A DNA stretch of 64,000 nucleotides from Bacteroidia bacterium. Lineage in GTDB: Bacteria; Bacteroidota; Bacteroidia; Chitinophagales; Saprospiraceae. The notes under the pieces were generated by a model, which saw only the letters and a list, made by a program, of their open reading frames with translations, was not told where the DNA came from and made no database searches. Every line of letters starts with the position of its first letter. Positions within the stretch are counted from its first letter, which is position 1. Location of the stretch: positions 17,855 to 81,854 of the forward strand of contig JAUIEA010000003.1 in assembly GCA_030429045.1 (NCBI GenBank), read 5' to 3'. Both the position numbers and the translations under genes were made by a program. Positions 1-64,000 of this stretch are shown here, in pieces.

Positions 1-1
1 C

Positions 2-229
2 CTCATCCTGCATGGCAATGCAGACTGGCGGGTCAAAGCAGAACAAAGTCTGCAACTGGCACTGGCCCTGGATCCATACCGCATTCCCTATCGGCTCATC
101 GTCTATGAGGGGGGCGATCACGGGCTGACCGAATTCAAAACCGAAGTCGAAAACGAGGTCCTGAACTGGTTTGATCGATTCGTGAAGAATCCCGGCCAAC
201 TGCCCCACATGGAATATCACGGAAAGTGA
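2..229 (+). CDS. C-terminal end of a prolyl-oligopeptidase-type (S9) alpha/beta hydrolase, partial
   Basis: Reading frame 2 is open from the window edge to a TGA and encodes 75 residues. It carries the two late catalytic elements of the S9 fold: an HGNADWRV segment, where the Asp of the triad is expected, and VYEGGDHGL, where the His sits. The catalytic Ser lies upstream of the window. The family is serine hydrolases that cleave peptides or esters, usually periplasmic in Bacteroidota. The ORF track misses it because it lacks a start. It converges on the M61 peptidase gene, with a hairpin between them. The family is fairly sure; substrate and exact subfamily cannot be judged from this fragment. 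Confidence 0.8.
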   Translation, partial: LILHGNADWRVKAEQSLQLALALDPYRIPYRLIVYEGGDHGLTEFKTEVENEVLNWFDRFVKNPGQLPHMEYHGK

Positions 230-258
230 TCCGTTTAGCCAAAAGTGCCATTGAAAAA

Positions 259-291
259 ACATGTGGCCCGACTTCAGCCGGGCCAACATGT
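259..291. terminator. Bidirectional hairpin terminator between convergent genes
   Basis: A near-perfect inverted repeat, ACATGTGGCCCG and CGGGCC-A-ACATGT around a 7-nt loop, is flanked by A-runs on the left (AAAAAAC) and right (CAAAAA). It lies between the 3' ends of the S9 hydrolase and the M61 peptidase, so it can serve both strands. Confidence 0.75.
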
Positions 292-312
292 CCTCAAAAA
301 CTCAAGACTAGA

Positions 313-2154
313 TCATGGATTCAGCCAGGCGTTCCGGATCATCATTTGACGATCTGCGGTTTGTTTGCGGAAGGACACCTCCGGGGTCAGCACCACCCGT
401 ACTCGTTTGATCGGCGCCACCAGGCGGACTTCCCGTGCACTTCCCCCTTCTTTGCGCAAGACCTCCACCTCAAACCGATCCCCCTCTCTTACCTGGGAAA
501 AAATGCCTTTAAAATAGGGGCCAAAGGAACTGCTCGGAAGCGGCTGCCCCTGGATGCTGATCAATTCATCCCCTTCTTTATATCCCAATGCCCGGCCGAA
601 TTCATTGAGCTGGTAAACGCCGTTGACAACCAGGCGGCCGGTCTCCTGGTTCATACCCAACTGGACATCCCCAAGGCCATAAACCATGGTGTCAGAGGGC
701 GGGACATATCCCACTCCAGCCAGATTAAAAAAATAGGCATAATCCAGGGGCGTTTGTCCGGTGACATACGCCGTAAAAAAGGCCCCGATCCGAGGATGGG
801 TCAGGTCGACGATATCCCGGACCAGATCCCGGTCACGAAATGGTCTTTCCGGACCATATTGACGAGCCAGGTCCGCCAGCAGGTTGATCAATCGATATGT
901 GCCATTTGACCAGTTTATTAATTCCAGGTCAAGGCACATGGCGATCAGGGCTCCCTTTTGATAGACATTTCCGTATTCATGGGCATATTTATCCAGGCAA
1001 CCCTTGCTGAGTCTGGTAAAGGCCAGATCATCCGTATAACGCGTTTTTGAATCCTGGATCTTCCCTGCCATTCGTTTCAGAAATTCAGCTTCACTGATCA
1101 GTCCGGACCGCACCTGATTGTGATGCGCAAAATATTCAGTCACGCCTTCATACAACCAGAGATGCCGGGACATTTCCGGATCGTGAAAATCAAAATCATG
1201 AATTTCACGAGAATGCAACTGCAACGGCGTCAGGATGTGAAAAAACTCGTGGGCGGCAATATCCACCAGAAAGGGAGAAAGCACTTCCTGGTCCATTTCG
1301 GGAAGGCAATACACCGACGAATAATTATGCTCCAGAGCGCCCGTGCCGATCGGCAGAGGCTCTGACATGAAATACATCAGAAAGGCATACCGCTCAACTG
1401 GCAACTCCCCACCCAGATATGCGGCCTGGGATCGAAGCAACTGCCCATACTTCTCTTTCAGATAATTTGCCTGAACCAATCCGTTAGGGGAGTGAACGGA
1501 GATCAACACATCTGTCTTTCCGATACGAATGGTCGCCGTGTCCGGTTGATTATACATGATGGGCATATCCACCACATAACTGTATCTCGGCGCCTGATAG
1601 CGGTCCCGACTGCCTACTGTTTGTACTTCCGGGTAGGCCGATGATCCATAAAAGGATGCAGGCCGAAGAATATCGATCTGAATCGGCAACTCCTCCAGCC
1701 CGTCGATATAGCCGAAGAACCCATGACCATTGAGCAGAAAATTTTTTCCTTCTTCGATATTGGTGCCGGACATTCCTGCCACCGGCTTGCCCTCTGTGAG
1801 GTCATAGGTATCATCCACCCAGTAGGAGATGGTCTTTAATTTGTCCGCGTCCCTGATCTTCCAGGTATTGACATCTTTTCGAATAAATGGCAATGCCTGA
1901 CCGTGCTGATCCAGGGCTTTGAATTCCTGAACGACCCGGCCAAAATCATAGGTGGTATAGGTGCCGGGAATGACTTTTGGAAAGCGAAAACAAACGGATG
2001 ATTTATCCACAGGGGGGACCTCGAGGGTGACCGAAACACGATCATCTACAACGCGGGTCAGATCGACGCTGTACCGATATCCCGAGGTTGCAAAAAGGGA
2101 AAAGACCCCAAGGAGCAGTACTGAACAAGTGAGAAAGATGGATTTAAGAGACAT
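313..2154 (-). CDS. M61-family (glycyl aminopeptidase-like) metallopeptidase with C-terminal PDZ domain
   Basis: This is a secreted zinc aminopeptidase-like protein of the M61 family. The zinc motif HEFFH lies near residue 302, followed about 35 residues later by WLYEGVTEYF, which supplies the third ligand Glu and is diagnostic for M61. An N-terminal immunoglobulin-like region precedes it and a PDZ-type domain follows (about residues 490-585). The track start is a TTG; the ATG eight codons later (2154) gives a clean signal peptide (MSLKSIFLTCSVLLLG) and is preferred. About 613 residues, a normal family length. It stands alone, convergent with the S9 hydrolase; a periplasmic peptide-trimming role is inferred. 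Substrate unknown. Confidence 0.9.
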   Translation of the reverse strand: MSLKSIFLTCSVLLLGVFSLFATSGYRYSVDLTRVVDDRVSVTLEVPPVDKSSVCFRFPKVIPGTYTTYDFGRVVQEFKALDQHGQALPFIRKDVNTWKIRDADKLKTISYWVDDTYDLTEGKPVAGMSGTNIEEGKNFLLNGHGFFGYIDGLEELPIQIDILRPASFYGSSAYPEVQTVGSRDRYQAPRYSYVVDMPIMYNQPDTATIRIGKTDVLISVHSPNGLVQANYLKEKYGQLLRSQAAYLGGELPVERYAFLMYFMSEPLPIGTGALEHNYSSVYCLPEMDQEVLSPFLVDIAAHEFFHILTPLQLHSREIHDFDFHDPEMSRHLWLYEGVTEYFAHHNQVRSGLISEAEFLKRMAGKIQDSKTRYTDDLAFTRLSKGCLDKYAHEYGNVYQKGALIAMCLDLELINWSNGTYRLINLLADLARQYGPERPFRDRDLVRDIVDLTHPRIGAFFTAYVTGQTPLDYAYFFNLAGVGYVPPSDTMVYGLGDVQLGMNQETGRLVVNGVYQLNEFGRALGYKEGDELISIQGQPLPSSSFGPYFKGIFSQVREGDRFEVEVLRKEGGSAREVRLVAPIKRVRVVLTPEVSFRKQTADRQMMIRNAWLNP

Positions 2155-2307
2155 GGCTAATTCATTTACAATATTCAAGATGGTGGCTTAAGCAGAGGCA
2201 GCATGCTTTATCATTCGCCTTTCGGATGGTTATTTTATGGATTTTCAAAGTTGGGAGATATCTTCCACACTGGATATGAAAAATGCGACAATACAAATCC
2301 GAGGGTA

Positions 2308-3150
2308 TCAGGAGGCCAGTCTCTGCCGGAGAATATGCATAAAAAGGGGCCGCATTTGACTTTGCTTCGCCTCAAACACAACCTGGGGGCGCTGACCACA
2401 GATCTTCATGGTTTCCCGTTGCAAGTGGATGGTATTAAAATATCCGGATGCATGAGAGATCGCCGCCAGAGAAATATCGGGATAGGGGTTTGCCTCCAGA
2501 ACGGCCAGGTTGAATCGGGCAATACAGGAAAAATTTTTCGGTGTCAAACCGACGTAGGTCTTGAAATAGCGTTCCACTTGCCGGGTCGACATTCTGAATG
2601 TCTCTGCCAGGCGCTGAATGGAATGCTGATCGCGCTGCAGGATGGACGCCATTTCGGTCGTGATCAGCAAGGGTGTCTGATGCGACCGGAATCTGCTCAG
2701 AAAAAACTGATCCATGGCAGGAAGGATGGTTCTGGAAAATGGTTGATCCATGATCCTGTCCATCAGTTCTTGCACGGCACTTGAAAAAACGTCGGTAGCA
2801 TCCATGACCAGGTCCGTGCATTCGTGCATAGGCAGATCGGTAAATGCCCTGACCCCGGATGGATGAAAACGCACGCCCCAGGTCACCACCTGGTTGTCCG
2901 TCGGAAACGTATACTGGATGGCTTTCCTTTTTTGCCCCACAAAGACAGCCCTGCCAGACAGATCGATCCCTTCCGGCTCCCCGTCAAACGATCTGCGGAT
3001 CGAATTGCTTGTGAACATCAAACTGGCATTTCCATCAGGCAGGATCTGTTCTACCGGGGCCGGAAACCCGGACGGCTCCATGACGATCTGCCAGTAATTG
3101 ACAATATATGGACGCAGGGAGGGGTGGGGCAGATATTCCTGGTATCTCAT
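2308..3150 (-). CDS. AraC-family transcriptional regulator
   Basis: A 280-residue protein with an N-terminal sensor-like domain of the DUF6597 type (about residues 1-150) and a C-terminal AraC double helix-turn-helix (about 165-265). Helices around RLAETFRMSTRQVERYFKTY and the second HTH segment ending in GQRPQVV fit the family, although the usual GFxxxSHFSRxFK signature is degenerate (ASGYFNTIHLQRETMK). ATG at 3150. It is likely a local DNA-binding regulator. No ligand or target can be named. A 16-bp palindrome lies just upstream and could be an autoregulatory site. Confidence 0.88.
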   Translation of the reverse strand: MRYQEYLPHPSLRPYIVNYWQIVMEPSGFPAPVEQILPDGNASLMFTSNSIRRSFDGEPEGIDLSGRAVFVGQKRKAIQYTFPTDNQVVTWGVRFHPSGVRAFTDLPMHECTDLVMDATDVFSSAVQELMDRIMDQPFSRTILPAMDQFFLSRFRSHQTPLLITTEMASILQRDQHSIQRLAETFRMSTRQVERYFKTYVGLTPKNFSCIARFNLAVLEANPYPDISLAAISHASGYFNTIHLQRETMKICGQRPQVVFEAKQSQMRPLFMHILRQRLAS

Positions 3151-3170
3151 CGGATCAGACTCGGTGATAC

Positions 3171-3186
3171 ATTCAACTTTTTGAAT
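3171..3186. promoter_or_regulatory. Palindrome upstream of the AraC-type gene
   Basis: ATTCAA-cttt-TTGAAT is a perfect 6-bp inverted repeat with a 4-bp spacer, located 21-36 bp upstream of the AraC-type ATG. Its position fits an operator; nothing else in the sequence confirms this. Confidence 0.35.
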
Positions 3187-3391
3187 TTAGGGGGATGACA
3201 GGAGCCCGAAACAGAAGAATCGACAAAATCAGTCAATCTGCCGACAAAATGTGCGGATGTCTTACGAATTCAGGGTCCCCCTGCGTCTATCCTTTGGCTG
3301 GTGGCTATGGGAATATTGTAAAGCATTCGTTAATTTGCAATCTTTCTTGCATCAAAACCGTTGTTTAAGGGTCTTCTGGAGACAAGCGTGC

Positions 3392-4165
3392 ATGCGCTCA
3401 CAACCTACTTATATGCGTTCGATAGCCTTAGGTCTCTTTCTCTTCCTCTTCCTCGGGCCTGCTACCAGTCAGGCCCAGACCACACGTCCCGGAAGTCGGC
3501 AGAAGAAAGAGGTGCTCTATCCTCGCGGTATCCCTGCGAAGCGGGCACACATCACCCGACAGCAAGTCACCAGTTACCTGGATGATCGACTCATGGAGTT
3601 TGATCAGATCGAAGATGATCGAAAAGCGGCACTGCTCCAGCTCAGCCAATATATCCGCCAAAAGCGTGTCACAAACCAGCCAGTACAACTGACGTTTATC
3701 TGCACTGGCAACAGCCGCCGAAGTCAACTGGGGCAGATCTGGGCCGCTACAGCTGCTGCCTACTACAACATTGAAGACATCACGGTTTATTCCGGGGGTA
3801 CGATCACCACTGCTTTCAACCGTCGGATCGCCCGGTCCCTGATGCGTTCCGGATTCATGGCAGAAACAGTAGCCGGCAACAATGCCGATTACAAGGTGCA
3901 CTACAGTGAGATACGCCCTCCCCTGGTGTGCTTCAGTAAGAAATATGATCACCCGGACAACCCGACCTCGAACTTCGCTGCAGTGATGGTTTGCGCAGAT
4001 GCGGATGAACACTGCCCGATCGTTCCGGGGGCTGAATTCAGGGTCGCGATCCCATACATAGATCCGCGGCTTTCCGATCATTCAGACTGGGAGGATGAGA
4101 CCTATGACGAGCGAAATGCACAGATCGCCAGAGAGATGCTCTTTGTCATGGCTAACGCTCGCTAG
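3392..4165 (+). CDS. Exported low-molecular-weight protein tyrosine phosphatase / ArsC-like protein
   Basis: The mature part holds the LMW-PTP P-loop CTGNSRRSQ (CX5R-S) and a late Asp-Pro (IPYIDPRL) at the general-acid position, so the catalytic set of the family is complete. Known members are cytoplasmic phosphotyrosine phosphatases or thioredoxin-type arsenate reductases. Here an N-terminal signal sequence (RSIALGLFLFLFLGPATSQAQ) precedes the domain, predicting a periplasmic enzyme, which is unusual. The track start at 3251 precedes the signal peptide; ATG 3392 or 3413 is better. A linker of about 70 residues lies between signal peptide and domain. Flanked by unrelated genes; a role in arsenic handling or phosphate-ester removal is only inferred. 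Confidence 0.82.
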   Translation: MRSQPTYMRSIALGLFLFLFLGPATSQAQTTRPGSRQKKEVLYPRGIPAKRAHITRQQVTSYLDDRLMEFDQIEDDRKAALLQLSQYIRQKRVTNQPVQLTFICTGNSRRSQLGQIWAATAAAYYNIEDITVYSGGTITTAFNRRIARSLMRSGFMAETVAGNNADYKVHYSEIRPPLVCFSKKYDHPDNPTSNFAAVMVCADADEHCPIVPGAEFRVAIPYIDPRLSDHSDWEDETYDERNAQIAREMLFVMANAR

Positions 4166-4253
4166 GACCCTTCCGTCTGGGAAGTACCCACCCGTTCCGA
4201 ATCGGGATGATGCATTCCTGCGAGGCGACTTTCTGAAGCAGGCAACACATGAA

Positions 4254-4284
4254 AAAGGCCAACCGTTCACGGCGGTTGGCCTTT
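4254..4284. terminator. Strong bidirectional terminator
   Basis: AAAGGCCAACCG and CGGTTGGCCTTT form a perfect 12-bp stem with a 7-nt loop (TTCACGG). It lies between the convergent exported phosphatase and lipoprotein genes. The stem itself provides an A-run and a U-run on either strand. Confidence 0.85.
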
Positions 4285-4377
4285 ATACTTCAAATGATCT
4301 GATCCCAATCAGAATTCTTATAGCACTCCCCTCTTTCCGTTTAGACCCTTAACAGTCCCGGACCAGGGAAGATGTAC

Positions 4378-5064
4378 TTAGTTCAATGCTTTTTGCTTGG
4401 GTTGTAGGACCGTATCGGTCTGCAGGAAAACATCCATGCGGATCGGAAAATCCGGCTTGTCCAGGAGTGTGAATACCAGCTCGCCCACTTCCATCTTGGT
4501 GACCGGCCAGCTGAAGGCCAGCGCCAACTCCGACGGCATTTCATCCGCTGCCGGTGACAGGGAATAGGCACCATCTTTTGCAGTGGTCATCTCCTCTTCC
4601 TGACATCGCACCGAGACACCCTCGAAAGGGATGAAGTTATTCGCCCTGGCCTGTCCCGACAGGGACAATCCTTCGGCAGGTGCCTGATCACTCCACATAT
4701 AGAAGATGATACGGGTCAGGCGTTCTTCTCCTTCTACTTTGAATGAGATATCCCGATACCCGGGAGCCCGGAGTTTATATTTCGGGCCTTTCTCAAAATT
4801 CATTTGTCCCTCGCCATTGGAAAATTGATACACCGTGCCACTGGAGAGACTGGCCGCTTCAAAAAACTTGACATTCGGTACCAGTTGTCCTTCGGCATTC
4901 AACACCCGGAATCCTGTTTCAGGACCGGTCTTTTGCAACTTGGGCGGTGCCTCACTTACCGTTGTTTCAGTGGCGGAATCCTCGACATCCTGCTGACATG
5001 CAGGGAGCATGAAACAGGTCATGGCGGTCATGGTTCCAAACAGAAATCGTTTCAGTGTGGTCAT
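4378..5064 (-). CDS. Lipoprotein with carboxypeptidase-regulatory-like domain, function unknown
   Basis: About 228 residues from the ATG at 5064; the 19-codon extension in the ORF track lacks export features. The N-terminus is a lipoprotein signal with lipobox LPACQQ. A Thr/Ser/Glu-rich spacer follows. Two beta-rich modules start with GFRVLNAEGQLVPNVKFF and LSLSGQARANNFIPFEGVSV, the shape of carboxypeptidase-regulatory-like/CNA-B-type domains. It is probably anchored in the outer or inner membrane facing the periplasm. Divergent from the ClC gene, with about 100 bp between the starts. I do not recognise a specific family. Confidence 0.7.
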   Translation of the reverse strand: MTTLKRFLFGTMTAMTCFMLPACQQDVEDSATETTVSEAPPKLQKTGPETGFRVLNAEGQLVPNVKFFEAASLSSGTVYQFSNGEGQMNFEKGPKYKLRAPGYRDISFKVEGEERLTRIIFYMWSDQAPAEGLSLSGQARANNFIPFEGVSVRCQEEEMTTAKDGAYSLSPAADEMPSELALAFSWPVTKMEVGELVFTLLDKPDFPIRMDVFLQTDTVLQPKQKALN

Positions 5065-5164
5065 AAATTCTTGATTATGGATCACCCACCTGATGTCGTT
5101 CAGGTGGATCATGGTTATCATACGGAAGAGGATTCGCTGGTGTTTCCTTTCCCCTGGATTTTTT

Positions 5165-6622
5165 ATGGCTATTCTGAAGACTGAGAAAGCAATCTACCTT
5201 TACCGGCCAATGGCATTCCCTGGCAATCGATTTATCGAACCCGTTCTGGAGATCCTCACCCGGTGGGTCAACGCCCTTGGTTTGACTCGCTGGCTGGATC
5301 AACGACGCCTGCGCTATCTCATCCGGATGCTTCCCCTGCGTGCCATACCATTCTGGGTGGCGGCCTTGCTGACGGGACTGGTGGCAGTCGGTTACGAACG
5401 ACTCTTTCATGCATGTGAAGACTGGGGCCAATGGATCATCCAAGAGTATCCGGTTTGGGCCTTCATTCTGACGCCGCTGGCATTCGTAGTATCCCTCTGG
5501 CTGGTGGAACGATTTGCGCCAGGTGCCCGTGGGTCGGGCATTCCCCACCTGATGGCTGCGGTGGAGATCCCCCCGGCCCAGAAGGGCCTCATCGGAAAAT
5601 TACTCAGCCTGAGGATCGCCCTGATCAAGATCCTGTCCAGCCTGGTCATGTTGTTGGGGGGAGGTGTCATTGGCCGGGAAGGACCGACCCTCCAGATCTC
5701 GGGGTCCATCTTCCAATGGGTGTATACCAGATTACCCCAATTCTGGCCTCGGGTATCCCAACGGGTCATGTTGATCACCGGCGGGGCTGCCGGACTGGCA
5801 GCAGCCTTCAATACGCCCCTGGGCGGGATCGTATTTGCCATCGAGGAGCTGACGCGCACCCATATCACCTATTTCCGCACCTCCGTTCTGGCGGCTGTGA
5901 TCATAGCGGGGATGGCTGCACAGACCTTGTTGGGGCCCTACCTGTACCTCGGATTTCCAAAAATTGGCAACCCCGGTCTGGATCACCTGTTCTGGGTCAT
6001 CCTGTTTGCAGGGATAGCCGGGTTTGGTGGAGCGGCCGTGGCTTCTATGCTCCACCGGATCTCCATCTGGAAACGGAAGTATTGGAAAGCGCGGCTAAAA
6101 TACTGGTGGGCCTTGTTGATCGGCCTGCTGTTTGCCACAATGCTCTACCTGTTTGGAGCAGACGCCGCCGGCACCGGCAAGCCTCTGGTCAACCGGCTTC
6201 TCTTCGAGCAAGGAACTGAAATCCCCTGGACTATTCTGCCCGTGCGCATCCTGGGTATGATCCTGAGTTACAGCGTTGGCGCCGCAGGTGGGGTGTTTGC
6301 GACAGCACTGAGTACAGGGGGCATCCTCGGCGAAACCCTTTTGCAGTGGTTTTCGCTGGGCGACCTTTCACACAACCTGCTGCTGCTGTCCTGTATGATC
6401 GGATTCCTCACCGGAGTCACCAGGTCGCCGTTTACTGCTGCCATCCTGGTCCTGGAAATGACGGATCGCCATTCTGCCATCTTCTACTTCCTGCTGGCGG
6501 GCATTGCTGCCAGTTCTGCAGCCAGACTGATAGACAAACAATCATTCTATGAACGCAGCAAGGCGGGCTTGCTCCTGGTGCTCGGCGTTGACGTCAAGCC
6601 GGACCCGGATCCGGAGGAGTAA
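5165..6622 (+). CDS. ClC-family chloride/proton antiporter-type membrane protein
   Basis: A polytopic protein of about 485 residues with the ClC signatures: GSGIPH (anion selectivity), GREGPT with the gating Glu, and FAIEE with the internal proton-pathway Glu. Both glutamates of proton-coupled exchangers are present, so a Cl-/H+ antiporter is more likely than a channel. No C-terminal CBS domains are present. The third selectivity motif reads GGVFATAL, where most members have GxFxP, so the Pro is replaced by Thr. ATG 5165 is chosen; ATG 5210 is an alternative and the track start at 5093 is too early. Monocistronic as far as can be seen. Confidence 0.9.
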   Translation: MAILKTEKAIYLYRPMAFPGNRFIEPVLEILTRWVNALGLTRWLDQRRLRYLIRMLPLRAIPFWVAALLTGLVAVGYERLFHACEDWGQWIIQEYPVWAFILTPLAFVVSLWLVERFAPGARGSGIPHLMAAVEIPPAQKGLIGKLLSLRIALIKILSSLVMLLGGGVIGREGPTLQISGSIFQWVYTRLPQFWPRVSQRVMLITGGAAGLAAAFNTPLGGIVFAIEELTRTHITYFRTSVLAAVIIAGMAAQTLLGPYLYLGFPKIGNPGLDHLFWVILFAGIAGFGGAAVASMLHRISIWKRKYWKARLKYWWALLIGLLFATMLYLFGADAAGTGKPLVNRLLFEQGTEIPWTILPVRILGMILSYSVGAAGGVFATALSTGGILGETLLQWFSLGDLSHNLLLLSCMIGFLTGVTRSPFTAAILVLEMTDRHSAIFYFLLAGIAASSAARLIDKQSFYERSKAGLLLVLGVDVKPDPDPEE

Positions 6623-6802
6623 CGGCGTCCTGAACGAACACTGCTGATCCCATCTTACCCCTCGAAAAGGCCAAAGGGAATTCCCACATGTTTCGTTGGC
6701 CCGTTTCTAAGCCAGAAACGATCGTCGAATGAGCGCCAGCTATCCGAAATTTGCCCCGATAAGTATTATATTTCGTCGTATTGTTCACCAATTGGAACAT
6801 CG

Positions 6803-6991
6803 ATGACACGTTCACAAATCTACCTCAGCCTCGGCGCCATTATTGCCGGTCATGCCGGCTACTGGTTTCTCTCCGGCGCACATCATGACCACTCCGACAT
6901 GCGGAATGCCCTGGTCGGCCTACAGGCACTGGCTGGACTGGCACTGATGTACTGGGCCGTTAAAAACAAGTCGGGGAAACAAGCCACCTGA
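6803..6991 (+). CDS. Small two-helix membrane protein, unknown
   Basis: A 62-residue ORF with two hydrophobic segments (IYLSLGAIIAGHAGYWFL and ALVGLQALAGLALMYWAV) joined by a His/Asp-rich turn (GAHHDHSD), ending in a basic tail. Starts with ATG after a 180-bp spacer that contains no other gene. Codon use resembles the neighbours. I do not recognise a family; the assignment as a gene rests on start, hydrophobic pattern and lack of a competing ORF. Confidence 0.55.
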   Translation: MTRSQIYLSLGAIIAGHAGYWFLSGAHHDHSDMRNALVGLQALAGLALMYWAVKNKSGKQAT

Positions 6992-7070
6992 GCCATCCAT
7001 CGAGGCTATCGGCTGGCTCATTCAGGAAAAATTCCCGAAATTGGACCATCACCAACTCTATTGGTTCACC

Positions 7071-7490
7071 ATGTCGAGTCTCCAACCCCTCCAGGATGAG
7101 GAGGGCAATCCATTAAGCCCAGGGCTTCCCGAACATATCAAGAACTTCCTGATCGATATCGACGGTACGATCTGTGACGATATTCCCAATGAAGAGCCGG
7201 AACGAATGGCGACCGCCAGGTTGTATCCGGATGCATTGGTCACCATCAACAAATGGTATGAAGAGGGGCATATCATCACCTTCTTTACATCCCGGACCGA
7301 AGAACATCGAACCGTGACCGAGGAATGGCTGAAGCGACATAAATTCCAGTATCACGGACTGCTCATGGGTAAACCCAGAGGCGGGAACTACCACTGGATC
7401 GACAATCATATCGTTAAAGCCACCCGGTATCTAGGCAAGTTCACCGACCTGATCGATGCCAAACGAACCATTCAGGTCTTCAAGGAATGA
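7071..7490 (+). CDS. HAD-superfamily phosphatase (annotated as phosphoheptose-isomerase-like in Bacteroidota)
   Basis: A 139-residue cytosolic protein. HAD motif I is NFLIDIDGTICDD, with nucleophile and acid Asp. Motif II is FFTSRTEEH. A later Lys and acidic segment (MGKPRGGNYHWIDNH) provide motifs III and IV. The length fits a capless HAD phosphatase. Close homologues in Bacteroidota are often labelled phosphoheptose isomerase, but the sequence shows a phosphatase fold, not a SIS domain. The track start is TTG 7041; ATG 7071 is preferred. It precedes a glutathione peroxidase gene by about 48 bp and may be cotranscribed with it. Substrate unknown. Confidence 0.8.
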   Translation: MSSLQPLQDEEGNPLSPGLPEHIKNFLIDIDGTICDDIPNEEPERMATARLYPDALVTINKWYEEGHIITFFTSRTEEHRTVTEEWLKRHKFQYHGLLMGKPRGGNYHWIDNHIVKATRYLGKFTDLIDAKRTIQVFKE

Positions 7491-7538
7491 ACCGGATCAG
7501 GATCTGTGATGTTGTCTGGTCCTAATCCAATTAACAGC

Positions 7539-8117
7539 ATGAAACTTCTCCTGACCCTACTCCCTTTTCTCGGCTGGCTGACCGGTGCCAGCTATACGAT
7601 CCACTCATCCATTCCACCCGCCTCCGCGGTCGAGCAGGCATCTGCCTCTTTCTACGATCTGACGGTGGAGGACATTGATGGTGGCATGCTCCAAATGGCC
7701 GACTTCAAAGGCCGATACGTCCTCTGTGTGAATGTGGCCTCCAAATGTGGCTATACCCCACAGTATAAAGACCTTCAGGCCCTTTCCGAGCAGTTTTCGG
7801 ATCGCCTTGTGGTGATCGGGTTCCCTTGCAATCAGTTTTTGGGGCAGGAGCCGGGTGACAACACGGAGATCAAGGGATTCTGTGAAAAAAATTACGGGGT
7901 CACCTTTCCCCTGACGACCAAGATCGATGTCAAAGGAAAGGACCAACATCCAATCTATCAGTGGCTGACCACTCAAGAGATCAATGGCTCGAGCAGTCAC
8001 GAGGTCAAGTGGAATTTTTACAAATTCCTGGTGAATCCGGAAGGGAAATTGATCGGAGTTTATCCGAGTAAGGTCAAACCTCTAGACACCGAATTGACTT
8101 CGATAATTCAAGGTTAA
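7539..8117 (+). CDS. Glutathione peroxidase-family thiol peroxidase, exported
   Basis: Reduces hydroperoxides using a catalytic Cys. The GPx signature NVASKCGYTPQY holds the peroxidatic Cys. FPCNQFLGQEPG and KWNFYKFLVNPEG supply the Gln, Trp and Asn of the active site. An N-terminal hydrophobic segment (MKLLLTLLPFLGWLTG) predicts export or membrane anchoring, which is common in Bacteroidota GPx paralogues. ATG 7539 is chosen because it begins the signal sequence; GTG 7506 and ATG 7509 precede it. Bacterial Cys-GPx enzymes usually use thioredoxin rather than glutathione. A second, unexported paralogue lies at 36961. Confidence 0.93.
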   Translation: MKLLLTLLPFLGWLTGASYTIHSSIPPASAVEQASASFYDLTVEDIDGGMLQMADFKGRYVLCVNVASKCGYTPQYKDLQALSEQFSDRLVVIGFPCNQFLGQEPGDNTEIKGFCEKNYGVTFPLTTKIDVKGKDQHPIYQWLTTQEINGSSSHEVKWNFYKFLVNPEGKLIGVYPSKVKPLDTELTSIIQG

Positions 8118-8137
8118 GTGTACCGAATTTGAATCTA

Positions 8138-8170
8138 TAAAAAAGGCTCCGGTAAACGGGGCCTTTTTTA
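8138..8170 (+). terminator. Rho-independent terminator after the exported GPx gene
   Basis: AAAAAAGGCTCCG and CGGGGCCTTTTTT form a stem (one G-U pair) around GTAAA with a T-run, 20 bp after the stop codon. Confidence 0.85.
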
Positions 8171-8875
8171 TAGTCTATTTCACAGAAGTCAACATCGCTT
8201 GATCATGTGTGCTGCATTATAAGGTGCATTATTTTCTTTTTGGCAGCCTGCGAGCCAGGTCACATCAGTATTTCATGTTTGGCATCGCCTTCCACCAGAG
8301 AATTCGGTGTCTTACCGTTTTTTTGGCAACCAGAATAGGTATTTAAAAACCATTAAAATGGTTTCCTGAAAACTGATGATCTGAAATTCCCAGGGTTAAA
8401 ACCCTGGGCTACGTTTGATCCGTTAAAAAACGGACAAAAGATTACTGTAATGATCCTTGCGGTTCGGATACGGACCTTGAACACTCGGGATCTGGGTCCA
8501 GACGACTCTGTCTGGATCCAGACCCAGGAGCACTGCGGGCGTCAGGGCCACACTTTGGCGACCTGATTGTATAAACTCATAAACCTATAAACCCCTCAAA
8601 ACCTCCTCAACGCCAAACTCATACACTTGAGGTATTGCGCCCCTTCGGGGTTTATTTGAAGACGGAATCAATTTTTTCTAATCGACGATATCCGGTCTTG
8701 GTTCGGAGACGATCCATAAACACTTCAGGTAAAACATTTGCGCCGTTGAGTCATGGCTTTTCCCCTCATAACCTCCTCCACTCATAACCTTATAAACTTC
8801 CTCCTCGACTCATAACCTCCAAACTCCCTCCCCCGCGAGCACTCGGGGCTGAAGCTTAGGCGGGCAAGCCTCCAC
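8171..8875. repeat. Repeat-rich intergenic block 1 (no gene)
   Basis: About 700 bp without a credible ORF. It contains hairpin AAACCATT-aa-AATGGTTT (8347-8364), the 20-bp palindrome CCCAGGGTTaaAACCCTGGG (8389-8408), an inverted repeat CTGGGTCCAGAC/GTCTGGATCCAG (8492-8521), a segment TTGCGCCCCTTCGGGG (about 8635-8650) that recurs in reverse orientation near 61.17 and 61.23 kb, an octamer-rich stretch 8764-8822 whose reverse complement matches the tandem array at 63.86 kb, and hairpin CCCCGCGAGCACTCGGGG (8831-8848) next to the sucA stop. Confidence 0.75.
8831..8848 (-). terminator. GC-rich hairpin downstream of sucA
   Basis: CCCCG-cGAGCACT-CGGGG lies 28 bp beyond the sucA stop on the minus strand. 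The loop sequence resembles other hairpins in the window (CCCCGAGnnnTCGGGG). The T-run is weak, so termination is plausible but unproven. Confidence 0.4.
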
Positions 8876-11623
8876 TTACTTCCGACCGGCCTCAAACGCT
8901 TGATCAATCAACTCCCGCTGCTGCTTGTCATGGATCTTGTAGTGACCCGTTGCCGTTGATGCAGCAGGTTTCCGAGAGATGGGCCGGAAGGTCTGACAGC
9001 CCGCCTGCAACAGGAGAAAACTCCAGGCACCCATGTTGAGCGGCTCTTCCTGAACCCAGCATGCTTCAGCCCCCTTGTATTTCTTCAACAGGTTGTTCAC
9101 CTGAGCTTCAGGATACGGATACAACTGTTCGATGCGGCAGATCGCGACATCCTGATGACCCTGGTCCAGTTTTTCCTGGAGAAGGTCATAGTAAACCTTG
9201 CCCGAACAGAAGATCACCCGTCTCACTTTTGCGGTTTTCTTCTGCGCAAATGCCGGATCGTCGTAGGTTTCCTGAAAGCGAGTGCCCGGTCCCATCTCCT
9301 CTACCCCGGAAACACAAAGCGGATGCCTCAGGAGGGATTTGGGAGACATGACCACCATGGGTTTTCGGAACGGCCGATGCAACTGACGCCGCATGGCGTG
9401 GAAGAAGTTGGCCGGGTTCGTGATATTGGCGACCGTCACATTGTGCTCCGCACAACCCTGGAGGTATCGTTCGAGGCGTGCACTGGAATGCTCCGGGCCC
9501 TGGCCTTCATAGCCATGAGGCAACAACATCACCAGGCCACTCATCCGTTGCCACTTGGATTCTCCGGCGTAGATAAACTGGTCGATGATGGACTGTGCAC
9601 CATTGCTGAAGTCGCCGAACTGGGCTTCCCAGATCACCAGTGAATGCGGCGTGGCCTGTGCATACCCATATTCAAAGCCCAGTACTCCGAATTCGGAAAG
9701 CAGGCTATTGTAGATGAAAAAACGGCCCTGATGATCACCGAGTTTCCCCAGGCGGTTGTACTCCTGATAATTCTGGTCGTCATACATGACCGCATGACGG
9801 TGAGAGAAGGTTCCTCTCTTGGCATCCTGCCCGGACAATCGCACATTGAATCCTTCCAACAGCAGCGAGCCATAGGAACTGAGCTCACAAAGTGACCAGT
9901 CCAGCTTATTCTCCTTGATAGCCTTATCCATATTGCGAATGAGGCGACTGACCTTGCTCAACGGTTTGAACCCATCGGGGATCGTGTGCAAGTGATTCAG
10001 GACCTGCTTGATCCGTTTCAGGTCGACTCCGGTCTCTGGAGACTCCAGATAATCCTCCGGCGTCGTCTTCTTCTTCAGAGCCCGCCAGGCCTCTTCCGGC
10101 TCCTGATAGGTATAGGGCAATGGCTTCTCCTTGGCTTCGTCCAGCCGACTCTGGAGGAAGTCCCAATAGGCCTTTTCCATTTCTTCGGCCAGCATGGCGT
10201 CCAGTTTGCCATGTTCCTGGAGTTGCTTCAGATAGATCTCCCGTGGATTGGGATGGTCCTTGATGATCCGATACATCTCCGGCTGGGTAAACTGTGGGTC
10301 ATCCCCTTCATTATGCCCGTGTTTCCGATAACAAACCATATCGATGAAGACATCGGCATTGAAACGCTGGCGGTATTCTGTCGCCAGCTCGACCGCCCAG
10401 ACCACGGCCTCCGGATCATCCCCATTTACATGGAACACGGGTGCCTGGATCATATTCGCGGCAGCCGTGGAATAGGTCGATGTGCGGGCATCATCAAAAT
10501 CCGTGGTAAACCCGATCTGGTTATTGATGACGAAATGTATGGTGCCACCTACCCGATAACCGGACAGCTGGCTCATCTGAGCCGTCTCATAGACGATTCC
10601 CTGGCCAGCGACCGCAGCATCTCCATGGATCAGAATGGGTAATATGGCATCGTATTCACTGTTATAGAGAATGTCTGCCTTGGCCCGGGCAAATCCCATG
10701 ACCACGGGATTGACCGCTTCCAGGTGAGATGGATTGGGTGCCAGTTTCAGTTGCATGATCTTCCCGCCGGCATAGGGTACCTGGGAGCTGTAGCCCAGGT
10801 GGTATTTGACGTCGCCGTCGCCAAAACTCAGATCAGGCACGGCGGTGCCTTCGAATTCGGAGAAGATCTGCTCATAGGTCTTGCCCATGATATTGGCGAG
10901 TACGTTCAGTCGACCCCGGTGTGCCATGCCGATCACTACTTCTTCAACCTTGCCTTCAGCGGCCTTCTGGATAATGGCATCCAGTGCAGCGATGGTGGTT
11001 TCACCACCTTCCAGGGAGAATCGCTTCTGTCCGACATACTTGGTATGCAGGAATCGTTCAAAGCCCACGGCACCATTCAGTTTCTCCAGGATGCGGCGCT
11101 TCTTGTCCAGGCTGAACCCGTACTCCTTCGGATCTCTGGATTCGATCTTTTCCCGAAGCCAGTTGCGGCGTTCCCTGTTCAGAACATGGGTAAACTCAAA
11201 CCCGATATTGCTGGCATAGATGTCGTGAACCCTGTCCAGGATCTGCCGGAGGGTTGCCGTTTCGCCCAGGCCGATCTCCTTGCCTGCCCGAAAAGAACGG
11301 TTCAGATCTGCTTCTTCCAGTCCATAATCGGAGAGATCGAGATGCGGTTTCCGGTCACGTCGCTGGCGGATGGGGTTGGTGGTCGACAACAGATGACCGC
11401 GATCCCGGAATCCGTGAATGATGGCCATCACCCCGAATTCCTTGGCATCGATGGCGGAAGAAGCACCGTTGGCCTGGCCATTGGCGACTGTGCCACCAAA
11501 ATCAAAGCCACGGAAGAAGGCCTGCCAGCCATCATCCACGGAAGAAGGGTCCTTCACATATCGCTTGTACATCTCATCGATGAAGGAAGGATGGGCATTA
11601 AAAACTGAAGAATAATCACGCAT
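8876..11623 (-). CDS. sucA: 2-oxoglutarate dehydrogenase E1 component
   Basis: Thiamine-diphosphate-dependent decarboxylase of the 2-oxoglutarate dehydrogenase complex in the TCA cycle. 915 residues, the usual length. The N-terminus (NAHPSFIDEMYKRY) matches E1o. The ThDP/Mg site is seen in HGDAAVAGQGIVYET, VINNQIGFTT and CYRKHGHNEGDDP. The C-terminal transketolase-like domain contains PHGYEGQGPEHSSARLERYL. ATG at 11623. The E2 partner sucB is not adjacent downstream, where a repeat block begins. The E3 gene lpdA lies 31 kb away in this window. Divergent from rpsT. Confidence 0.97.
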   Translation of the reverse strand: MRDYSSVFNAHPSFIDEMYKRYVKDPSSVDDGWQAFFRGFDFGGTVANGQANGASSAIDAKEFGVMAIIHGFRDRGHLLSTTNPIRQRRDRKPHLDLSDYGLEEADLNRSFRAGKEIGLGETATLRQILDRVHDIYASNIGFEFTHVLNRERRNWLREKIESRDPKEYGFSLDKKRRILEKLNGAVGFERFLHTKYVGQKRFSLEGGETTIAALDAIIQKAAEGKVEEVVIGMAHRGRLNVLANIMGKTYEQIFSEFEGTAVPDLSFGDGDVKYHLGYSSQVPYAGGKIMQLKLAPNPSHLEAVNPVVMGFARAKADILYNSEYDAILPILIHGDAAVAGQGIVYETAQMSQLSGYRVGGTIHFVINNQIGFTTDFDDARTSTYSTAAANMIQAPVFHVNGDDPEAVVWAVELATEYRQRFNADVFIDMVCYRKHGHNEGDDPQFTQPEMYRIIKDHPNPREIYLKQLQEHGKLDAMLAEEMEKAYWDFLQSRLDEAKEKPLPYTYQEPEEAWRALKKKTTPEDYLESPETGVDLKRIKQVLNHLHTIPDGFKPLSKVSRLIRNMDKAIKENKLDWSLCELSSYGSLLLEGFNVRLSGQDAKRGTFSHRHAVMYDDQNYQEYNRLGKLGDHQGRFFIYNSLLSEFGVLGFEYGYAQATPHSLVIWEAQFGDFSNGAQSIIDQFIYAGESKWQRMSGLVMLLPHGYEGQGPEHSSARLERYLQGCAEHNVTVANITNPANFFHAMRRQLHRPFRKPMVVMSPKSLLRHPLCVSGVEEMGPGTRFQETYDDPAFAQKKTAKVRRVIFCSGKVYYDLLQEKLDQGHQDVAICRIEQLYPYPEAQVNNLLKKYKGAEACWVQEEPLNMGAWSFLLLQAGCQTFRPISRKPAASTATGHYKIHDKQQRELIDQAFEAGRK

Positions 11624-11748
11624 GATCGCGTACTTTACGGGTTCAAAGGAGGACTAAAGATCGGTTGGCGCGGCAAAGATCGCTGCCTTTCCCGGATGCT
11701 GGCAATGATTCACCGAGTTTCTTTCGTGAAAAATAATGCCAAAAGGCC

Positions 11749-11779
11749 TTTTAAAGTTGTAAAACAACAACTATCTTTG
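11749..11779 (+). promoter_or_regulatory. rpsT promoter, Bacteroidota type
   Basis: A perfect -7 box TATCTTTG (11772-11779) has a weak T-rich -33 element (TTTT at 11749) 19 bp upstream. The predicted transcript start leaves a leader of about 16 nt before the rpsT ATG. Confidence 0.7.
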
Positions 11780-11801
11780 CCCTCCGTTAAGAAAAAACAA
11801 T

Positions 11802-12056
11802 ATGGCAAACCATCAGTCCGCCAAGAAGCGCATGCGTCAGATCGCTGTTCAGCGTCTGCGTAACAGATTTTACAAGAAGAGCGCTCGTACGGCGATCAAG
11901 AACCTGCGGGCAATGACCGTGAAGAGCGAGGCCGAGTCCTTCCTTCCCAAGGTGATCTCCATGGTTGATCGTCTGGCCAAGAAGAATAACATCCACAGGA
12001 ATAAGGCCGCCAACCTCAAGAGCAGCCTGATGAAGCACGTCGGTCGACTGGCTTAA
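11802..12056 (+). CDS. rpsT: 30S ribosomal protein S20
   Basis: An 84-residue, Lys/Arg-rich, all-helical ribosomal protein that binds 16S rRNA in the body of the small subunit. The start MANHQSAKKRMRQ and the middle segment RTAIKNLRAMTVKSE are typical of S20. ATG 11802 follows a well-formed -7 box by 22 bp. Monocistronic, closed by a strong terminator. Divergent from sucA. Confidence 0.96.
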   Translation: MANHQSAKKRMRQIAVQRLRNRFYKKSARTAIKNLRAMTVKSEAESFLPKVISMVDRLAKKNNIHRNKAANLKSSLMKHVGRLA

Positions 12057-12076
12057 TTCCCGTCTCGACATTCATC

Positions 12077-12115
12077 AAAAGCGTGTCTTTCCCCCCGGAA
12101 GGACACGCTTTTTTT
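12077..12115 (+). terminator. Strong terminator after rpsT
   Basis: GCGTGTCTTTCC and GGAAGGACACGC make a 12-bp stem with one G-U pair around a C-rich loop, flanked by AAAA and a run of seven or more T. Confidence 0.9.
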
Positions 12116-12310
12116 ATGCCTGAAATCCCCCCCAGCACCATGAAAACAGCGGCCATGCCCGGGTGCCGTTAGTTGCTGACCACCGGACCAGGGAACACAA
12201 CTCATCCAGATTTCTGCATTGGCTTTTCTGCTCCGGACTCCGGGCCGATCGAGCCTCTCTGGCCTGATTCCGCCCAAAACGGGTCCGGGTTCGTTAATAT
12301 TCTCTTAAAA

Positions 12311-12356
12311 TACGAAATCATTCGTAGATGCGTTATGAAGTACGAAAGACTTCGTA
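12311..12356. promoter_or_regulatory. Twin palindromic operators of the BlaI-type repressor
   Basis: Two perfect inverted repeats, TACGAAatcaTTCGTA (12311-12326) and TACGAAagacTTCGTA (12341-12356), lie 30 bp centre to centre and 26 bp before the repressor ATG. A -7-like box TATACTTG (12357-12364) follows directly, so binding would cover the promoter. Paired dyads upstream of blaI/mecI are known from the family; the actual sequence recognised here is inferred. Confidence 0.8.
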
Positions 12357-12381
12357 TATACTTGCAACAGAAACAGCAGCT

Positions 12382-12771
12382 ATGTCCCAAACGCAACATC
12401 CCCTGCCCACCGATGGCGAACTGGAAATCCTCCAGATCCTCTGGGAAAAAGGCCCCGTCACCGTTCGCCAGGTCAACGAAGCCATGAACCTGTTACGGCC
12501 AGTGGGGTATACCACCACCCTGAAACTCCTCCAGATCATGGATAGCAAGGGACTGGTCAGCCGGGACAGCTCCCAGAAGATACACGTCTACGCAGCTGCC
12601 CTCCCTCCCGATCAGACCCGTAAAGCCCTCCTGGACCGCTTTCTGGAAACCACCTTCCAGGGTGCTGCAGGCGAGATGGTCTTGCAACTGCTGGGCGGAC
12701 ACCGGACGACAGAGGATGAATTATCCAGGATCCGCAAGATGCTGGATCATCAGGACAACCAAAATGCATAA
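12382..12771 (+). CDS. BlaI/MecI/CopY-family transcriptional repressor
   Basis: A 129-residue winged-helix repressor. The DNA-binding half reads PTDGELEILQILWEKGPVTV, then TTTLKLLQIMDSKGLVSRD, typical of BlaI/MecI. The C-terminal half forms the dimerisation helices. ATG 12382 is chosen over the track ATG 12328 because the twin operators and promoter occupy 12311-12364. The gene is followed after 5 bp by an M56 metallopeptidase gene, the standard BlaI-BlaR pairing, in which the peptidase inactivates the repressor. No beta-lactamase is nearby, so the regulated genes may be elsewhere or only this operon. Confidence 0.92.
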   Translation: MSQTQHPLPTDGELEILQILWEKGPVTVRQVNEAMNLLRPVGYTTTLKLLQIMDSKGLVSRDSSQKIHVYAAALPPDQTRKALLDRFLETTFQGAAGEMVLQLLGGHRTTEDELSRIRKMLDHQDNQNA

Positions 12772-12776
12772 CGGCT

Positions 12777-14771
12777 ATGATCAGCATCCAATCTCTCCCC
12801 CCGATTGCCGAAGTCCTCGGTTGGACCTTGATCCATACCCTGTGGCAGGGTATGTTGATCGGCCTGGTAGTGGAGCTCATCCGCAGGCAGTTACCCACCC
12901 GGGCCAGCAAGGCCCGCTATGCCCTGGCCTTCTCCGCCCTGAACCTGCTGTTGATCCTGGCGGTGATCACCTTCCTTCTCCAGGATTGGCCGGCACAAAC
13001 CGTCAGTCCACTGGCTGACACCGGTGCCAGTTCACCCATCCTGCAAACCTCCGGCACGGTCAACACGACTTCGATCGATTCCGGATCTGACCTCTCGGAA
13101 TGGGTCCCTTTCCTCACGCCTTTATGGCTGGTGGGATATCTCCTGCTCCTCCTCCGCTTCTTCGTCGGCCGGCTCAGCTTGCTGGGCCTTCGCCTGCAGG
13201 CAACAGAAATCCTGGATCCGGAATGGACCACCCGATTTGCCCGCCTGTCCGACCGTCTGGCTATTCGCCGCAGGGTTCGCCTGATGGCCTCGCCCTTCAG
13301 CTCCGTTCCCATCACTTTTGGCTGGATCAAGCCGGTTATCCTGCTCCCCATCGGACTGATCAACCACCTGAGCCCCCAGGAAGTAGAGGCCATCCTCATT
13401 CATGAACTGGCCCATATCCAACGCCGGGACTACCTCTGGAACACCTGGCAGCAATGCCTGGAATGCCTGTTCTATTACCACCCGCTGACCTGGTGGCTGT
13501 CCAGACAGATCACCGATGAACGTGAACACCTCTGTGACGAGATCACCCTCCAACAGGACGCCAATGCCCTGACCTATGCCAAGGCACTGCTTCATATCCA
13601 GGAGTGGCACACCCTCCCCCGACATGCCGCCCTGGCGGCAACGGGCCGGAAAGATGCCCTCCTCCATCGTATTCAACGCATTATTGATCACTCCGTAAAC
13701 CCTGACACCATGCAACGTAAATGGCTTATCCCCATGCTGATGACCATCCCCGCCATTGCCATCGCTCTGATGGCCTGGATCCCTTCTGCTGAAGGCATCT
13801 CTGATGGCTCACCTGAATCACCGATCACCGAACTGCGGGACAGTGTTCCCGAAAAGAAGATCGTCCGCAAGGAGATCCACAAAGAAGTTCAGAAGATCGT
13901 CGAAGAAAATGACGGTGTTCGTGAAGAGGCCACTTTTGAAAACGGCAAACTCACTGAATTGAAAATCAATGACAAGACCGTTGCACCTAAGGACTACGGC
14001 AATCACAAAGACCTGATCGACCGGATGAGTAATCATGCCACCCGGCTTGCGCCTCCTGCCCCGCCTTCACCCCCTTCTCCTCCTTCCCCACCCGGTGCCC
14101 CGAATGTGATGGAGGAAGAGGTGATGGAATGGACTACGGAAGACGGCAGCCAGGAAAAACGGATCATCATTCGAAAGGAAGGACATCCCGGACAGAAAGG
14201 CGAAAAGCGAATGAAGAAAATCATCATCGACGGGGATGACGAGTCCAATATCTGGATCGAGAAAGGCGATCATGGAGATACAGAACACCGGATCGAAATC
14301 ATTCGAGAGGAAGAAAGCATCGATGGCGAAGGCAACCAGGTATTCCGATTCAAGAGCGGTGGCGATGACCATCGTCACAAAAAAATGCGCATTGAACGCG
14401 AACTGGCCGAGCACGACCGGACAAGGGCCCATGAAGATCGTGTCATCTTCTTCAACGACAACAAAGACAACCTGGAGCGCCAACTGGAAGTGGTGATGGA
14501 TGGCCATGCACCCCATGTCATCAAAGACTTCACCTTCTTTGGTGGAATGGGCGGATCTGTCCACGAACAACTGACCGCAAAAATGCTCCAGGAAGGGTTG
14601 ATCGAGAGCCGGAATGATTATAAATATGACCTCAGTACCAAGCGACTGAAGATCGATGGCCGCCGCATGCCGGATGCCGTCCACCAACGCTATCTGAAGC
14701 TGGTCGAATCCGCTACCGGCAAACAAATGACCTCCAAGGATCGATATCGGGCCGATATCGACAACGACTGA
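12777..14771 (+). CDS. BlaR1/MecR1-like M56 membrane metallopeptidase with unusual C-terminal tail
   Basis: A 664-residue protein. Several membrane helices occupy residues 1-140. The zinc motif HELAH lies near 209, followed by DEREHLCDE with the third ligand, as in M56 peptidases. A further membrane helix is near 310. The C-terminal half is not the penicillin-sensing domain of BlaR1. It has a Pro-rich linker (PPAPPSPPSPPSPPGAP), a His/Asp/Glu/Lys-rich region, and two related motifs, LTELKINDKTVAPKDYGNHK and KRLKIDGRRMPDAVHQRYLK, suggesting a repeated small module. Probably the protease half of the BlaI-type switch. The signal it senses is unknown. Confidence 0.88.
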   Translation: MISIQSLPPIAEVLGWTLIHTLWQGMLIGLVVELIRRQLPTRASKARYALAFSALNLLLILAVITFLLQDWPAQTVSPLADTGASSPILQTSGTVNTTSIDSGSDLSEWVPFLTPLWLVGYLLLLLRFFVGRLSLLGLRLQATEILDPEWTTRFARLSDRLAIRRRVRLMASPFSSVPITFGWIKPVILLPIGLINHLSPQEVEAILIHELAHIQRRDYLWNTWQQCLECLFYYHPLTWWLSRQITDEREHLCDEITLQQDANALTYAKALLHIQEWHTLPRHAALAATGRKDALLHRIQRIIDHSVNPDTMQRKWLIPMLMTIPAIAIALMAWIPSAEGISDGSPESPITELRDSVPEKKIVRKEIHKEVQKIVEENDGVREEATFENGKLTELKINDKTVAPKDYGNHKDLIDRMSNHATRLAPPAPPSPPSPPSPPGAPNVMEEEVMEWTTEDGSQEKRIIIRKEGHPGQKGEKRMKKIIIDGDDESNIWIEKGDHGDTEHRIEIIREEESIDGEGNQVFRFKSGGDDHRHKKMRIERELAEHDRTRAHEDRVIFFNDNKDNLERQLEVVMDGHAPHVIKDFTFFGGMGGSVHEQLTAKMLQEGLIESRNDYKYDLSTKRLKIDGRRMPDAVHQRYLKLVESATGKQMTSKDRYRADIDND

Positions 14772-14793
14772 TTGTTTACGTTTTCTGGAATTC

Positions 14794-14826
14794 GCCGGCC
14801 CCGAGCACTCGGGGCCGGCTTTTTTA
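14794..14826 (+). terminator. Terminator of the BlaI-BlaR operon
   Basis: GCCGGCCCCGAG-cac-TCGGGGCCGGC is a perfect very GC-rich hairpin followed by six T, 22 bp past the stop. Confidence 0.92.
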
Positions 14827-15599
14827 TGGGAGGAGTTCTATGCGCTATTTCGCAATCAATCAGGCCAGGACAAAGTCGGAAAGCGGAAAGCGGAAGATCG
14901 AAGGAACCCAGCCTGCGGCTGGCAGACAGGAACACACGAGCTGCTCATTCGGTATTCGGTACTCGGCGTTCGGCCATTGCCTCAGGCCCTTCACCATTTA
15001 CCTTTTACCAGAAAGAGCGTTATTTCGTGATTGGGTTATTTCAAAGGAAAGACCATAGAACAATGAAACTCTGAAATCAGGAATGAGGAACACAATACGT
15101 ACACCCTCCTTGCTGAAATATATACATCTACCTCATGTAATCATTCCCGTCACTGGATCACCAATATGACGGTGAGACACCGTCAGTATTCATCGATCAA
15201 GGAATAGGAAAACATGGAGCCTTACGTCTTGCGCTGCCGGTGAAACACCGGCACCAACGTCCCTCTTTTTGAGTTGCTGGCAAGAGATTGAAATGGCTCA
15301 CATGACAAACTGTGTAATCAGGAACACAGGATTTGCTCATTCGGCGTTCTGTATTCGCCACTGGGCGTTCGGCCGTTGCCCCAAGCCCTTCACCATTTAC
15401 CCTTCGCCTTTTACCTGCTAAACGAGCAACGTACATCCCCGTGGCGCCAGCCACAAACGACTCTAGCGAACAGCCAACAGCGAATGGCGAATCGCAAATC
15501 AAAACTGACAACCTAGAATGGACAACTCCTGCAGGCGGGCACAACCGACAACAGGAAGGCTTTTTTTACCCTCCCCTGTCCATGAAAGCGGAATTCCCC
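14827..15599. repeat. Repeat-rich intergenic block 2 (no gene)
   Basis: About 770 bp with no convincing coding sequence. It contains an imperfect direct repeat (about 14930-15010 and 15319-15416), each starting AGGAACACA...GCTCATTCGG and ending in a TTCACCATTTACC-type segment. It also holds a 35-bp segment (14902-14936) recurring with four mismatches at 61308-61342, and a hairpin segment (15231-15256) whose reverse complement recurs at 63956-63981 with one mismatch. The ORFs reported here overlap these repeats and look like chance. Confidence 0.75.
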
Positions 15600-15607
15600 T
15601 ATATTTG
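15600..15607 (+). promoter_or_regulatory. -7 box of the tRNA-Met gene
   Basis: TATATTTG matches the Bacteroidota TAnnTTTG consensus exactly and ends 11 bp before the tRNA 5' end. No clear -33 element is seen. Confidence 0.6.
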
Positions 15608-15618
15608 CAGGCCGAAAT

Positions 15619-15692
15619 GGCGAGGTAGCTCAGCTGGTTAGAGCATCGGATTCATAACCCGAAGGTCGGCAGTTCAAGTCTGCTCCTCGCTA
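15619..15692 (+). tRNA. tRNA-Met (anticodon CAT)
   Basis: A cloverleaf can be drawn: acceptor GGCGAGG/CCTCGCT with a G-U first pair, D-stem GCTC/GAGC, anticodon loop TTCATAA, variable region AGGTC, T-stem GGCAG/CTGCT with loop TTCAAGT, discriminator A. CCA is not encoded. The anticodon stem TCGGA/CCCGA has an A-C mismatch next to the loop. The G-U first acceptor pair and lack of a 3-G-C anticodon stem fit elongator Met, but a tRNA-Ile(k2C AT) cannot be fully excluded without a covariance model. Confidence 0.95.
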
Positions 15693-15698
15693 CACTCC

Positions 15699-15729
15699 AA
15701 GGTGGCTTCGTTGAAGCCACCTTTTTTTT
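15699..15729 (+). terminator. Terminator after tRNA-Met
   Basis: GGTGGCTTC-gtt-GAAGCCACC followed by eight T, starting 8 bp downstream of the tRNA. Confidence 0.92.
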
Positions 15730-15849
15730 GCCCACCTACGAGGATCAGACCCTTTCGGAAGATCCCCGGGAACTTCGCATCTTCGCAAAACCCTTCAACT
15801 TGTTCAAATCAACTGGAGGTAATTCCCCTTCATCGAGCAATACCCGCGC

Positions 15850-17124
15850 ATGAGCGTTGATACATGGCTGGCACGAATCACTCGAATGGACCTTCTTGTC
15901 CTGATCTATTTCATTGCCAGTGCAAGCATGATCCTGTCCCCGTTTGTCCTGTCTGTAACCATGTGGCTCATTCCGGCCCTGGGACTGTTCGCCTGGCAAT
16001 CCGGACAGGTTTGGTATCACCCTCGTTTGTCCAGAAGAGCCCTTAGCCTACAGGTTTTTGATCGGAAACAAAGGCCCTTTTTGCTCTTGATCGGTTTATT
16101 CGGTATCATCTTGCTCAGCGGCTTCCAAACCGAAGACTGGCCTTACTGGTGGGAACGGTTGCGCATACGCCTGCCCTTCCTTGTCCTTGGGCTGTCCGGC
16201 ATGTTGCTGCCCGGGCTCCCGGAAAGGAGATTGCACGCCATTCTGGCTCTTCTATTGGGTTTTATGGCTATGATGTGCGTTGGAGTCGGGGTCAACTATC
16301 TTCTGCATACCGAGGATATCCTGGTTGCTATGCAACGCGGCCATTCCATCCCGGTCCCCCGCAATCATATTCGTTTCAGCATGCTCCTGGCCATGAGTCT
16401 GCTGGGCGGTTTCGAGCTGATCCGCGCTGGCTATACCTACCGCTGGAAATGGGAGCGCCCGGTGCAAGTCCTGGCCATCCTCTTTCTCTTTTTCATGCTG
16501 CATTTCCTGGCTGTGCGAACAGGAATTCTCGCTTTCTATGGTGGAGCAGTTGTCATCGGACTCTGGTATGCGTTTCGTTCCCGTCGCATCTGGGCACCCA
16601 TTGCTGTCCTGGGCGGCTTCGGTCTGTTGGTTTGGTCGGGATATCATGTCTTGCCCAGCTTGAAATCCAAGATCGACTATATGCGCTATGACCTGGCGAT
16701 GTACCAGCAAGGCGAAGGTGGTCATTATGCAGATTCCGGGCGTATCGTTTCCCTGCAGACGGGATGGAAGATCTTTCAAGCACATCCCCTCATTGGCATC
16801 GGCGTGGGGAATTTGAGAAAGGAGGTCAACAAAGTCTTTGCTGAGGACTATCCAGAATTTGTTGAACCACTCACTCCACACAATCAATTTCTGTACGTAT
16901 TGGCCGGCACTGGCATCATCGGACTGGTCCTCTTTCTATATTGTTTTTATGGCCCCTTACTTTTTCATCGAAAGGAATATGCTCCCCTGCTCATCGGATT
17001 TTACGGGTTGGTCAGCACAACATTTTTACTGGAACACACCATCGAAAACTCGATCGGCACCGGCTTTGTCACCCTTTTCCTCCTTTTACTTCTCCTGCGT
17101 CAAAGGCCGTTAGAGACTGCCTGA
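15850..17124 (+). CDS. O-antigen ligase family (Wzy/WaaL-like) membrane protein
   Basis: A 424-residue protein with about ten to twelve hydrophobic segments. A long extracytoplasmic loop (about residues 255-345) ends in the motif PHNQFLYVLAGTGIIGLVLF, the signature area of the O-antigen ligase/Wzy_C superfamily. These enzymes polymerise glycan repeat units or ligate them onto lipid A-core at the periplasmic face. ATG at 15850. No glycosyltransferase cluster adjoins it directly; MscS follows after 80 bp. Whether it acts as polymerase or ligase cannot be told from sequence. Confidence 0.85.
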   Translation: MSVDTWLARITRMDLLVLIYFIASASMILSPFVLSVTMWLIPALGLFAWQSGQVWYHPRLSRRALSLQVFDRKQRPFLLLIGLFGIILLSGFQTEDWPYWWERLRIRLPFLVLGLSGMLLPGLPERRLHAILALLLGFMAMMCVGVGVNYLLHTEDILVAMQRGHSIPVPRNHIRFSMLLAMSLLGGFELIRAGYTYRWKWERPVQVLAILFLFFMLHFLAVRTGILAFYGGAVVIGLWYAFRSRRIWAPIAVLGGFGLLVWSGYHVLPSLKSKIDYMRYDLAMYQQGEGGHYADSGRIVSLQTGWKIFQAHPLIGIGVGNLRKEVNKVFAEDYPEFVEPLTPHNQFLYVLAGTGIIGLVLFLYCFYGPLLFHRKEYAPLLIGFYGLVSTTFLLEHTIENSIGTGFVTLFLLLLLLRQRPLETA

Positions 17125-17204
17125 TCTGATCAGGATGCCATCCCTGGAGTTCAGCTGAGTTTTCTGATTTGGTGATCCTCCACAATTTTGTTTCCTTCGT
17201 GGAT

Positions 17205-18848
17205 ATGCGTCTGATCAGTCTTCTCTTCTTTGTCTGTGCCTGGCTTCCCTCATTCGGTCAGGGATTACCGCCTACCGGTGATCTGGAATCCCCCTATCAG
17301 GCCATCTACCAGCATCTCTATTATCTCCAACCGGAAACCAGTGACCCGGCGAAGGCATCCGAGGCCCTGGCCCAGGTCGGAGATTCGGCCACCATGGTTC
17401 GGCTGGCCATCCAGCTCAAGCAGGTCCTGGACGGTAATGGCTACTTTGTCTATCTGGAAAAACTGCCCCGGGATCCGCAGTATCGCGATACACTTACCCG
17501 GAGCGCAACCTATTCACCATTTCCGGAAGAGAATCCCTTGATCTTTGTCTCGGAAGAAAATGGCATCTGGCGGTACAGTGAGGAGACTGTCAAGGCCATC
17601 CCTGACATGCACCGTCACCTATATCCATTCGGAGTAGACCGACTGGTCAACTGGTTTGGCCAGAATGCGGAGCACAGTTTTCTGGGATTGTTCACCTGGC
17701 AATGGATCGGATTGCTGCTCCTTCCCGTCATCCTGTTTCTCCTCTACTGGCTGATCTATTTTTTCCTGTTTCCCATCATGCGCAGCCTGGCGCATCGTTT
17801 TGATGTGGATGACATCACCGACCAGACCAGTCTTCGCCATGCGGATCGCTACCTGACACTCTGGATCCTGGTCAAAGTCGCCATCCTGGCCATCCCCCTC
17901 TTGCAACTCCCCGTCCGCGTGAATGAATGGATGCTACATGGACTTCGGATCACTTCCTGGATTTTCGTTCTGCTATTGGGCCTTCGCATCCTGGATCTGG
18001 TTTTTGTCTATGTCCGGAAAGCAGCCGAAAAAACGGATACCAAAACGGATGACCAGCTGGTGCCTATCCTGCGAAAGACCTTTCAGATCATCCTGGTCTT
18101 TCTCATCCTGGTACCCATTCTGCGCCTCCTGGAAGTGAATCTCACCGCCTTGATTGCCGGCCTGTCCATTGGCGGTATTGCCGTGGCACTGGCAGCCCAG
18201 GATACCGTCAAAAACCTGATCAGCTCAGCACTCATCTTTTTTGACAAGCCCTTCCAGATAGGCGATTATATTCTTGCCGGCGGAGTGGAAGGCACAGTGG
18301 TGGAGATCGGCTTCCGGTCGACCCGAATGATGACCATTGACAGTTCCATCATTTCCATCCCGAACAGCAATATGATCAATGACAATATTGTCAATCTTGG
18401 TCTTCGTCAATATCGCCTGGTTCACTTCATGATCGGGGTGGTGTACAGCACACCTGCCGACCAGATCCAACGCTTTATTGATTCCCTGCGGGATATGGCC
18501 CAGTCTCATCCGGACACCCGAAAGGACCTGATCTTCATCTACCTGCACGAACTGAACAATTCCAGCATTGACATTCGCTTTCGGGTTCCGGTGGTGGTGC
18601 CGGATTTCAAGAATGAGTTGATCGTCCGGGAGGAATTGGTGATGGGCATTATCCGCCTGGCTCACGAGGCCGGGATCAGCTTTGCCTTCCCGAGTCAGTC
18701 ACTCTATGTGGAGAGCTTCCCCGGTCAGGATCCCAATCCGGGTGCACCGGTCCCCGATCCGCAGGATTGGCAGGAGATCGAACGTTCCTGGCTGGTCAAA
18801 TTGCAGGATCGATGGACCACCAGCCGGGATGCCAGACCAAAGGAATGA
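17205..18848 (+). CDS. Mechanosensitive ion channel of the MscS family, large periplasmic N-terminus
   Basis: A 547-residue protein. It has a signal peptide (MRLISLLFFVCAWLPSFGQG), a periplasmic domain of about 140 residues, four to five membrane helices, then the pore helix and MscS beta domain: NLTALIAGLSIGGIAVALAA, DTVKNLISSALIFFDKPFQI and GTVVEIGFRSTRM. The C-terminal alpha/beta domain follows. This channel class opens on membrane tension and releases solutes after hypo-osmotic shock. ATG 17205 replaces the TTG of the track because it begins the signal peptide. A promoter for the next gene overlaps its stop codon. Confidence 0.93.
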   Translation: MRLISLLFFVCAWLPSFGQGLPPTGDLESPYQAIYQHLYYLQPETSDPAKASEALAQVGDSATMVRLAIQLKQVLDGNGYFVYLEKLPRDPQYRDTLTRSATYSPFPEENPLIFVSEENGIWRYSEETVKAIPDMHRHLYPFGVDRLVNWFGQNAEHSFLGLFTWQWIGLLLLPVILFLLYWLIYFFLFPIMRSLAHRFDVDDITDQTSLRHADRYLTLWILVKVAILAIPLLQLPVRVNEWMLHGLRITSWIFVLLLGLRILDLVFVYVRKAAEKTDTKTDDQLVPILRKTFQIILVFLILVPILRLLEVNLTALIAGLSIGGIAVALAAQDTVKNLISSALIFFDKPFQIGDYILAGGVEGTVVEIGFRSTRMMTIDSSIISIPNSNMINDNIVNLGLRQYRLVHFMIGVVYSTPADQIQRFIDSLRDMAQSHPDTRKDLIFIYLHELNNSSIDIRFRVPVVVPDFKNELIVREELVMGIIRLAHEAGISFAFPSQSLYVESFPGQDPNPGAPVPDPQDWQEIERSWLVKLQDRWTTSRDARPKE

Positions 18849-18850
18849 TG

Positions 18851-18858
18851 TACCTTTG
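18851..18858 (+). promoter_or_regulatory. -7 box of the LEA-like gene
   Basis: TACCTTTG, a perfect TAnnTTTG, begins 3 bp after the MscS stop and ends 24 bp before the next ATG. No convincing -33 element is present. Confidence 0.55.
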
Positions 18859-18881
18859 CACCATACTTAACCCCTACGATC

Positions 18882-19472
18882 ATGGCATTCGAATTTTTTA
18901 AAAAATGGTTTGGCAAGGCTCAGGAAGAATTGAGCGAAGAAATGGCTGAGGCCAAGGAACACGCCAAGGCGCTTCGTGAGAAGGCAAAGGAATGGGCTGA
19001 CAAGACAGAAGAAATGATGGAAGAGGCTGGTAAGGCTGCTGCAGAGACAGGTGAGCGGATGGCCACCAAAGCCAAGGCCTGGGCCGAAGAAGCGGGTGAG
19101 GCAACCGAAAAGATGGCCGGGCAGGCAAAGGAAGCAGCAAAAAAAGCCTGGGACGAAGCTTCTGAAGTCACCGAAAAAGTCACGGAGAAGGCCACAGAGG
19201 CTGCCAAAAAAGCCATGGAAGAGGCTGAAGAGCTCACCGAGAAAGTGGTCACGAACGCAAAGGAGTGGGCCGACAAAACAGAAGACACCCTGGAGGAATG
19301 GGCGGATAAAGCCAAGGCAACTGCCAAGGACATGGCCGAAAAGGCCAAAGATGCTGCTGAGGACGTGACCGAAAAGGTAGAAGACATGGTCCAGGGAAAG
19401 GAGGCGGACGAAACGCCTGCAACCGACACCAATCCGGAACCACCTGCCGATCAGACCCCGCCTGTCGCTTAA
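18882..19472 (+). CDS. Alanine/lysine/glutamate-rich LEA-like (apolipoprotein-like) helical protein
   Basis: 196 residues with extreme Ala, Lys and Glu content, no Cys, and a repeating amphipathic pattern of about 11 residues; the unit KEWADKTE occurs twice. An N-terminal amphipathic helix (MAFEFFKKWFGKAQ) could touch membranes. The tail is Pro/Thr/Asp-rich. Group-3 LEA proteins and apolipoprotein-like bacterial proteins have this composition and act as desiccation or osmotic protectants. Here that is inference, supported by its place directly behind an MscS channel. It has its own -7 box and terminator. The long antisense ORFs over it are composition artefacts. Confidence 0.8.
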   Translation: MAFEFFKKWFGKAQEELSEEMAEAKEHAKALREKAKEWADKTEEMMEEAGKAAAETGERMATKAKAWAEEAGEATEKMAGQAKEAAKKAWDEASEVTEKVTEKATEAAKKAMEEAEELTEKVVTNAKEWADKTEDTLEEWADKAKATAKDMAEKAKDAAEDVTEKVEDMVQGKEADETPATDTNPEPPADQTPPVA

Positions 19473-19501
19473 CGGCTCCACGTATTTCCTGTATCGATCC
19501 G

Positions 19502-19552
19502 GCCCGAATCCGTCAGCTGCATACAGGTAGCTAACGGATTCGGGCTATTTTT
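19502..19552 (+). terminator. Terminator after the LEA-like gene
   Basis: GCCCGAATCCGTcAGCT and AGCTaACGGATTCGGGC form a long stem (12 bp plus an inner 4 bp) followed by TATTTTTA. Confidence 0.85.
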
Positions 19553-19575
19553 ACGCCCAGCCCACCCAAGTCGTT

Positions 19576-21180
19576 GTGCCCACACCTGATCTACATCCTG
19601 TTTCACGCCGTTGGGAGTTCACCCTCCTCTTCCTGATCGGAGCGCTGACCCTTCCCGCCCTGCTGATCAATCTGGGGGACCATACCTTCATCGATGATGA
19701 AGGCATCCGGTCTCTGGTGGCTTTTGAAATGATGGAATCGGGAGATTACATTCATACGACCATGAATGATGAGGCCTATTATAAAAAGCCTCCCCTCTAC
19801 AACTGGGTTCTCGTCGCTGCATTTACCATCACCGGATCTGTCAATGAATGGTCTGCTCGCCTGCCAACGGTCCTGTTTCTCCTCACCTTCCTGGTTCTGA
19901 TCTTCTTCGCCATACGTAGGGCCACCGGAGATACCACCATGGCTTTTGTGGTTGCCGCCCTGACCCTGACCAGTGGTCGGATCCTCTTCTGGGACTCCTT
20001 CCTCGGCCTGATCGACATGGCCTTTTCCATGACCATCTTCGGGCTGTTTCTCTGGTTGTATTTTCGCTACCGATCCAGGCAATGGTTTGCCTATTTCATC
20101 GGGGCCTGGCTCATTGCAGCCATTGCCTTTCTCCTCAAGGGCCTTCCGGCAGTGGTCTTTCTGGGACTGTCGATCACCGCACATCTGTTGAGTGAGAAAC
20201 AATGGAAAAAACTGTTCCATCCCGGGCAGTTTATGGGTGCCGTCCTCTTTCTTCTCCTTGTAGGTGGGTATTACTGGTTGCGACTGGAAGGCGCTGACCC
20301 GGAAACGGTTTTCGGAACCTTGTTTACGGAGTCCGCTCAACGAACACCTACCCACCACGGAATCGGCAAGGTGTTATTGCACATCCTGACCTTCCCCTTC
20401 GAGATGACCTATCATTTTCTGCCCTGGTCCCTGCTTCTCCTGTTTCTATTTCCAATTCGCTCGTTATGGACCCGGTTGGAACACCCTTTTGTCCGGTTCA
20501 ACCTGTTGATGATCGCGGCGAATATTCCGATCTACTGGATCAGCCCGGACGTGTTCCCGCGATACCTGCTGATGTTTGTCCCGATGTTTTCCCTGATCGG
20601 ATATGTGCTGTACACCACCGCCTCCGACCGTCCCAGGAGGCTCTTCTATGCACTGCTTGCCACGGTGGCTGTACTGATCTCCCTGGCTTCCTGGACGCCA
20701 CTCATCCTGGAGCAAACCCGGGACATGGCACACGTCCTGCCCAAAACCCTGCTTTTGATGGGCCTGACCATCATCCCCGCAGTCGCCGTCTTGCGGCGCA
20801 GGGATCTTCTGCTCTGTGGTCTGGTGGTCCAATTGCTCACCTTGCGCCTGGCCTTTGACTGGTTTGTCATTCCGGATCGGATCGCAAATGACTTCGGCAC
20901 CGAAGTCCGCGAGGATGCCCGCCGTATCGGTCATCGGTATAAAGACAGACCCCTGGTCTATCTCGATGAAGCGCTAGCTTCTCCGACCACCTGGTTTTAT
21001 CTGAGCACCGCGCGGGGAAAGATCACCCCGGTCGCGCCCTCACCTCCCGCCCCCGGTCAGGCCTTTATCGTGCCCCGGTACACCAACCTGCCTCCGGGAG
21101 TGATCATTACAGATACCATGCATATCCGTCATGTAGATGATCGGTTTGTGCTGATTTGTGAAATGCCCGTCTCTAACTGA
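19576..21180 (+). CDS. Glycosyltransferase family 39 (ArnT/PMT-like) membrane protein
   Basis: A 534-residue GT-C-type enzyme. It uses polyprenyl-phosphate-linked sugars as donors at the periplasmic face. The first periplasmic loop has the acidic motif DHTFIDDEGIR, and the second loop has YYKKPPLYNW, as in ArnT-like GT39 proteins. About twelve membrane helices and a C-terminal soluble tail follow. The start is a GTG at 19576; no suitable ATG exists near the N-terminus. It is followed after 7 bp by a polyprenyl-phosphate GT2 gene and then a flippase-like gene, so the three probably form one lipid-linked sugar pathway. Acceptor (lipid A, protein or glycan) unknown. Confidence 0.85.
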   Translation: MPTPDLHPVSRRWEFTLLFLIGALTLPALLINLGDHTFIDDEGIRSLVAFEMMESGDYIHTTMNDEAYYKKPPLYNWVLVAAFTITGSVNEWSARLPTVLFLLTFLVLIFFAIRRATGDTTMAFVVAALTLTSGRILFWDSFLGLIDMAFSMTIFGLFLWLYFRYRSRQWFAYFIGAWLIAAIAFLLKGLPAVVFLGLSITAHLLSEKQWKKLFHPGQFMGAVLFLLLVGGYYWLRLEGADPETVFGTLFTESAQRTPTHHGIGKVLLHILTFPFEMTYHFLPWSLLLLFLFPIRSLWTRLEHPFVRFNLLMIAANIPIYWISPDVFPRYLLMFVPMFSLIGYVLYTTASDRPRRLFYALLATVAVLISLASWTPLILEQTRDMAHVLPKTLLLMGLTIIPAVAVLRRRDLLLCGLVVQLLTLRLAFDWFVIPDRIANDFGTEVREDARRIGHRYKDRPLVYLDEALASPTTWFYLSTARGKITPVAPSPPAPGQAFIVPRYTNLPPGVIITDTMHIRHVDDRFVLICEMPVSN

Positions 21181-21187
21181 TTGAACT

Positions 21188-22150
21188 ATGCGACCCTACC
21201 TCTCTGTCATCGTCTGCGTCTATAATGAAGTCGAGAACATTCGCCCCCTGGTGGACAAGATTCGCCAGGACCTTCAAGACCTCGATTACGAACTGATCTA
21301 TGTGGATGACGGATCGACCGACGGAACAGTGGCTGCCCTGAAGGAGGTGATGTTTGATCGCCTCCGGGTTGTCGAGTTGAGAAAGAATTATGGGCAAAGT
21401 GCTGCCCTGGCCGCCGGGATCAATGAAGCAAGGGGGACCTATCTCGCCACCCTGGACGGAGATCTTCAAAACGACCCGGTGGATATCCCCATGATGCTGA
21501 CCATGGCAGAACGGGAAGAGTGGGACCTGGTCGCCGGCATTCGTGCAAATCGACAAGACGGGATGATCCTTCGGAAGATCCCCAGCAAAATTGCCAATGC
21601 CATCATCCGCCAGAGTACGGGGATCCATATCAAGGATTATGGCTGCACCCTGAAAGTCTTTAAAAGTGATGTTGCCAAGGATATGGGATTGTATGGCGAG
21701 TTGCATCGTTTCATTCCTGTCCTGGCCAGCCTGGAAGGGGCCCGTATCACCCAGGTGGATGTGCATCACCACCCGAGGATCCACGGGGTCTCCAAATACG
21801 GGATCGGACGGACGTTTCGGGTGATCAGCGACTTGTTGCTGATGGTCTTCTTCCGCCGTTACCTCCAAAAACCCATGCACCTGTTTGGCACGGCAGGGGT
21901 CATTGCCTTCGGCATCGGGGTGTTGATCAATCTCTATCTGCTTGCCTTGAAAGTAATGGGCCATGACATCTGGGGCAAGCCCCTCCTGATCCTCGGCGTA
22001 TTGCTGGTCATTGGAGGCATTCAGTTCATTACCATCGGGATCATTGTGGAGATCATGATGCGCACCTATTACGAGTCACAGAACAAAACGGTGTACAAGG
22101 TGAGGCGCATCATCCAATCCGATGCAGACCGGGCCCATGGAAACGAGTAG
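21188..22150 (+). CDS. Polyprenyl-phosphate glycosyltransferase (GT2, GtrB/DPM1-like)
   Basis: 320 residues. The cytosolic GT-A domain has VIVCVYNEVENI, YVDDGSTDGT and TLDGDLQNDP, the last supplying the metal-binding DxD-type motif. Two C-terminal membrane helices (about 235-305) are typical of GtrB/ArnC-like enzymes that transfer a sugar from a nucleotide donor to undecaprenyl phosphate. ATG 21188. The gene starts 7 bp after the GT39 gene and overlaps the next gene, so translation is probably coupled. It likely makes the donor used by the GT39 enzyme. Confidence 0.9.
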   Translation: MRPYLSVIVCVYNEVENIRPLVDKIRQDLQDLDYELIYVDDGSTDGTVAALKEVMFDRLRVVELRKNYGQSAALAAGINEARGTYLATLDGDLQNDPVDIPMMLTMAEREEWDLVAGIRANRQDGMILRKIPSKIANAIIRQSTGIHIKDYGCTLKVFKSDVAKDMGLYGELHRFIPVLASLEGARITQVDVHHHPRIHGVSKYGIGRTFRVISDLLLMVFFRRYLQKPMHLFGTAGVIAFGIGVLINLYLLALKVMGHDIWGKPLLILGVLLVIGGIQFITIGIIVEIMMRTYYESQNKTVYKVRRIIQSDADRAHGNE

Positions 22151-23012
22151 ACCTCTCTGGCAAAAACGGCTTCTTTTTGCAGGAAAAGTGGCTTTGTCGG
22201 TCACTGCGCTGATCATCGTTTATCAGAAAATTGATATGCGCCAGTTGGTGGATCTGCTCCGGAACGGGCAATGGTGGTGGTTCCTGCCGGCACTGCTGTT
22301 CTTCACCAGCTCCCAGGTCGCCTCGGCCTTCCGGCTGAACACCCTCTTTCGCCATATCGGGCTAAACCTTTCCGAGCGGACCAATCTGCGCCTCTACTGG
22401 CTGGGTATGTATTACAATCTCCTGCTGCCTGGTGGCATCGGCGGGGATGCCTATAAAGTGGTGGTCCTGCGCAAGCGAAATGTTGTCGCTACCCGCGATC
22501 TGGTCCTGGCCTCTCTGGCTGACCGGGCCTTCGGACTGCTGGCGCTGGTCAGTCTCGCCCTGGTCCTGGTCTGGTATCTGCCACCACTGTTTTCCGCCCA
22601 ATCCTGGATCCTCCTCCTGGTCCCCATCCTGATCCTGATCGCCTGGTGGGTGGTCCGCTGGATCCAACCAGCCATCAGCCCGGCCTTTAGGATCGTCCTG
22701 GGATGGTCTTTCCTGGTCCAGGGCTTGCAAGTCTGTGCCGTACTCTGCCTGCTGTTGATGATCGGGCAGCCATTGCCCTGGCTGGGCTTTATCGTGCTCT
22801 TTCTGGCCTCCAGTGTACTGGCAGCCTTGCCCCTGAGCTATGGAGGAGCCGGTGCTCGAGAAATCGCATTCTTCTATGGTGCTACCTGGCTTGGCCTTGC
22901 AGAGGCGCCGGCTGTCGCCATCAGTGTCCTGTTCTACCTGATGACCCTCCTTGTCTCCCTCTCCGGGATGTCCTTCAGCTTCCGCGATTGGGAGGATATG
23001 CAGGCAGCCTAG
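22137..23012 (+). CDS. Lysylphosphatidylglycerol synthase TM-region / flippase-like (UPF0104) protein
   Basis: About 291 residues with eight or so hydrophobic segments. The motifs LPGGIGGDAYKVVVLRKRN and LPLSYGGAGAREIAFFY are characteristic of the AglD/UPF0104 family, which lacks the catalytic domain of MprF. Members sit next to polyprenyl-phosphate glycosyltransferases and are thought to flip lipid-linked sugars. That role is inferred here from context. ATG 22137 overlaps the upstream gene by 14 bp; ATG 22122 is possible and would overlap by 29 bp. Confidence 0.85.
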   Translation: METSRPLWQKRLLFAGKVALSVTALIIVYQKIDMRQLVDLLRNGQWWWFLPALLFFTSSQVASAFRLNTLFRHIGLNLSERTNLRLYWLGMYYNLLLPGGIGGDAYKVVVLRKRNVVATRDLVLASLADRAFGLLALVSLALVLVWYLPPLFSAQSWILLLVPILILIAWWVVRWIQPAISPAFRIVLGWSFLVQGLQVCAVLCLLLMIGQPLPWLGFIVLFLASSVLAALPLSYGGAGAREIAFFYGATWLGLAEAPAVAISVLFYLMTLLVSLSGMSFSFRDWEDMQAA

Positions 23013-23105
23013 TTTGCCATCTTCAGGGGCTTCAAAAAGAGAACCCCTGAGATGCAGCTGCATGCAGGGGTTCATCGGTTTTCATGAAGCAATGATCCGT
23101 CCAGA

Positions 23106-24062
23106 TTATCCGGGAGACTTCCCTCCCTGGAGAAAATCAGTATATTCTTTAAAGGCATCAAAATCTCCTTTGGCCAGCAGGTCCGCCTGTTTGGGCCAGG
23201 TTCCGGGATCATGGATGCGATAGCGATCGCCGGCAGCGTCCAGGATCTCCTGCAGTCTGGCAACAGATGCCGAAGCGAGGTCGCTCCAATTCCGGATGCC
23301 CCCGTCTTTCAGCAGTTGTTCGATCTTCGGACCCACCCCTTCCACGACTTTCAAGTCATTGGGATTTGAGGGTGTTGCCTTTGCCCGTTTGAGCGCTGCG
23401 GGGTTGGTCATTTTCGTCTGAAAGAGGGCGGCTGCCTGACCGACCCAATTATCCCGGGCGATACGTCCCGGGAAAAACTCGATGGCCCGGGTGACCTGCT
23501 CGACAAGGTCGTCATCAAACTGGCTGATCTGTTCAAATGTGTAGAGATCCAGCGCATTCAGTTTTTTCTCAATAAATGGGCCGACGCCATTGATCAGTTT
23601 CAGATCATCTTTATCCGCAGCAGTGGCCTTGGTGATCCGGGTCCCCATGGCTGCGCTGAGTGCCTGTTTTGCAGCACCTGCCTCCCCGCCTTCTTTCTTT
23701 CCAGTGGGTGACTTGGCCTTGCCCTCGACCTTTTCCTGCAGGGTATAGATATCTGCTCGCAACTGACCCTTTTCTTCCTCGCAGGTATGAAACTTCTTCC
23801 TGAAGTTGTCTGCCTCCATATTGGCCCGATGCAGGTCTTCCTCGGTGTTGGCCAGCTTGATCCTGGTCTCATCCAACTCCTTACTCACACGATTGAGGGT
23901 GGTCAGGGTTCCTGTCAATTCCGTACGTAGTTCCTCCAGTCGACGTCGCCAGTAGAGCCACCCGGTGATCAGGCCGATCAGAAAGGCGACAAACAGAAAC
24001 AGGAGAACCAGGAGACTGTCCCGAATGCTCATTTGGGTGAACAGGTCCGTCAAAAAATCCAT
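23106..24062 (-). CDS. Membrane-anchored coiled-coil protein with two helix-hairpin-helix modules
   Basis: 318 residues. One membrane helix lies near the N-terminus (SLLVLLFLFVAFLIGLITG). A coiled coil follows (about 50-125). Then come two related modules, DLKLINGVGPFIEKKLNALD (about 155-215) and DLKVVEGVGPKIEQLLKDGG (about 240-300). The GVGPxIExxL pattern is the helix-hairpin-helix fold seen in DNA-binding and ribosomal-like proteins; in Bacteroidota such proteins are often annotated only as hypothetical. It starts 17 bp behind an OmpA-family gene and is surely cotranscribed. A link between envelope and nucleoid is speculation. Confidence 0.75.
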   Translation of the reverse strand: MDFLTDLFTQMSIRDSLLVLLFLFVAFLIGLITGWLYWRRRLEELRTELTGTLTTLNRVSKELDETRIKLANTEEDLHRANMEADNFRKKFHTCEEEKGQLRADIYTLQEKVEGKAKSPTGKKEGGEAGAAKQALSAAMGTRITKATAADKDDLKLINGVGPFIEKKLNALDLYTFEQISQFDDDLVEQVTRAIEFFPGRIARDNWVGQAAALFQTKMTNPAALKRAKATPSNPNDLKVVEGVGPKIEQLLKDGGIRNWSDLASASVARLQEILDAAGDRYRIHDPGTWPKQADLLAKGDFDAFKEYTDFLQGGKSPG

Positions 24063-24079
24063 GCGTTCAGGTTTTTCGG

Positions 24080-24988
24080 TTAGTTGATGCTCAGGTTGAC
24101 ACGGCGGTTCTTCGCACGCCCGGCCTCCGTGTCATTTGCGGCTACAGGCTCACGCTCTCCGGCTGAAGCAATCTTGAATTTGGCTTTTACGCCTCTTTGC
24201 TCCAGGTATTTGCGGACAGATTGAGCGCGTCTTCGACCCAGATCCAGGTTGTACGCTTCACTACTCAGGGCGTCTGTATGCCCTGTGATGGTCAGGGTTT
24301 TTTCAGGATGCAGGTTGAAATAGATCTTGAGGCTGTCCGCATAGGCTTCAAAGGTGGCATTCGGCTGAAAAATATCCGAATTACGACCGAAATTGGCCCC
24401 TGAGAAATTCATGTTGGTAAAGGTGAATGCATCTGCGGCCGGAGCGGGTGTCGCCCCCTCTCCAGCCCCTTCTGCTGAAGTGGCAGCTGTGATCTGATCC
24501 CGAACACCAAATCGGATCGGGTAACTGAGGTCTTCATCTTCCAGCTGGAGGTAATCCAGGCCGATCCGACTCTCCGCAATACCCCGGTTCACCAACAGCT
24601 GACGGACGGATGCCGCCCTGGCCAACCCGAGATTCTCAAAGAAACCGGATGTTTTTCCCTCCTCAGATGCTCGAAAAGCCCCCGTGAGGGTCAATCCAAG
24701 ATCAGGATTGAGGGTCATCCAGGAGGCGATTGAATCGAGGAAGAGATGATTGGAAGCAGTGAGATCCGGCTGGACAGCATCTCCGGTAAAGGCCAGCTGT
24801 TCAAACCCTTTCATCACCAGATCCTCTCCCTGATATAACCCGAGATCCATGGCCCGGGTGGATGCCTCGTCCTTCTCTGTCGGCGGAGGCGAATCATCAC
24901 AATGGTGCTTGATCTCGCAGACATACCAATATCGACATAGGATCGCCCAGAGCAGAAAGATCAGAAACCCGTTGATCAAAATGCGCAT
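24080..24988 (-). CDS. OmpA-family protein with two OmpA-C-like regions
   Basis: 302 residues. An N-terminal hydrophobic helix (ILINGFLIFLLWAILCRYWY) is more like an uncleaved inner-membrane anchor than a signal peptide. The C-terminal domain has the peptidoglycan-binding motif TITGHTDALSSEAYNLDLGR and RRAQSVRKYL...NRRVNLSI. The central part (LTLTGAFRASEEGK, NLGLARAASVRQLL) looks like a degenerate second copy of the same domain. ATG 24986-24988. It leads a two-gene operon with the helix-hairpin-helix protein. Probably tethers the inner membrane to peptidoglycan. Confidence 0.85.
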   Translation of the reverse strand: MRILINGFLIFLLWAILCRYWYVCEIKHHCDDSPPPTEKDEASTRAMDLGLYQGEDLVMKGFEQLAFTGDAVQPDLTASNHLFLDSIASWMTLNPDLGLTLTGAFRASEEGKTSGFFENLGLARAASVRQLLVNRGIAESRIGLDYLQLEDEDLSYPIRFGVRDQITAATSAEGAGEGATPAPAADAFTFTNMNFSGANFGRNSDIFQPNATFEAYADSLKIYFNLHPEKTLTITGHTDALSSEAYNLDLGRRRAQSVRKYLEQRGVKAKFKIASAGEREPVAANDTEAGRAKNRRVNLSIN

Positions 24989-25073
24989 AGCGGGAGGATT
25001 TAGAATATTTGGTTGAATGTAATAAGTTCATCCTCAATCACCAAATGAAATACTGACTTTCAGTTGTAAATCC

Positions 25074-25562
25074 TTAGAATCGCTCAAAAGACACCTCACA
25101 AACGATATCCTGCCCGTACCAGTCATTATATTCCACAGCAACTGGTCTGCCCTGATAAAATAATCGCCTCATCCGCGATTTCATCAGCGCAAAATTCATG
25201 GTCCCCGATCTCTCCGGATGTGGTCGGACTGCCCGTCAGTGAAGCAGGCCCATTGCGCCAGCCCCCCCTGGTCAACTCCACTTGTTTGCTGGAACGACGA
25301 TGCTCAACATTATGGACGATCGCTGGATTGTGCCCACCCATTATCCGGATCTCCATGCGCTTCTCCTGATTATGCCTTTCCTGTTGGTTGGCATTTCTTG
25401 GCTCATCTGTCAGCACGGGTGGGTGGCTGCCGCCTGCTGATCAGCTGACTCGACCGCTGCCTTGCTTGCCGGCTCACCTTCACGGATGCCTTCCAAAGCA
25501 GGTGCACAATCTGGATGAGACAACATCAGGAAAAGGATCGGAATAAGAAGGTGGACATTCAT
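25074..25562 (-). pseudogene. Possible decayed small exported-protein gene (or unrelated short ORFs)
   Basis: The region between the OmpA gene and xerD holds three minus-strand fragments in different frames: an ATG at 25562 with a signal-like start (MNVHLLIPILFLMLSHPDC) that stops after 50 codons, a middle frame (25126-25416), and a 41-codon end (ATG 25199, ending YGQDIVCEVSFERF). A run of seven C (G7 on the minus strand) lies at about 25262-25268, a likely slippage site. They may be pieces of one gene with two frameshifts, or chance ORFs. I recognise no family. Confidence 0.28.
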
Positions 25563-25669
25563 GACAGAGGCGGTGAATTGATCTTGAAATTTCAACTTCA
25601 CCTTCCATCTCACCTTTGAAACAGACACTTACTCACTTTTTTTTACGTTCTTGACAGACCACTTCCTCC

Positions 25670-26608
25670 ATGAAAACGATCCGGAACATCCCCAACTCCT
25701 GGCAACCTGCAGCTCGGGGATTTGTCAGCTATCTCCAATTGGAAAAGGGATTGTCCTCCCACACGGTGGATGCCTATCTGCAAGATGTCAGCAAACTCGC
25801 GTCCTATCTGAACTCGACCGATCTAGCCGTTGCCCCTGCACAGATGACAATGGCACATCTCGAGGATTTTATCCGCCAGATCCATTCCATTGGTCTGGCT
25901 CGCACGACCCAGGCACGGATCGTTTCGGGAATGAAAGCGTTTTGCCAGTATCTGATCCTGGAAGAGATCCTCGATCACGATCCATCTTCCCTCCTGGAAG
26001 CCCCCGTTTTGGAACGAAAGATCCCGGATGTCCTGTCCATCGAAGAAATTGAAGCGATCCTCATGGCCATCGACCTGTCCCAGCCTTTTGGCCAGCGCGA
26101 CAGGGCCATGCTGGAAGTGCTGTATGCCTGCGGATTGCGGGTCAGTGAACTGACCGGATTGCGGATCGCCGACCTGTTCCTTGAAATTGGCTATATCAAG
26201 GTCATCGGTAAAAACAACAAGGAGCGCCTGATCCCCATCGGTGAGGAAGCCATCAAGCACCTGAACTATTACCTGACCGATATCCGGCAACACCAATCTG
26301 CCAAACCGGATGCCGATCATATCGTCTTTCTCAATCAGCGGGGCGGACAACTTTCCCGGGTGATGGTGTTTATGTTGATCAAGAAGCTCACTACACAGGC
26401 GGGAATTGCCAAAACTGTCAGCCCCCATACGTTCCGCCATTCCTTTGCCACCCATCTGGTTGAAGGCGGTGCCGACCTGCGCGCCGTCCAGGAAATGCTC
26501 GGACATGAATCCATAACGACAACTGAGATCTATACCCATCTGGATATGCGATACCTCAGGGAGACCATTCTTCGTTTTCACCCGGCAAATCGTTCTGCCT
26601 CATCCTGA
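25670..26608 (+). CDS. xerD: Site-specific tyrosine recombinase XerD
   Basis: 312 residues. It acts with XerC at dif to resolve chromosome dimers at division. The N-terminal SAM-like core-binding domain (about 10-95) is followed by the catalytic domain with Arg in ACGLRVSELTGL, Lys in VIGKNNKERLIPIG, the HxxR box HTFRHSFATHLVEGGADLRA, His in LGHES and Tyr in TTEIYTHLD. Length and motifs match XerD rather than an integrase, and no att-like or phage genes adjoin. ATG 25670. A promoter for the next gene starts 20 bp after its stop. Confidence 0.92.
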   Translation: MKTIRNIPNSWQPAARGFVSYLQLEKGLSSHTVDAYLQDVSKLASYLNSTDLAVAPAQMTMAHLEDFIRQIHSIGLARTTQARIVSGMKAFCQYLILEEILDHDPSSLLEAPVLERKIPDVLSIEEIEAILMAIDLSQPFGQRDRAMLEVLYACGLRVSELTGLRIADLFLEIGYIKVIGKNNKERLIPIGEEAIKHLNYYLTDIRQHQSAKPDADHIVFLNQRGGQLSRVMVFMLIKKLTTQAGIAKTVSPHTFRHSFATHLVEGGADLRAVQEMLGHESITTTEIYTHLDMRYLRETILRFHPANRSASS

Positions 26609-26627
26609 TCGAATCCGATCACCGGTG

Positions 26628-26635
26628 TACTTTTG
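26628..26635 (+). promoter_or_regulatory. -7 box immediately before the Ig-like lipoprotein gene
   Basis: TACTTTTG, a perfect TAnnTTTG, ends 9 bp before ATG 26645. Transcription would start at or within a few bases of the start codon, giving a nearly leaderless mRNA. No clear -33 element. Confidence 0.55.
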
Positions 26636-26644
26636 CCCAAACGA

Positions 26645-28234
26645 ATGCCCTTGACACTCCGCCTGATCGTTCTGTTCATTTTCCTGTCGAGCTGCGCACG
26701 GGTGCTTCCCCCGGAAGGCGGCGAAAAGGATACCACTCCGCCCGTCATCCAGAAAGCCCTCTCCACCCCGGACCGCCAAACGATGTTCAGGCCCGAGACC
26801 GTCCGGTTGGTCTTTGATGAATGGATCCAGCTGAAAGACGCGCTCAAGGAAGTGGTCATTTCGCCCCCTGTCAAAAAGAACCCCGTGGTCACTGCCGAAG
26901 GGAAGGCTGTAGTCGTGACCTTCGACCCGGAAGAACCCTGGAAGGACAGTACAACCTATACCCTGTATTTTGGAAAAGCGATCCAGGACAGGAATGAAGG
27001 CAATCCGGCAGAGTCTCTCCGATTCGTCTTTTCTACCGGACCTGTGGTGGATTCGTTGACGGCCCGGGGCCAGTTGATCCATGCCAAAACCGGCGAACCC
27101 GTACCGGATGCCCTGGTGATCCTGCACCGGAGTCCCCACGATTCGGCCATTACCCTTCAGCTGCCCGACTATGTGGCCCGTACCGACAAACAGGGGCAAT
27201 ATCGACTGGACAACCTGCGATCCGGCACATACCGGCTTTTTGGCCTGGCCGAAAAAACGACGAACTACCTCTATGACCTGCCAAATGAATGGATCGGGTG
27301 GCAACCGGGAGTCCTTCAGATCGACAGTCCATCCACCCTCCTTCCCACGCTTCGATTGTCGCCTCCTTCCAGATCTTTTCGGATCCTGTCTTCCGACTCG
27401 ACCACCATCCGGGGCAGCCTGGCCCTTTCATTCAGCAAACCCCCGAACACCTATCGGCTCCTGGCTGAAGAGGAGAAGGCCCCTGTCCTGCAATGGCTGG
27501 GAGACACCATCCTCCGATTGTGGTCGGCCGAAGAGCTGGCCGGGTCCCTCCTGTTCAACGAAACGGATACCGTCCAATTTCACCTCTTTCCGGATACCCT
27601 GACCCCGCTGCCCATCGTCCGGCAGGCCAGACAGGGCAAACTACCGCCGGGTCAGCCGATCCGGATGGTGGCCCCGGTTCCCCTGTTCGAAACAGATACC
27701 AGTCGTATCCAGGTGTGGCGGGATTCCATACGTCTGCCCCTGACCTCCATACATCGATCCAGTTCTGGAGACTCCCTTACCCTGGCGGGTATCAAGGCTG
27801 AGCATACTACCCTGAGAATCTTCTTCCTCCCCGGTGCCCTGACCGATCTTTACGGACGATCGAATCTGGACACCCTGCTTATTCCGGCCAGTATGGGATC
27901 GCAATCTGAACTGGTCCAGCTGCGATTGCTGATCGACAGTCTGCCTCCGGACCAGCAGGTCATCCTGGAACTCATGAATGGATCTGCCCTGCTCGGCAAG
28001 TGGGTCCACTCCGGGACGAAACGATGGGAACTGTCCGTTCCCGGACTGGCTCCGGGAACCTACCAGGCCTTCCTCACTCTGGACCAGAACCGGAACGGCT
28101 TCTGGGATCCGGCGGACTACTACCGGGACGACCCCGCTGAACTGCGCAGTGGTTTCCCGTTATCCGGACTTCGCGCCAATTGGGAGATGGAAATCCCCCT
28201 CATTCCCCAATGGCCATCTGTACCTCCGAATTGA
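26645..28234 (+). CDS. Ig-like (Big_5-type) lipoprotein
   Basis: About 529 residues. Lipoprotein signal LRLIVLFIFLSSCARVLPP with lipobox LSSC. An SbsA/Big_5-type Ig-like domain (about 30-135) contains TPPVIQKALSTPD and LVFDEWIQLKD. A carboxypeptidase-regulatory-like domain (about 140-230) follows, and the C-terminal half is beta-rich with no recognised domain. This architecture is widespread in Bacteroidota, with no known function. The track start is the TTG inside the -7 box; ATG 26645 is clearly better. It precedes lptB by 14 bp and may share a transcript with it. Confidence 0.85.
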   Translation: MPLTLRLIVLFIFLSSCARVLPPEGGEKDTTPPVIQKALSTPDRQTMFRPETVRLVFDEWIQLKDALKEVVISPPVKKNPVVTAEGKAVVVTFDPEEPWKDSTTYTLYFGKAIQDRNEGNPAESLRFVFSTGPVVDSLTARGQLIHAKTGEPVPDALVILHRSPHDSAITLQLPDYVARTDKQGQYRLDNLRSGTYRLFGLAEKTTNYLYDLPNEWIGWQPGVLQIDSPSTLLPTLRLSPPSRSFRILSSDSTTIRGSLALSFSKPPNTYRLLAEEEKAPVLQWLGDTILRLWSAEELAGSLLFNETDTVQFHLFPDTLTPLPIVRQARQGKLPPGQPIRMVAPVPLFETDTSRIQVWRDSIRLPLTSIHRSSSGDSLTLAGIKAEHTTLRIFFLPGALTDLYGRSNLDTLLIPASMGSQSELVQLRLLIDSLPPDQQVILELMNGSALLGKWVHSGTKRWELSVPGLAPGTYQAFLTLDQNRNGFWDPADYYRDDPAELRSGFPLSGLRANWEMEIPLIPQWPSVPPN

Positions 28235-28248
28235 CCTATCTTTAACCC

Positions 28249-28989
28249 ATGAAGCTAAGGGCCGAACATCTCGTGAAGCAATATGGCAGCCGGACGGTTG
28301 TGAATGATGTGTCCCTGGAAGTGAACCAGGGGGAGATCGTGGGCCTGCTCGGACCCAATGGAGCGGGAAAGACCACCAGCTTCTACATGGTCGTCGGATT
28401 TATCCAGCCTAACGGGGGCCAGGTTTTTCTCAATGATCAGGAGATCACCAACCTGCCCATGTACAAACGAGCCCGACTGGGTGTCGGTTATCTCCCCCAG
28501 GAGGCATCTGTCTTCCGAAAAATGACGGTCGAGGATAATATCCGGGCTGTGCTGGAAATGACCGACTTGTCCAAGGAGGAACAACGCGACAAAATGGAAT
28601 CCCTGATCGAAGAATTCAACCTGCACAAGGTGAGGAAAGGAAACGGAGACACTCTTTCCGGTGGCGAGCGCCGACGCACCGAAATTGCCCGGGCCCTGGC
28701 GACCAACCCCAACTTTATCCTGTTGGACGAACCCTTTGCCGGCATCGACCCGATCGCTGTCGAAGACATCCAGTACAATGTATCCCGTCTGAAAAACCGA
28801 AACATCGGCATCCTCATCACCGACCACAATGTCCAGGAAACCCTGTCCATTACCGATCGGGCCTATCTCATGTTTGAAGGGAGCATCCTCAAGGCCGGCA
28901 CTGCAGAGGAACTGGCCGCCGACGAAGTAGTCCGGAGAGTCTATCTCGGTCAACAGTTCGAATTGAAACGCAAGGAAATCAATCTGTGA
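28249..28989 (+). CDS. lptB: LPS export ABC transporter ATP-binding protein LptB
   Basis: 246 residues. Cytosolic ATPase of the LptB2FG complex that extracts lipopolysaccharide from the inner membrane. Walker [12 protein letters not shown]-loop [16 protein letters not shown], signature LSGGERRR, Walker [14 protein letters not shown] and switch His ITDHN are intact. The signature [15 protein letters not shown] and overall length are characteristic of LptB. A -7-like TATCTTTA lies just upstream (28237-28244). lptF/G, lptA and lptC are not adjacent; two small exported-protein genes follow with overlapping start/stop codons. Confidence 0.94.
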
Positions 28990-29228
28990 TGAAGCGTACT
29001 TGCCTGGCCATCGGCATACTTTCCCTGGTCGCCTGCAGTCCGGAAAACGAGTTTCTCAATTCTACCCAGAAGCGGCAGGTGATGGAGATCTCCGAGCGAC
29101 GATATCAGGACATGCTACCACAGCTGGATCTGCGCTGTGACTATCTCCAGGACAGCCTCCAGCCCTACCTGATCGACTCCCTGATGAATGCCCGGATCCG
29201 GGATATGAACCGAAAGCTGCATCAATGA
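28989..29228 (+). CDS. Small lipoprotein of the lptB operon, unknown
   Basis: 79 residues. Lipoprotein signal [16 protein letters not shown] with a clear lipobox (LVAC), then a charged helical body (STQKRQVMEISERRYQDMLP) without Trp. ATG 28989 overlaps the lptB stop (TGATG), so the GTG start in the track is not needed. Its stop overlaps the next start (ATGA). I recognise no family. Tight coupling to lptB suggests envelope work. Confidence 0.75.
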   Translation: MKRTCLAIGILSLVACSPENEFLNSTQKRQVMEISERRYQDMLPQLDLRCDYLQDSLQPYLIDSLMNARIRDMNRKLHQ

Positions 29229-29584
29229 ATCCATCGATCCTCATACTCCTGATGTTGCTTCTGCTGGCCACACCGGACCCCGACGTGCCGGCCCTGGAGC
29301 CCAAGGTCGAAGAGGCCATCCAGGCCAATCTCGAAGAGCGGAAGGCCGCCTTCTGGAAAGAGTGTCGGACCGCTGCCGTGGAACAGGCCTCCCGGTTTGT
29401 GGATTCCATGCTCCTGGTCCAGGCACCCTGGACCAGCGAGGATTCCCTACTCCCACCACCCCGACCAGAACGACCGCTTTTAGACTCTGCCCGGATCGAA
29501 GTCGACACCACCCCATTACGACCTATTCTTCCAGTGGACAAGAAGATCAGATCCTCCGGTGGTTCAACTTCCTCATCCGGCTAG
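29225..29584 (+). CDS. Small exported or membrane-anchored protein of the lptB operon, unknown
   Basis: 119 residues with a short N-terminal hydrophobic stretch (PSILILLMLLLLATPDPD), a helical charged middle containing one Cys (KAAFWKECRTAAVEQASRFV) and a Pro/Ser-rich disordered tail. Starts with ATG overlapping the previous stop by 4 bp. The helical segment resembles the body of the preceding lipoprotein in style (helical, charged, ...DSLM/DSML), so the two might interact or be diverged relatives; that is inference. Family not recognised. Confidence 0.65.
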   Translation: MNPSILILLMLLLLATPDPDVPALEPKVEEAIQANLEERKAAFWKECRTAAVEQASRFVDSMLLVQAPWTSEDSLLPPPRPERPLLDSARIEVDTTPLRPILPVDKKIRSSGGSTSSSG

Positions 29585-29690
29585 CGGGGAGGAGAACGCC
29601 GGCTGAAGGGATCCCGTCCTTCCAGTGTGGAAAGACCCCGTGAAAGCAGATGGAAACATCCGCGATGTATTGTCATCCTCAAATACTGTC

Positions 29691-30488
29691 ATGAATCAAA
29701 CTGTATTGATCACCGGTGGTTCCCGTGGAATCGGACTGGCCCTGGCCCGTCACTTTGCCCGTGCGGGAGATCGTCTTATTCTGGCGGCATTGCCGGATCC
29801 CGAACTGGAGCACGCTGCCCAATCCCTGAAGGACGCTTTCCCGGACGTTCAGGTACTGACTTACCCCGTTGACCTGACCACCCCGGATGCCCCGCAGCGA
29901 TTGTGGTCCTTTGTCCATGAACACCAGTGGCACGTCGATGTCCTGGTGAACAATGCCGGATTTGGCACCTGGGGAGAAGTGCCTCGTATCGATGTGGAGC
30001 AGGAACTCCGGATGATCGATCTCAATATCAGGGCGGTCTATTCACTGACTCGGTTGGCATTGGATACCATGCAGACAAGAGACTCCGGTCATATCATCTT
30101 TATCGCTTCGATCGCCGCATTCCAACCCAATCCCTACATGGCGACCTATGGTGCCACAAAGGCGTTCATTCGCAATTTCGGAATGGCCTTGTATCATGAA
30201 CTGAAAGCCAAACGATCCGGTATCCGGGTCACCACGGTTTGTCCACCGGCTATTCCAACGGCCTTCCGGGAGGTGGCCGGCATGCATCGATCCACCTTAT
30301 ATTCCGGATGGTTGTCCAGCGATGTGGAGACTGTCGCCCGGGCGACGTGGAAGGGATATTTGCGGAAGTCCAGACAGGTCATCCCCACCTGGTACCTCCC
30401 GTTGATCAACCCGATCAGCCGCCTGCTTCCAGAGCAATTCAGCATCTGGCTGTCACGTCAGACCCTGCGTCAAAATCTGCCCGGATAA
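29691..30488 (+). CDS. Short-chain dehydrogenase/reductase (SDR)
   Basis: 265 residues. Classical SDR: Rossmann motif TGGSRGIGLAL, NNAGFG, and the active-site Ser (IIFIASIAAF) and YGATKAF (YxxxK). The C-terminus has a hydrophobic helix (YLPLINPISRLLPEQFSIWL), as in SDRs acting on lipophilic substrates. ATG 29691 is preferred over the track start 66 bp upstream, which precedes the Rossmann fold without homology. NAD(P)-dependent oxidoreductase; substrate unknown. Stands between the lptB operon and a nucleotidyltransferase gene with its own promoter. Confidence 0.9.
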   Translation: MNQTVLITGGSRGIGLALARHFARAGDRLILAALPDPELEHAAQSLKDAFPDVQVLTYPVDLTTPDAPQRLWSFVHEHQWHVDVLVNNAGFGTWGEVPRIDVEQELRMIDLNIRAVYSLTRLALDTMQTRDSGHIIFIASIAAFQPNPYMATYGATKAFIRNFGMALYHELKAKRSGIRVTTVCPPAIPTAFREVAGMHRSTLYSGWLSSDVETVARATWKGYLRKSRQVIPTWYLPLINPISRLLPEQFSIWLSRQTLRQNLPG

Positions 30489-30631
30489 TACCGGCTGACC
30501 AGGGACGACCTGTTGAAGCAAGATTTCCCTGTACCTGGATCGTCTGCCCGGATCGACCTTTGGATCACGACCCTGTCCAGGATCAGATTGACCACAAGAA
30601 CTGCCACCATGCATCAACCTGGATTTTACCG

Positions 30632-30639
30632 TAAGTTTG
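30632..30639 (+). promoter_or_regulatory. -7 box of the sugar nucleotidyltransferase gene
   Basis: TAAGTTTG, an exact TAnnTTTG, ends 7 bp before the ATG, again predicting a nearly leaderless transcript. No clear -33 element. Confidence 0.55.
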
Positions 30640-30646
30640 GGCATCT

Positions 30647-31642
30647 ATGAAAGCCATCATTCCCGTGGCCGGGGCCGGTATCCGCCTTCGTCCACATACC
30701 TATACCCAACCCAAGCCCCTGATCCCCGTCGCGGGTAAGCCGATCATCGCTTTCCTGGTCGATCAACTGGTCGATGCGGGCGTTCAGGACTTTGTCTTTA
30801 TCATCGGCTATCTCGGAGAGAAGATGCGCTTGTACCTGGAGCAGTCCTATCCAGATCTCCGCAAAACGTTTGTCACCCAAACCAACCGCCTGGGATCCGC
30901 TCATGCATTATATATGGCCCGGGATTCCTTTGCCGATGACGAGGAATTGATCATTGTCTTCGGAGATACCATCATTGACCTGGAGATGACCCGTTTTCTT
31001 CAAAGTCCGACGTCCTGCCTGGCAGTCAAGAAGGTCAAAGATCCCCGGAATGTCGGGGTGGTGGAAGTCGATGAGACAGGCAAGGCCCTGCACCTGGTCG
31101 AAAAGCCCAGTATTCCCAAATCCAATCTCGCCCTGGTCGGGATGTACAAGGTCCGGGAAGTGGCTGCATTCCGACGGGCCATTACATCCGTTGTGGAACG
31201 TGATATACAGACGCGCCAGGAATACCAGTTGACAGATGCCCTGGAAGCCATGATCCGAGAAGGCATACCCTTCCAGACCATGGAAGTCAGGAATTGGTTT
31301 GATTGTGGAAAAAAAGAAGTCCTGCTCGAGACGAATGCCATGATGCTCAAGCGTCCCGGGGCAGCCACCACCAATACAACCGGCCTGGAAAATACCATTG
31401 TGATCCCACCGGTCTATATCGGGGAGAACTGCTCCATCAGTCACTCCATTATCGGCCCCAATGTGAGTATCGGCGGGAACACCCGCATCTACGCCAGCAT
31501 GATCCGAGAATCTATCGTGGGCAACTTTTCCAATCTGGAAGAGGTGGTTCTCCACCACAGTATCATCGGCAATGACTCCTCCATCCAGGGGCCCAGACAG
31601 AGTCTTAACACGGGTGATAATACAGAAATCGACTTCGTGTGA
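30647..31642 (+). CDS. Sugar-1-phosphate nucleotidyltransferase with left-handed beta-helix tail
   Basis: 331 residues. N-terminal pyrophosphorylase domain: signature IIPVAGAGIRLRPHT, PKPLIPVAGKP, the metal-binding Asp in IIVFGDTIID and the Lys in HLVEKP. From about residue 250 hexapeptide repeats follow (IPPVYIGENCSISHSIIGPN), forming a left-handed beta-helix. This architecture is common to glucose-1-phosphate thymidylyl/uridylyl- and mannose-1-phosphate guanylyltransferase-like proteins; the sugar cannot be decided. It supplies NDP-sugar for glycan synthesis. The last 20 residues (GPRQSLNTGDNTEIDF) are typical of Bacteroidota members. Confidence 0.88.
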   Translation: MKAIIPVAGAGIRLRPHTYTQPKPLIPVAGKPIIAFLVDQLVDAGVQDFVFIIGYLGEKMRLYLEQSYPDLRKTFVTQTNRLGSAHALYMARDSFADDEELIIVFGDTIIDLEMTRFLQSPTSCLAVKKVKDPRNVGVVEVDETGKALHLVEKPSIPKSNLALVGMYKVREVAAFRRAITSVVERDIQTRQEYQLTDALEAMIREGIPFQTMEVRNWFDCGKKEVLLETNAMMLKRPGAATTNTTGLENTIVIPPVYIGENCSISHSIIGPNVSIGGNTRIYASMIRESIVGNFSNLEEVVLHHSIIGNDSSIQGPRQSLNTGDNTEIDFV

Positions 31643-31675
31643 GCGAAAACGTTCGACTAGAGGAATGGACCTTCC

Positions 31676-32557
31676 TCAGATCTTTGGTTGTACGATCTGG
31701 AAGACTCGACTGAGGTTAAAACCAAACTGGATCTCTCCCTTCAGCCAACTTCCATTGGCCTCCGTGATGAATGCCCGTTCGTTCATACCCGTGCTATTGC
31801 TGAAATGCAACTGAAAGATATGTCCACCGGTTTCGATATCCACCCCCACCGACAGCGGGTTGCGAATGACCAGGTTAGGGAAGCGATTGAAGCTGTGAAC
31901 ATAATCGAGCAAGACCGCGACCCGTTGTGTGATCTTATACCGCATACCCATTTCCAGTGCATAGATCGTATTAGGGTCAAGTGAGCCACTGCTCAGATTG
32001 CGATGAACGATGGTCGGCGTCATCTGCAGGGTGAACTTGTCTGAGAATTTTCGTCCGATGATGACCTGATGGTAGTAGGCCAACCGGTCTGATCCGGAAA
32101 ACGCCTCTCCAGGATAGGGGTCCTTCAAGCCATTGCGTGTCAGTCCACCCACCCAGGTCAGTGTCACCGGCATCACCTTTGCACCGGTGCTTTGCCGGAG
32201 GATCCGATATTTCACAAATGCGTCGATCTCCTTTTTCTGGTTGGTCCGGCCAAACCCGACCGTCAGATTCGAGGTGATCCCATAATCAAAGCTCAGGCGA
32301 ATACTGGCATTATCCAGGCCAAAGACATCGTAAAATCCCTGATCCAGGCGGCCAAAACGATGCAGGATCCGAAAATCCAGAGCCCCGGAATGCAGCATTT
32401 CCAGGCTGTGGCTATTGATCACCCGGGGCGACTTGAACGCGTAGGCAGCATAATCCGTCTTTTCCGTTTCGCCCAGCAGGCTCAGGAGGTCCTCCTGTGC
32501 CTGTATGAGGGAGAAGGGGGCTAGAAAAAAGCAAAGGAGTAAGGGTAACGTTCTCAT
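31676..32557 (-). CDS. DUF5777-family outer-membrane beta-barrel protein
   Basis: 293 residues with signal peptide MRTLPLLLCFFLAPFSLIQAQ, then strand-rich sequence with alternating aromatic/hydrophobic residues (RILHRFGRLDQGFYDVFGLD, VAVLLDYVHSFN). This matches DUF5777 proteins, which in Bacteroidota occur next to secreted c-type cytochrome-like proteins, as here: the cytochrome gene lies 21 bp upstream in the same direction. Probably an outer-membrane barrel. Function unknown. Confidence 0.8.
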   Translation of the reverse strand: MRTLPLLLCFFLAPFSLIQAQEDLLSLLGETEKTDYAAYAFKSPRVINSHSLEMLHSGALDFRILHRFGRLDQGFYDVFGLDNASIRLSFDYGITSNLTVGFGRTNQKKEIDAFVKYRILRQSTGAKVMPVTLTWVGGLTRNGLKDPYPGEAFSGSDRLAYYHQVIIGRKFSDKFTLQMTPTIVHRNLSSGSLDPNTIYALEMGMRYKITQRVAVLLDYVHSFNRFPNLVIRNPLSVGVDIETGGHIFQLHFSNSTGMNERAFITEANGSWLKGEIQFGFNLSRVFQIVQPKI

Positions 32558-32578
32558 ATCATCCAGGATACCAGGAGG

Positions 32579-33235
32579 TTAATTATTCTGGGCCCCGTCG
32601 GCAACCCATTTCTCGATCTGTCGGATCGCACATTCAGGAAGTTTATTTCCATTCTTCGGCATGGCGGAATAGCCACTCGCATGCCGGACACTGCCCGCAA
32701 GAGTACCGTTATCGGCATAGGGCTTCACCTTGGACCAGGTGGAAAGATCAATATCACCTTCTGGCTGAGATCCCGAATGACATCCGGTACAGTAGGTTGT
32801 CAGTATGGGTGATACTGTCCCGGCATATCCGACAAAGGTCGTATCACAAGCGCTGATGCAATCCAGCGATTGGACTGCTCCTTCCTCGATCCACCTGGCA
32901 AACAGGGCAATCTGCTCGTCAGAAAACGGCTCGGCCGGGGATTGCGGCATCCGTTTTTCACCGAATGGAAGGATGAGCACCTTATACATCTCGGAGCCTT
33001 TGTAATGACCGGGTTCAACCCCTTCGAGAATGCCCTGGTACGTCGTGAAATCATAGCCTGCTGCATGATCTGTGCTGTTGTGACATCCACTTTGGGTGCA
33101 GTTACTGACGATCAACGGTTCGATATCCGTCTGGTAACAAATAGCCGGCTCCGGTAAATGGTCTTTGGTACATTGACTCAACACCAATACGATGGCACTG
33201 CAAACGAGGGTCAGGGTAACTGATTTCACGGTCAT
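32579..33235 (-). CDS. Secreted di-haem c-type cytochrome-like lipoprotein
   Basis: 218 residues. Lipoprotein signal with lipobox LVLSQC. Two cytochrome-like units: unit 1 has CTQSGCH (a CX4CH haem motif) with distal Met in EKRMPQSP; unit 2 has CTGCH (CXXCH) with distal Met in SAMPKNG. Both end in a similar helix (ALFARWIEEGA, RQIEKWVADGA), so the protein is an internal duplication of a small cytochrome domain. Start chosen at ATG 33235 rather than the TTG of the track. Cotranscribed with a DUF5777 barrel; electron partner unknown. Confidence 0.82.
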   Translation of the reverse strand: MTVKSVTLTLVCSAIVLVLSQCTKDHLPEPAICYQTDIEPLIVSNCTQSGCHNSTDHAAGYDFTTYQGILEGVEPGHYKGSEMYKVLILPFGEKRMPQSPAEPFSDEQIALFARWIEEGAVQSLDCISACDTTFVGYAGTVSPILTTYCTGCHSGSQPEGDIDLSTWSKVKPYADNGTLAGSVRHASGYSAMPKNGNKLPECAIRQIEKWVADGAQNN

Positions 33236-33464
33236 GATCAACTTGTCTGGAAGGTCATAAATGTACAGGGTTCTTCAGGACCCCTGGATACGATCCACTC
33301 TCTTTGCCCCGAAAAAAGGAACGAACCCGAAAATCTTGCGGCCAGGCCGGGAATTTGCCCCCTCAACCAGCAGAAAAGGGCTCCGGGGAGACCCCGCAAG
33401 CCATCCTGACCCGTCTCCGTCCGATCATTCGCAGAAATACCCCTGGCCACAGACCCGACTTGCA

Positions 33465-33495
33465 TTGCCTATTCTGCCTCTGTTGTGTATATTTG
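33465..33495 (+). promoter_or_regulatory. Full Bacteroidota promoter before the Omp28-like T9SS gene
   Basis: TTG (33465-33467), a 20-bp spacer and the perfect -7 box TATATTTG (33488-33495). The predicted leader is about 50 nt. Confidence 0.75.
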
Positions 33496-33553
33496 TTAGT
33501 GAGCAAAGACCATATTGCTCTGTTCCATCATTTATCTTATGACATCATTCACC

Positions 33554-35461
33554 ATGAAGAAACTGTACACACTTTTATCCCTTTTGGTCACAACTGGCCT
33601 GCTGGTCGCCCAAACGACCTATACCACCAGTTTTGATTTCACCACGTTCTCCTCCGAGTGGCAACAGGAAACGCTCGCATCCGATGGCGGCTGGTCTCTG
33701 TTCAATCCATTTGCATCCAATGTCGTGGATGCCGGTTTTCCGGCTCCCGGTGGTGACTGGCAATACGCCTATACCGCAGATGGGATGTGTTCTTGTGACA
33801 AGAGCAATGACCTGCTGATCATTCCAGGCACCTATACGGCAGATAAGAACTGGACAGTGGTCTTTGAATATTATTTCCCTGGAACAAGCAATAATGTCAG
33901 CGGTGAACATGTCGCAGTGCTCTATTCCACCAATGGCGGATCGACCTGGGCTTCGCTGTTGCAGCTCGACCCTACCGGTAAAGCCTGGCAGACAGCCGTT
34001 ACCGGGTTGAAGACAGCCAATATCCAGGGCGACATCAAATTTGCTATCCGATACAGTGACAATGGGGGGCAGGGCACTGGCGTTGCCATTGACAACCTCA
34101 GCCTCGTGCCGACAGATGGTGCGAACGTCCACGTGACCGGCAAGATCCAATCTGATACGCCCGTATTTGTGGGCAATGATGTCATGGTTCAGGTCACTGT
34201 GAGCAACCTGGGGGATGAGGACATTTACGGTGTCGAGCTCGGTATCAACATGGAAGGGCAAACGCCCTATACTGAGGAGATCGAGGAGATCGAAATACCA
34301 TCGATGACCACCTTCGAATTTGAGTATCCCGTTTCCATTGATGCTGCCGGCCTGGGCACATTTTCGATGACCATCAATCCATTGGGGGCCACCGACCCGA
34401 TGACTGATGACAATGTTTTCGATGTCTTGATCGCTTCCGTGGATGGCAACTCCATCCAGCATGGCATCCTGGCTGAAGAAGCCACGGGTACCTGGTGTGG
34501 CTGGTGTCCGAGAGGGGCCGTGTTCATGGACCTGATGACGGAGAAATATGACGATTTTATCGGCGTGGCCGTGCATAATGGTGACCCGATGGTCAATACC
34601 ATCTATGACTCCTGGATGGCAGGGTCTGTAGGCGGATATCCCAGTGCCCATGTTCAGCGGAAATTCAAGGATTTCAACCCTTCAGACCTGGAGGAAAACT
34701 ATCTCCTGGCAAAGAATATTGCCCCGCCAGCAGAGTTGTCCCTGGACATCGAATATGATGAGGTGACCCGGATGCTCAATGCGACCGTCACCGGCAACTT
34801 CCTGATGAATGTGATCTCCCACCGCTTCAATCTGATCCTGACGGAAGATGGCGTGACCGGCACCGGACCGGGTTGGTCACAATCCAATTATTACGCCGGC
34901 GGTGGTCAGGGCCCGATGGGCGGATATGAGTCCCTGCCCAATCCGGTCCCCGCATCCATGATGGTTTATGATCATGTCGGTCGTGCGATCGTTGGCGGTG
35001 CCAATGGAGCAGCCGGATCATTGCCCTTCCTGACCAAGACCGGAGAAATGCATTCCTATACCTTCAGCACGGAGGTGGATATGGACTGGGATCCGGAGAA
35101 CATCCACGTGATCGGTGTCCTGCACAATGACCAAAGTAAAAGTATTGCGAATGTCGTATCGACATCGTTGCTGAGCAGTGGTTCATCAGATCTACCTGCA
35201 TTCGTGAATAAACTGGCACTATTCCCGAATCCGGCAACCACCGAAGCCTTCCTTCGCCTTCAACTGCAGCAGGCACAACCCGTCAGTATCCAGATCAATG
35301 ATGTCCTGGGACAGGTGGTCGCCTCCCGCGATTACGGTATCCAGACCGGCGATCAGGTTCTGCCCATCCTGATCCAGGACTGGCCGGCAGGCATGTACCA
35401 GATGATGATCACCATTGGAACAGAGACGGTCTCCCGCCCCCTCGTGGTTGGCAGCCGTTAA
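33554..35461 (+). CDS. Omp28-related surface protein with T9SS C-terminal sorting domain
   Basis: About 635 residues. Signal peptide MKKLYTLLSLLVTTGLLVAQ, an N-terminal choice-of-anchor/MAM-like beta-sandwich (about 20-190), a middle Ig-like segment, then a thioredoxin-like Omp28 domain with GTWCGWCPRG and SVGGYPSAHVQR (about 310-510). The C-terminal type A sorting domain begins LALFPNPATTEAFLRL and directs export by type IX secretion. ATG 33554 starts the signal peptide; the track start is upstream. The CxxC site suggests redox activity at the surface; this is inference. A consensus promoter precedes it. Confidence 0.9.
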   Translation: MKKLYTLLSLLVTTGLLVAQTTYTTSFDFTTFSSEWQQETLASDGGWSLFNPFASNVVDAGFPAPGGDWQYAYTADGMCSCDKSNDLLIIPGTYTADKNWTVVFEYYFPGTSNNVSGEHVAVLYSTNGGSTWASLLQLDPTGKAWQTAVTGLKTANIQGDIKFAIRYSDNGGQGTGVAIDNLSLVPTDGANVHVTGKIQSDTPVFVGNDVMVQVTVSNLGDEDIYGVELGINMEGQTPYTEEIEEIEIPSMTTFEFEYPVSIDAAGLGTFSMTINPLGATDPMTDDNVFDVLIASVDGNSIQHGILAEEATGTWCGWCPRGAVFMDLMTEKYDDFIGVAVHNGDPMVNTIYDSWMAGSVGGYPSAHVQRKFKDFNPSDLEENYLLAKNIAPPAELSLDIEYDEVTRMLNATVTGNFLMNVISHRFNLILTEDGVTGTGPGWSQSNYYAGGGQGPMGGYESLPNPVPASMMVYDHVGRAIVGGANGAAGSLPFLTKTGEMHSYTFSTEVDMDWDPENIHVIGVLHNDQSKSIANVVSTSLLSSGSSDLPAFVNKLALFPNPATTEAFLRLQLQQAQPVSIQINDVLGQVVASRDYGIQTGDQVLPILIQDWPAGMYQMMITIGTETVSRPLVVGSR

Positions 35462-35661
35462 AACAGCGTTAAAGAACTGAAAGATGGTCGGATCGAAGAC
35501 ACTTTGGTGCTCGGCCCGACCATCTTCATTTTATTTTGAACTTTACCCTGTCCGCCTGTGTTAAATATCCGATACCGGGCTTTTACCCAATAATGATTGA
35601 TCGTCGATCTCCTTCTGGAGGCACTGATCAACCCTGTTCTGTTTCCGGCGAGATCCAGGCA

Positions 35662-35693
35662 TTTGGGAATAACGTTCCAGAAGAGTATATTTG
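35662..35693 (+). promoter_or_regulatory. Consensus promoter with leader hairpin before the small T9SS gene
   Basis: TTTG (35662-35665), a 20-bp spacer and TATATTTG (35686-35693) match the Bacteroidota consensus perfectly. Directly downstream, TATACTT-cgaa-AAGTATA (about 35695-35712) can fold in the start of the mRNA and ends next to the ATG at 35716. Confidence 0.8.
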
Positions 35694-35715
35694 TATACTT
35701 CGAAAAGTATATTCT

Positions 35716-36390
35716 ATGAAGAGATTACTACCACTTTTACTCCTCCTGTTCATCATCACTGCCGTACAGGCTCAGTTTGAGCTGGGTCCTTCTCCTGTGA
35801 TGACCCAATTTGAGGCAAATGAGAATGACATCCATGGTGATGCCACATTGATCTATAACGGCAATACACCGATCACTCTTCGATGGAATATCATCAATAT
35901 TGAGAGTCCCAAAGAATGGACGGCATATGTCTGTCTGGGTATTGCGTGCTATCCTCCCGGCCAATACACCGGTCTAACCACCATTGAGCCAGGTGATACC
36001 ATCGACATCCAGGGACATTTCTTCACCAACCTGGTTTGTGGGACTGGTTCCTATGATCTGACCTTTACCGATGAGACGATCAATCAGGTCGTTGCTTCCG
36101 GTTCATTCCAATTTGAATGCATGGTCAGTTCGACAACCAATCCAACGTCTCCGAATGCCATTTCTATCTTCCCTAACCCGGCCGTGACCTGGTTCTCCAT
36201 CAGTGAAAACGTCCAGGCATCCAGGGTGGAAGTCTACAACATCATTGGCAAGCAGATCGCACAATACCCCTATCAGTCCTCCGGCCGTTACGACATCAGC
36301 AATCTGGCTGGTGGTATGTATCTGGTACGTGTGATTGACAAGCAGGGTCGCTTGGTCACGACCAAACGATTGACGAAAAACACACCCTGA
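35716..36390 (+). CDS. Small T9SS-exported protein, unknown
   Basis: 224 residues. Signal peptide MKRLLPLLLLLFIITAVQAQ, a beta-rich body (about 25-140) with two Cys in VCLGIACYP and others in LVCGTG and FECMVS, then a type A T9SS sorting domain (ISIFPNPAVTWFSISENVQA to the end). The body has an immunoglobulin-like pattern (NTPITLRWNIINIESPKEWT). The track start lies 180 bp upstream and overlaps the promoter; ATG 35716 is chosen. A surface-exposed or secreted protein; family of the body not recognised. Confidence 0.82.
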   Translation: MKRLLPLLLLLFIITAVQAQFELGPSPVMTQFEANENDIHGDATLIYNGNTPITLRWNIINIESPKEWTAYVCLGIACYPPGQYTGLTTIEPGDTIDIQGHFFTNLVCGTGSYDLTFTDETINQVVASGSFQFECMVSSTTNPTSPNAISIFPNPAVTWFSISENVQASRVEVYNIIGKQIAQYPYQSSGRYDISNLAGGMYLVRVIDKQGRLVTTKRLTKNTP

Positions 36391-36415
36391 TCAGATTGCC
36401 CTGATCAAGTGGTAG

Positions 36416-36455
36416 TAAAAAGCCCGCCCCGAGTATTCGTGGCGGGCTTTTTTTA
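36416..36455 (+). terminator. Terminator after the small T9SS gene
   Basis: AAAAAGCCCGCC and GGCGGGCTTTTTTT flank a CCGAGTATTCG loop stem. It can also serve queD on the other strand. Confidence 0.9.
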
Positions 36456-36464
36456 ACCTCCTGA

Positions 36465-36893
36465 TCAGGCCGGATACTCCACAATATTCCGGGGAGTCTC
36501 ATACAGGCGTACCATCAGTTCCAGGTTTTCCGGTAAATGGATCCGCAATCGATCATAGATCACCCGACAGATATTTTCAGCGGTAGGGATCAGCAATCGG
36601 CCATTGGCATCCGGCTGACAAAACTCGGCCACTTCCAGGTTCAGGTTCTTATGATCCATATAGACCTCCACTTCACGGTAGATCAGGGTCTTCAGTTCTT
36701 TCATATCGATTAGCATACCTGTTTCATGGTTGACTTCTCCACTGACCCGTACATCCAGTTCATAGTTGTGCCCGTGATAATGCGGATTGGCACACAGGCC
36801 AAACACCTCTGCATTGCGTGCTTCCGACCAGTCCTGATGCGCCAGGCGATGAGCGGCATTGAAGTGGGCTTTTCTGATGACAGCGGTCTGCAT
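36465..36893 (-). CDS. queD: 6-pyruvoyl-tetrahydropterin synthase / QueD family
   Basis: 142 residues from the ATG at 36893. Converts 7,8-dihydroneopterin triphosphate (6-carboxytetrahydropterin synthase in queuosine synthesis, or pterin synthase). Zinc ligands: His in KAHFNAAHRL and His-x-His in NPHYHGHNYEL. Catalytic Cys in LCANPHYH. DHKNLN and the late Glu in YETPRNIVEY complete the family pattern. The track start 36986 would overlap the divergent GPx gene; ATG 36926 remains possible. No other queuosine genes are nearby, so QueD versus PTPS is by family likelihood. Confidence 0.85.
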   Translation of the reverse strand: MQTAVIRKAHFNAAHRLAHQDWSEARNAEVFGLCANPHYHGHNYELDVRVSGEVNHETGMLIDMKELKTLIYREVEVYMDHKNLNLEVAEFCQPDANGRLLIPTAENICRVIYDRLRIHLPENLELMVRLYETPRNIVEYPA

Positions 36894-36953
36894 ATCTGAT
36901 GGGTCTTTGATGTGTAACAAATCCATGGCCCTGTGGTTGCCGATGGCAATTCC

Positions 36954-36961
36954 TACCTTTA
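36954..36961 (+). promoter_or_regulatory. -7-like box at the second GPx start
   Basis: TACCTTTA (one base off consensus) ends on the A of ATG 36961. If used, the transcript would begin near the second in-frame ATG at 36967, implying a leaderless mRNA and start at 36967. Confidence 0.4.
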
Positions 36962-37461
36962 TGCCAATGACGATACCAACCGACATTTACGCCTTCACAT
37001 TGCCCCTTTTGGATGGCGGATCGATCTCTTTCGAACCCTTCAAGGGCAAGTATCTCATCCTGGTCAACGTTGCCAGTGAGTGCGGGTTCACGCCGCAATA
37101 TCGGCAACTTCAGGAGCTGTACAGCCAATATTCGGATCAGGTTCAGGTCATTGGCCTGCCTTGTAATGACTTTGGCGGCCAGGAACCCGGTTCACCCGAA
37201 GAGATCCTCAGCTTTTGCGATCAACGCTACCAGGTCACCTTCCCCCTGACCGAAAAGGTCAATATCACCACTCAACCGGTCCATTCCTTGTACAGCTGGT
37301 TGACCCGGAAGGAATATAACGGGGTCCGGGATTTCCCGGTGACCTGGAACTTTACCAAGTTTCTGATCTCCCCGGAGGGCATCTGGCTGGGGGGCTATGG
37401 CCCGACGGTGTCGCCTTTTGCTGATGAGATTCTCCAGAAAACGGGCATAACATCCCCTTGA
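36961..37461 (+). CDS. Glutathione peroxidase-family thiol peroxidase, cytosolic
   Basis: 166 residues, no signal peptide. NVASECGFTPQY holds the catalytic Cys, LPCNDFGGQEPG the Gln and a second Cys, TWNFTKFLISPEG the Trp and Asn. Shares its fold with the exported paralogue at 7539 but is clearly diverged. ATG 36961 or 36967; the track start 36859 lies inside queD and gives no signal or homology. It sits 1 bp before holB, so the two are probably cotranscribed. Probably reduced by thioredoxin. Confidence 0.92.
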   Translation: MPMTIPTDIYAFTLPLLDGGSISFEPFKGKYLILVNVASECGFTPQYRQLQELYSQYSDQVQVIGLPCNDFGGQEPGSPEEILSFCDQRYQVTFPLTEKVNITTQPVHSLYSWLTRKEYNGVRDFPVTWNFTKFLISPEGIWLGGYGPTVSPFADEILQKTGITSP

Positions 37462-37462
37462 T

Positions 37463-38599
37463 ATGAGTCTTTGGAATTTTTCTCAAATCCCTGGCATGGA
37501 CCAGGAAAAAGCTGAACTCCAGCAACTCGCCCGTCAGGATCGGATACCCCATGCGCAGCTCTTTCTGGGTGACTTTGGCTCGGCGGCCCTGGGGCTGGCC
37601 CTGGCTTTTGCCCGACTGGTCCTGTGTGAACAGTCTGGAGAAGAGCCTTGCGAAACATGCCCCGCCTGCCTGAAGTCAGGACGATGGATCCATCCGGACC
37701 TGCACTTTTCCTTCCCGGTCATCGGTGAAAAGAAAACCAGCAATGATTTTCTGACCACCTGGCGTGAATTCATTTCCCAGCACCCTTACGGCCAGCCTTC
37801 GGACTGGTTTGGCAAAATGGGGGAAGAAAACAAACTGGGTAATATCAATGTCGCCGAATGCCACCAGATCTTCCAGAAACTGAGCTACACCATTGTGGAG
37901 GGCCGCTATAAGATCCTCCTGCTCTGGGGGCCGGAGTTTTTGGGCAAGGAGGGGAATCGACTCTTGAAGTTGATCGAAGAACCCCCTCAGAATACCCTCT
38001 TCCTCCTGGTGGGTGCTGATGCTGATCGCATCCTGCCCACCATTCTCTCCCGATGCCAATTGGTCAAGGTGCGACCGTTCCGCGATCCGGAGATCGCGGA
38101 AGCACTACAGGCGCTGAGCCTGGCCGGTGCTCACGAGTCTACGACCTGGGCCTATCTGGCCGATGGGAATCTGGGACAGGCCATCCACCTGTCCAGTGTC
38201 AGTGAACGTCCGGTGGCGGACCTGCTGCTGACCTGGCTGCGGACCTGCTATTCAGACAAGGGGCCTAAATTGATGCTCCTGGTCGAAAAGCTCGCCCGGA
38301 TGGGTCGCGAAGAACAAAAGAGCCTGTTCCAGTATGGACTCTACTTTATCCGTCAGATGGCCCTCGCCTGGTCGGATCGGTCTGACGCCATCCGGCTGTC
38401 GGAAACGGAGAAAACAGCCGCCATCAAGATGGTCAATACCCTGGATCTGGACCGACTTCAGGAAATGATCACCTTGTTTGATGAGTCATTGCGCAGTATT
38501 GAACGCAATGCCAATGCAAAAATCTTATTTTTGAACGTCTCGATCCAGTTGCATGCCGTATTGCGGGATCAAATGCGTTTTATACCGTCGATGAATTGA
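37463..38599 (+). CDS. holB: DNA polymerase III subunit delta'
   Basis: 378 residues. Clamp-loader subunit that, with tau/gamma and delta, loads the sliding clamp. The start IPGMDQEKAELQQLARQDRIPHAQLF and the zinc cluster CEQSGEEPCETCPAC are typical of delta'/gamma-type AAA+ subunits. LLKLIEEPPQNTLFLLV and ILSRCQLVKVRPF match the SRC motif. The P-loop is degenerate (LGDFGSAALGLA), as expected for delta', which does not hydrolyse ATP. It ends one base before ricT, an order (holB followed by the PSP1 protein) also known from Bacillus. Confidence 0.93.
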   Translation: MSLWNFSQIPGMDQEKAELQQLARQDRIPHAQLFLGDFGSAALGLALAFARLVLCEQSGEEPCETCPACLKSGRWIHPDLHFSFPVIGEKKTSNDFLTTWREFISQHPYGQPSDWFGKMGEENKLGNINVAECHQIFQKLSYTIVEGRYKILLLWGPEFLGKEGNRLLKLIEEPPQNTLFLLVGADADRILPTILSRCQLVKVRPFRDPEIAEALQALSLAGAHESTTWAYLADGNLGQAIHLSSVSERPVADLLLTWLRTCYSDKGPKLMLLVEKLARMGREEQKSLFQYGLYFIRQMALAWSDRSDAIRLSETEKTAAIKMVNTLDLDRLQEMITLFDESLRSIERNANAKILFLNVSIQLHAVLRDQMRFIPSMN

Positions 38600-39871
38600 A
38601 TGATCATGGGTTGTGGAGCTTGTTCTAGTCATGCAGGAAGTACGCCATCCGGCTGTAATAGCCAGGGGGGATGTGCCAGTGGCGGATGTAATCGTCTCAA
38701 CACCTTTGACTGGCTCAGTCAACTTGACATTCCCGATCCTTCTTCTTACAACCTGGTAGAAGTCAGCTTCAAGCATGGCTCCCGGAAGGGTTTCTTTCGC
38801 AATCCTGAACGGGTCAGGGCGAACACCGGTGATATGGTGATCGTCGATTCCAATACCGGATATGATATCGGCCGGGTCTCCCTGACCGGAGAACTGGTGC
38901 GGTTGCAAATGAAAAAGAAGAAGACGACCGAAAAACATGTTCTCTATAATATCCAGCGACTGGCCAACGAACGGGATCTGGATCGACTGGCAGAAGCACG
39001 CGATCTGGAAATGCCCACCCTGGTGCGGGCGCGAGCCATTGCCGCCAGTCTCAACCTGAATATGAAGATCGGCGATGTCGAATATCAGGGCGACCGTCGA
39101 AAGGCCTCGTTCTACTATACGGCAGAAGGGCGGGTTGACTTTCGGGAACTGATCCGACACTATGCCCGCGAATTCCGGGTAAAGGTGGAGATGCGCCAGA
39201 TCGGTGCACGACAGGAATCTGGACTGATCGGAGGATTGGGGCCCTGCGGCCGGGAACTGTGTTGTTCTACCTGGCTGACCGACTTCAAATCAGTCAATAC
39301 GGCGGCTGCACGCTACCAGAACCTGGCCATCAACCAATCCAAGCTTTCCGGACAGTGCGGCCGGTTGAAATGCTGTCTCAACTTTGAACTGGACACCTAT
39401 CTCGATGCGCTCAGTGACTTCCCTCAGGATACGGATCGGATCAAGACACAGGAGGGTCTTGCCAACCTGATCAAGACGGATATCTTCAAAGGCCTGATGT
39501 ATTTTGCCTATGATCGTGACCACGGCCGCGGCAAACTCTACGCCCTCGACAAGGAGCGCGTCAAGGAGTTTATCGAAATGAACAAACGGGGTGAATTCCC
39601 GGTTAGTCTCGCAGCTGAGCAAGTGATCACCTCTCCCGTGGATGATGAACCTACATTTGATGATGCGGTGACCGGGGTGATCGAATTGCCGCCGGATAAA
39701 AAGAGGAAGAAAAAAAGAAATACTAAATCGCGTGGTGGTTCCCGCCCTCCCCGGGACAGTAAGAATCCGCGATCGAATCAACGCTCTGGCGGAGGAGGTG
39801 GCCGTAAGAAAGGCGGAAACAGACCTCCCGGAAAGCCAAAGCCGGACAAACCCAATAATCAAGGAGCATGA
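38600..39871 (+). CDS. ricT: PSP1-domain RicT-like regulatory iron-sulfur complex subunit
   Basis: 423 residues. The N-terminus is Cys-rich (CGACSSHAGSTPSGCNSQGG). The PSP1 domain (about 55-260) contains KHGSRKGFFRN and ends in GLGPCGRELCCSTWL and LSGQCGRLKCCLNFE, the Cys pattern that binds Fe-S in the RicAFT complex. The C-terminus is a basic, Gly/Pro/Lys-rich tail. In Bacillus RicT assists RNase Y-dependent mRNA processing; rny is also in this window (61419), though not adjacent. Start ATG 38600 follows the holB stop directly. The tail is longer than in Firmicutes. Confidence 0.9.
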   Translation: MIMGCGACSSHAGSTPSGCNSQGGCASGGCNRLNTFDWLSQLDIPDPSSYNLVEVSFKHGSRKGFFRNPERVRANTGDMVIVDSNTGYDIGRVSLTGELVRLQMKKKKTTEKHVLYNIQRLANERDLDRLAEARDLEMPTLVRARAIAASLNLNMKIGDVEYQGDRRKASFYYTAEGRVDFRELIRHYAREFRVKVEMRQIGARQESGLIGGLGPCGRELCCSTWLTDFKSVNTAAARYQNLAINQSKLSGQCGRLKCCLNFELDTYLDALSDFPQDTDRIKTQEGLANLIKTDIFKGLMYFAYDRDHGRGKLYALDKERVKEFIEMNKRGEFPVSLAAEQVITSPVDDEPTFDDAVTGVIELPPDKKRKKKRNTKSRGGSRPPRDSKNPRSNQRSGGGGGRKKGGNRPPGKPKPDKPNNQGA

Positions 39872-41268
39872 CGTATGATCTTGTTGTGATCGGATCCGGA
39901 CCTGGTGGATATATCGCCGCGATCCGGGCCGCTCAGCTTGGCATGAAGACAGCCATCATAGAACGCTACAATACACTCGGCGGTACCTGCCTGAATGTCG
40001 GATGCATTCCATCCAAGGCACTGCTGGATTCCTCAGAACACTATCACCAGGCCCATTCCTCTTTTGAGGAACATGGCATTGGCATCTCCAAGTTGAGCCT
40101 GGACATGGAAAAGATGATCCAGCGGAAAAATGGCGTGGTCGATGCCACGGTGAAGGGGGTCGAGTTTCTGATGAAGAAAAACAAGATCGATGTGTACCAT
40201 GGCCATGGTTCCTTTGTGGATAAAACCCATGTGCAGGTAACTGTTGAAAAAGGCGACCCTGTGGTGCTGGAGGCCAGGAAGATCATTATTGCCACGGGCT
40301 CCAAGCCCACCACACCCGCCATGTTCAACGTGGATAAAAAGCGGGTCATCACTTCCACGGAAGCCCTGAATATCGACAAACTGCCCAAGTCGATGGTCAT
40401 TATCGGTGGTGGCGTTATCGGATTGGAACTGGGGAGTGTATTTGCGCGCCTGGGCACCCAGGTCGATGTGGTCGAATTCCTCGATCGGATCATTCCGGGG
40501 ATGGATACAGATTGCAGTCGCGAACTACAGCGGTCCCTGAAAAAACTGGGCATGAAGTTCCATCTGGGCCACCAGGTCACAGATGTGAAGGCAACAGCCA
40601 AGCAGGTGAAAATCAGTTTCAAGAACAAAAAGGACGAAACCGGTGAGTTGACTGCCGATTATTGCCTGGTTGCCATCGGTCGCCGCCCCTATACAGACAA
40701 CCTGGGACTGGACAAGATCGGACTGGCGACAGATGATAAGGGGCGAATCCCGGTGGATGCGCACCTGCAAACCAGTGTACCTGGCGTCTTCGCTATCGGT
40801 GATGTCATCCAGGGGCAGATGCTGGCCCATAAGGCCGAAGAAGAAGGGGTTTTTGTCGCCGAGTTTATTGCCGGACAACAACCGCATATCGACTACAACC
40901 TGATCCCCGGAGTGGTGTACACCTGGCCGGAGGTCTCGGCAGTCGGCCAGACAGAACAACAGTTGAAAGACGCCGGTATCCCATACAAATCCGGCAAATA
41001 TCCATTCAAAGCCCTGGGTCGCGCTCGAGCCAGCAATGACCTGGATGGCATGGTCAAAGTGCTGGCCCACCAGGAGACGGATGAGATCCTGGGTGTTCAT
41101 ATCGTTGGCGCACGGGCTGCCGATCTGATCGCAGAGGCTGTTGCATTGATGGAATTCAGAGCATCCGCTGAGGATGCTTCGAGGATGAGTCATGCGCACC
41201 CCACATTCGCAGAAGCCTTCAAGGAAGCCTGCCTGGCAGCCACTGGAGATCGGGCGTTGAATATGTAA
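39868..41268 (+). CDS. lpdA: Dihydrolipoyl dehydrogenase (E3)
   Basis: 466 residues. FAD flavoprotein that reoxidises dihydrolipoamide in the 2-oxoacid dehydrogenase complexes. FAD motif VIGSGPGGYIAA, redox disulfide GGTCLNVGCIPSK, NAD domain VIIGGGVIGLELGSVF, second FAD motif GVFAIGDVIQGQMLAHKAEE, and C-terminal catalytic HAHPTFAEAFKEA. ATG overlaps the ricT stop by 4 bp. It can serve the SucA complex encoded at 8876. An intergenic repeat block follows. Confidence 0.96.
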   Translation: MTYDLVVIGSGPGGYIAAIRAAQLGMKTAIIERYNTLGGTCLNVGCIPSKALLDSSEHYHQAHSSFEEHGIGISKLSLDMEKMIQRKNGVVDATVKGVEFLMKKNKIDVYHGHGSFVDKTHVQVTVEKGDPVVLEARKIIIATGSKPTTPAMFNVDKKRVITSTEALNIDKLPKSMVIIGGGVIGLELGSVFARLGTQVDVVEFLDRIIPGMDTDCSRELQRSLKKLGMKFHLGHQVTDVKATAKQVKISFKNKKDETGELTADYCLVAIGRRPYTDNLGLDKIGLATDDKGRIPVDAHLQTSVPGVFAIGDVIQGQMLAHKAEEEGVFVAEFIAGQQPHIDYNLIPGVVYTWPEVSAVGQTEQQLKDAGIPYKSGKYPFKALGRARASNDLDGMVKVLAHQETDEILGVHIVGARAADLIAEAVALMEFRASAEDASRMSHAHPTFAEAFKEACLAATGDRALNM

Positions 41269-41640
41269 CTGCATGCCCTTACACAGGGCGGTACGTGGCA
41301 GGTTGAGTTATTGCGATATTGAGTTACTTCCTTCGGCAGTCAGGATTTCGATATTTCGAAAGTCAGGGCAGAAGTGGTGTCCAGCTTTCGGCAAGTGCTT
41401 CGCCTTTTCTCTAACCCCATCCTGTCCATCCTCAAATCCTGCAAATCCTGATCCGGACAAGGATAGAAAGCACCAAATTACAAGCTCCAAAAAACAAACA
41501 AATCACAAGCACCAAATTCGAATGACCAAAACAACTGGTAGTTTCGGTCATTGATTTTTGGAATTTGTTTGTGATTTGTGATTTGTGATTTGTGATTTCT
41601 GGGCATGCGCTACATTCCGCCTATCTTCCAACAAGTTTGA
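41269..41640. repeat. Repeat-rich intergenic block 3 (no gene)
   Basis: About 370 bp. Contains ATTTCGATATTTCGAAAGTCAGG (about 41345), related to the repeated unit at 60.7-61.0 kb. A long interrupted inverted repeat runs from about 41470 to 41600 (AACAAATCACAA, CCAAATTCGAATGACC against GGTCATT, GGAATTTG, TTTGTGATTTG). It ends in four perfect tandem copies of GTGATTT (41571-41598). The short ORFs reported here have no coding features. Confidence 0.7.
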
Positions 41641-41654
41641 ATGGACACCGCATA

Positions 41655-41685
41655 AAAAAAGCCCCGACAATGCCGGGGCTCTTCT
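41655..41685. terminator. Bidirectional terminator between lpdA and the PDZ gene
   Basis: AGCCCCG-acaatgc-CGGGGCT with AAAAAAA before it (a T-run on the minus strand, so strongest for the PDZ gene) and CTTCTT after it. Confidence 0.8.
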
Positions 41686-41703
41686 TACTATTTATACTAC
41701 CGT

Positions 41704-43068
41704 TTAATCATTCCGAATAATCGTCCGGGTCAGAAACTGCCCATCCTGTTCGATCAGGAGGGTGTAGTTTCCTGCAGGTTGATCTCCGATCCGAAAGGTC
41801 TCATCGAAGGTATCCGAGCCTTCCATTTCGACGACCTGGAATGCCCTGCCGGAAGCATCCAACAGGCGCACCTGGATAGGGGCATTAGAACCGGACCGGA
41901 AGCGAACTTGCACTTCATCGCTAGTGGGATTCGGAAAAATGCGCAGATCCTTCAATTCGAGGGTTGCCGTTCCCTGGGGAATTCCATCCATTTCCATCTC
42001 CTCCTCTTCGACTGTGTTGCGTTTTTCTCCTTTTTCACAGCAGCCTGGAGGGCAGCATCCACGAGAGGACATTTTTCCAAGAATCACCTTTTTGTTTTCC
42101 CGAACACCCTTTCTCAGGATGCGCACCTGCGCCTCCTCCCCCGGCTTGTATGTACCGATGGCCTGAATGAGATCCCTGGAAGTTTCGATCTCCACCTCAT
42201 CGATCTGATAGATCACATCCCCTACATTCAAGCCGGCCTCCTCTGCCGCACTTCCAGGGAAGACTTCGATGACACTGACACCTTTTTCCTGATCGTTGAC
42301 CATGACCCCCAACTGTGCTTTCGGCTCACATTCTTTGAGCATAAAATATTGGTGGTTGTCTGGAAATGCTTTTTCCATCCAACTCAATCCCTGGGGTGCC
42401 CGACGACCTAGTTGCGCCTGCATCGTGATCTCCTCCCCATTCCGACGGAGGAGGACGTCAACGGTTTGTTCCGGCTTGTGAGCGCGGATGGCCCTGGCCA
42501 ATTCTGAGGGAGTTGAAACCGTTCGATCGGATATGGCCATGATCACGTCGCCGGATTGCAGGCCAGCCGCTTCCGCCGCTGATCCTTCTATCACTTCCGT
42601 GACCCGGACGCCGTCATCCACAGATTCGGTGACGACACCTAGGAAGGCCTGCTTTGACAGGGGGCGGCCATTCTCCAGGAAGAGGTGATCCGTCCCCTTG
42701 CGCAATTCATATTCCATCTCCGGCCAACGGTCCTGGAGTTCCTGGCTCAGGTCCTCGATCTGGATCCTCAATTCTCCGGGGAGGTCCTTCCAGGGAAATT
42801 CACTATCCCGATCTGTGTCGATTCGCTCTGCACGTTCGATCACCTCGGCATCTGAAGGAGCAGTGATGTCCTCGGATTCGAGCCAGTCTGCATTCTCGGG
42901 CGTATCTTCAGCCTCCTTGATGATGGTAATGGTTCGTTCCTGTCCCTGATCATCTGTCCAGGTCTTAGTGATCGTCACTTGTTTCTTGGCGGGGGCTTCG
43001 GAAGCCTCCTGACCGAAGCCTATCTGGATGAGAAACAGGGCGAATGTGAGAAGTAGAATCTTTTTCAT
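41704..43068 (-). CDS. Exported double-PDZ protein with Cys-rich linker and T9SS-type C-terminal domain
   Basis: 454 residues. Signal peptide MKKILLLTFALFLIQIGFGQ. Acidic region of about 100 residues. PDZ 1 (about 140-220: FLGVVTESVDDGVRVTEVIE, GLQSGDVIMAISD) and PDZ 2 (about 252-330: LGVMVNDQEKGVSVIEVFPG). A Cys-rich linker GCCPPGCCEKG (338-345). Then an acidic stretch and a type A T9SS sorting domain (LRIFPNPTSDEVQVRFRSG). There is no protease domain, unlike HtrA/DegP. Divergent from an RprX/RprY-like operon with a shared 185-bp control region, so it may be a target or a sensor partner of that system. Confidence 0.85.
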   Translation of the reverse strand: MKKILLLTFALFLIQIGFGQEASEAPAKKQVTITKTWTDDQGQERTITIIKEAEDTPENADWLESEDITAPSDAEVIERAERIDTDRDSEFPWKDLPGELRIQIEDLSQELQDRWPEMEYELRKGTDHLFLENGRPLSKQAFLGVVTESVDDGVRVTEVIEGSAAEAAGLQSGDVIMAISDRTVSTPSELARAIRAHKPEQTVDVLLRRNGEEITMQAQLGRRAPQGLSWMEKAFPDNHQYFMLKECEPKAQLGVMVNDQEKGVSVIEVFPGSAAEEAGLNVGDVIYQIDEVEIETSRDLIQAIGTYKPGEEAQVRILRKGVRENKKVILGKMSSRGCCPPGCCEKGEKRNTVEEEEMEMDGIPQGTATLELKDLRIFPNPTSDEVQVRFRSGSNAPIQVRLLDASGRAFQVVEMEGSDTFDETFRIGDQPAGNYTLLIEQDGQFLTRTIIRND

Positions 43069-43113
43069 ATTGCAGAATTATAGTCAGAACAAGATGTCAA
43101 ACAAGTGGACATA

Positions 43114-43121
43114 CAAATCTA
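43114..43121 (-). promoter_or_regulatory. -7 box of the PDZ gene
   Basis: On the minus strand TAGATTTG is an exact TAnnTTTG, 46 bp upstream of the ATG at 43068. No clear -33 element at the standard spacing. Confidence 0.5.
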
Positions 43122-43143
43122 ATTTCTCAAAAACAGCCCCGCG

Positions 43144-43176
43144 GTTAATGAACCGTTAAAAGTCAGTTAAAGTCTG
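43144..43176. promoter_or_regulatory. Three GTTAA direct repeats at 11-bp spacing in the PDZ/two-component control region
   Basis: GTTAA occurs at 43144, 43155 and 43166, exactly 11 bp apart (GTTAATGAACC, GTTAAAAGTCA, GTTAAAGTCTG). Phased 10-11-bp direct repeats are the usual binding arrangement of OmpR/PhoB-type response regulators. It lies between the divergent promoters of the PDZ gene and the rprX/rprY-like operon (-7-like TACATTTA at 43197-43204). Binding by the neighbouring regulator is inferred. Confidence 0.65.
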
Positions 43177-43253
43177 GCTTTCCTCCGATACCCACTTACA
43201 TTTAAGGACGATTGGAGGGAACAATTTCCGTTCCGGGCAGGTTAAACCAACAC

Positions 43254-44777
43254 ATGAAACGTTCTTCCATCTGGATCATTATCGGCCTGATGACCGTAGC
43301 ACTTGCCGGGATCATATCCCTGCAGGCCGACTGGATCATCCGGTCTATCCATTTGAATGAAGAGCAATTTGATAAAAACGTCTTTGCCGCTCTGTTTCGG
43401 GTTGCTGAACGACTGGAAAGCCAGGAGTCCATTGCCGCTCTCGAATCCATGAACGGATTTGAATCCAATTTTCTGGAACAGGAATTCCGCCAGGTGCTGA
43501 AAACAGGTCCCAAGGGGTTGATGGATCTGAACCTGGACAATATGCTGGAGAGCGATCTTCCCAATGATCAACTGGCCGGATTTCTGTTGAACCAGAATTC
43601 CTGTGATTGCGAAAGCTGCCGGCTGGAACGACAGATCAAATATTTTCAGATCATGCGCAAACGGATCCAGCGCAGCCAGCTGGATCTGGCTGACCGGATC
43701 GGTGACCTGGAGGGCATCCACCGGATGTTGCATGAAGAGTTGGAAAATGCGGGCCTGGATGGCAACTTTCACTATGGCATTTATTCAAACGAGACCAACA
43801 GTTTCATCATCAATGACGACCATTATGTCGTCCTGGATCAGAACACCCAACTCTCTCAAGGTGGTGGGATCGACAAGTTGCTGAATTCCAGTTATAAGGT
43901 CTCCCTTTTCCCCGAAGGAAAGAATGTTCCTGGACTATTGATGATCTATTTCCCGACCAAGGTGACGGCCATCTGGGGATCCGTCATCCAGAACCTGATC
44001 GGATCAGTGCTTTTTACCGGCATCATCCTGTTTTGTTTTGCCTATACCATCATGGTGGTGTTCCGGCAGAAAAAAGTCTCCGAGATGAAGAATGACTTCA
44101 TCAACAATATGACCCACGAGTTCAAGACGCCCATCGCCACCATCTCCCTTGCCACAGATTCCATATCCAACCCGCAGGTGACCGGAGACAGCACCAAGGT
44201 GAAGCGTTTCGCGGATATCATCCGCCAGGAGAATCGCCGGATGAATAACCAGGTGGAAAAGGTCCTGCAAATGGCCTTGATCGAGAAACAGGATTTCGAG
44301 ATCAACTGGTCACCCGTCAATCTGCATGAGATCATCGAAGTTGCCATGGAAAACTTCAGCCTGCAGATCGAGCGCCGGAATGGTCAGCTGACCAGCGATC
44401 TGGGTGCGCAACGTCCACTGGTGGAAGGGGACCCCACCCATATTGCCAGTATGATCAACAACCTGCTGGACAATGCCAACAAATATTCTCCCGAAGCGCC
44501 TGAAATCTGTATCCGCACCCGTAATACACCCCTGGGGGTCGAGGTGGCCATCCAGGACAAGGGCCAGGGCATGAACAAGGAGGATCGAAAATTGATATTT
44601 GAAAAATTCTACCGGGTCTCCACTGGTAACTTGCATGATGTGAAAGGGTTTGGACTTGGACTCAGCTATGTCAAGGCAATGATGGATGCCCACAGGGGCC
44701 GGGTAGATGTGGACAGCGAACCTGGGAAAGGAAGTACTTTCACGCTCTTTTTCCCGTTTACCAAACAAGCGGAATAA
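43254..44777 (+). CDS. rprX: Sensor histidine kinase, RprX-like
   Basis: About 507 residues. One N-terminal membrane helix (SIWIIIGLMTVALAGIISLQ), a periplasmic sensor region of about 220 residues, a second helix (LIGSVLFTGIILFCFAYTIM), then DHp and ATPase domains: phospho-acceptor His in NNMTHEFKTPIATISLATDS, N box NLLDNANKYS, G boxes DKGQGM and GLGLSYVKAMM. The sensor region contains CDCESCRLE. ATG 43254 starts the helix; the track TTG is earlier. Directly followed by a response regulator very similar to RprY, hence the name. Signal unknown. Confidence 0.88.
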   Translation: MKRSSIWIIIGLMTVALAGIISLQADWIIRSIHLNEEQFDKNVFAALFRVAERLESQESIAALESMNGFESNFLEQEFRQVLKTGPKGLMDLNLDNMLESDLPNDQLAGFLLNQNSCDCESCRLERQIKYFQIMRKRIQRSQLDLADRIGDLEGIHRMLHEELENAGLDGNFHYGIYSNETNSFIINDDHYVVLDQNTQLSQGGGIDKLLNSSYKVSLFPEGKNVPGLLMIYFPTKVTAIWGSVIQNLIGSVLFTGIILFCFAYTIMVVFRQKKVSEMKNDFINNMTHEFKTPIATISLATDSISNPQVTGDSTKVKRFADIIRQENRRMNNQVEKVLQMALIEKQDFEINWSPVNLHEIIEVAMENFSLQIERRNGQLTSDLGAQRPLVEGDPTHIASMINNLLDNANKYSPEAPEICIRTRNTPLGVEVAIQDKGQGMNKEDRKLIFEKFYRVSTGNLHDVKGFGLGLSYVKAMMDAHRGRVDVDSEPGKGSTFTLFFPFTKQAE

Positions 44778-44787
44778 GTTTAGGACT

Positions 44788-45513
44788 ATGAATACCAACC
44801 CCAAGATCCTTCTTGTCGAGGACGACCAAAATTTTGGTGACGTGCTGAAATCCTACCTGGAGATGCATGACTATGATGTCACCCTGGCTACTGATGGTGT
44901 CTCTGGCCTTGAAAAATACAGGAAGGGAAAATTTGAATTGTGCATTTTCGATGTGATGATGCCGAAGAAGGACGGCTTCACCCTGGCCAGGGAGATCCGT
45001 GAAAAGGATCAGGATATCCCCATTATCTTCCTGACCGCCAAGACCCTGAAAGATGACCTTCTGCAAGGCTTCAAGATCGGGGCCGACGATTATATCACCA
45101 AGCCGTTCAACTCTGAAGAGTTGTTGCTGCGCATCCAGGTCATCCTCAAACGAAGCCTGCCCCGGGAGGATCCGGAGTCCGAGATCCAGGAATTTGATTT
45201 TGGTCATTTCCACTTCAACTTTCCCTTGCGCATTCTCACATTCCGCCATGATGGCCAGGAGGAGAAAAACAAGCTGTCACCCAAGGAAGCGGCCCTGCTG
45301 CGCCTGTTCTGTCTTCGGTTGAACGGTGTCCTGACCCGGACAGAAGCCCTGACCAAGATCTGGGGAGAAGACAACTATTTTACTGCCAGAAGCATGGATG
45401 TCTTTGTCACCAAATTGCGGAAATACCTCAGCCTGGATGAGCGGATCGAGATCGTCAACATTCATGGCAATGGATTCCAATTGCTGGTCATAGACACGGA
45501 AAGCGCCGACTAG
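44788..45513 (+). CDS. rprY: OmpR-family response regulator, RprY-like
   Basis: 241 residues. Receiver: VEDD acidic pair, phospho-acceptor in CIFDVMMPKKDGFTLAREI, conserved Thr in IIFLTAKTLKDDLLQGFKIG and Lys in TKPFNSEEL. The C-terminal winged helix (about 135-235) has the recognition area ARSMDVFVTKLRKYL. The stretch FDVMMPKKDGFTLA and FLTAKTLKDDLLQGFKIGAD closely follow RprY of Bacteroides as I remember it. ATG 44788 lies 10 bp after the kinase stop. Likely binds the 11-bp-spaced repeats upstream of its own operon (inference). Confidence 0.9.
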   Translation: MNTNPKILLVEDDQNFGDVLKSYLEMHDYDVTLATDGVSGLEKYRKGKFELCIFDVMMPKKDGFTLAREIREKDQDIPIIFLTAKTLKDDLLQGFKIGADDYITKPFNSEELLLRIQVILKRSLPREDPESEIQEFDFGHFHFNFPLRILTFRHDGQEEKNKLSPKEAALLRLFCLRLNGVLTRTEALTKIWGEDNYFTARSMDVFVTKLRKYLSLDERIEIVNIHGNGFQLLVIDTESAD

Positions 45514-45531
45514 GAGGTCGTCCATCCTTCG

Positions 45532-45539
45532 TACCTTTG
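45532..45539 (+). promoter_or_regulatory. -7 box overlapping the start of the aspartoacylase-family gene
   Basis: TACCTTTG, an exact TAnnTTTG, contains the TTG used as start by the ORF track. If it is a promoter, translation must begin downstream at a non-ATG codon or on an upstream transcript. Confidence 0.5.
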
Positions 45540-46472
45540 CTGCTCCGCATCATTGGAACATTCGAAGGCCAATCCCCAGGCCACCTGCTCATCTGCACTG
45601 CAGGTTTACACGGCAATGAACTGGCTGGGATCAAAGCATTGGAGTTTATCTTCAAAATGCTTGAAGTAGAGCATATTACCAATCCTGATTTTCATTTTCA
45701 CGGGCGCCTGGTAGGGATCGCCGGAAACATCCAGGCCATGGAGCAGCAGAAGCGCTTCATCCATCAGGATATGAATCGTATGTGGATGCCGGAGAATGTC
45801 GACCGTATTCGCAATGCCCCACCTCATGTCCTCAGCGCAGAAGAACGCGAATTGCGCGATATGATCCATCATATCGATGCAGAAATAGCCCACCTCCCGG
45901 ATGCACCTGTAGTCGTCATGGACCTCCATACCACCACTGCCGATGGTGGAATATTCTGTATTGCGACCGAAGATCCGGAGAGTGTCCGGATCGCCTCAGA
46001 ATTGCATGCACCAGTCATCCTGGGGATGCTCCACGGGATTCGCGGAACCACCATGCATTATTTCCGCAAGGAGGTCATCCCGCGGGATGTCACTGCATTC
46101 GCCTTTGAAGCGGGACAGCATGACGACCCCAAATCGATCAACCGATCCATTGCGGCCATTATCGCTTGCATGCGAGCCCTGGATATGATCGACCCGGAGC
46201 ATGTGGAAACGGTCCACGACGAGGTCCTCATCCATGATTCTCACGGATTGCCTCGGATCGCCGAACTGATCCAGGCCTACCAGGTCCAGGATGAACAGAC
46301 ATTCGAAATCCTCCCCGACTTCAAGAATTTCCAGCTGGTCACAAAGGGACAGTTGCTGGCTCATGATGCCGGCCAGGAAATCCGGGCCATTGATGATGGC
46401 ATGATCCTCATGCCCCGCTACCAGAAACAGGGCGATGATGGCTATTTTTTGTTACGCGTCCTGGTGGATTGA
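45537..46472 (+). CDS. Succinylglutamate desuccinylase/aspartoacylase-family zinc hydrolase
   Basis: About 311 residues. Zinc amidohydrolase of the carboxypeptidase-like fold: CTAGLHGNELAGIKAL supplies His and Glu, VMDLHTTT the second His, and AFEAGQHD the catalytic Glu. Length is normal. No ATG exists before the conserved N-terminal beta strand (RIIGTFEGQSPGHLLI), so the start must be TTG 45537, CTG 45540 or a rarer codon such as ATT 45552; it is unresolved because a -7 box covers the TTG. Converges on the BatD-like gene with 11 bp between stops. Substrate may be an N-acyl amino acid. Confidence 0.85.
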   Translation: MLLRIIGTFEGQSPGHLLICTAGLHGNELAGIKALEFIFKMLEVEHITNPDFHFHGRLVGIAGNIQAMEQQKRFIHQDMNRMWMPENVDRIRNAPPHVLSAEERELRDMIHHIDAEIAHLPDAPVVVMDLHTTTADGGIFCIATEDPESVRIASELHAPVILGMLHGIRGTTMHYFRKEVIPRDVTAFAFEAGQHDDPKSINRSIAAIIACMRALDMIDPEHVETVHDEVLIHDSHGLPRIAELIQAYQVQDEQTFEILPDFKNFQLVTKGQLLAHDAGQEIRAIDDGMILMPRYQKQGDDGYFLLRVLVD

Positions 46473-46483
46473 CCCGCCACCGC

Positions 46484-46975
46484 TTACATCTTGTACACCC
46501 GCTTCCTTTTGTTCAGGAGATTCATTCGCGGATCGCTGGAAGGTGGTTCCGGTTGCTTCACAGGCCTGTAACCCGGAAATTGTGGATCCGGGATCTCTCC
46601 CGGATTGGGCAGGACCACGATGGTCTTTCGCGGACATTCCAGCACCTTGTCACCCAAACTCAACCGGGCCGGCTCCAGAACAAATACTCCTGACGATGTG
46701 CTGGCCAGGATATAGGTGATGCTGGCCTGCCTGCTGACCTGCCCGTTCAGGATGCGCATGGAAGAGGATTGCTGTGGACCGGCTACAAGCGTAAACCCTT
46801 CAAATGTCGGGGGTTCGAACTCCTCTACCTTTGCGTTTTCGATTTGATAGGTCAATTGAACCAGGTGCCCTTCCAGAATCGTATCCCGGGAAACCTGGAC
46901 AAAAAATCGCATTTCCTGGGCGGTAGCAACTTGACAAAACCAGACCAGGAGTGTCAATCCCACTAGTGGTTTCAT
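46484..46975 (-). CDS. Short BatD-like protein (N-terminal domain only)
   Basis: 163 residues. Signal peptide MKPLVGLTLLVWFCQVATAQ, then EMRFFVQVSRDTILEGHLVQ and FEPPTFEGFTLVAGPQQSSS, then SVSRQASITYILAST-like strands and a Pro-rich tail. BatD proteins of the Bat operon (aerotolerance-associated, next to BatA/B VWA proteins) begin this way, but full BatD is 500 or more residues. Here only the first beta-sandwich remains, with a basic tail (MNLLNKRKRVYKM). No BatA/B genes are present. Stand-alone short forms exist in the phylum. Start ATG 46975. Confidence 0.75.
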   Translation of the reverse strand: MKPLVGLTLLVWFCQVATAQEMRFFVQVSRDTILEGHLVQLTYQIENAKVEEFEPPTFEGFTLVAGPQQSSSMRILNGQVSRQASITYILASTSSGVFVLEPARLSLGDKVLECPRKTIVVLPNPGEIPDPQFPGYRPVKQPEPPSSDPRMNLLNKRKRVYKM

Positions 46976-47015
46976 GATGCAAGAGTTCATTTGAGACAAA
47001 AATATGGATTCCCGA

Positions 47016-48203
47016 TCATCGGCCAAACAGGTTGTTCAACCAGCTGGTCGAGAAGAATTCAGGTAAAACCTCCCGCAACGGAAAGGATTCTTCCCGGCCG
47101 GAAGGCCCGATGTGCAAGGCAAATGGATCGAGTCGGACCTGCTGGCCAGACTGTTCTGACTGGAGGTGTTGCCGGACTGTCTCCGGCATGCGTCCATCCG
47201 GCCACAGATCCGATAGTGTCATTATCCCTTCCTTTCTTGAAATGATGAACGGGGCATGAATGAACGGGCCCCAGGAACTGATGATATGGAGTGTGCCACT
47301 GGCCATTTTTCGATCCCGATAGGACCAGTCCACCCAGGAATACAGGCGCACGGCATGTCGCTGGAAGGGGCGTTGGACCTCATGGCCGGTCAGCAGGCTG
47401 TGATATTCTTCTTCGAAGGACCTCCGCACCGGAAGAAGATGTTCGTCCAGAAATGCCATCCACCCCGGCCAATCCAGGTCGGGGTGCAGCAAGAGGATCT
47501 CCCGGGAATAATCCAGAAATGCCGTGACCAGGACCGGGTCAGTTTTGAATTTTCGCAGATGGACACGCTGGAATCGACCTTGTTGATCTGTCCAGTTGGC
47601 TGAGCGCCAGGCCTGCCGGTCTGTCAACAACTGCAGTTCGTGGTGCTGCCCCGAATGTGGATCATCCAGGGAAAGTAATATACCGGAAGCCAGCCACTCT
47701 CCCGTCACCGGTGCCAGCTTCTGTTGTGTGGCCTCCCAGGCCAATCCCTTCCATTTTCCCCTGGGAAGCGGAAAGAGGATAAAGGACCATTTTTTCTTGC
47801 CGTCGTTAAAAAAGAATCGTACTGTGAATGTCCTGGGCACATCGACCGGTGCACTGAACAAGGCGCACAAGCTTCCGCTGGATTGGTTGTAGTTGGACCA
47901 TTCACCCAGCCAATGATCACTTTGCGGCCCGATGACCCACTTCCCTGCTATACTTCCATCGGGTATCACTTCATGGATCATCCACTGATCCCCCTGCTGT
48001 TGCGCGTGCAGTTGGATGGGAAACGGTTCATCAGGCAGCGACAACGTACCATCACCCTGATCATCCAATTGGATCTCTACGGGGTGGAATCCCTCCCACA
48101 ACCCATAGAAATGTAACGGGCCTGACAAATCCTGTCCGATCAAGGATGTACTTTTGAGGCAGACCAGCCAAAAAAAGGCCCATGTGCGGAAATCTCCAGT
48201 CAT
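47016..48203 (-). CDS. Secreted protein of unknown family
   Basis: 395 residues. Signal peptide [20 protein letters not shown]. The first half is Trp- and Gly-rich and beta-like, with FYGLWEGFHPVEIQLDD and GKWVIGPQSDHWLGEWSNYN repeating a short W-x-G pattern. The second half is alpha/beta with a C-terminal segment FALHIGPSGREESFPLREVL. I do not recognise a family. ATG 48203 has a -7-like TACCTTTA (48224-48231, minus strand) 20 bp upstream, which supports this start although it overlaps the divergent gene by 22 bp. The BatD-like gene follows 40 bp downstream on the same strand. Confidence 0.75.
   Translation of the reverse strand: MTGDFRTWAFFWLVCLKSTSLIGQDLSGPLHFYGLWEGFHPVEIQLDDQGDGTLSLPDEPFPIQLHAQQQGDQWMIHEVIPDGSIAGKWVIGPQSDHWLGEWSNYNQSSGSLCALFSAPVDVPRTFTVRFFFNDGKKKWSFILFPLPRGKWKGLAWEATQQKLAPVTGEWLASGILLSLDDPHSGQHHELQLLTDRQAWRSANWTDQQGRFQRVHLRKFKTDPVLVTAFLDYSREILLLHPDLDWPGWMAFLDEHLLPVRRSFEEEYHSLLTGHEVQRPFQRHAVRLYSWVDWSYRDRKMASGTLHIISSWGPFIHAPFIISRKEGIMTLSDLWPDGRMPETVRQHLQSEQSGQQVRLDPFALHIGPSGREESFPLREVLPEFFSTSWLNNLFGR
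48149..48156 (+). promoter_or_regulatory. -7 box for the plus-strand unknown secreted protein
   Basis: TACTTTTG, exact TAnnTTTG, 25 bp upstream of ATG 48182. It lies inside the 5' end of the divergent minus-strand gene. Confidence 0.5.
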
Positions 48204-48919
48204 TGTGTTTCAGGTTCTTGCTTAAAGGTACTCTCACCCCGGGACTCCTGCTGGCCATCAGCCTGCTTTTTCTGTCCGGGAGGGGTCTGAGTCAGGATTT
48301 GACCGATCCAGGCAGCTGGGCCGCCTCTCTGCCCAAGCGTACGCTTGTGATCGTCGTACCCACCTTCACTGTCAAACATCAGCGCATCCAGTCTTCCGTT
48401 CAGAATCATGCACCTGAGGCCAGAGGCCGCCTGCAGGCGGAACGGATCATGCAGCGGGATCGATCCTATCGCGACACACTTCTGCTGGCATTATCAGCTT
48501 CCTTTCAGGAACATTATCAGTTCGGAAAAGTTCGCCTGATGCCCGATACGAGCTATGCTCGCTGGCAAAAGGGCCTTTCTCCCCTGACCTGGATCGATCT
48601 GGAAGGTAAAACAGCCACGCTTTCGGGCATAGTGAATAACGAGGTGATCTTCCTGAAAAAGAAAAAAACCAGCCGTGAGACAGGCACCGGTGTAGAAGTG
48701 TGGATGGCCAGCACCCCAGATCGCCAGGACCTTCCCGGGAAGTTTCCAGATCAATTTCGGGAAGGGTCCCTCGGTACCCGTTTCATCCGCTTTCTCGAAG
48801 CCTTTTTGACCTTTACCACCTCTCCGGACACCCTGGAAGAACAACGGGTGATCACCGATTATCTGGCCAGGCAGGTCGATCGCAAATGGTCTGCCTATAT
48901 CGACTCTCTTGAGGAGTGA
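48182..48919 (+). CDS. Secreted protein of unknown family, divergent and overlapping its neighbour
   Basis: 245 residues. A signal-like segment ([21 protein letters not shown]) is preceded by a basic n-region. The mature part is alpha/beta with [20 protein letters not shown], a putative helix [20 protein letters not shown] and a Lys run ([10 protein letters not shown]). I do not recognise a family. ATG 48182 is supported by a -7 box at 48149-48156. The 5' coding end overlaps the minus-strand neighbour by 22 bp and its 3' end overlaps yidD by 25 bp. Confidence 0.7.
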
Positions 48920-49173
48920 TCCACGGATCCGGATGGATGCTTTTTAGGATTCCGGGGCACGGGGTCATGGCCGTGGCCACCCCATGGATGACACCTGCCA
49001 ATTCGTTTGATGCCCATCCACAACCCACGAAACGGACCCCACTCCTCGATGGCCTCGACCATATAATGCGAACAGGTCGGAGTATACCGACAGGATGGAG
49101 GCAATAGAGGCGCAATGGCGTACTGATAAAACCGGACAGGCAAAATCAGCAATCGTTTGAGAAGCCAGATCAT
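48895..49173 (-). CDS. yidD: Membrane protein insertion efficiency factor YidD
   Basis: 92 residues. Small amphipathic inner-membrane-associated protein that assists YidC-dependent insertion. Signature [20 protein letters not shown] followed by [11 protein letters not shown] and [19 protein letters not shown], with the usual Cys residues. The ATG at 49173 begins the conserved N-terminal helix ([12 protein letters not shown]); the 43-codon track extension is not conserved. Its usual partners (rnpA, yidC) are not here, but stand-alone yidD is common in Bacteroidota. Convergent with the unknown gene before it, overlapping by 25 bp. Confidence 0.92.
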
Positions 49174-49356
49174 AAACGAGAAGGTATCCTTCAGCAATTG
49201 ATTTGTGGTGAATGTAGGTACTAATCCGGATAGGCCCTCTCCCTGGTCAGGGTCCTTCGACAAGAAAAGAGGGTTGAGACGAGATCCCGGATCATCCCCC
49301 AACCCCCTTTTCAGAGAAATATGATGTGACCGACCCGTATTGCAGAGCCGATCGGA

Positions 49357-50670
49357 TCAATATCGATAGTATTCCGGCTTGTACGGGCCTTCAGGGGTCA
49401 CCCCGATATAGGCGGCCTGCTCATCAGAAAGCACATCCAGTTCAACACCGATCTTGGCGAGATGGAGGCGAGCCACCATTTCATCCAGATGCTTGGGCAG
49501 GGTATACACCGCATTTTCGTAGTTGCCGTGATTCTGCCACAATTCCAGCTGGGCCAGGGTTTGATTGGTGAAGGAATTGGACATCACAAAAGAAGGGTGT
49601 CCAGTTGCACAACCGAGGTTGACCAGTCGGCCTTCGGCCAGGACGATGATATCCTTTCCGTCGATCGTATACTTATCGACCTGGGGCTTGATCTCCATCT
49701 TCCGGACCCCCTTTGTACCATTGAGCCAGGCCATGTCGATCTCATTGTCGAAGTGACCGATATTGGCCAGGATGGCTTTGTCCTTCATCAGGCGGAAGTG
49801 AGTGCCGGTGACCACATCCTTGTTACCGGTAGCGGTCACGATGATATCCGCACGTGGAATTGCGTTCACCATCTTCTGGACCTCAAATCCGTCCATGGCT
49901 GCCTGCAGGGCGCAAATCGGATCGATCTCTGTGACGATCACCCGGCATCCCGCACCGCGCAGTGAAGCCGCTGATCCTTTTCCAACGTCACCATATCCGG
50001 CAACAAGGGCCACTTTACCTGCCATCATCACATCGGTCGCCCGACGAATGGCATCTACACAGGATTCCTTACACCCATATTTGTTGTCAAACTTGGACTT
50101 GGTCACCGAGTCATTGACATTGATCGCGGGCATGGGCAAGGTTCCTTTCTTCATCCGCTCATACAGCCGGTGGACACCCGTGGTGGTTTCTTCACTCAAA
50201 CCGCGAATGCCTGGTACCAGTTCAGGATAGCGATCCAGGACCATATTGGTCAGATCTCCTCCATCGTCCAGGATCATATTCAAGGGCTGATTGTCCTTGA
50301 ACGCAAACAGGGTCTGTTCGATGCACCAGTCGAATTCTTCCTCATTCATACCCTTCCAGGCATAAACCGGAATGCCTGCCTTGGCGATGGCTGCAGCGGC
50401 ATGATCCTGGGTCGAGAAGATATTGCAGGAAGACCAGGTCACATCTGCACCGAGCTCGATCAATGTTTCGATCAGGACAGCGGTCTGGATGGTCATATGC
50501 AGGCAACCTGCTATACGCGCACCTTTCAGGGGCTTTTCCTTCCCGTATTGCTCGCGAAGAGCCATCAAACCGGGCATTTCGGCTTCGGCGAGTTCAATTT
50601 CACGACGGCCGTATTCAGCCTGGGTGATATCCTTTACTTTGTAGGGGAGTCTGGTGACAGTAGTAGACAT
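49357..50670 (-). CDS. ahcY: Adenosylhomocysteinase
   Basis: 437 residues. NAD-dependent hydrolysis of S-adenosylhomocysteine to adenosine and homocysteine, closing the methylation cycle. NAD-binding motif [19 protein letters not shown], active-site strand [35 protein letters not shown], and the C-terminal [12 protein letters not shown] reaching into the partner subunit. Length and motifs are typical. A -7 box TATCTTTG lies about 54 bp upstream on the minus strand (50724-50731). No riboswitch-like structure was found in the short leader. Confidence 0.97.
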
Positions 50671-50723
50671 GGAAAACGATTTGTGCGATTAACGACCAGC
50701 AGGCCGGTTTTGTTTACAGAGTG

Positions 50724-50731
50724 CAAAGATA
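50724..50731 (-). promoter_or_regulatory. -7 box of ahcY
   Basis: Minus-strand TATCTTTG, exact TAnnTTTG, with a leader of about 45-50 nt. No -33 element of the standard form at 19-20 bp. Confidence 0.6.
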
Positions 50732-50782
50732 AGTGTTCGTCGGGAATGGAGCACGAGGGCTCATCTCGGTATGGCATTGAAG

Positions 50783-50818
50783 AAAACGGGTGTCCACCGG
50801 TCGGTGGACACCCGTTTT
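50783..50818 (-). terminator. Terminator after the M16 peptidase gene
   Basis: AAAACGGGTGTCCACCG and CGGTGGACACCCGTTTT form a perfect 17-bp inverted repeat, 21 bp past the stop codon of the peptidase gene; the T-run follows on the minus strand. Confidence 0.9.
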
Positions 50819-50838
50819 ATGAATCATTGACTCCCGGA

Positions 50839-53574
50839 TCAGGGCTTGTCTGTCTTGGCCTTGACCTTGGCGAAATCGCCCGCTTTGATGATGGTGATCT
50901 TGGCCGGATCAATGTTGCGCTTCATCGCGGCATTGATCTCCTCCACCTTCATATTCATGACCTTTTCTTCAAGGGCTTTATCAAAAGCCATGGTCCGATC
51001 CAGAAAGAGGTTGCTGTTCAGAGTTCCAGCCAACCGGTTGTCCTGTGTTCGAGTGACGGTCTGGCTTTGGAGCCAGCCATTTTTCGCAGCTTCCAGCTCC
51101 TCTGCCGTAAATCCTTCGGTAATGACCTTCTGGATCTCCTCCTTGAAGGCTGCCTCCAGCTTTTCGGCATTTTCAGGGGCATAGATCGCATAAGCACCCC
51201 ATGAAGCGGCTTTATCCAGTGATCCGGCATTGAAGAAGGAACCGACACCATAGCTCAGTCCTTCCTTCTGACGGATACGCGTGGCCAGGCGGCTGTTCAG
51301 GAAACCACCACCGAGCATAAAGTTACCCATGGTCACCGCTGCGTAATCGGCGCTTTCATCGTTCATTTCGATGGGCAGGGATGCAATGAAAAAGGCATTG
51401 GCCTTGTCCGGTGTCTCAAAATTGAGATTATCGGGCTTGGGTTCCTGGAAGGGGCGTTCGATCCGGACATACTTTTGAGGGGCCTTCCAATCACCAAAGA
51501 GGTTATTCAGCTGTTGGGTCAAGGATGCCTGGTCAAAATCACCAACGACACTCACTGTAGCATTGGATGTACTGATAAAGTCCTTGTAAAAAGAAACGAT
51601 CTCATCCCGGCTGACATTCTTATAGTCCGCCAGCTCTTCATCCAGGGTGCCGATATAGTATGGGTGACCCTTTTCAAACTGTTGGTTGTGGCGCTGGATG
51701 GCACGAATGGCAATGGCCTGTGGCTCGGAGCGGTTCTGCTCCATGGCGGCCAGGTTCTGCTCGATCAGCTTGTCCAGTTCTTCCTGCGGGAACACCGGGT
51801 CGCGCAGGATATCCCGTACCAGTGTGAGCACCTCGTTGAGATTCTCCTTCTTGGTGGTGATACTCACATTTGCGCCCGTGGAAGAACCGTTGATCCGTAC
51901 GGTAGCCTTCAATTTATCAAAGGCCTGCTTGATCTCCTCCCGGTTCATTTTGGAGGTTCCGGTGTTGAGCAGGTCTATGGCATATTCACCGATCTTACCC
52001 TTGTTCATCAGGGTCTCCTCGGTTCCATAACGCAAGGTCATGGACAGATTGACCGATTCACCACGTGTCTTTTTGGGCAGGAGGGCAATCTCCATTCCGT
52101 TCCTGGCTTCGGTGATCACGGTGCGTGCATCAATATTGTCCGGTGACGGATCAAATGCCTCTCCTTCAGAAATGGTCTCCGTGCCTTTATAATCCTTTAC
52201 CAAAGCAGCAACATCCGGGGTAGCCGGGATCTCAGCCCGCTGCGGTTCAGCCGTGGGAATAAAGATGCCCACCGTGCGGTTGTCCGGCTTCAGATAGTTT
52301 TCAGCAACCTTCAAAACCTGATCTGCAGTCACCTGCTTGATCCGGTCACGGTGAATGAACATCAGGCGCCAATCGCCCATGCCGATCCATTCACTGAGCT
52401 GCAAACAGATCCGCTCGGAGGAGTTGAATGACAATTCGATATTCTTCAGCAACTCGTTTTTGGCCTGCTCCACTTCGGCTTCAGTAGGTGGATTGCTCAC
52501 CACGGCGTCCAGCGTGGACAGCATGGTCTTCTTCGCTTCTTCCAGATCTTTTTCCTTGGGTACTTCAGCAAAGAACATCATCAATCCCGGATCATGCAGC
52601 TGGAAGGACCAACCAAAAGACTGGCTCGCCTTCTTGCCGTCGACCATGGCCTTGTACAGGCGGCCGGAAGGATTGGAGGCCAGTACGCTAGTCAGAACCT
52701 CTATCGCAGCAAAGTCGGAATGAGGACCCGGAGCAGCGTGGTAGGCACATCCCAGAAACTGGACATCACCGACCCGACGGAGGGTCACAAAACGCTCTCC
52801 ATCCTGAACGGGGTCAAGCGTATAGATATCCGGCAAGACCCGCTCCGGCTTTGGAATGGGTGCAAAATATTCATTGACCAGTGCCAGCGTCTTTTCCGGA
52901 TCAAACTTACCGGCGACGGTCAATACGGCATTGTCCGGCTGGTAATATTTTTTGTAGAACGCCTGGAGGCGTTCGATGGGGACATTCTCAATATCGGCAC
53001 GGCAACCGATCGTCGACTTGCCATAGTTGTGCCACAGGTATGCAGTGGATACGATCCGTTCCATCAGAACACTGAACGGACTGTTTTCACCGGACTCAAA
53101 TTCATTCCGGACCACTGTCATCTCGCTATCCAGATCCTTTTTGGCAATGAAGGAATTGGTCATGCGATCTGCCTCCAATTCCAATGCCCACTTGAGGTTT
53201 TCCTCCGTCGCATTGAACGTTTCGTAATAATTGGTCCGATCCAGCCAGGTGGTGCCATTCGGACGGGCGCCGTGCTCGGTCAATTCCTGGGGAATATTCG
53301 GATGCTTTGGCGTGCCTTTGAACACCATGTGTTCCAGGAGGTGAGCCATTCCCGTTTCTCCGTAGTTCTCGTGACGTGATCCCACCAGATAGGTGATGTT
53401 CACCGTGATCGTTTGCTTGGATTGATCTGGAAACAAAAGGACACGCAGCCCGTTTTCCAGTCGATATTCTGTGATCCCCTCCACGGAGGTCACCTTGATC
53501 GGATCTGCAGCAGTCGCAACTGCCTGCACTCCTAACATCATTGTCAACATCAGGATCAAATTTTTCATCATCAT
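50839..53574 (-). CDS. M16-family zinc metallopeptidase (two-domain, exported)
   Basis: 911 residues. Signal peptide MKNLILMLTMMLGVQAVATA. The first M16 domain has the inverted zinc motif HLLEH (about residue 82) in GMAHLLEHMVFKGT, and the third ligand in ALELEADRMTNS. The second M16 half (about 480-900) lacks the HxxEH motif and is the structural half. Periplasmic peptide degradation as in pitrilysin-like proteases. Three consecutive ATGs (53574, 53571, 53568) begin it. Its downstream neighbour ahcY lies in the same direction but a strong terminator separates them. Confidence 0.94.
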   Translation of the reverse strand: MMMKNLILMLTMMLGVQAVATAADPIKVTSVEGITEYRLENGLRVLLFPDQSKQTITVNITYLVGSRHENYGETGMAHLLEHMVFKGTPKHPNIPQELTEHGARPNGTTWLDRTNYYETFNATEENLKWALELEADRMTNSFIAKKDLDSEMTVVRNEFESGENSPFSVLMERIVSTAYLWHNYGKSTIGCRADIENVPIERLQAFYKKYYQPDNAVLTVAGKFDPEKTLALVNEYFAPIPKPERVLPDIYTLDPVQDGERFVTLRRVGDVQFLGCAYHAAPGPHSDFAAIEVLTSVLASNPSGRLYKAMVDGKKASQSFGWSFQLHDPGLMMFFAEVPKEKDLEEAKKTMLSTLDAVVSNPPTEAEVEQAKNELLKNIELSFNSSERICLQLSEWIGMGDWRLMFIHRDRIKQVTADQVLKVAENYLKPDNRTVGIFIPTAEPQRAEIPATPDVAALVKDYKGTETISEGEAFDPSPDNIDARTVITEARNGMEIALLPKKTRGESVNLSMTLRYGTEETLMNKGKIGEYAIDLLNTGTSKMNREEIKQAFDKLKATVRINGSSTGANVSITTKKENLNEVLTLVRDILRDPVFPQEELDKLIEQNLAAMEQNRSEPQAIAIRAIQRHNQQFEKGHPYYIGTLDEELADYKNVSRDEIVSFYKDFISTSNATVSVVGDFDQASLTQQLNNLFGDWKAPQKYVRIERPFQEPKPDNLNFETPDKANAFFIASLPIEMNDESADYAAVTMGNFMLGGGFLNSRLATRIRQKEGLSYGVGSFFNAGSLDKAASWGAYAIYAPENAEKLEAAFKEEIQKVITEGFTAEELEAAKNGWLQSQTVTRTQDNRLAGTLNSNLFLDRTMAFDKALEEKVMNMKVEEINAAMKRNIDPAKITIIKAGDFAKVKAKTDKP

Positions 53575-53729
53575 ACTATGGATTTAAGTTGGAGAAGCCA
53601 ATTCAACTGAAAAGATACGATGTTCATTATCCTCCGCCTACGGAATGATCTGAATCTTGGACGAATGAACTGTTAAACCGGACGAACGCAAATACTTTTG
53701 TCGGCTGACCGACGCTAACCCTATTCAAA

Positions 53730-53765
53730 CGCCCCGACAGGCCACTTGTTCATGGGCCTTTCGGG
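53730..53765 (-). terminator. Possible terminator after the peroxiredoxin gene
   Basis: CCCGA-c-AGGCC and GGCCT-tt-CGGG form an interrupted stem about 25-60 bp downstream of the peroxiredoxin stop on the minus strand; the T-run (GCGTTTG) is short. Confidence 0.4.
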
Positions 53766-53789
53766 ACGGGTGAACAGCGAGGGCGTTCT

Positions 53790-54434
53790 CTAGTTCTCGA
53801 CGATCCTGGTGGCGAGGTATTCCGATACCCCACGATGGGTGGCCTTCATTCCATCCATTCCTTTTTTCCAGTTGGCGGGACATACTTCACCGACCTCTTC
53901 AAAATACTGGAGGGCATCCACCATCCGAAGTGCCTCATCCACGTTGCGGCCAAGCGGCAGATCATTTACGATCTGGTGGCGAACGATTCCCTGCCTGTCG
54001 ATCAGGAACAAACCACGGAAGGCGATCATTTCTCACTCGCATTGCATCTGGTCATCCTCATCGATAAACCACTGGCCTGCCAGCACATCATAATTGAAAG
54101 AAATGCTCTTGTTGGTATCGGCTACCAATGGATAGGTGATCCCTTTGATCCCGCCCTGCTCCGGACTCATTTGCAACCATCCCCAGTGGGATTGTTCGGT
54201 ATCCGTGGAGACGGCGACAACTTCTACATTGCGATCCCGGAACTGCTGCAGTTTTTCCTGGAAGGCATGAAGTTCTGTCGGGCAAACAAAGGTGAAATCC
54301 TTGGGATAGAAGAACAGGAGTACATATTTCTCTCCTTTGAACTGAGACAAGCTGAAATCATTCACGATCTCCACTCCGTTCACGACTGCCGCCGCTTTAA
54401 AATCCGGGGCACTTTTTCCGACTAATACTGCCAT
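53790..54434 (-). pseudogene. Peroxiredoxin (2-Cys, AhpC/Prx1 type) interrupted by one in-frame TGA
   Basis: Two ORFs, 54033-54434 and 53790-54029, lie in the same frame and are separated by one TGA (54033-54035) and one codon. Joined they give a complete peroxiredoxin of about 213 residues: peroxidatic Cys in FTFVCPTELHAF (near 51), YDVLAGQWF, then FRGLFLIDRQGIVRHQIVND, LPLGRNVDEALRMVDALQYF and resolving Cys in EVCPANW. The stop falls at codon 134 in a loop (MQCE-stop-EMIAFRG) where family members I recall carry Gly; GGA to TGA is one base. It is a nonsense mutation, a sequencing error or readthrough. TGA is a normal stop elsewhere in the window. Start ATG 54434. Confidence 0.8.
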
Positions 54435-54557
54435 AACTACTTCTATTTTAAGAATGATCAATCAAAACATTGGACAGGCCCGCCGTAGTCAGCAAGCACA
54501 AGAAAGACCCAAGCCTTTCACTCTGGTGTTGGAAATGATTTAAACTGGAGAGCCGGA

Positions 54558-55454
54558 TCAGGCGCCTTCCAGGGCCGCTGCGCCACCCACGATCTCCGAG
54601 AGTTCCCGGGTGATCGATTCCTGACGCGCCTTGTTGTAGGAGATCCTCAATTCCTTGAGAAGCTCTTCCGCATTCTCTGTCGCCTTTTCCATCGCTGTCA
54701 TCCGTGCACCATGTTCGGATGCATGTGTATCCAGCAGGAATTTGTAAAACGACGTTTTCAAAATACTGGGTAAGAGGTGATCCAGCAGACCGTGCTTGTC
54801 TGGTTCGAACAGGTAGTCTGCCTTGGTCTTCTGTTTTACCACTGATGTTTTATCCTCGACGACAGGCAGGAAAGTTTGCAATTCAGGGAATTGCGTCGCT
54901 GCATTTTTAAAGCGGCCGTAGGCGACTTCGACGACATCGTAGGACTGATCAGAGAACTTGTCCATGATCTCCTGAGCCGCCTTTTCGACCTGCTCAAAGG
55001 TCAGATCCTGGAACATATTGGCATGGTCACTGATCACAGTGGCCTTCTTGTAGTGACGGCGGAAATAATCATTGCCTTTCTTCCCGATACAGATGATGGT
55101 CAGGTTACCAGCATTCAACACATCCTGATATTTCTCCTCGATCCTGGCGACTGCCACCTTGATGACATTGGTATTGAATGCGCCGCAAAGTCCCTTGCTG
55201 GATGTGACTACGACCATACAGGCTTTTTGTACGTCGCGAACCTGACCAAAAGAGGAGTTGATATCTCCATCCGCATTGGCCAGGATATTCACCATCATGG
55301 TATTCAGACGCTCCGCATAAGGGCGCATATCGACAATGGCCTGTTGAGCCCGGCGCAATTTTGCAGCCGAGACCATTTTCATCGCTTTGGTGATCTGTTG
55401 GGTCCCAATGACCGATTTGATCCGTTCGCGAACTTCCTTGAGATTTGCAGCCAT
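54558..55454 (-). CDS. atpG: F-type ATP synthase subunit gamma
   Basis: 298 residues from the ATG at 55454. The central rotor shaft. N-terminal helix NLKEVRERIKSVIGTQQITKAMKMV and C-terminal helix RMTAMEKATENAEELLKELR with SYNKARQESITRELSEIVGG are the conserved coiled coil inside alpha3beta3. Downstream end of the atpB-E-F-H-A-G cluster. Longer than the E. coli protein by about ten residues, as usual in Bacteroidota. The track start (55466) is TTG-like and unnecessary. Confidence 0.97.
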   Translation of the reverse strand: MAANLKEVRERIKSVIGTQQITKAMKMVSAAKLRRAQQAIVDMRPYAERLNTMMVNILANADGDINSSFGQVRDVQKACMVVVTSSKGLCGAFNTNVIKVAVARIEEKYQDVLNAGNLTIICIGKKGNDYFRRHYKKATVISDHANMFQDLTFEQVEKAAQEIMDKFSDQSYDVVEVAYGRFKNAATQFPELQTFLPVVEDKTSVVKQKTKADYLFEPDKHGLLDHLLPSILKTSFYKFLLDTHASEHGARMTAMEKATENAEELLKELRISYNKARQESITRELSEIVGGAAALEGA

Positions 55455-55485
55455 AATCCGGGGCAATAATTCCTAAAAACAATAA

Positions 55486-57087
55486 TTACTTGTACGACGC
55501 TGACAGGTCAGCGGCCAGTTTCTCGAGGACCTGAAGATCATCTGCCTCCAGCTTTCCCTTACGGAAATTCTCCAGGATACCACTGTGCTTCTGCTCCATG
55601 GTATTGAGGACATTCTCCTCGAACTCCTTCACCTTATTGACAGGTACGTGACGTAAGAGACCCTTACTTCCCAGGTAAATGATGGCGACCTGCTTCTCGA
55701 CAGATACCGGTGAATACTGGGGTTGCTTCAGGATCTCCACGTTGCGCTGTCCTTTGTCCAGGACAGACTGGGTGGCAGCGTCGAGGTCTGAACCGAACTT
55801 GGCAAACGCTTCCAATTCGCGGAATTGCGCCTGGTCCAGCTTCAGCGTACCAGCTACCTTTTTCATGGATTTGATCTGGGCGTTACCTCCCACACGGGAT
55901 ACAGAGATACCCACGTTGATCGCCGGGCGAATACCTGCATTAAAGAGGTTTGATTCCAGGAAGATCTGACCGTCGGTAATCGAAATCACGTTGGTCGGGA
56001 TATAGGCAGATACGTCACCCGCCTGCGTTTCGATGATCGGCAGAGCGGTCAGGGAACCACCACCTTTTACCAGGGGCTCGCCGTTGGCGTCCTTGGCGTT
56101 TTTCAATGAATCCGGCAAGTCGTTCATATTGCGAGCGATCTCATCGTTGCCGATGATCTTGGCCGCGCGCTCGAGCAAACGGCTGTGCAGGTAGAATACA
56201 TCACCCGGATAGGCTTCACGTCCCGGTGGACGACGCAGCAGGAGGGAGACCTCACGGTAAGCGACCGCCTGCTTGGACAGATCATCATAGATGATGAGTG
56301 CCGGGCGGCCGGTATCCCGGTAGAACTCACCAATGGCAGCACCTGCAAACGGTGCGTAGAACACCAATGGTGCCGGATCCGCAGCGCTGGCAGCAACGAT
56401 GGTGGTATAGGCCATCGCGCCATTTTCTTCAAGTGTCTTCGCCACCTGGGCCACCGTAGATGCCTTCTGGCCAGAGGCCACATAGATGCAATAAACCGGC
56501 TCGCCCCGATCGTAGAATTCTTTCTGGTTGATGATGGTATCGATGGCGATCGCCGTTTTACCCGTCTGGCGGTCACCGATGATCAACTCACGCTGGCCAC
56601 GGCCCACAGGAATCATCGCATCGATGGCTTTGATCCCCGTCTGCAATGGCTCAGATACCGGCTGGCGATAGATGACACCAGGTGCCTTCCGCTCCAGCGG
56701 CATGGTATACTTTGTGCCTCCGATCGGTCCTTTTCCATCAATGGGCATACCCAGTGGATTGACCACACGGCCGACATACTCTTCACCGACATCAATAGAA
56801 GCGATCTTTTTGGTCCGGCGGACGGTACTACCTTCCTTGATCCCAGCACTGGAACCCATCAATACCACACCCACGTTGTCTTCCTCAAGGTTCAGTACAA
56901 TGGCTTGTACTCCGGATTCAAATTCGACCAGTTCACCAGCCTGAACACCAGTCAAGCCGTAAACGCGGGCAATACCGTCACCCACCTGGAGTACGGAGCC
57001 CACTTCTTCCAGTTCGGTCGCTGTTGCAAATCCGGACAGTTGCTGCTTGAGGATCGCGGATATTTCATCGGGTTTTACATCCACCAT
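55486..57087 (-). CDS. atpA: F-type ATP synthase subunit alpha
   Basis: 533 residues. Non-catalytic nucleotide-binding subunit. Walker [32 protein letters not shown] and the arginine-finger area match. Slightly longer than E. coli AtpA (513), with the extra residues in surface loops ([18 protein letters not shown]), a feature common in Bacteroidota. 31 bp before atpG, 40 bp after atpH. Confidence 0.98.
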
Positions 57088-57127
57088 GATCGTAGATTTT
57101 GTTTGAGGCGTTGAAGTTGAAAAATGC

Positions 57128-57679
57128 TTAAAGCGTCACTTTTGTGTTAATCTCTTTGCGAAGCAGGTCCAATTTGCGGGCCACGCTTGCATCGTATCGT
57201 TTGTCTTCCAGTTCGAGGATAAATCCGCCGATCAGTTCGGGATTGACAGAAGTATCCAGCTGAATCTCTCCGCTGGCCAATCCGCTTGCCCTCACCTGGT
57301 CTTTGATCTGGTTTTGAACCTGATCATCGAGGGGGATGGCAGAGATGACTTTCAAGGAAAGGATATTCTTCTTTTCGCGGTATTGTACAATGAAGGCTTC
57401 CGCGATCTCGGTCAGGTAGGGCTCCCGTCCTTTCTGGACACAGATGTGCAGGAAGGACATGGTGAGGGCATTGATCTTGTCCTTGAAGATGGCATCGAGG
57501 ATGCTGATCTTTTTGTCGGCATGGACGATGGGGCTCTTGAGGAGAAGGTAGAGTTCTCTGTTTTCAAGTGCTAATCCAAAGGTGTCCATATCGGCACGGA
57601 CAGCTTCAAGCTGACCCTTTTCTTCAGCAAGCTCAAGAAGGGATTTGGCAAATCTGGAAGCAATACGATTGACCGACAT
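57128..57679 (-). CDS. atpH: F-type ATP synthase subunit delta
   Basis: 183 residues. OSCP/delta stator subunit. The start [20 protein letters not shown] and the C-terminal [21 protein letters not shown]-like segment ([20 protein letters not shown]) are the conserved features. ATG 57679 lies 7 bp after the atpF stop. Confidence 0.95.
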
Positions 57680-57686
57680 AGGATTT

Positions 57687-58208
57687 CTAGTTCAGTTTGA
57701 GGTCATCCACAAGGCCTTTCACAAAGGCCTCTTGATCAGGTTGTCCTTTCAATTCTTTCCGGATCACCTTCTCGGCGATATCCAGTGCCATCAAACCGGC
57801 CTGTGTCTTCAGGTCCTGAATGGCGGCATTTTTTTGTTTTTCGATCTCCTGGGTAGCGGAGGTCATCACCCGCTGGGCTTCTTCCTTCGCCTTGTTCTTC
57901 GCTTCTTTGACGATAGAGTCGCGTGCCTCTTTTGCTTCTCGCAGGATGGCAGAACGCTCTTCACGGGCCTGGGCGAGCAACTTCTCGTTCTCGGCGTGCA
58001 GGTCCTGGATCTCTTCACGCGCCTTTTCGGCTGAAGCCAGGGCATTGGCGATATTGGTCTCACGCTTCTTCAGGGCTTCCGCGATGGCCGGAAAGGCAGA
58101 GCGACCCAGCACAAACCATACCGTCAGGAAAATGATAGCGGTCCAGAAAAGCAACCCGTAGTCGGGTTTGATGACGCTGAATTCAAGGGCAAACAGAAGC
58201 GAAATCAT
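57687..58208 (-). CDS. atpF: F-type ATP synthase subunit b
   Basis: 173 residues. A single N-terminal membrane helix (LLFWTAIIFLTVWFVLG) and a long charged helix forming the peripheral stalk dimer (EKAREEIQDLHAENEKLLAQ). ATG 58208. Only one b-type gene is present, so the stator should be a homodimer. Confidence 0.95.
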   Translation of the reverse strand: MISLLFALEFSVIKPDYGLLFWTAIIFLTVWFVLGRSAFPAIAEALKKRETNIANALASAEKAREEIQDLHAENEKLLAQAREERSAILREAKEARDSIVKEAKNKAKEEAQRVMTSATQEIEKQKNAAIQDLKTQAGLMALDIAEKVIRKELKGQPDQEAFVKGLVDDLKLN

Positions 58209-58289
58209 ATGCGATGAAATTGAAATGCGGTTGAAAAAGCGGGAAGCTAGAGGCCAATCGCACCCAGCGTCCCGCGGTTCTTGTGATGA

Positions 58290-58517
<228 letters not shown>

Positions 58518-59810
58518 TTAATGTGCTTCTTCGTGATGGTGTTCTTCCACTGCTGCTCCGATATACAGGGCAGACAGGAGGGCAAAGATGAAGGCCTGCA
58601 GAACTGCGACCAGCAATTCCAACAGGTTCATAAAGGCCACAAAAATGAAGGCAACCACCGCTCCGACACTTGCTCCCCCGACATTCTGCCCGACCTCACC
58701 AAAGATGAAGATCAAACTCACCAGCGACAGGATGATCGTATGGCCGGCGGTGATGTTGGCAAAAAGACGAATGAGCAGGGTGAATGGCTTGATAAACAGG
58801 CCAGCCAGCTCGATCGGAATAAACAATATCTTGATGGGTACAGGCACGTTGGGCATCCAGAAGATGTGCTGCCAATAATGCTTGTTACCACTGAAATTCA
58901 CAACGATAAATGTGATCAGCGCCAGGACAATGGTCACTGAAATATTCCCCATGACGTTTCCAGAACCGGGGAAGAATGGAATGAGTCCGAGCAGGTTGCA
59001 GATCAGGATGAAAAAGAACAAGCTCATGATGAGGCCCATATACTTTTCCCACTTCGGTCCGATACTCGGCTTGACCACCTCATCCCGCATGAATTCAAAG
59101 AAAGGCTCCATAAAGTTGGTCAGTCCGCGTGGGGCCTTGCCTTCATTGTTGGCATAGAAGCGTTTCATGCCGAAGAAGATGATGAAGAGCAGGATGGATG
59201 CCAGGAACATGGTGAACACATTCTTGGTAATACTGAAATCAATCCAGGATGACGCAGAGAAGATCTTGCTGGCGGCCTCCAGATTGTAGGTCTGCCCCTG
59301 GTAGCTGATACTCTTGTGTTCGGAGATCTTGCCAGCTTGGTCTTTGACCTCTTCCGTATGGACATAATGGGCATGGCCTTCATCGTCTGAATGCAAGACT
59401 TCCAGTTCGACTGCATCCCGGGTCGGGAAGTCGACGATCTTGCGCAGCACTCCGTGGTCCAGCACGTATCCGTGACTGGCCATGGTGCCATGATGAAAAA
59501 CGGAAGAAGAGAAAAAAGACAATCCCTGTCCTTCTTCATAGGTGATACAGGGTAAAGGGAGGGAGATGCTTCCCCAGATATGGAATTCATGGGCATCGCC
59601 GATATGGCCCATGACCAGTGGTGAGGGGTTGTATTTTTCTGCTGTGTGAGGGGCACCGTGATCGGCTTCACCGGTCTGGTGATCCGTGGTTTCCACATGA
59701 CCGGCCGGTTCTTGATCATGGCCGGAAGAGTCGTCCTCATGCTGGGCCAACACAAAGGTGGAGGCGAAACTGAGGAGGAGGATCAGGAGTTGACGTACGA
59801 AGCCCTTCAT
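58518..59810 (-). CDS. atpB: F-type ATP synthase subunit a with His-rich exported N-terminal extension
   Basis: 430 residues, far longer than E. coli subunit a (271). A signal peptide (MKGFVRQLLILLLSFASTFV) is followed by a periplasmic extension of about 190 residues rich in His, Asp and Glu. The core follows with FMEPFFEFMRDEVVKPSIG and the essential Arg in LLIRLFANITAGHTIIL. The C-terminus ends EEHHHEEAH. Extended forms with signal peptides are known in Bacteroidota. ATG 59810 replaces the TTG of the track. A -7 box lies about 48 bp upstream. First gene of the cluster. Confidence 0.96.
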   Translation of the reverse strand: MKGFVRQLLILLLSFASTFVLAQHEDDSSGHDQEPAGHVETTDHQTGEADHGAPHTAEKYNPSPLVMGHIGDAHEFHIWGSISLPLPCITYEEGQGLSFFSSSVFHHGTMASHGYVLDHGVLRKIVDFPTRDAVELEVLHSDDEGHAHYVHTEEVKDQAGKISEHKSISYQGQTYNLEAASKIFSASSWIDFSITKNVFTMFLASILLFIIFFGMKRFYANNEGKAPRGLTNFMEPFFEFMRDEVVKPSIGPKWEKYMGLIMSLFFFILICNLLGLIPFFPGSGNVMGNISVTIVLALITFIVVNFSGNKHYWQHIFWMPNVPVPIKILFIPIELAGLFIKPFTLLIRLFANITAGHTIILSLVSLIFIFGEVGQNVGGASVGAVVAFIFVAFMNLLELLVAVLQAFIFALLSALYIGAAVEEHHHEEAH

Positions 59811-59857
59811 TTGCAGCTTGTTTCGAAATTGAGGAGGGCGCCTCCCCAAAACCGGTG

Positions 59858-59865
59858 CAAAGGTA
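59858..59865 (-). promoter_or_regulatory. -7 box of the atp operon
   Basis: Minus-strand TACCTTTG, exact TAnnTTTG, 48 bp upstream of the atpB ATG. No standard -33 element seen. Confidence 0.6.
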
Positions 59866-60074
59866 GGTAAAGCCCCTGTGTTTTGGAAGAGAAATTCAAC
59901 CTATTTTTCCAAGAGGGAAACCGAACAATACTTGGTAGCGTGAAAAAATCCGTTCAGGTTCAGTACAAAGTGACTGCACTATCAGTATTGACCAAATAAA
60001 ATACCGGAAACACGGAAATAGATCCCAAAAGAGTTCTAGTGGCATCCCGCTGTCCAAATAGAGGATAAGTCATG

Positions 60075-60632
60075 TCACTCCTCCAGTGCCCGGTCGGCCA
60101 GGTCCATCCCCTTTTGCCATTGGGACCGTTTCTGATATTGATAGACGAAATTAAACGCCACACCACCGATCGCACCAAAGATCAAATGATCCGTCATGTC
60201 GGGGGTCCAGGTCCAGTCCAGCTGTGGCATATGCACAATAACCCAAAAGACGGGAAGACCGAACAAATACCAGGGATGGAACCACCCCGGTTTTCCGTTG
60301 GTCACGAGTTTGTCCCGGATCACCCTGCATTGTTCTTCATAAGGCAGTTGACCGATCTCATCCCATTCTCCGACCTTGTTTGTTCGGGTTCGCCGGCAGT
60401 AGTAAGCATAGGCGGCTGCCACCCAGCCCGAACATCCTGCTACGTATGCGCCCCACTTCATGTCATCTGCCCAATAGGCGAATCCGAAGATCAAGGCAGA
60501 CAACAGCAACAAGGTGATATCCAAGTTGCGATGATTCACCAACTCATGGCGCTGTTCCTGCCACCAGGCCAGCCAGGCCAGCTTGTTGGTATCCACATTT
60601 GTCGTCGGGTGTAAATGGGCTGGATGAAGCAT
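60075..60632 (-). CDS. Membrane protein of unknown family upstream of the atp operon
   Basis: 185 residues with four hydrophobic segments: TLLLLSALIFGFAYWAD, YVAGCSGWVAAAYAYYC, YLFGLPVFWVIVHMP and HLIFGAIGGVAFNFVYQY. Charged N- and C-termini (WWQEQRHELVNHRN, RSQWQKGMDLADRALEE) are probably cytosolic. ATG 60632; a -7-like TATCTTTC lies at 60648-60655 on the minus strand. It is not AtpI or AtpZ, which often occupy this place; I do not recognise a family. About 265 bp separates it from atpB, so it is probably a separate unit. Confidence 0.72.
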   Translation of the reverse strand: MLHPAHLHPTTNVDTNKLAWLAWWQEQRHELVNHRNLDITLLLLSALIFGFAYWADDMKWGAYVAGCSGWVAAAYAYYCRRTRTNKVGEWDEIGQLPYEEQCRVIRDKLVTNGKPGWFHPWYLFGLPVFWVIVHMPQLDWTWTPDMTDHLIFGAIGGVAFNFVYQYQKRSQWQKGMDLADRALEE

Positions 60633-60655
60633 GGCAAATCGTTTCCTGAAAGATA

Positions 60656-61360
60656 AGGAGATTTGAGAAGTAAGGGACCAATGTGTTGGGTATTGGGTGT
60701 CTTGGAACGGGAGGCGTTATTTCGATATTTCGTTATGGGGTGATTTCGAATGCCAGGTCTGAAGGCAACCTGGAACGAGAAAGTGAGACTTTGGGACTGT
60801 GAGACAAAGAGACGGAAGTCCGAAGTCAGAAAGCGGAAAGCGGAACCCGGACGATGGTGCTTTTGGCACCATGTCCGGATCCAGACCCCGAGTCCTCGGG
60901 GCATAGCAGCTTCGTCTGGGAGCGGAAAAATGAGGAATGAGGAATGAGGAATGGGCGTTGGGCGCTGGGTATTGGGGGTTGGGTGTCTTGGAACGGGAGG
61001 CGTTATTTCGATATTTCGTTATGGGGTGATTTCGAAAGTCAGGTCTGAAGGCAACCTGGAACGAGAAAGTGAGACTTTGGGACTGTGAAACGAAGAGACT
61101 GAGTGACGTAGAGATAAGGCGGATGTTGGAACGCAAACTGTCGCCTTGCATGATCAGGATTGCAAGCCCTGAAGGGGCGCCATAGACTAGCGTTGGGCAG
61201 CGCCCAACGAAATGATAAACCCACGGTAAAAGCCCTGAAGGGGCGCAATCAAGTGCAGATAGACGAATGAGGAATGAAGGAATCAGGAATGGGAAAGCGG
61301 AAAAATGAGGAACCCAGCCTGCGGCCGGCGGGCAGGAACGCAGGCCTTGGGCTTGCAGAT
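60656..61360. repeat. Repeat-rich intergenic block 4 (no gene)
   Basis: About 700 bp. A 121-bp direct repeat lies at 60693-60813 and 60979-61099 (four mismatches, no indels, 286 bp apart). Hairpin CCGGACgATGGTGC/GCACCATgTCCGG at 60847-60878, palindrome CCCCGAGTCCTCGGGG at 60886-60901, palindrome CGTTGGGC-agc-GCCCAACG at 61192-61210, two copies of AAGCCCTGAAGGGGCGC (about 61163 and 61223), and a 35-bp segment (61308-61342) shared with 14902-14936. The minus-strand ORF of 215 codons here is built from the repeats. Confidence 0.8.
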
Positions 61361-61364
61361 CCAA

Positions 61365-61396
61365 AAAAAGAGCCGGAGAAATCCCCGGCTCTTTTG
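61365..61396 (-). terminator. Terminator of rny
   Basis: AAAAAGAGCCGG-agaaatc-CCCGGCTCTTTT, 23 bp beyond the rny stop; T-run on the minus strand. Confidence 0.9.
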
Positions 61397-61418
61397 AATT
61401 TTGATGGTGACAATGCGT

Positions 61419-63068
61419 TTACCGGGCGTAATTCACCGCACGCATTTCGCGGATGACGGTGACCTTGATCTGGCCCGGATACTGCATTTCCTCCTGGATC
61501 TTCTGGGAGATCATAAAGGACAGATCATCGGCATACTGGTCGGTGACCTTTTCAGCTTCGACCATGACACGGAGTTCACGACCGGCCTGAAGGGCATACG
61601 CTTTCTGGACCCCGTCGTAGGACATGGCCAGTTCTTCCAGATCGTTGATCCGCTTGAGGTAGCTTTCGAGGATCTCCCGCCGGGCACCCGGACGGGCGCC
61701 GGAGATGGAGTCACAGGCCTGGACAATAGGCGAGATGATATTATTCATCTCGATCTCATCGTGGTGTGCTCCGATGGCATTGAGCACAATGGGAACTTCT
61801 CCATGCTTTTCACTGATCCGCATACCCAGGATGGCGTGGGACAGTTCTGATTCCTCTTCGGATACTTTTCCGATATCGTGGAGCAGCCCGGCGCGTTTGG
61901 CCAGTTTGATCTGTTTGGGGTTCAGCCCCAGTTCGGCTGCCATGGTGGCACAGAGGTTGGCTACTTCCAGGGAGTGCTTGAGCAGGTTCTGTCCATAAGA
62001 GGAACGGAAGCGCATGCGACCCACCATCTTGATGAGGTAGGGATCCAGCCCATGGATGTCCAGGTCGATCACCGTCCGTTCACCGATCTCAACGATCTGC
62101 TCGTCCAGTTGCTTCCTGGTTTTCGCGACGACCTCTTCAATTCGGGTCGGGTGGATCCGGCCGTCGGCAACCAGTTTTTTCAGGGACAAGCGAGCGATCT
62201 CCCGACGGATCGGGTCAAAGCTGCTGATAATGATGGCCTCCGGGGTATCATCCACGACGATCTCTGCTCCGGTGGCCGCTTCAATCGCCCGAATATTGCG
62301 GCCTTCCCTGCCGATGATCTGACCTTTGATATCGTCCGATTCCAGGTTGAAGACCGATACGGTGTTCTCAATGGTAAATTCTGAAGCCATCCGCTGGATG
62401 GTCTGGATAATGATTTTCTTGGCCTGTTTGCCGGCTTCTGCCTGGGCCTGGGAAACGGAATCCTTGATTATGGCCATAGCATCCGTCTCGGCCTTGGCCT
62501 TGACCGCCTCCAGCAACTGGTCGCGGGCTTCCTGCTCGGAGAGTTTGGAGACGTTCTCCAGTGCCTTGATATGGATTTCATTGGCCGAGTCCAGCTCTTC
62601 CTTTTTCTTGGCCACGATCTTCAGCTGAAGATCCAGGTTATCCCGGACCTTCTGCAGATCCCCTTCTCGTTGCTCCACATCTTCCAGTTTCATCTGGAAG
62701 TCTTTTTCACGCTGGGCCATTTCCTTTTCCAGGTTCCTGACCTCGATCTCGCGCTCTTTGATCTCTACCTTGTATTGGGCTTTTTCATCTTCAAACTGAG
62801 CGCGGTATTTGTTGAATTTCTCGCGGGCTTCCTGGATCTTTTTCTGCTTGATGCTCTCGTTGGTCGCTTCTGCCTTGGAGATGATCTTTTCCGCCTTGAT
62901 CTCTGCATCATCGATCAGGCGCTTGGCAGTCAGTTTGGATTCTTTGAGGGCAAGGTCGGATTCTGCATTGATCTCCTCGATTCGTTTTTTATTGAGGACA
63001 GATAGCCAGGCCCAGATCACCCCTCCGCCGACGAGGATTCCGATCCCGATTCCGATGTATAGTTCCAT
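61419..63068 (-). CDS. rny: Ribonuclease Y
   Basis: 549 residues. Membrane-anchored endoribonuclease that initiates mRNA decay. N-terminal membrane helix ([20 protein letters not shown]), long coiled coil (about 25-195), KH domain with [19 protein letters not shown] (about 250), and the HD domain with HSLEVANLC and [10 protein letters not shown] (about 360-400) plus AIGAHHDE. Length slightly above Firmicutes forms. Downstream of zapA with 77 bp between. RicT, which partners RNase Y in Bacillus, is encoded at 38600. Confidence 0.97.
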
Positions 63069-63145
63069 AATGGGTATTTATAGTGGTGTACGATTGCTTG
63101 TTCTCACCTCACGGTACAGCAATCAGACGTCGGAAAAGGGACGAC

Positions 63146-63448
63146 TCAGGAAAGAAGATCATCGAGGAGGGTTTCAAGGGCCGCCATCTTGGCAGTCATG
63201 GCCTCCTGCATCTCGGCGAGTTCACCGGTGTGCTGAATCTTATGTAATTCGGAAGCGTACATAAGGATGGCCATGGCCAGACAATCCTGTTTATCCTGTT
63301 TCGGATAACGGGACTGGATGGATTCCACGCGAGCATTGACCTCGGCCACAACGGTCTTCACCTCCCGTTCCTCGACCGGATCGAGTTGCACGGGATAAGA
63401 CCTTCCGGCAATGACCAGGGTCACTTGCTTTTTAGTCTCGGTGATCAT
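63146..63448 (-). CDS. zapA: Cell division protein ZapA
   Basis: 100 residues. Cytosolic FtsZ-ring stabiliser. The beta-strand start KKQVTLVIAGRSYPVQLDPV, then EREVKTVVAEVNARVESIQS, and the long C-terminal coiled coil are typical. ATG 63448 lies 4 bp after the upstream coiled-coil gene. The zapA-rny order is common in Bacteroidota. Confidence 0.92.
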   Translation of the reverse strand: MITETKKQVTLVIAGRSYPVQLDPVEEREVKTVVAEVNARVESIQSRYPKQDKQDCLAMAILMYASELHKIQHTGELAEMQEAMTAKMAALETLLDDLLS

Positions 63449-63452
63449 GATG

Positions 63453-63752
63453 TTATGCCTGTTTGCTCAGCCATTCTATACACTTGTCCAATTCTTCTAT
63501 ATAGCGATGTATCTCCTTTTTCAGATCCCGGGCATCTGCCACGAGATGAGCCGCACCCGGAACTGGCGTATCCGGAGTTGCTGCGTTGAGGTGTTTTATG
63601 CGGTCATTGGCTTTGTCGAGTTCTCTTTTGAGCTGCGAATTCAATTCCTGGAGTTCCTGATTGACACCCTGCACGTGACGCAACCGCACAGCGAGTTGCC
63701 GAGCTTTGAGCTCAATCGTATCCAGTTGGTCGGTCAGTTGATGTAATGCCAT
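63453..63752 (-). CDS. Small coiled-coil protein upstream of zapA
   Basis: 99 residues, nearly all helical. Coiled coil 1 covers about residues 1-55 (ELQELNSQLKRELDKANDRI). A Pro-containing break (ATPDTPVPGAAHLVADARDL) follows, then a short helix LKKEIHRYIEELDKCIEWL. In position and form it resembles ZapB-like partners, but sequence alone does not show homology. Strictly paired with zapA (4-bp gap). ATG 63752. A division-related role is inferred from context. Confidence 0.75.
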   Translation of the reverse strand: MALHQLTDQLDTIELKARQLAVRLRHVQGVNQELQELNSQLKRELDKANDRIKHLNAATPDTPVPGAAHLVADARDLKKEIHRYIEELDKCIEWLSKQA

Positions 63753-63862
63753 ACTCCTTCAACAGGTAAAAATAGAAAAAGAACCCAACGCCTTGGCTCT
63801 TTACCAATGTTTTTCTTGAAGTAAATGATGCAGGGTGTTGACAATGCACGGATTAGACGGGA

Positions 63863-63934
63863 GTGGAGGAGTGGAGGAGTGGAGGAGTGGAGGAGGTTAT
63901 GAGGTTATGAGGTTATGAGTGGAGGAGGTTAGGA
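63863..63934 (+). repeat. Tandem octamer array
   Basis: Nine consecutive 8-bp units: GTGGAGGA four times, GGTTATGA three times, GTGGAGGA once, GGTTAGGA once, with no spacer. Related units occur in reverse orientation at 8764-8822. The 248 bp after the coiled-coil gene hold no ORF. Confidence 0.9.
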
Positions 63935-64000
63935 GCTTCTTAAAGATTAAAATGCTGGTGCCGGTGTCTCACCGGCAGCGCGAGAGGAGCTGTCCAATCT
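63935..64000. repeat. Repeat-rich intergenic block 5 (start of a further block, cut by window end)
   Basis: The hairpin segment TGGTGCCGGTGTCTCACCGG (63956-63975, continuing to 63981) matches the reverse complement of 15231-15256 with one mismatch in 26. The block continues beyond the window. Confidence 0.6.

Follow-up and report, generated by a model that had tools for sequence, protein, structure and literature searches.

Closest described systems

In Escherichia coli, cpxP is an exported-protein gene that lies divergent from a two-component operon and shares an intergenic operator with it. The regulator of this system (CpxRA-CpxP) belongs to the OmpR family, uses direct repeats at N5-6 spacing and has degP in its regulon; the sequence read by CpxR is GTAAA-N5-6-GTAAA (PMC9600279). 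The operators of PhoB/OmpR-type regulators, such as the pho box and the OmpR sites, are built of tandem direct repeats with a 10-11-bp period beside the core promoter. In Bacteroidota, PorXY/SigP represents two-component control linked to T9SS proteins. Studies of RprY, the regulator of the RprXY system of Bacteroides, have so far dealt mostly with the P. gingivalis protein, an orphan regulator of oxidative stress; in EMSA, this protein binds its own promoter (PMC3646045). The regulon reported for it in P. gingivalis comprises oxidative stress, Na+-NQR and cytoplasmic chaperones, and repression has been proposed. In the open literature, which was the scope of the search, neither an RprY binding motif nor an RprXY envelope regulon was found. 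To our knowledge, little is known of envelope-stress regulation in Bacteroidota by comparison with E. coli, and not much on it was found in the open literature.

The locus described in this paper can be compared with each of these systems. Its layout resembles that of cpxP-cpxRA but is not homologous to it, so the likeness is one of working and not of membership. The pentamer is a different one, and the regulator reached 114 bits against the CpxR model (cut-off 341) and is not CpxR. No CpxP domain was detected in the divergent protein by Pfam scan; PDZ domains and a Por_Secre_tail were found instead. The OmpR/PhoB-type tandem layout, with direct repeats phased at 10-11 bp and adjoining the core promoter, is present, whereas the sequence differs and the promoter is of the Bacteroidota TAnnTTTG type. 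PorXY/SigP is a separate system; the box found here stands at genes for T9SS cargo, not at those for the secretion machinery. RprXY and P. gingivalis RprY represent the best-scoring family for the regulator and, in Bacteroides, have the kinase adjacent as here.

The intergenic gap and its repeats

The window, which is the whole stretch of 64,000 nucleotides analysed from a contig (JAUIEA010000003.1) of a Bacteroidia bacterium of the Saprospiraceae, contains a gap of 185 bp (43069-43253) between the start codon of a PDZ gene (43068) and the start codon of a kinase gene (43254). The flanking genes diverge, the PDZ gene running leftward (41704-43068) and the kinase-regulator operon rightward (43254-45513). 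The features of the locus are:

41704 to 43068, minus strand: exported double-PDZ protein of 454 aa, with a signal peptide (by inspection) and a T9SS C-terminal sorting domain
43114 to 43121, minus strand: TAGATTTG, the -7 box predicted for the divergent PDZ gene; the outer repeat is 22 bp away
43144 to 43170, plus strand: predicted operator of three GTTAA direct repeats 11 bp apart, from sequence, counts and footprinting
43197 to 43204, plus strand: TACATTTA, the -7 box predicted for the kinase-regulator operon, 26 bp past the last repeat and kept in congeners
43254 to 44777, plus strand: RprX-like sensor histidine kinase of 507 aa, with HisKA and HATPase_c domains and an N-terminal membrane helix
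44788 to 45513, plus strand: RprY-like OmpR-family response regulator of 241 aa, with receiver and Trans_reg_C domains

In the window sequence the array is gcgGTTAATGAACCGTTAAAAGTCAGTTAAAG, and its GTTAA copies begin at 43144, 43155 and 43166 of the plus strand; the inner pair (43155 and 43166) is the most widely conserved part of the operator. The original prediction had placed three GTTAA pentamers at exactly 11-bp spacing between two divergent promoters, with an OmpR-family regulator encoded on one side and an exported double-PDZ protein on the other. All of this was borne out. A Bacteroidota-type -7 box is found on each side of the array, the regulator has the expected domains with RprY as its best family, and the signal peptide, both PDZ domains and the T9SS tail were recognized in the exported protein.

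Short pentamers are easily noticed in a gap of this kind, and the repeats might be taken for a chance feature of AT-rich intergenic DNA. The window has a single exact triple, which none of 100 shuffles reproduced, and there is no other in the whole 4.27-Mb genome, where one-mismatch versions are present at two further sites. The exact pair GTTAA-N6-GTTAA is more frequent, with 19 copies in the genome compared with 7 of the reversed control pattern (these genome-wide counts cover exact patterns only). Conservation of the repeats lies far above both the shuffles and the gene controls described below, and the footprinting already refutes chance, the probability of which we consider negligible.

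The kinase and the response regulator

The best NCBIfam match of the regulator is RprY (NF051850, an equivalog model) with 284.9 bits, and the next family follows 117 bits lower at 167.9. Because RprY is the best family but the score lies below the curated equivalog cut-off of 370, the protein is RprY-like and not a certified RprY, which counts against the main reading developed below. Relatives from Bacteroidales and Cytophagales also remain under the cut-off, with 296-326 bits. The RprX-type kinase lies directly upstream of the regulator, and the orthologous pair recurs across the phylum.

No known domain was matched in the extracytoplasmic sensor region of the kinase, and a fold search matched the kinase core only and was uninformative on this region. 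The Cys cluster CDCESC, to which the original prediction had drawn attention, is present at residues 117-122. Among 35 aligned kinases, CxCxxC is found in 19 and missing from the other 16, and an essential sensor role of the cluster was therefore rejected; it exists in this kinase and is not essential to the circuit.

Conservation upstream of orthologous kinases

Orthologous kinase loci were taken from relatives of the genome and from GTDB contigs, giving 103 non-redundant upstream regions. Lack of conservation in relatives had been named at the outset as an observation that would speak against the operator, and the result was strongly in its favor: GTTAA-N5/6-GTTAA lies upstream of the rprX-like kinase in 73 of the 103 loci. 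The N6 form occurs within 300 bp upstream of the kinase in 61 of them, compared with a shuffle mean of 0.09 and a maximum of 2. Spacings between neighbouring repeats are almost all 10 or 11 bp, others being rare, and the reverse orientation was seen at one locus only. Among the carriers are genomes of Saprospiraceae, Pontibacter, Ekhidna, Marinoscillum, Fulvivirga and Bacteroidales. In a sample taken across the phylum, the pair precedes the kinase in 12 of 13 fetched loci, four of which are from other classes, and three of these four have four phased repeats. A further sample at family and order level gave 12 of 20 loci. Thus, in the sequences sampled, the box upstream of the kinase is traceable across the phylum Bacteroidota. 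The tie of the box to the kinase-regulator operon over such great distances is the usual signature of autoregulation. The binding of P. gingivalis RprY to its own promoter in gel shifts (PMC3646045) likewise speaks for the adjacent regulator.

The same comparison bears on which regulator reads the box. The genome encodes 21 matches to OmpR-type regulators, and in relatives there are paralogous histidine kinase genes with GTTAA repeats upstream, mostly at N5, an observation that also counts against the main reading. Another OmpR-family regulator, or several with overlapping specificity, might therefore bind the box in place of the adjacent regulator alone. This is quite unlikely, since the box is tied phylum-wide to this particular kinase-regulator operon and the closest paralogous pair in the genome lacks it. 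That pair, whose regulator is 46% identical, has no GTTAA nearby and was rejected as the owner of the box. Related regulators may share their recognition sequence, and cross-recognition may occur. The paralogous kinase genes with GTTAA-N5/6-GTTAA upstream were observed at three loci (L141, L142 and L160).

Promoter geometry on both sides of the array

A scan of the gap with the sigma-70 consensus detected neither promoter, as expected, because this consensus does not cover promoters of the Bacteroidota type. On the kinase side, TAnnTTT starts 26-28 bp after the last (inner) repeat in 49 of the 61 promoters with N6 spacing. No conserved column other than an A adjacent to the repeat was found between the repeat and TAnnTTT in these 61 promoters, which therefore show no evident -33 element. 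For the PDZ gene, the distance between TAnnTTTG and the outermost repeat is exactly 22 bp at every one of the nine divergent PDZ loci, which are the five congeners plus G007, G026, G014 and L055; in one congener (L008) the distance is counted from a degenerate CTTAA repeat. When the gaps of the five congeners were aligned, the long invariant blocks were the PDZ -7 box block CAAATCTAATTT and the repeats. As both distances are kept, the extra third repeat lengthens the separation of the promoters by one 11-bp turn.

The fixed spacing on both sides is the strongest evidence that one operator would serve both genes, as the original prediction had suggested. An arrangement in which the box serves the kinase-regulator operon alone, with the PDZ gene a bystander under its own independent promoter, would agree with the retention of the box before the kinase both with and without a neighbouring PDZ gene. 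It is improbable in view of the exact 22-bp spacing in all nine loci. Moreover, among 22 PDZ relatives that are not linked to the kinase, 5 are preceded by the pair in the same reversed orientation, against 0.055 expected.

The position of the repeats also bears on the sign of regulation. With the same operator and regulator, the effect could be repression, or repression on one side and activation on the other. P. gingivalis RprY has been interpreted as an autorepressor, and it is reported mainly as a repressor of an oxidative, sodium and chaperone regulon and not of an envelope regulon, which counts against the main reading as well. In addition, the repeats are reversed relative to the PDZ promoter and end just 22 bp from its -7 box. 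On the kinase side, however, a distance of 26-28 bp separates the end of the repeats from the downstream -7 box, as is typical of an activator site, with no conserved -33 element seen, and at htrA they are again upstream of the putative core promoter. Repression is accordingly regarded as unlikely, though it deserves consideration. We infer activation because of the position of the repeats relative to the promoter.

Other genes preceded by the box

The genome has copies of the pair upstream of htrA/degP, skp/OmpH, tamB, a transglycosylase (SLT), a TlpA-like thioredoxin, lipoproteins and exported proteins. All exact pair sites in five species of the genus were compared. Boxes were found in 5 of 5 congeners before htrA, skp, tamB, the lytic transglycosylase, a Cys-rich exported protein, a T9SS-tailed protein and an E1 dehydrogenase; six further promoters carry the box in all five, beside those of htrA and the kinase operon and in addition to that of the E1 dehydrogenase. 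Four of the five congeners have it before a lipoprotein and a small basic exported protein, and three before TlpA. In two distant congeners (G003 and G004) the N6 interiors have diverged and the GTTAA pairs remain. The T9SS-tailed protein is encoded in the window itself:

35457 to 35472, plus strand: GTTAAAACAGCGTTAA, the second box of the window, placed 259 bp ahead of the gene for the T9SS-tailed protein and present in 5 of 5 congeners
35716 to 36390, plus strand: exported 224-aa protein with Por_Secre_tail, a predicted regulon member with the box upstream

Outside the genus, the most persistent of these targets is htrA/degP. The pair precedes it in 23 of 30 family and order orthologs from many genera (shuffle mean 0.085), a further likeness to the Cpx system, while the metabolic control gene lpd from the same window has the pair in 0 of 30 orthologs (shuffle mean 0.025). 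In the phylum sample, the box was found before htrA in several Bacteroidia families, one of which has three phased repeats at this gene (G080, G084 and G115), and in 0 of 16 genomes of other classes. The box of tamB is present in all five species of the genus and in 0 of 20 loci outside it, which counts against the main reading, and that of the transglycosylase in 3 of 25 outside. Both were rejected as ancestral targets, and their links to the box are essentially genus-level.

The occurrence of the box in front of envelope-maintenance genes suggests that the system is an envelope-stress circuit, and the role originally proposed is supported by the boxed htrA, skp, tamB and lytic transglycosylase. 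A point against is the E1 dehydrogenase, a conserved target that is cytoplasmic. This gene, of the 2-oxo acid dehydrogenase type (L121, L301, L339, L350 and L359), is the only clearly cytoplasmic conserved target; its site in this genome lies at a contig end and was recognized only through the identical box.

In the htrA promoters (L192-L220), a conserved element AAC(A)-N~15-(G)CGTTTA follows the GTTAA pair and replaces TAnnTTTG. It resembles an ECF-sigma promoter, and joint control by the regulator and an ECF sigma factor may exist at this gene.

Proposed mechanism and its meaning

The repeats, their conservation, the two-sided promoter geometry and the set of box-bearing genes are present in the sequences themselves. 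The repeats are probably the autoregulatory operator of a two-component system of the RprXY family that controls an envelope-stress regulon. Phosphorylated regulator would sit on successive 10-11-bp repeats, with its OmpR-type winged-helix domains arranged head to tail. From this position just upstream of the core promoter, the bound regulator would activate the kinase-regulator operon by recruiting RNA polymerase, which would amount to positive autoregulation. From the same array it would act on the divergent PDZ gene too, and elsewhere on the envelope-maintenance genes that bear the box. We infer that the adjacent regulator is the one that binds, and that the signal is one of envelope stress. 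The secreted PDZ protein would be a regulated effector and possibly a feedback adaptor similar to CpxP; any feedback on the kinase is suggested by analogy with that system.

What is new here is the predicted operator, regulon and divergent partner, while the regulator family was already known. Since the box is defined, the regulator named and the list of targets, with htrA on it, short, the proposal can be put directly to the test in culturable strains. For RprY, the box further provides a predicted site of binding and suggests what its ancestral role may have been. Furthermore, the fixed geometry on two sides offers a clean example of one repeat array that apparently serves two divergent promoters.

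Divergent exported proteins in other lineages

The PDZ protein has an N-terminal VTITKxxxDxxGxxxT motif, two PDZ domains and a CCPPGCC linker. Both PDZ domains and the T9SS tail score above cut-off; the sorting domain reached 30.5 bits with PF18962 (cut-off 27) and 28.0 with TIGR04183 (cut-off 23), by which the protein is a predicted T9SS cargo. Related PDZ genes take the position divergent from the kinase in this genus and otherwise only at L020, L024, L028 and L055, and a different PDZ protein is present at L074. The expected recurrence of the kinase, regulator and PDZ adjacency thus held within the genus and a few other Saprospiraceae and was rejected as a general arrangement, though the box before the kinase is phylum-wide.

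In Cytophagales, the position divergent from the kinase is taken by a gene for another exported T9SS-tailed protein without PDZ domains (L086, L088-L090, L093-L100, L107 and L109), and in other classes (L416-L418) by one for a charged exported protein. The comparison of the N-terminal motif of the PDZ protein with these divergent exported proteins gave a profile match of 71% for Cytophagales and of 10% for other classes. These matches are suggestive only, and homology is not claimed.

A wider reading would make RprXY the general envelope-stress system of the Bacteroidota, a separately evolved functional counterpart of Cpx and sigma-E that reads GTTAA-N5/6-GTTAA throughout the phylum. The divergent exported protein would then be a CpxP-like sensor-adaptor, PDZ-bearing in Saprospiraceae and of other designs elsewhere. 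We put this forward tentatively, as a possibility with somewhat less than even support.

The CCPPGCC-type linker of the PDZ protein is kept within the genus. A Cys-rich exported protein (L123) and the TlpA thioredoxin also bear the box, and a thiol or metal signal for the circuit is conceivable.
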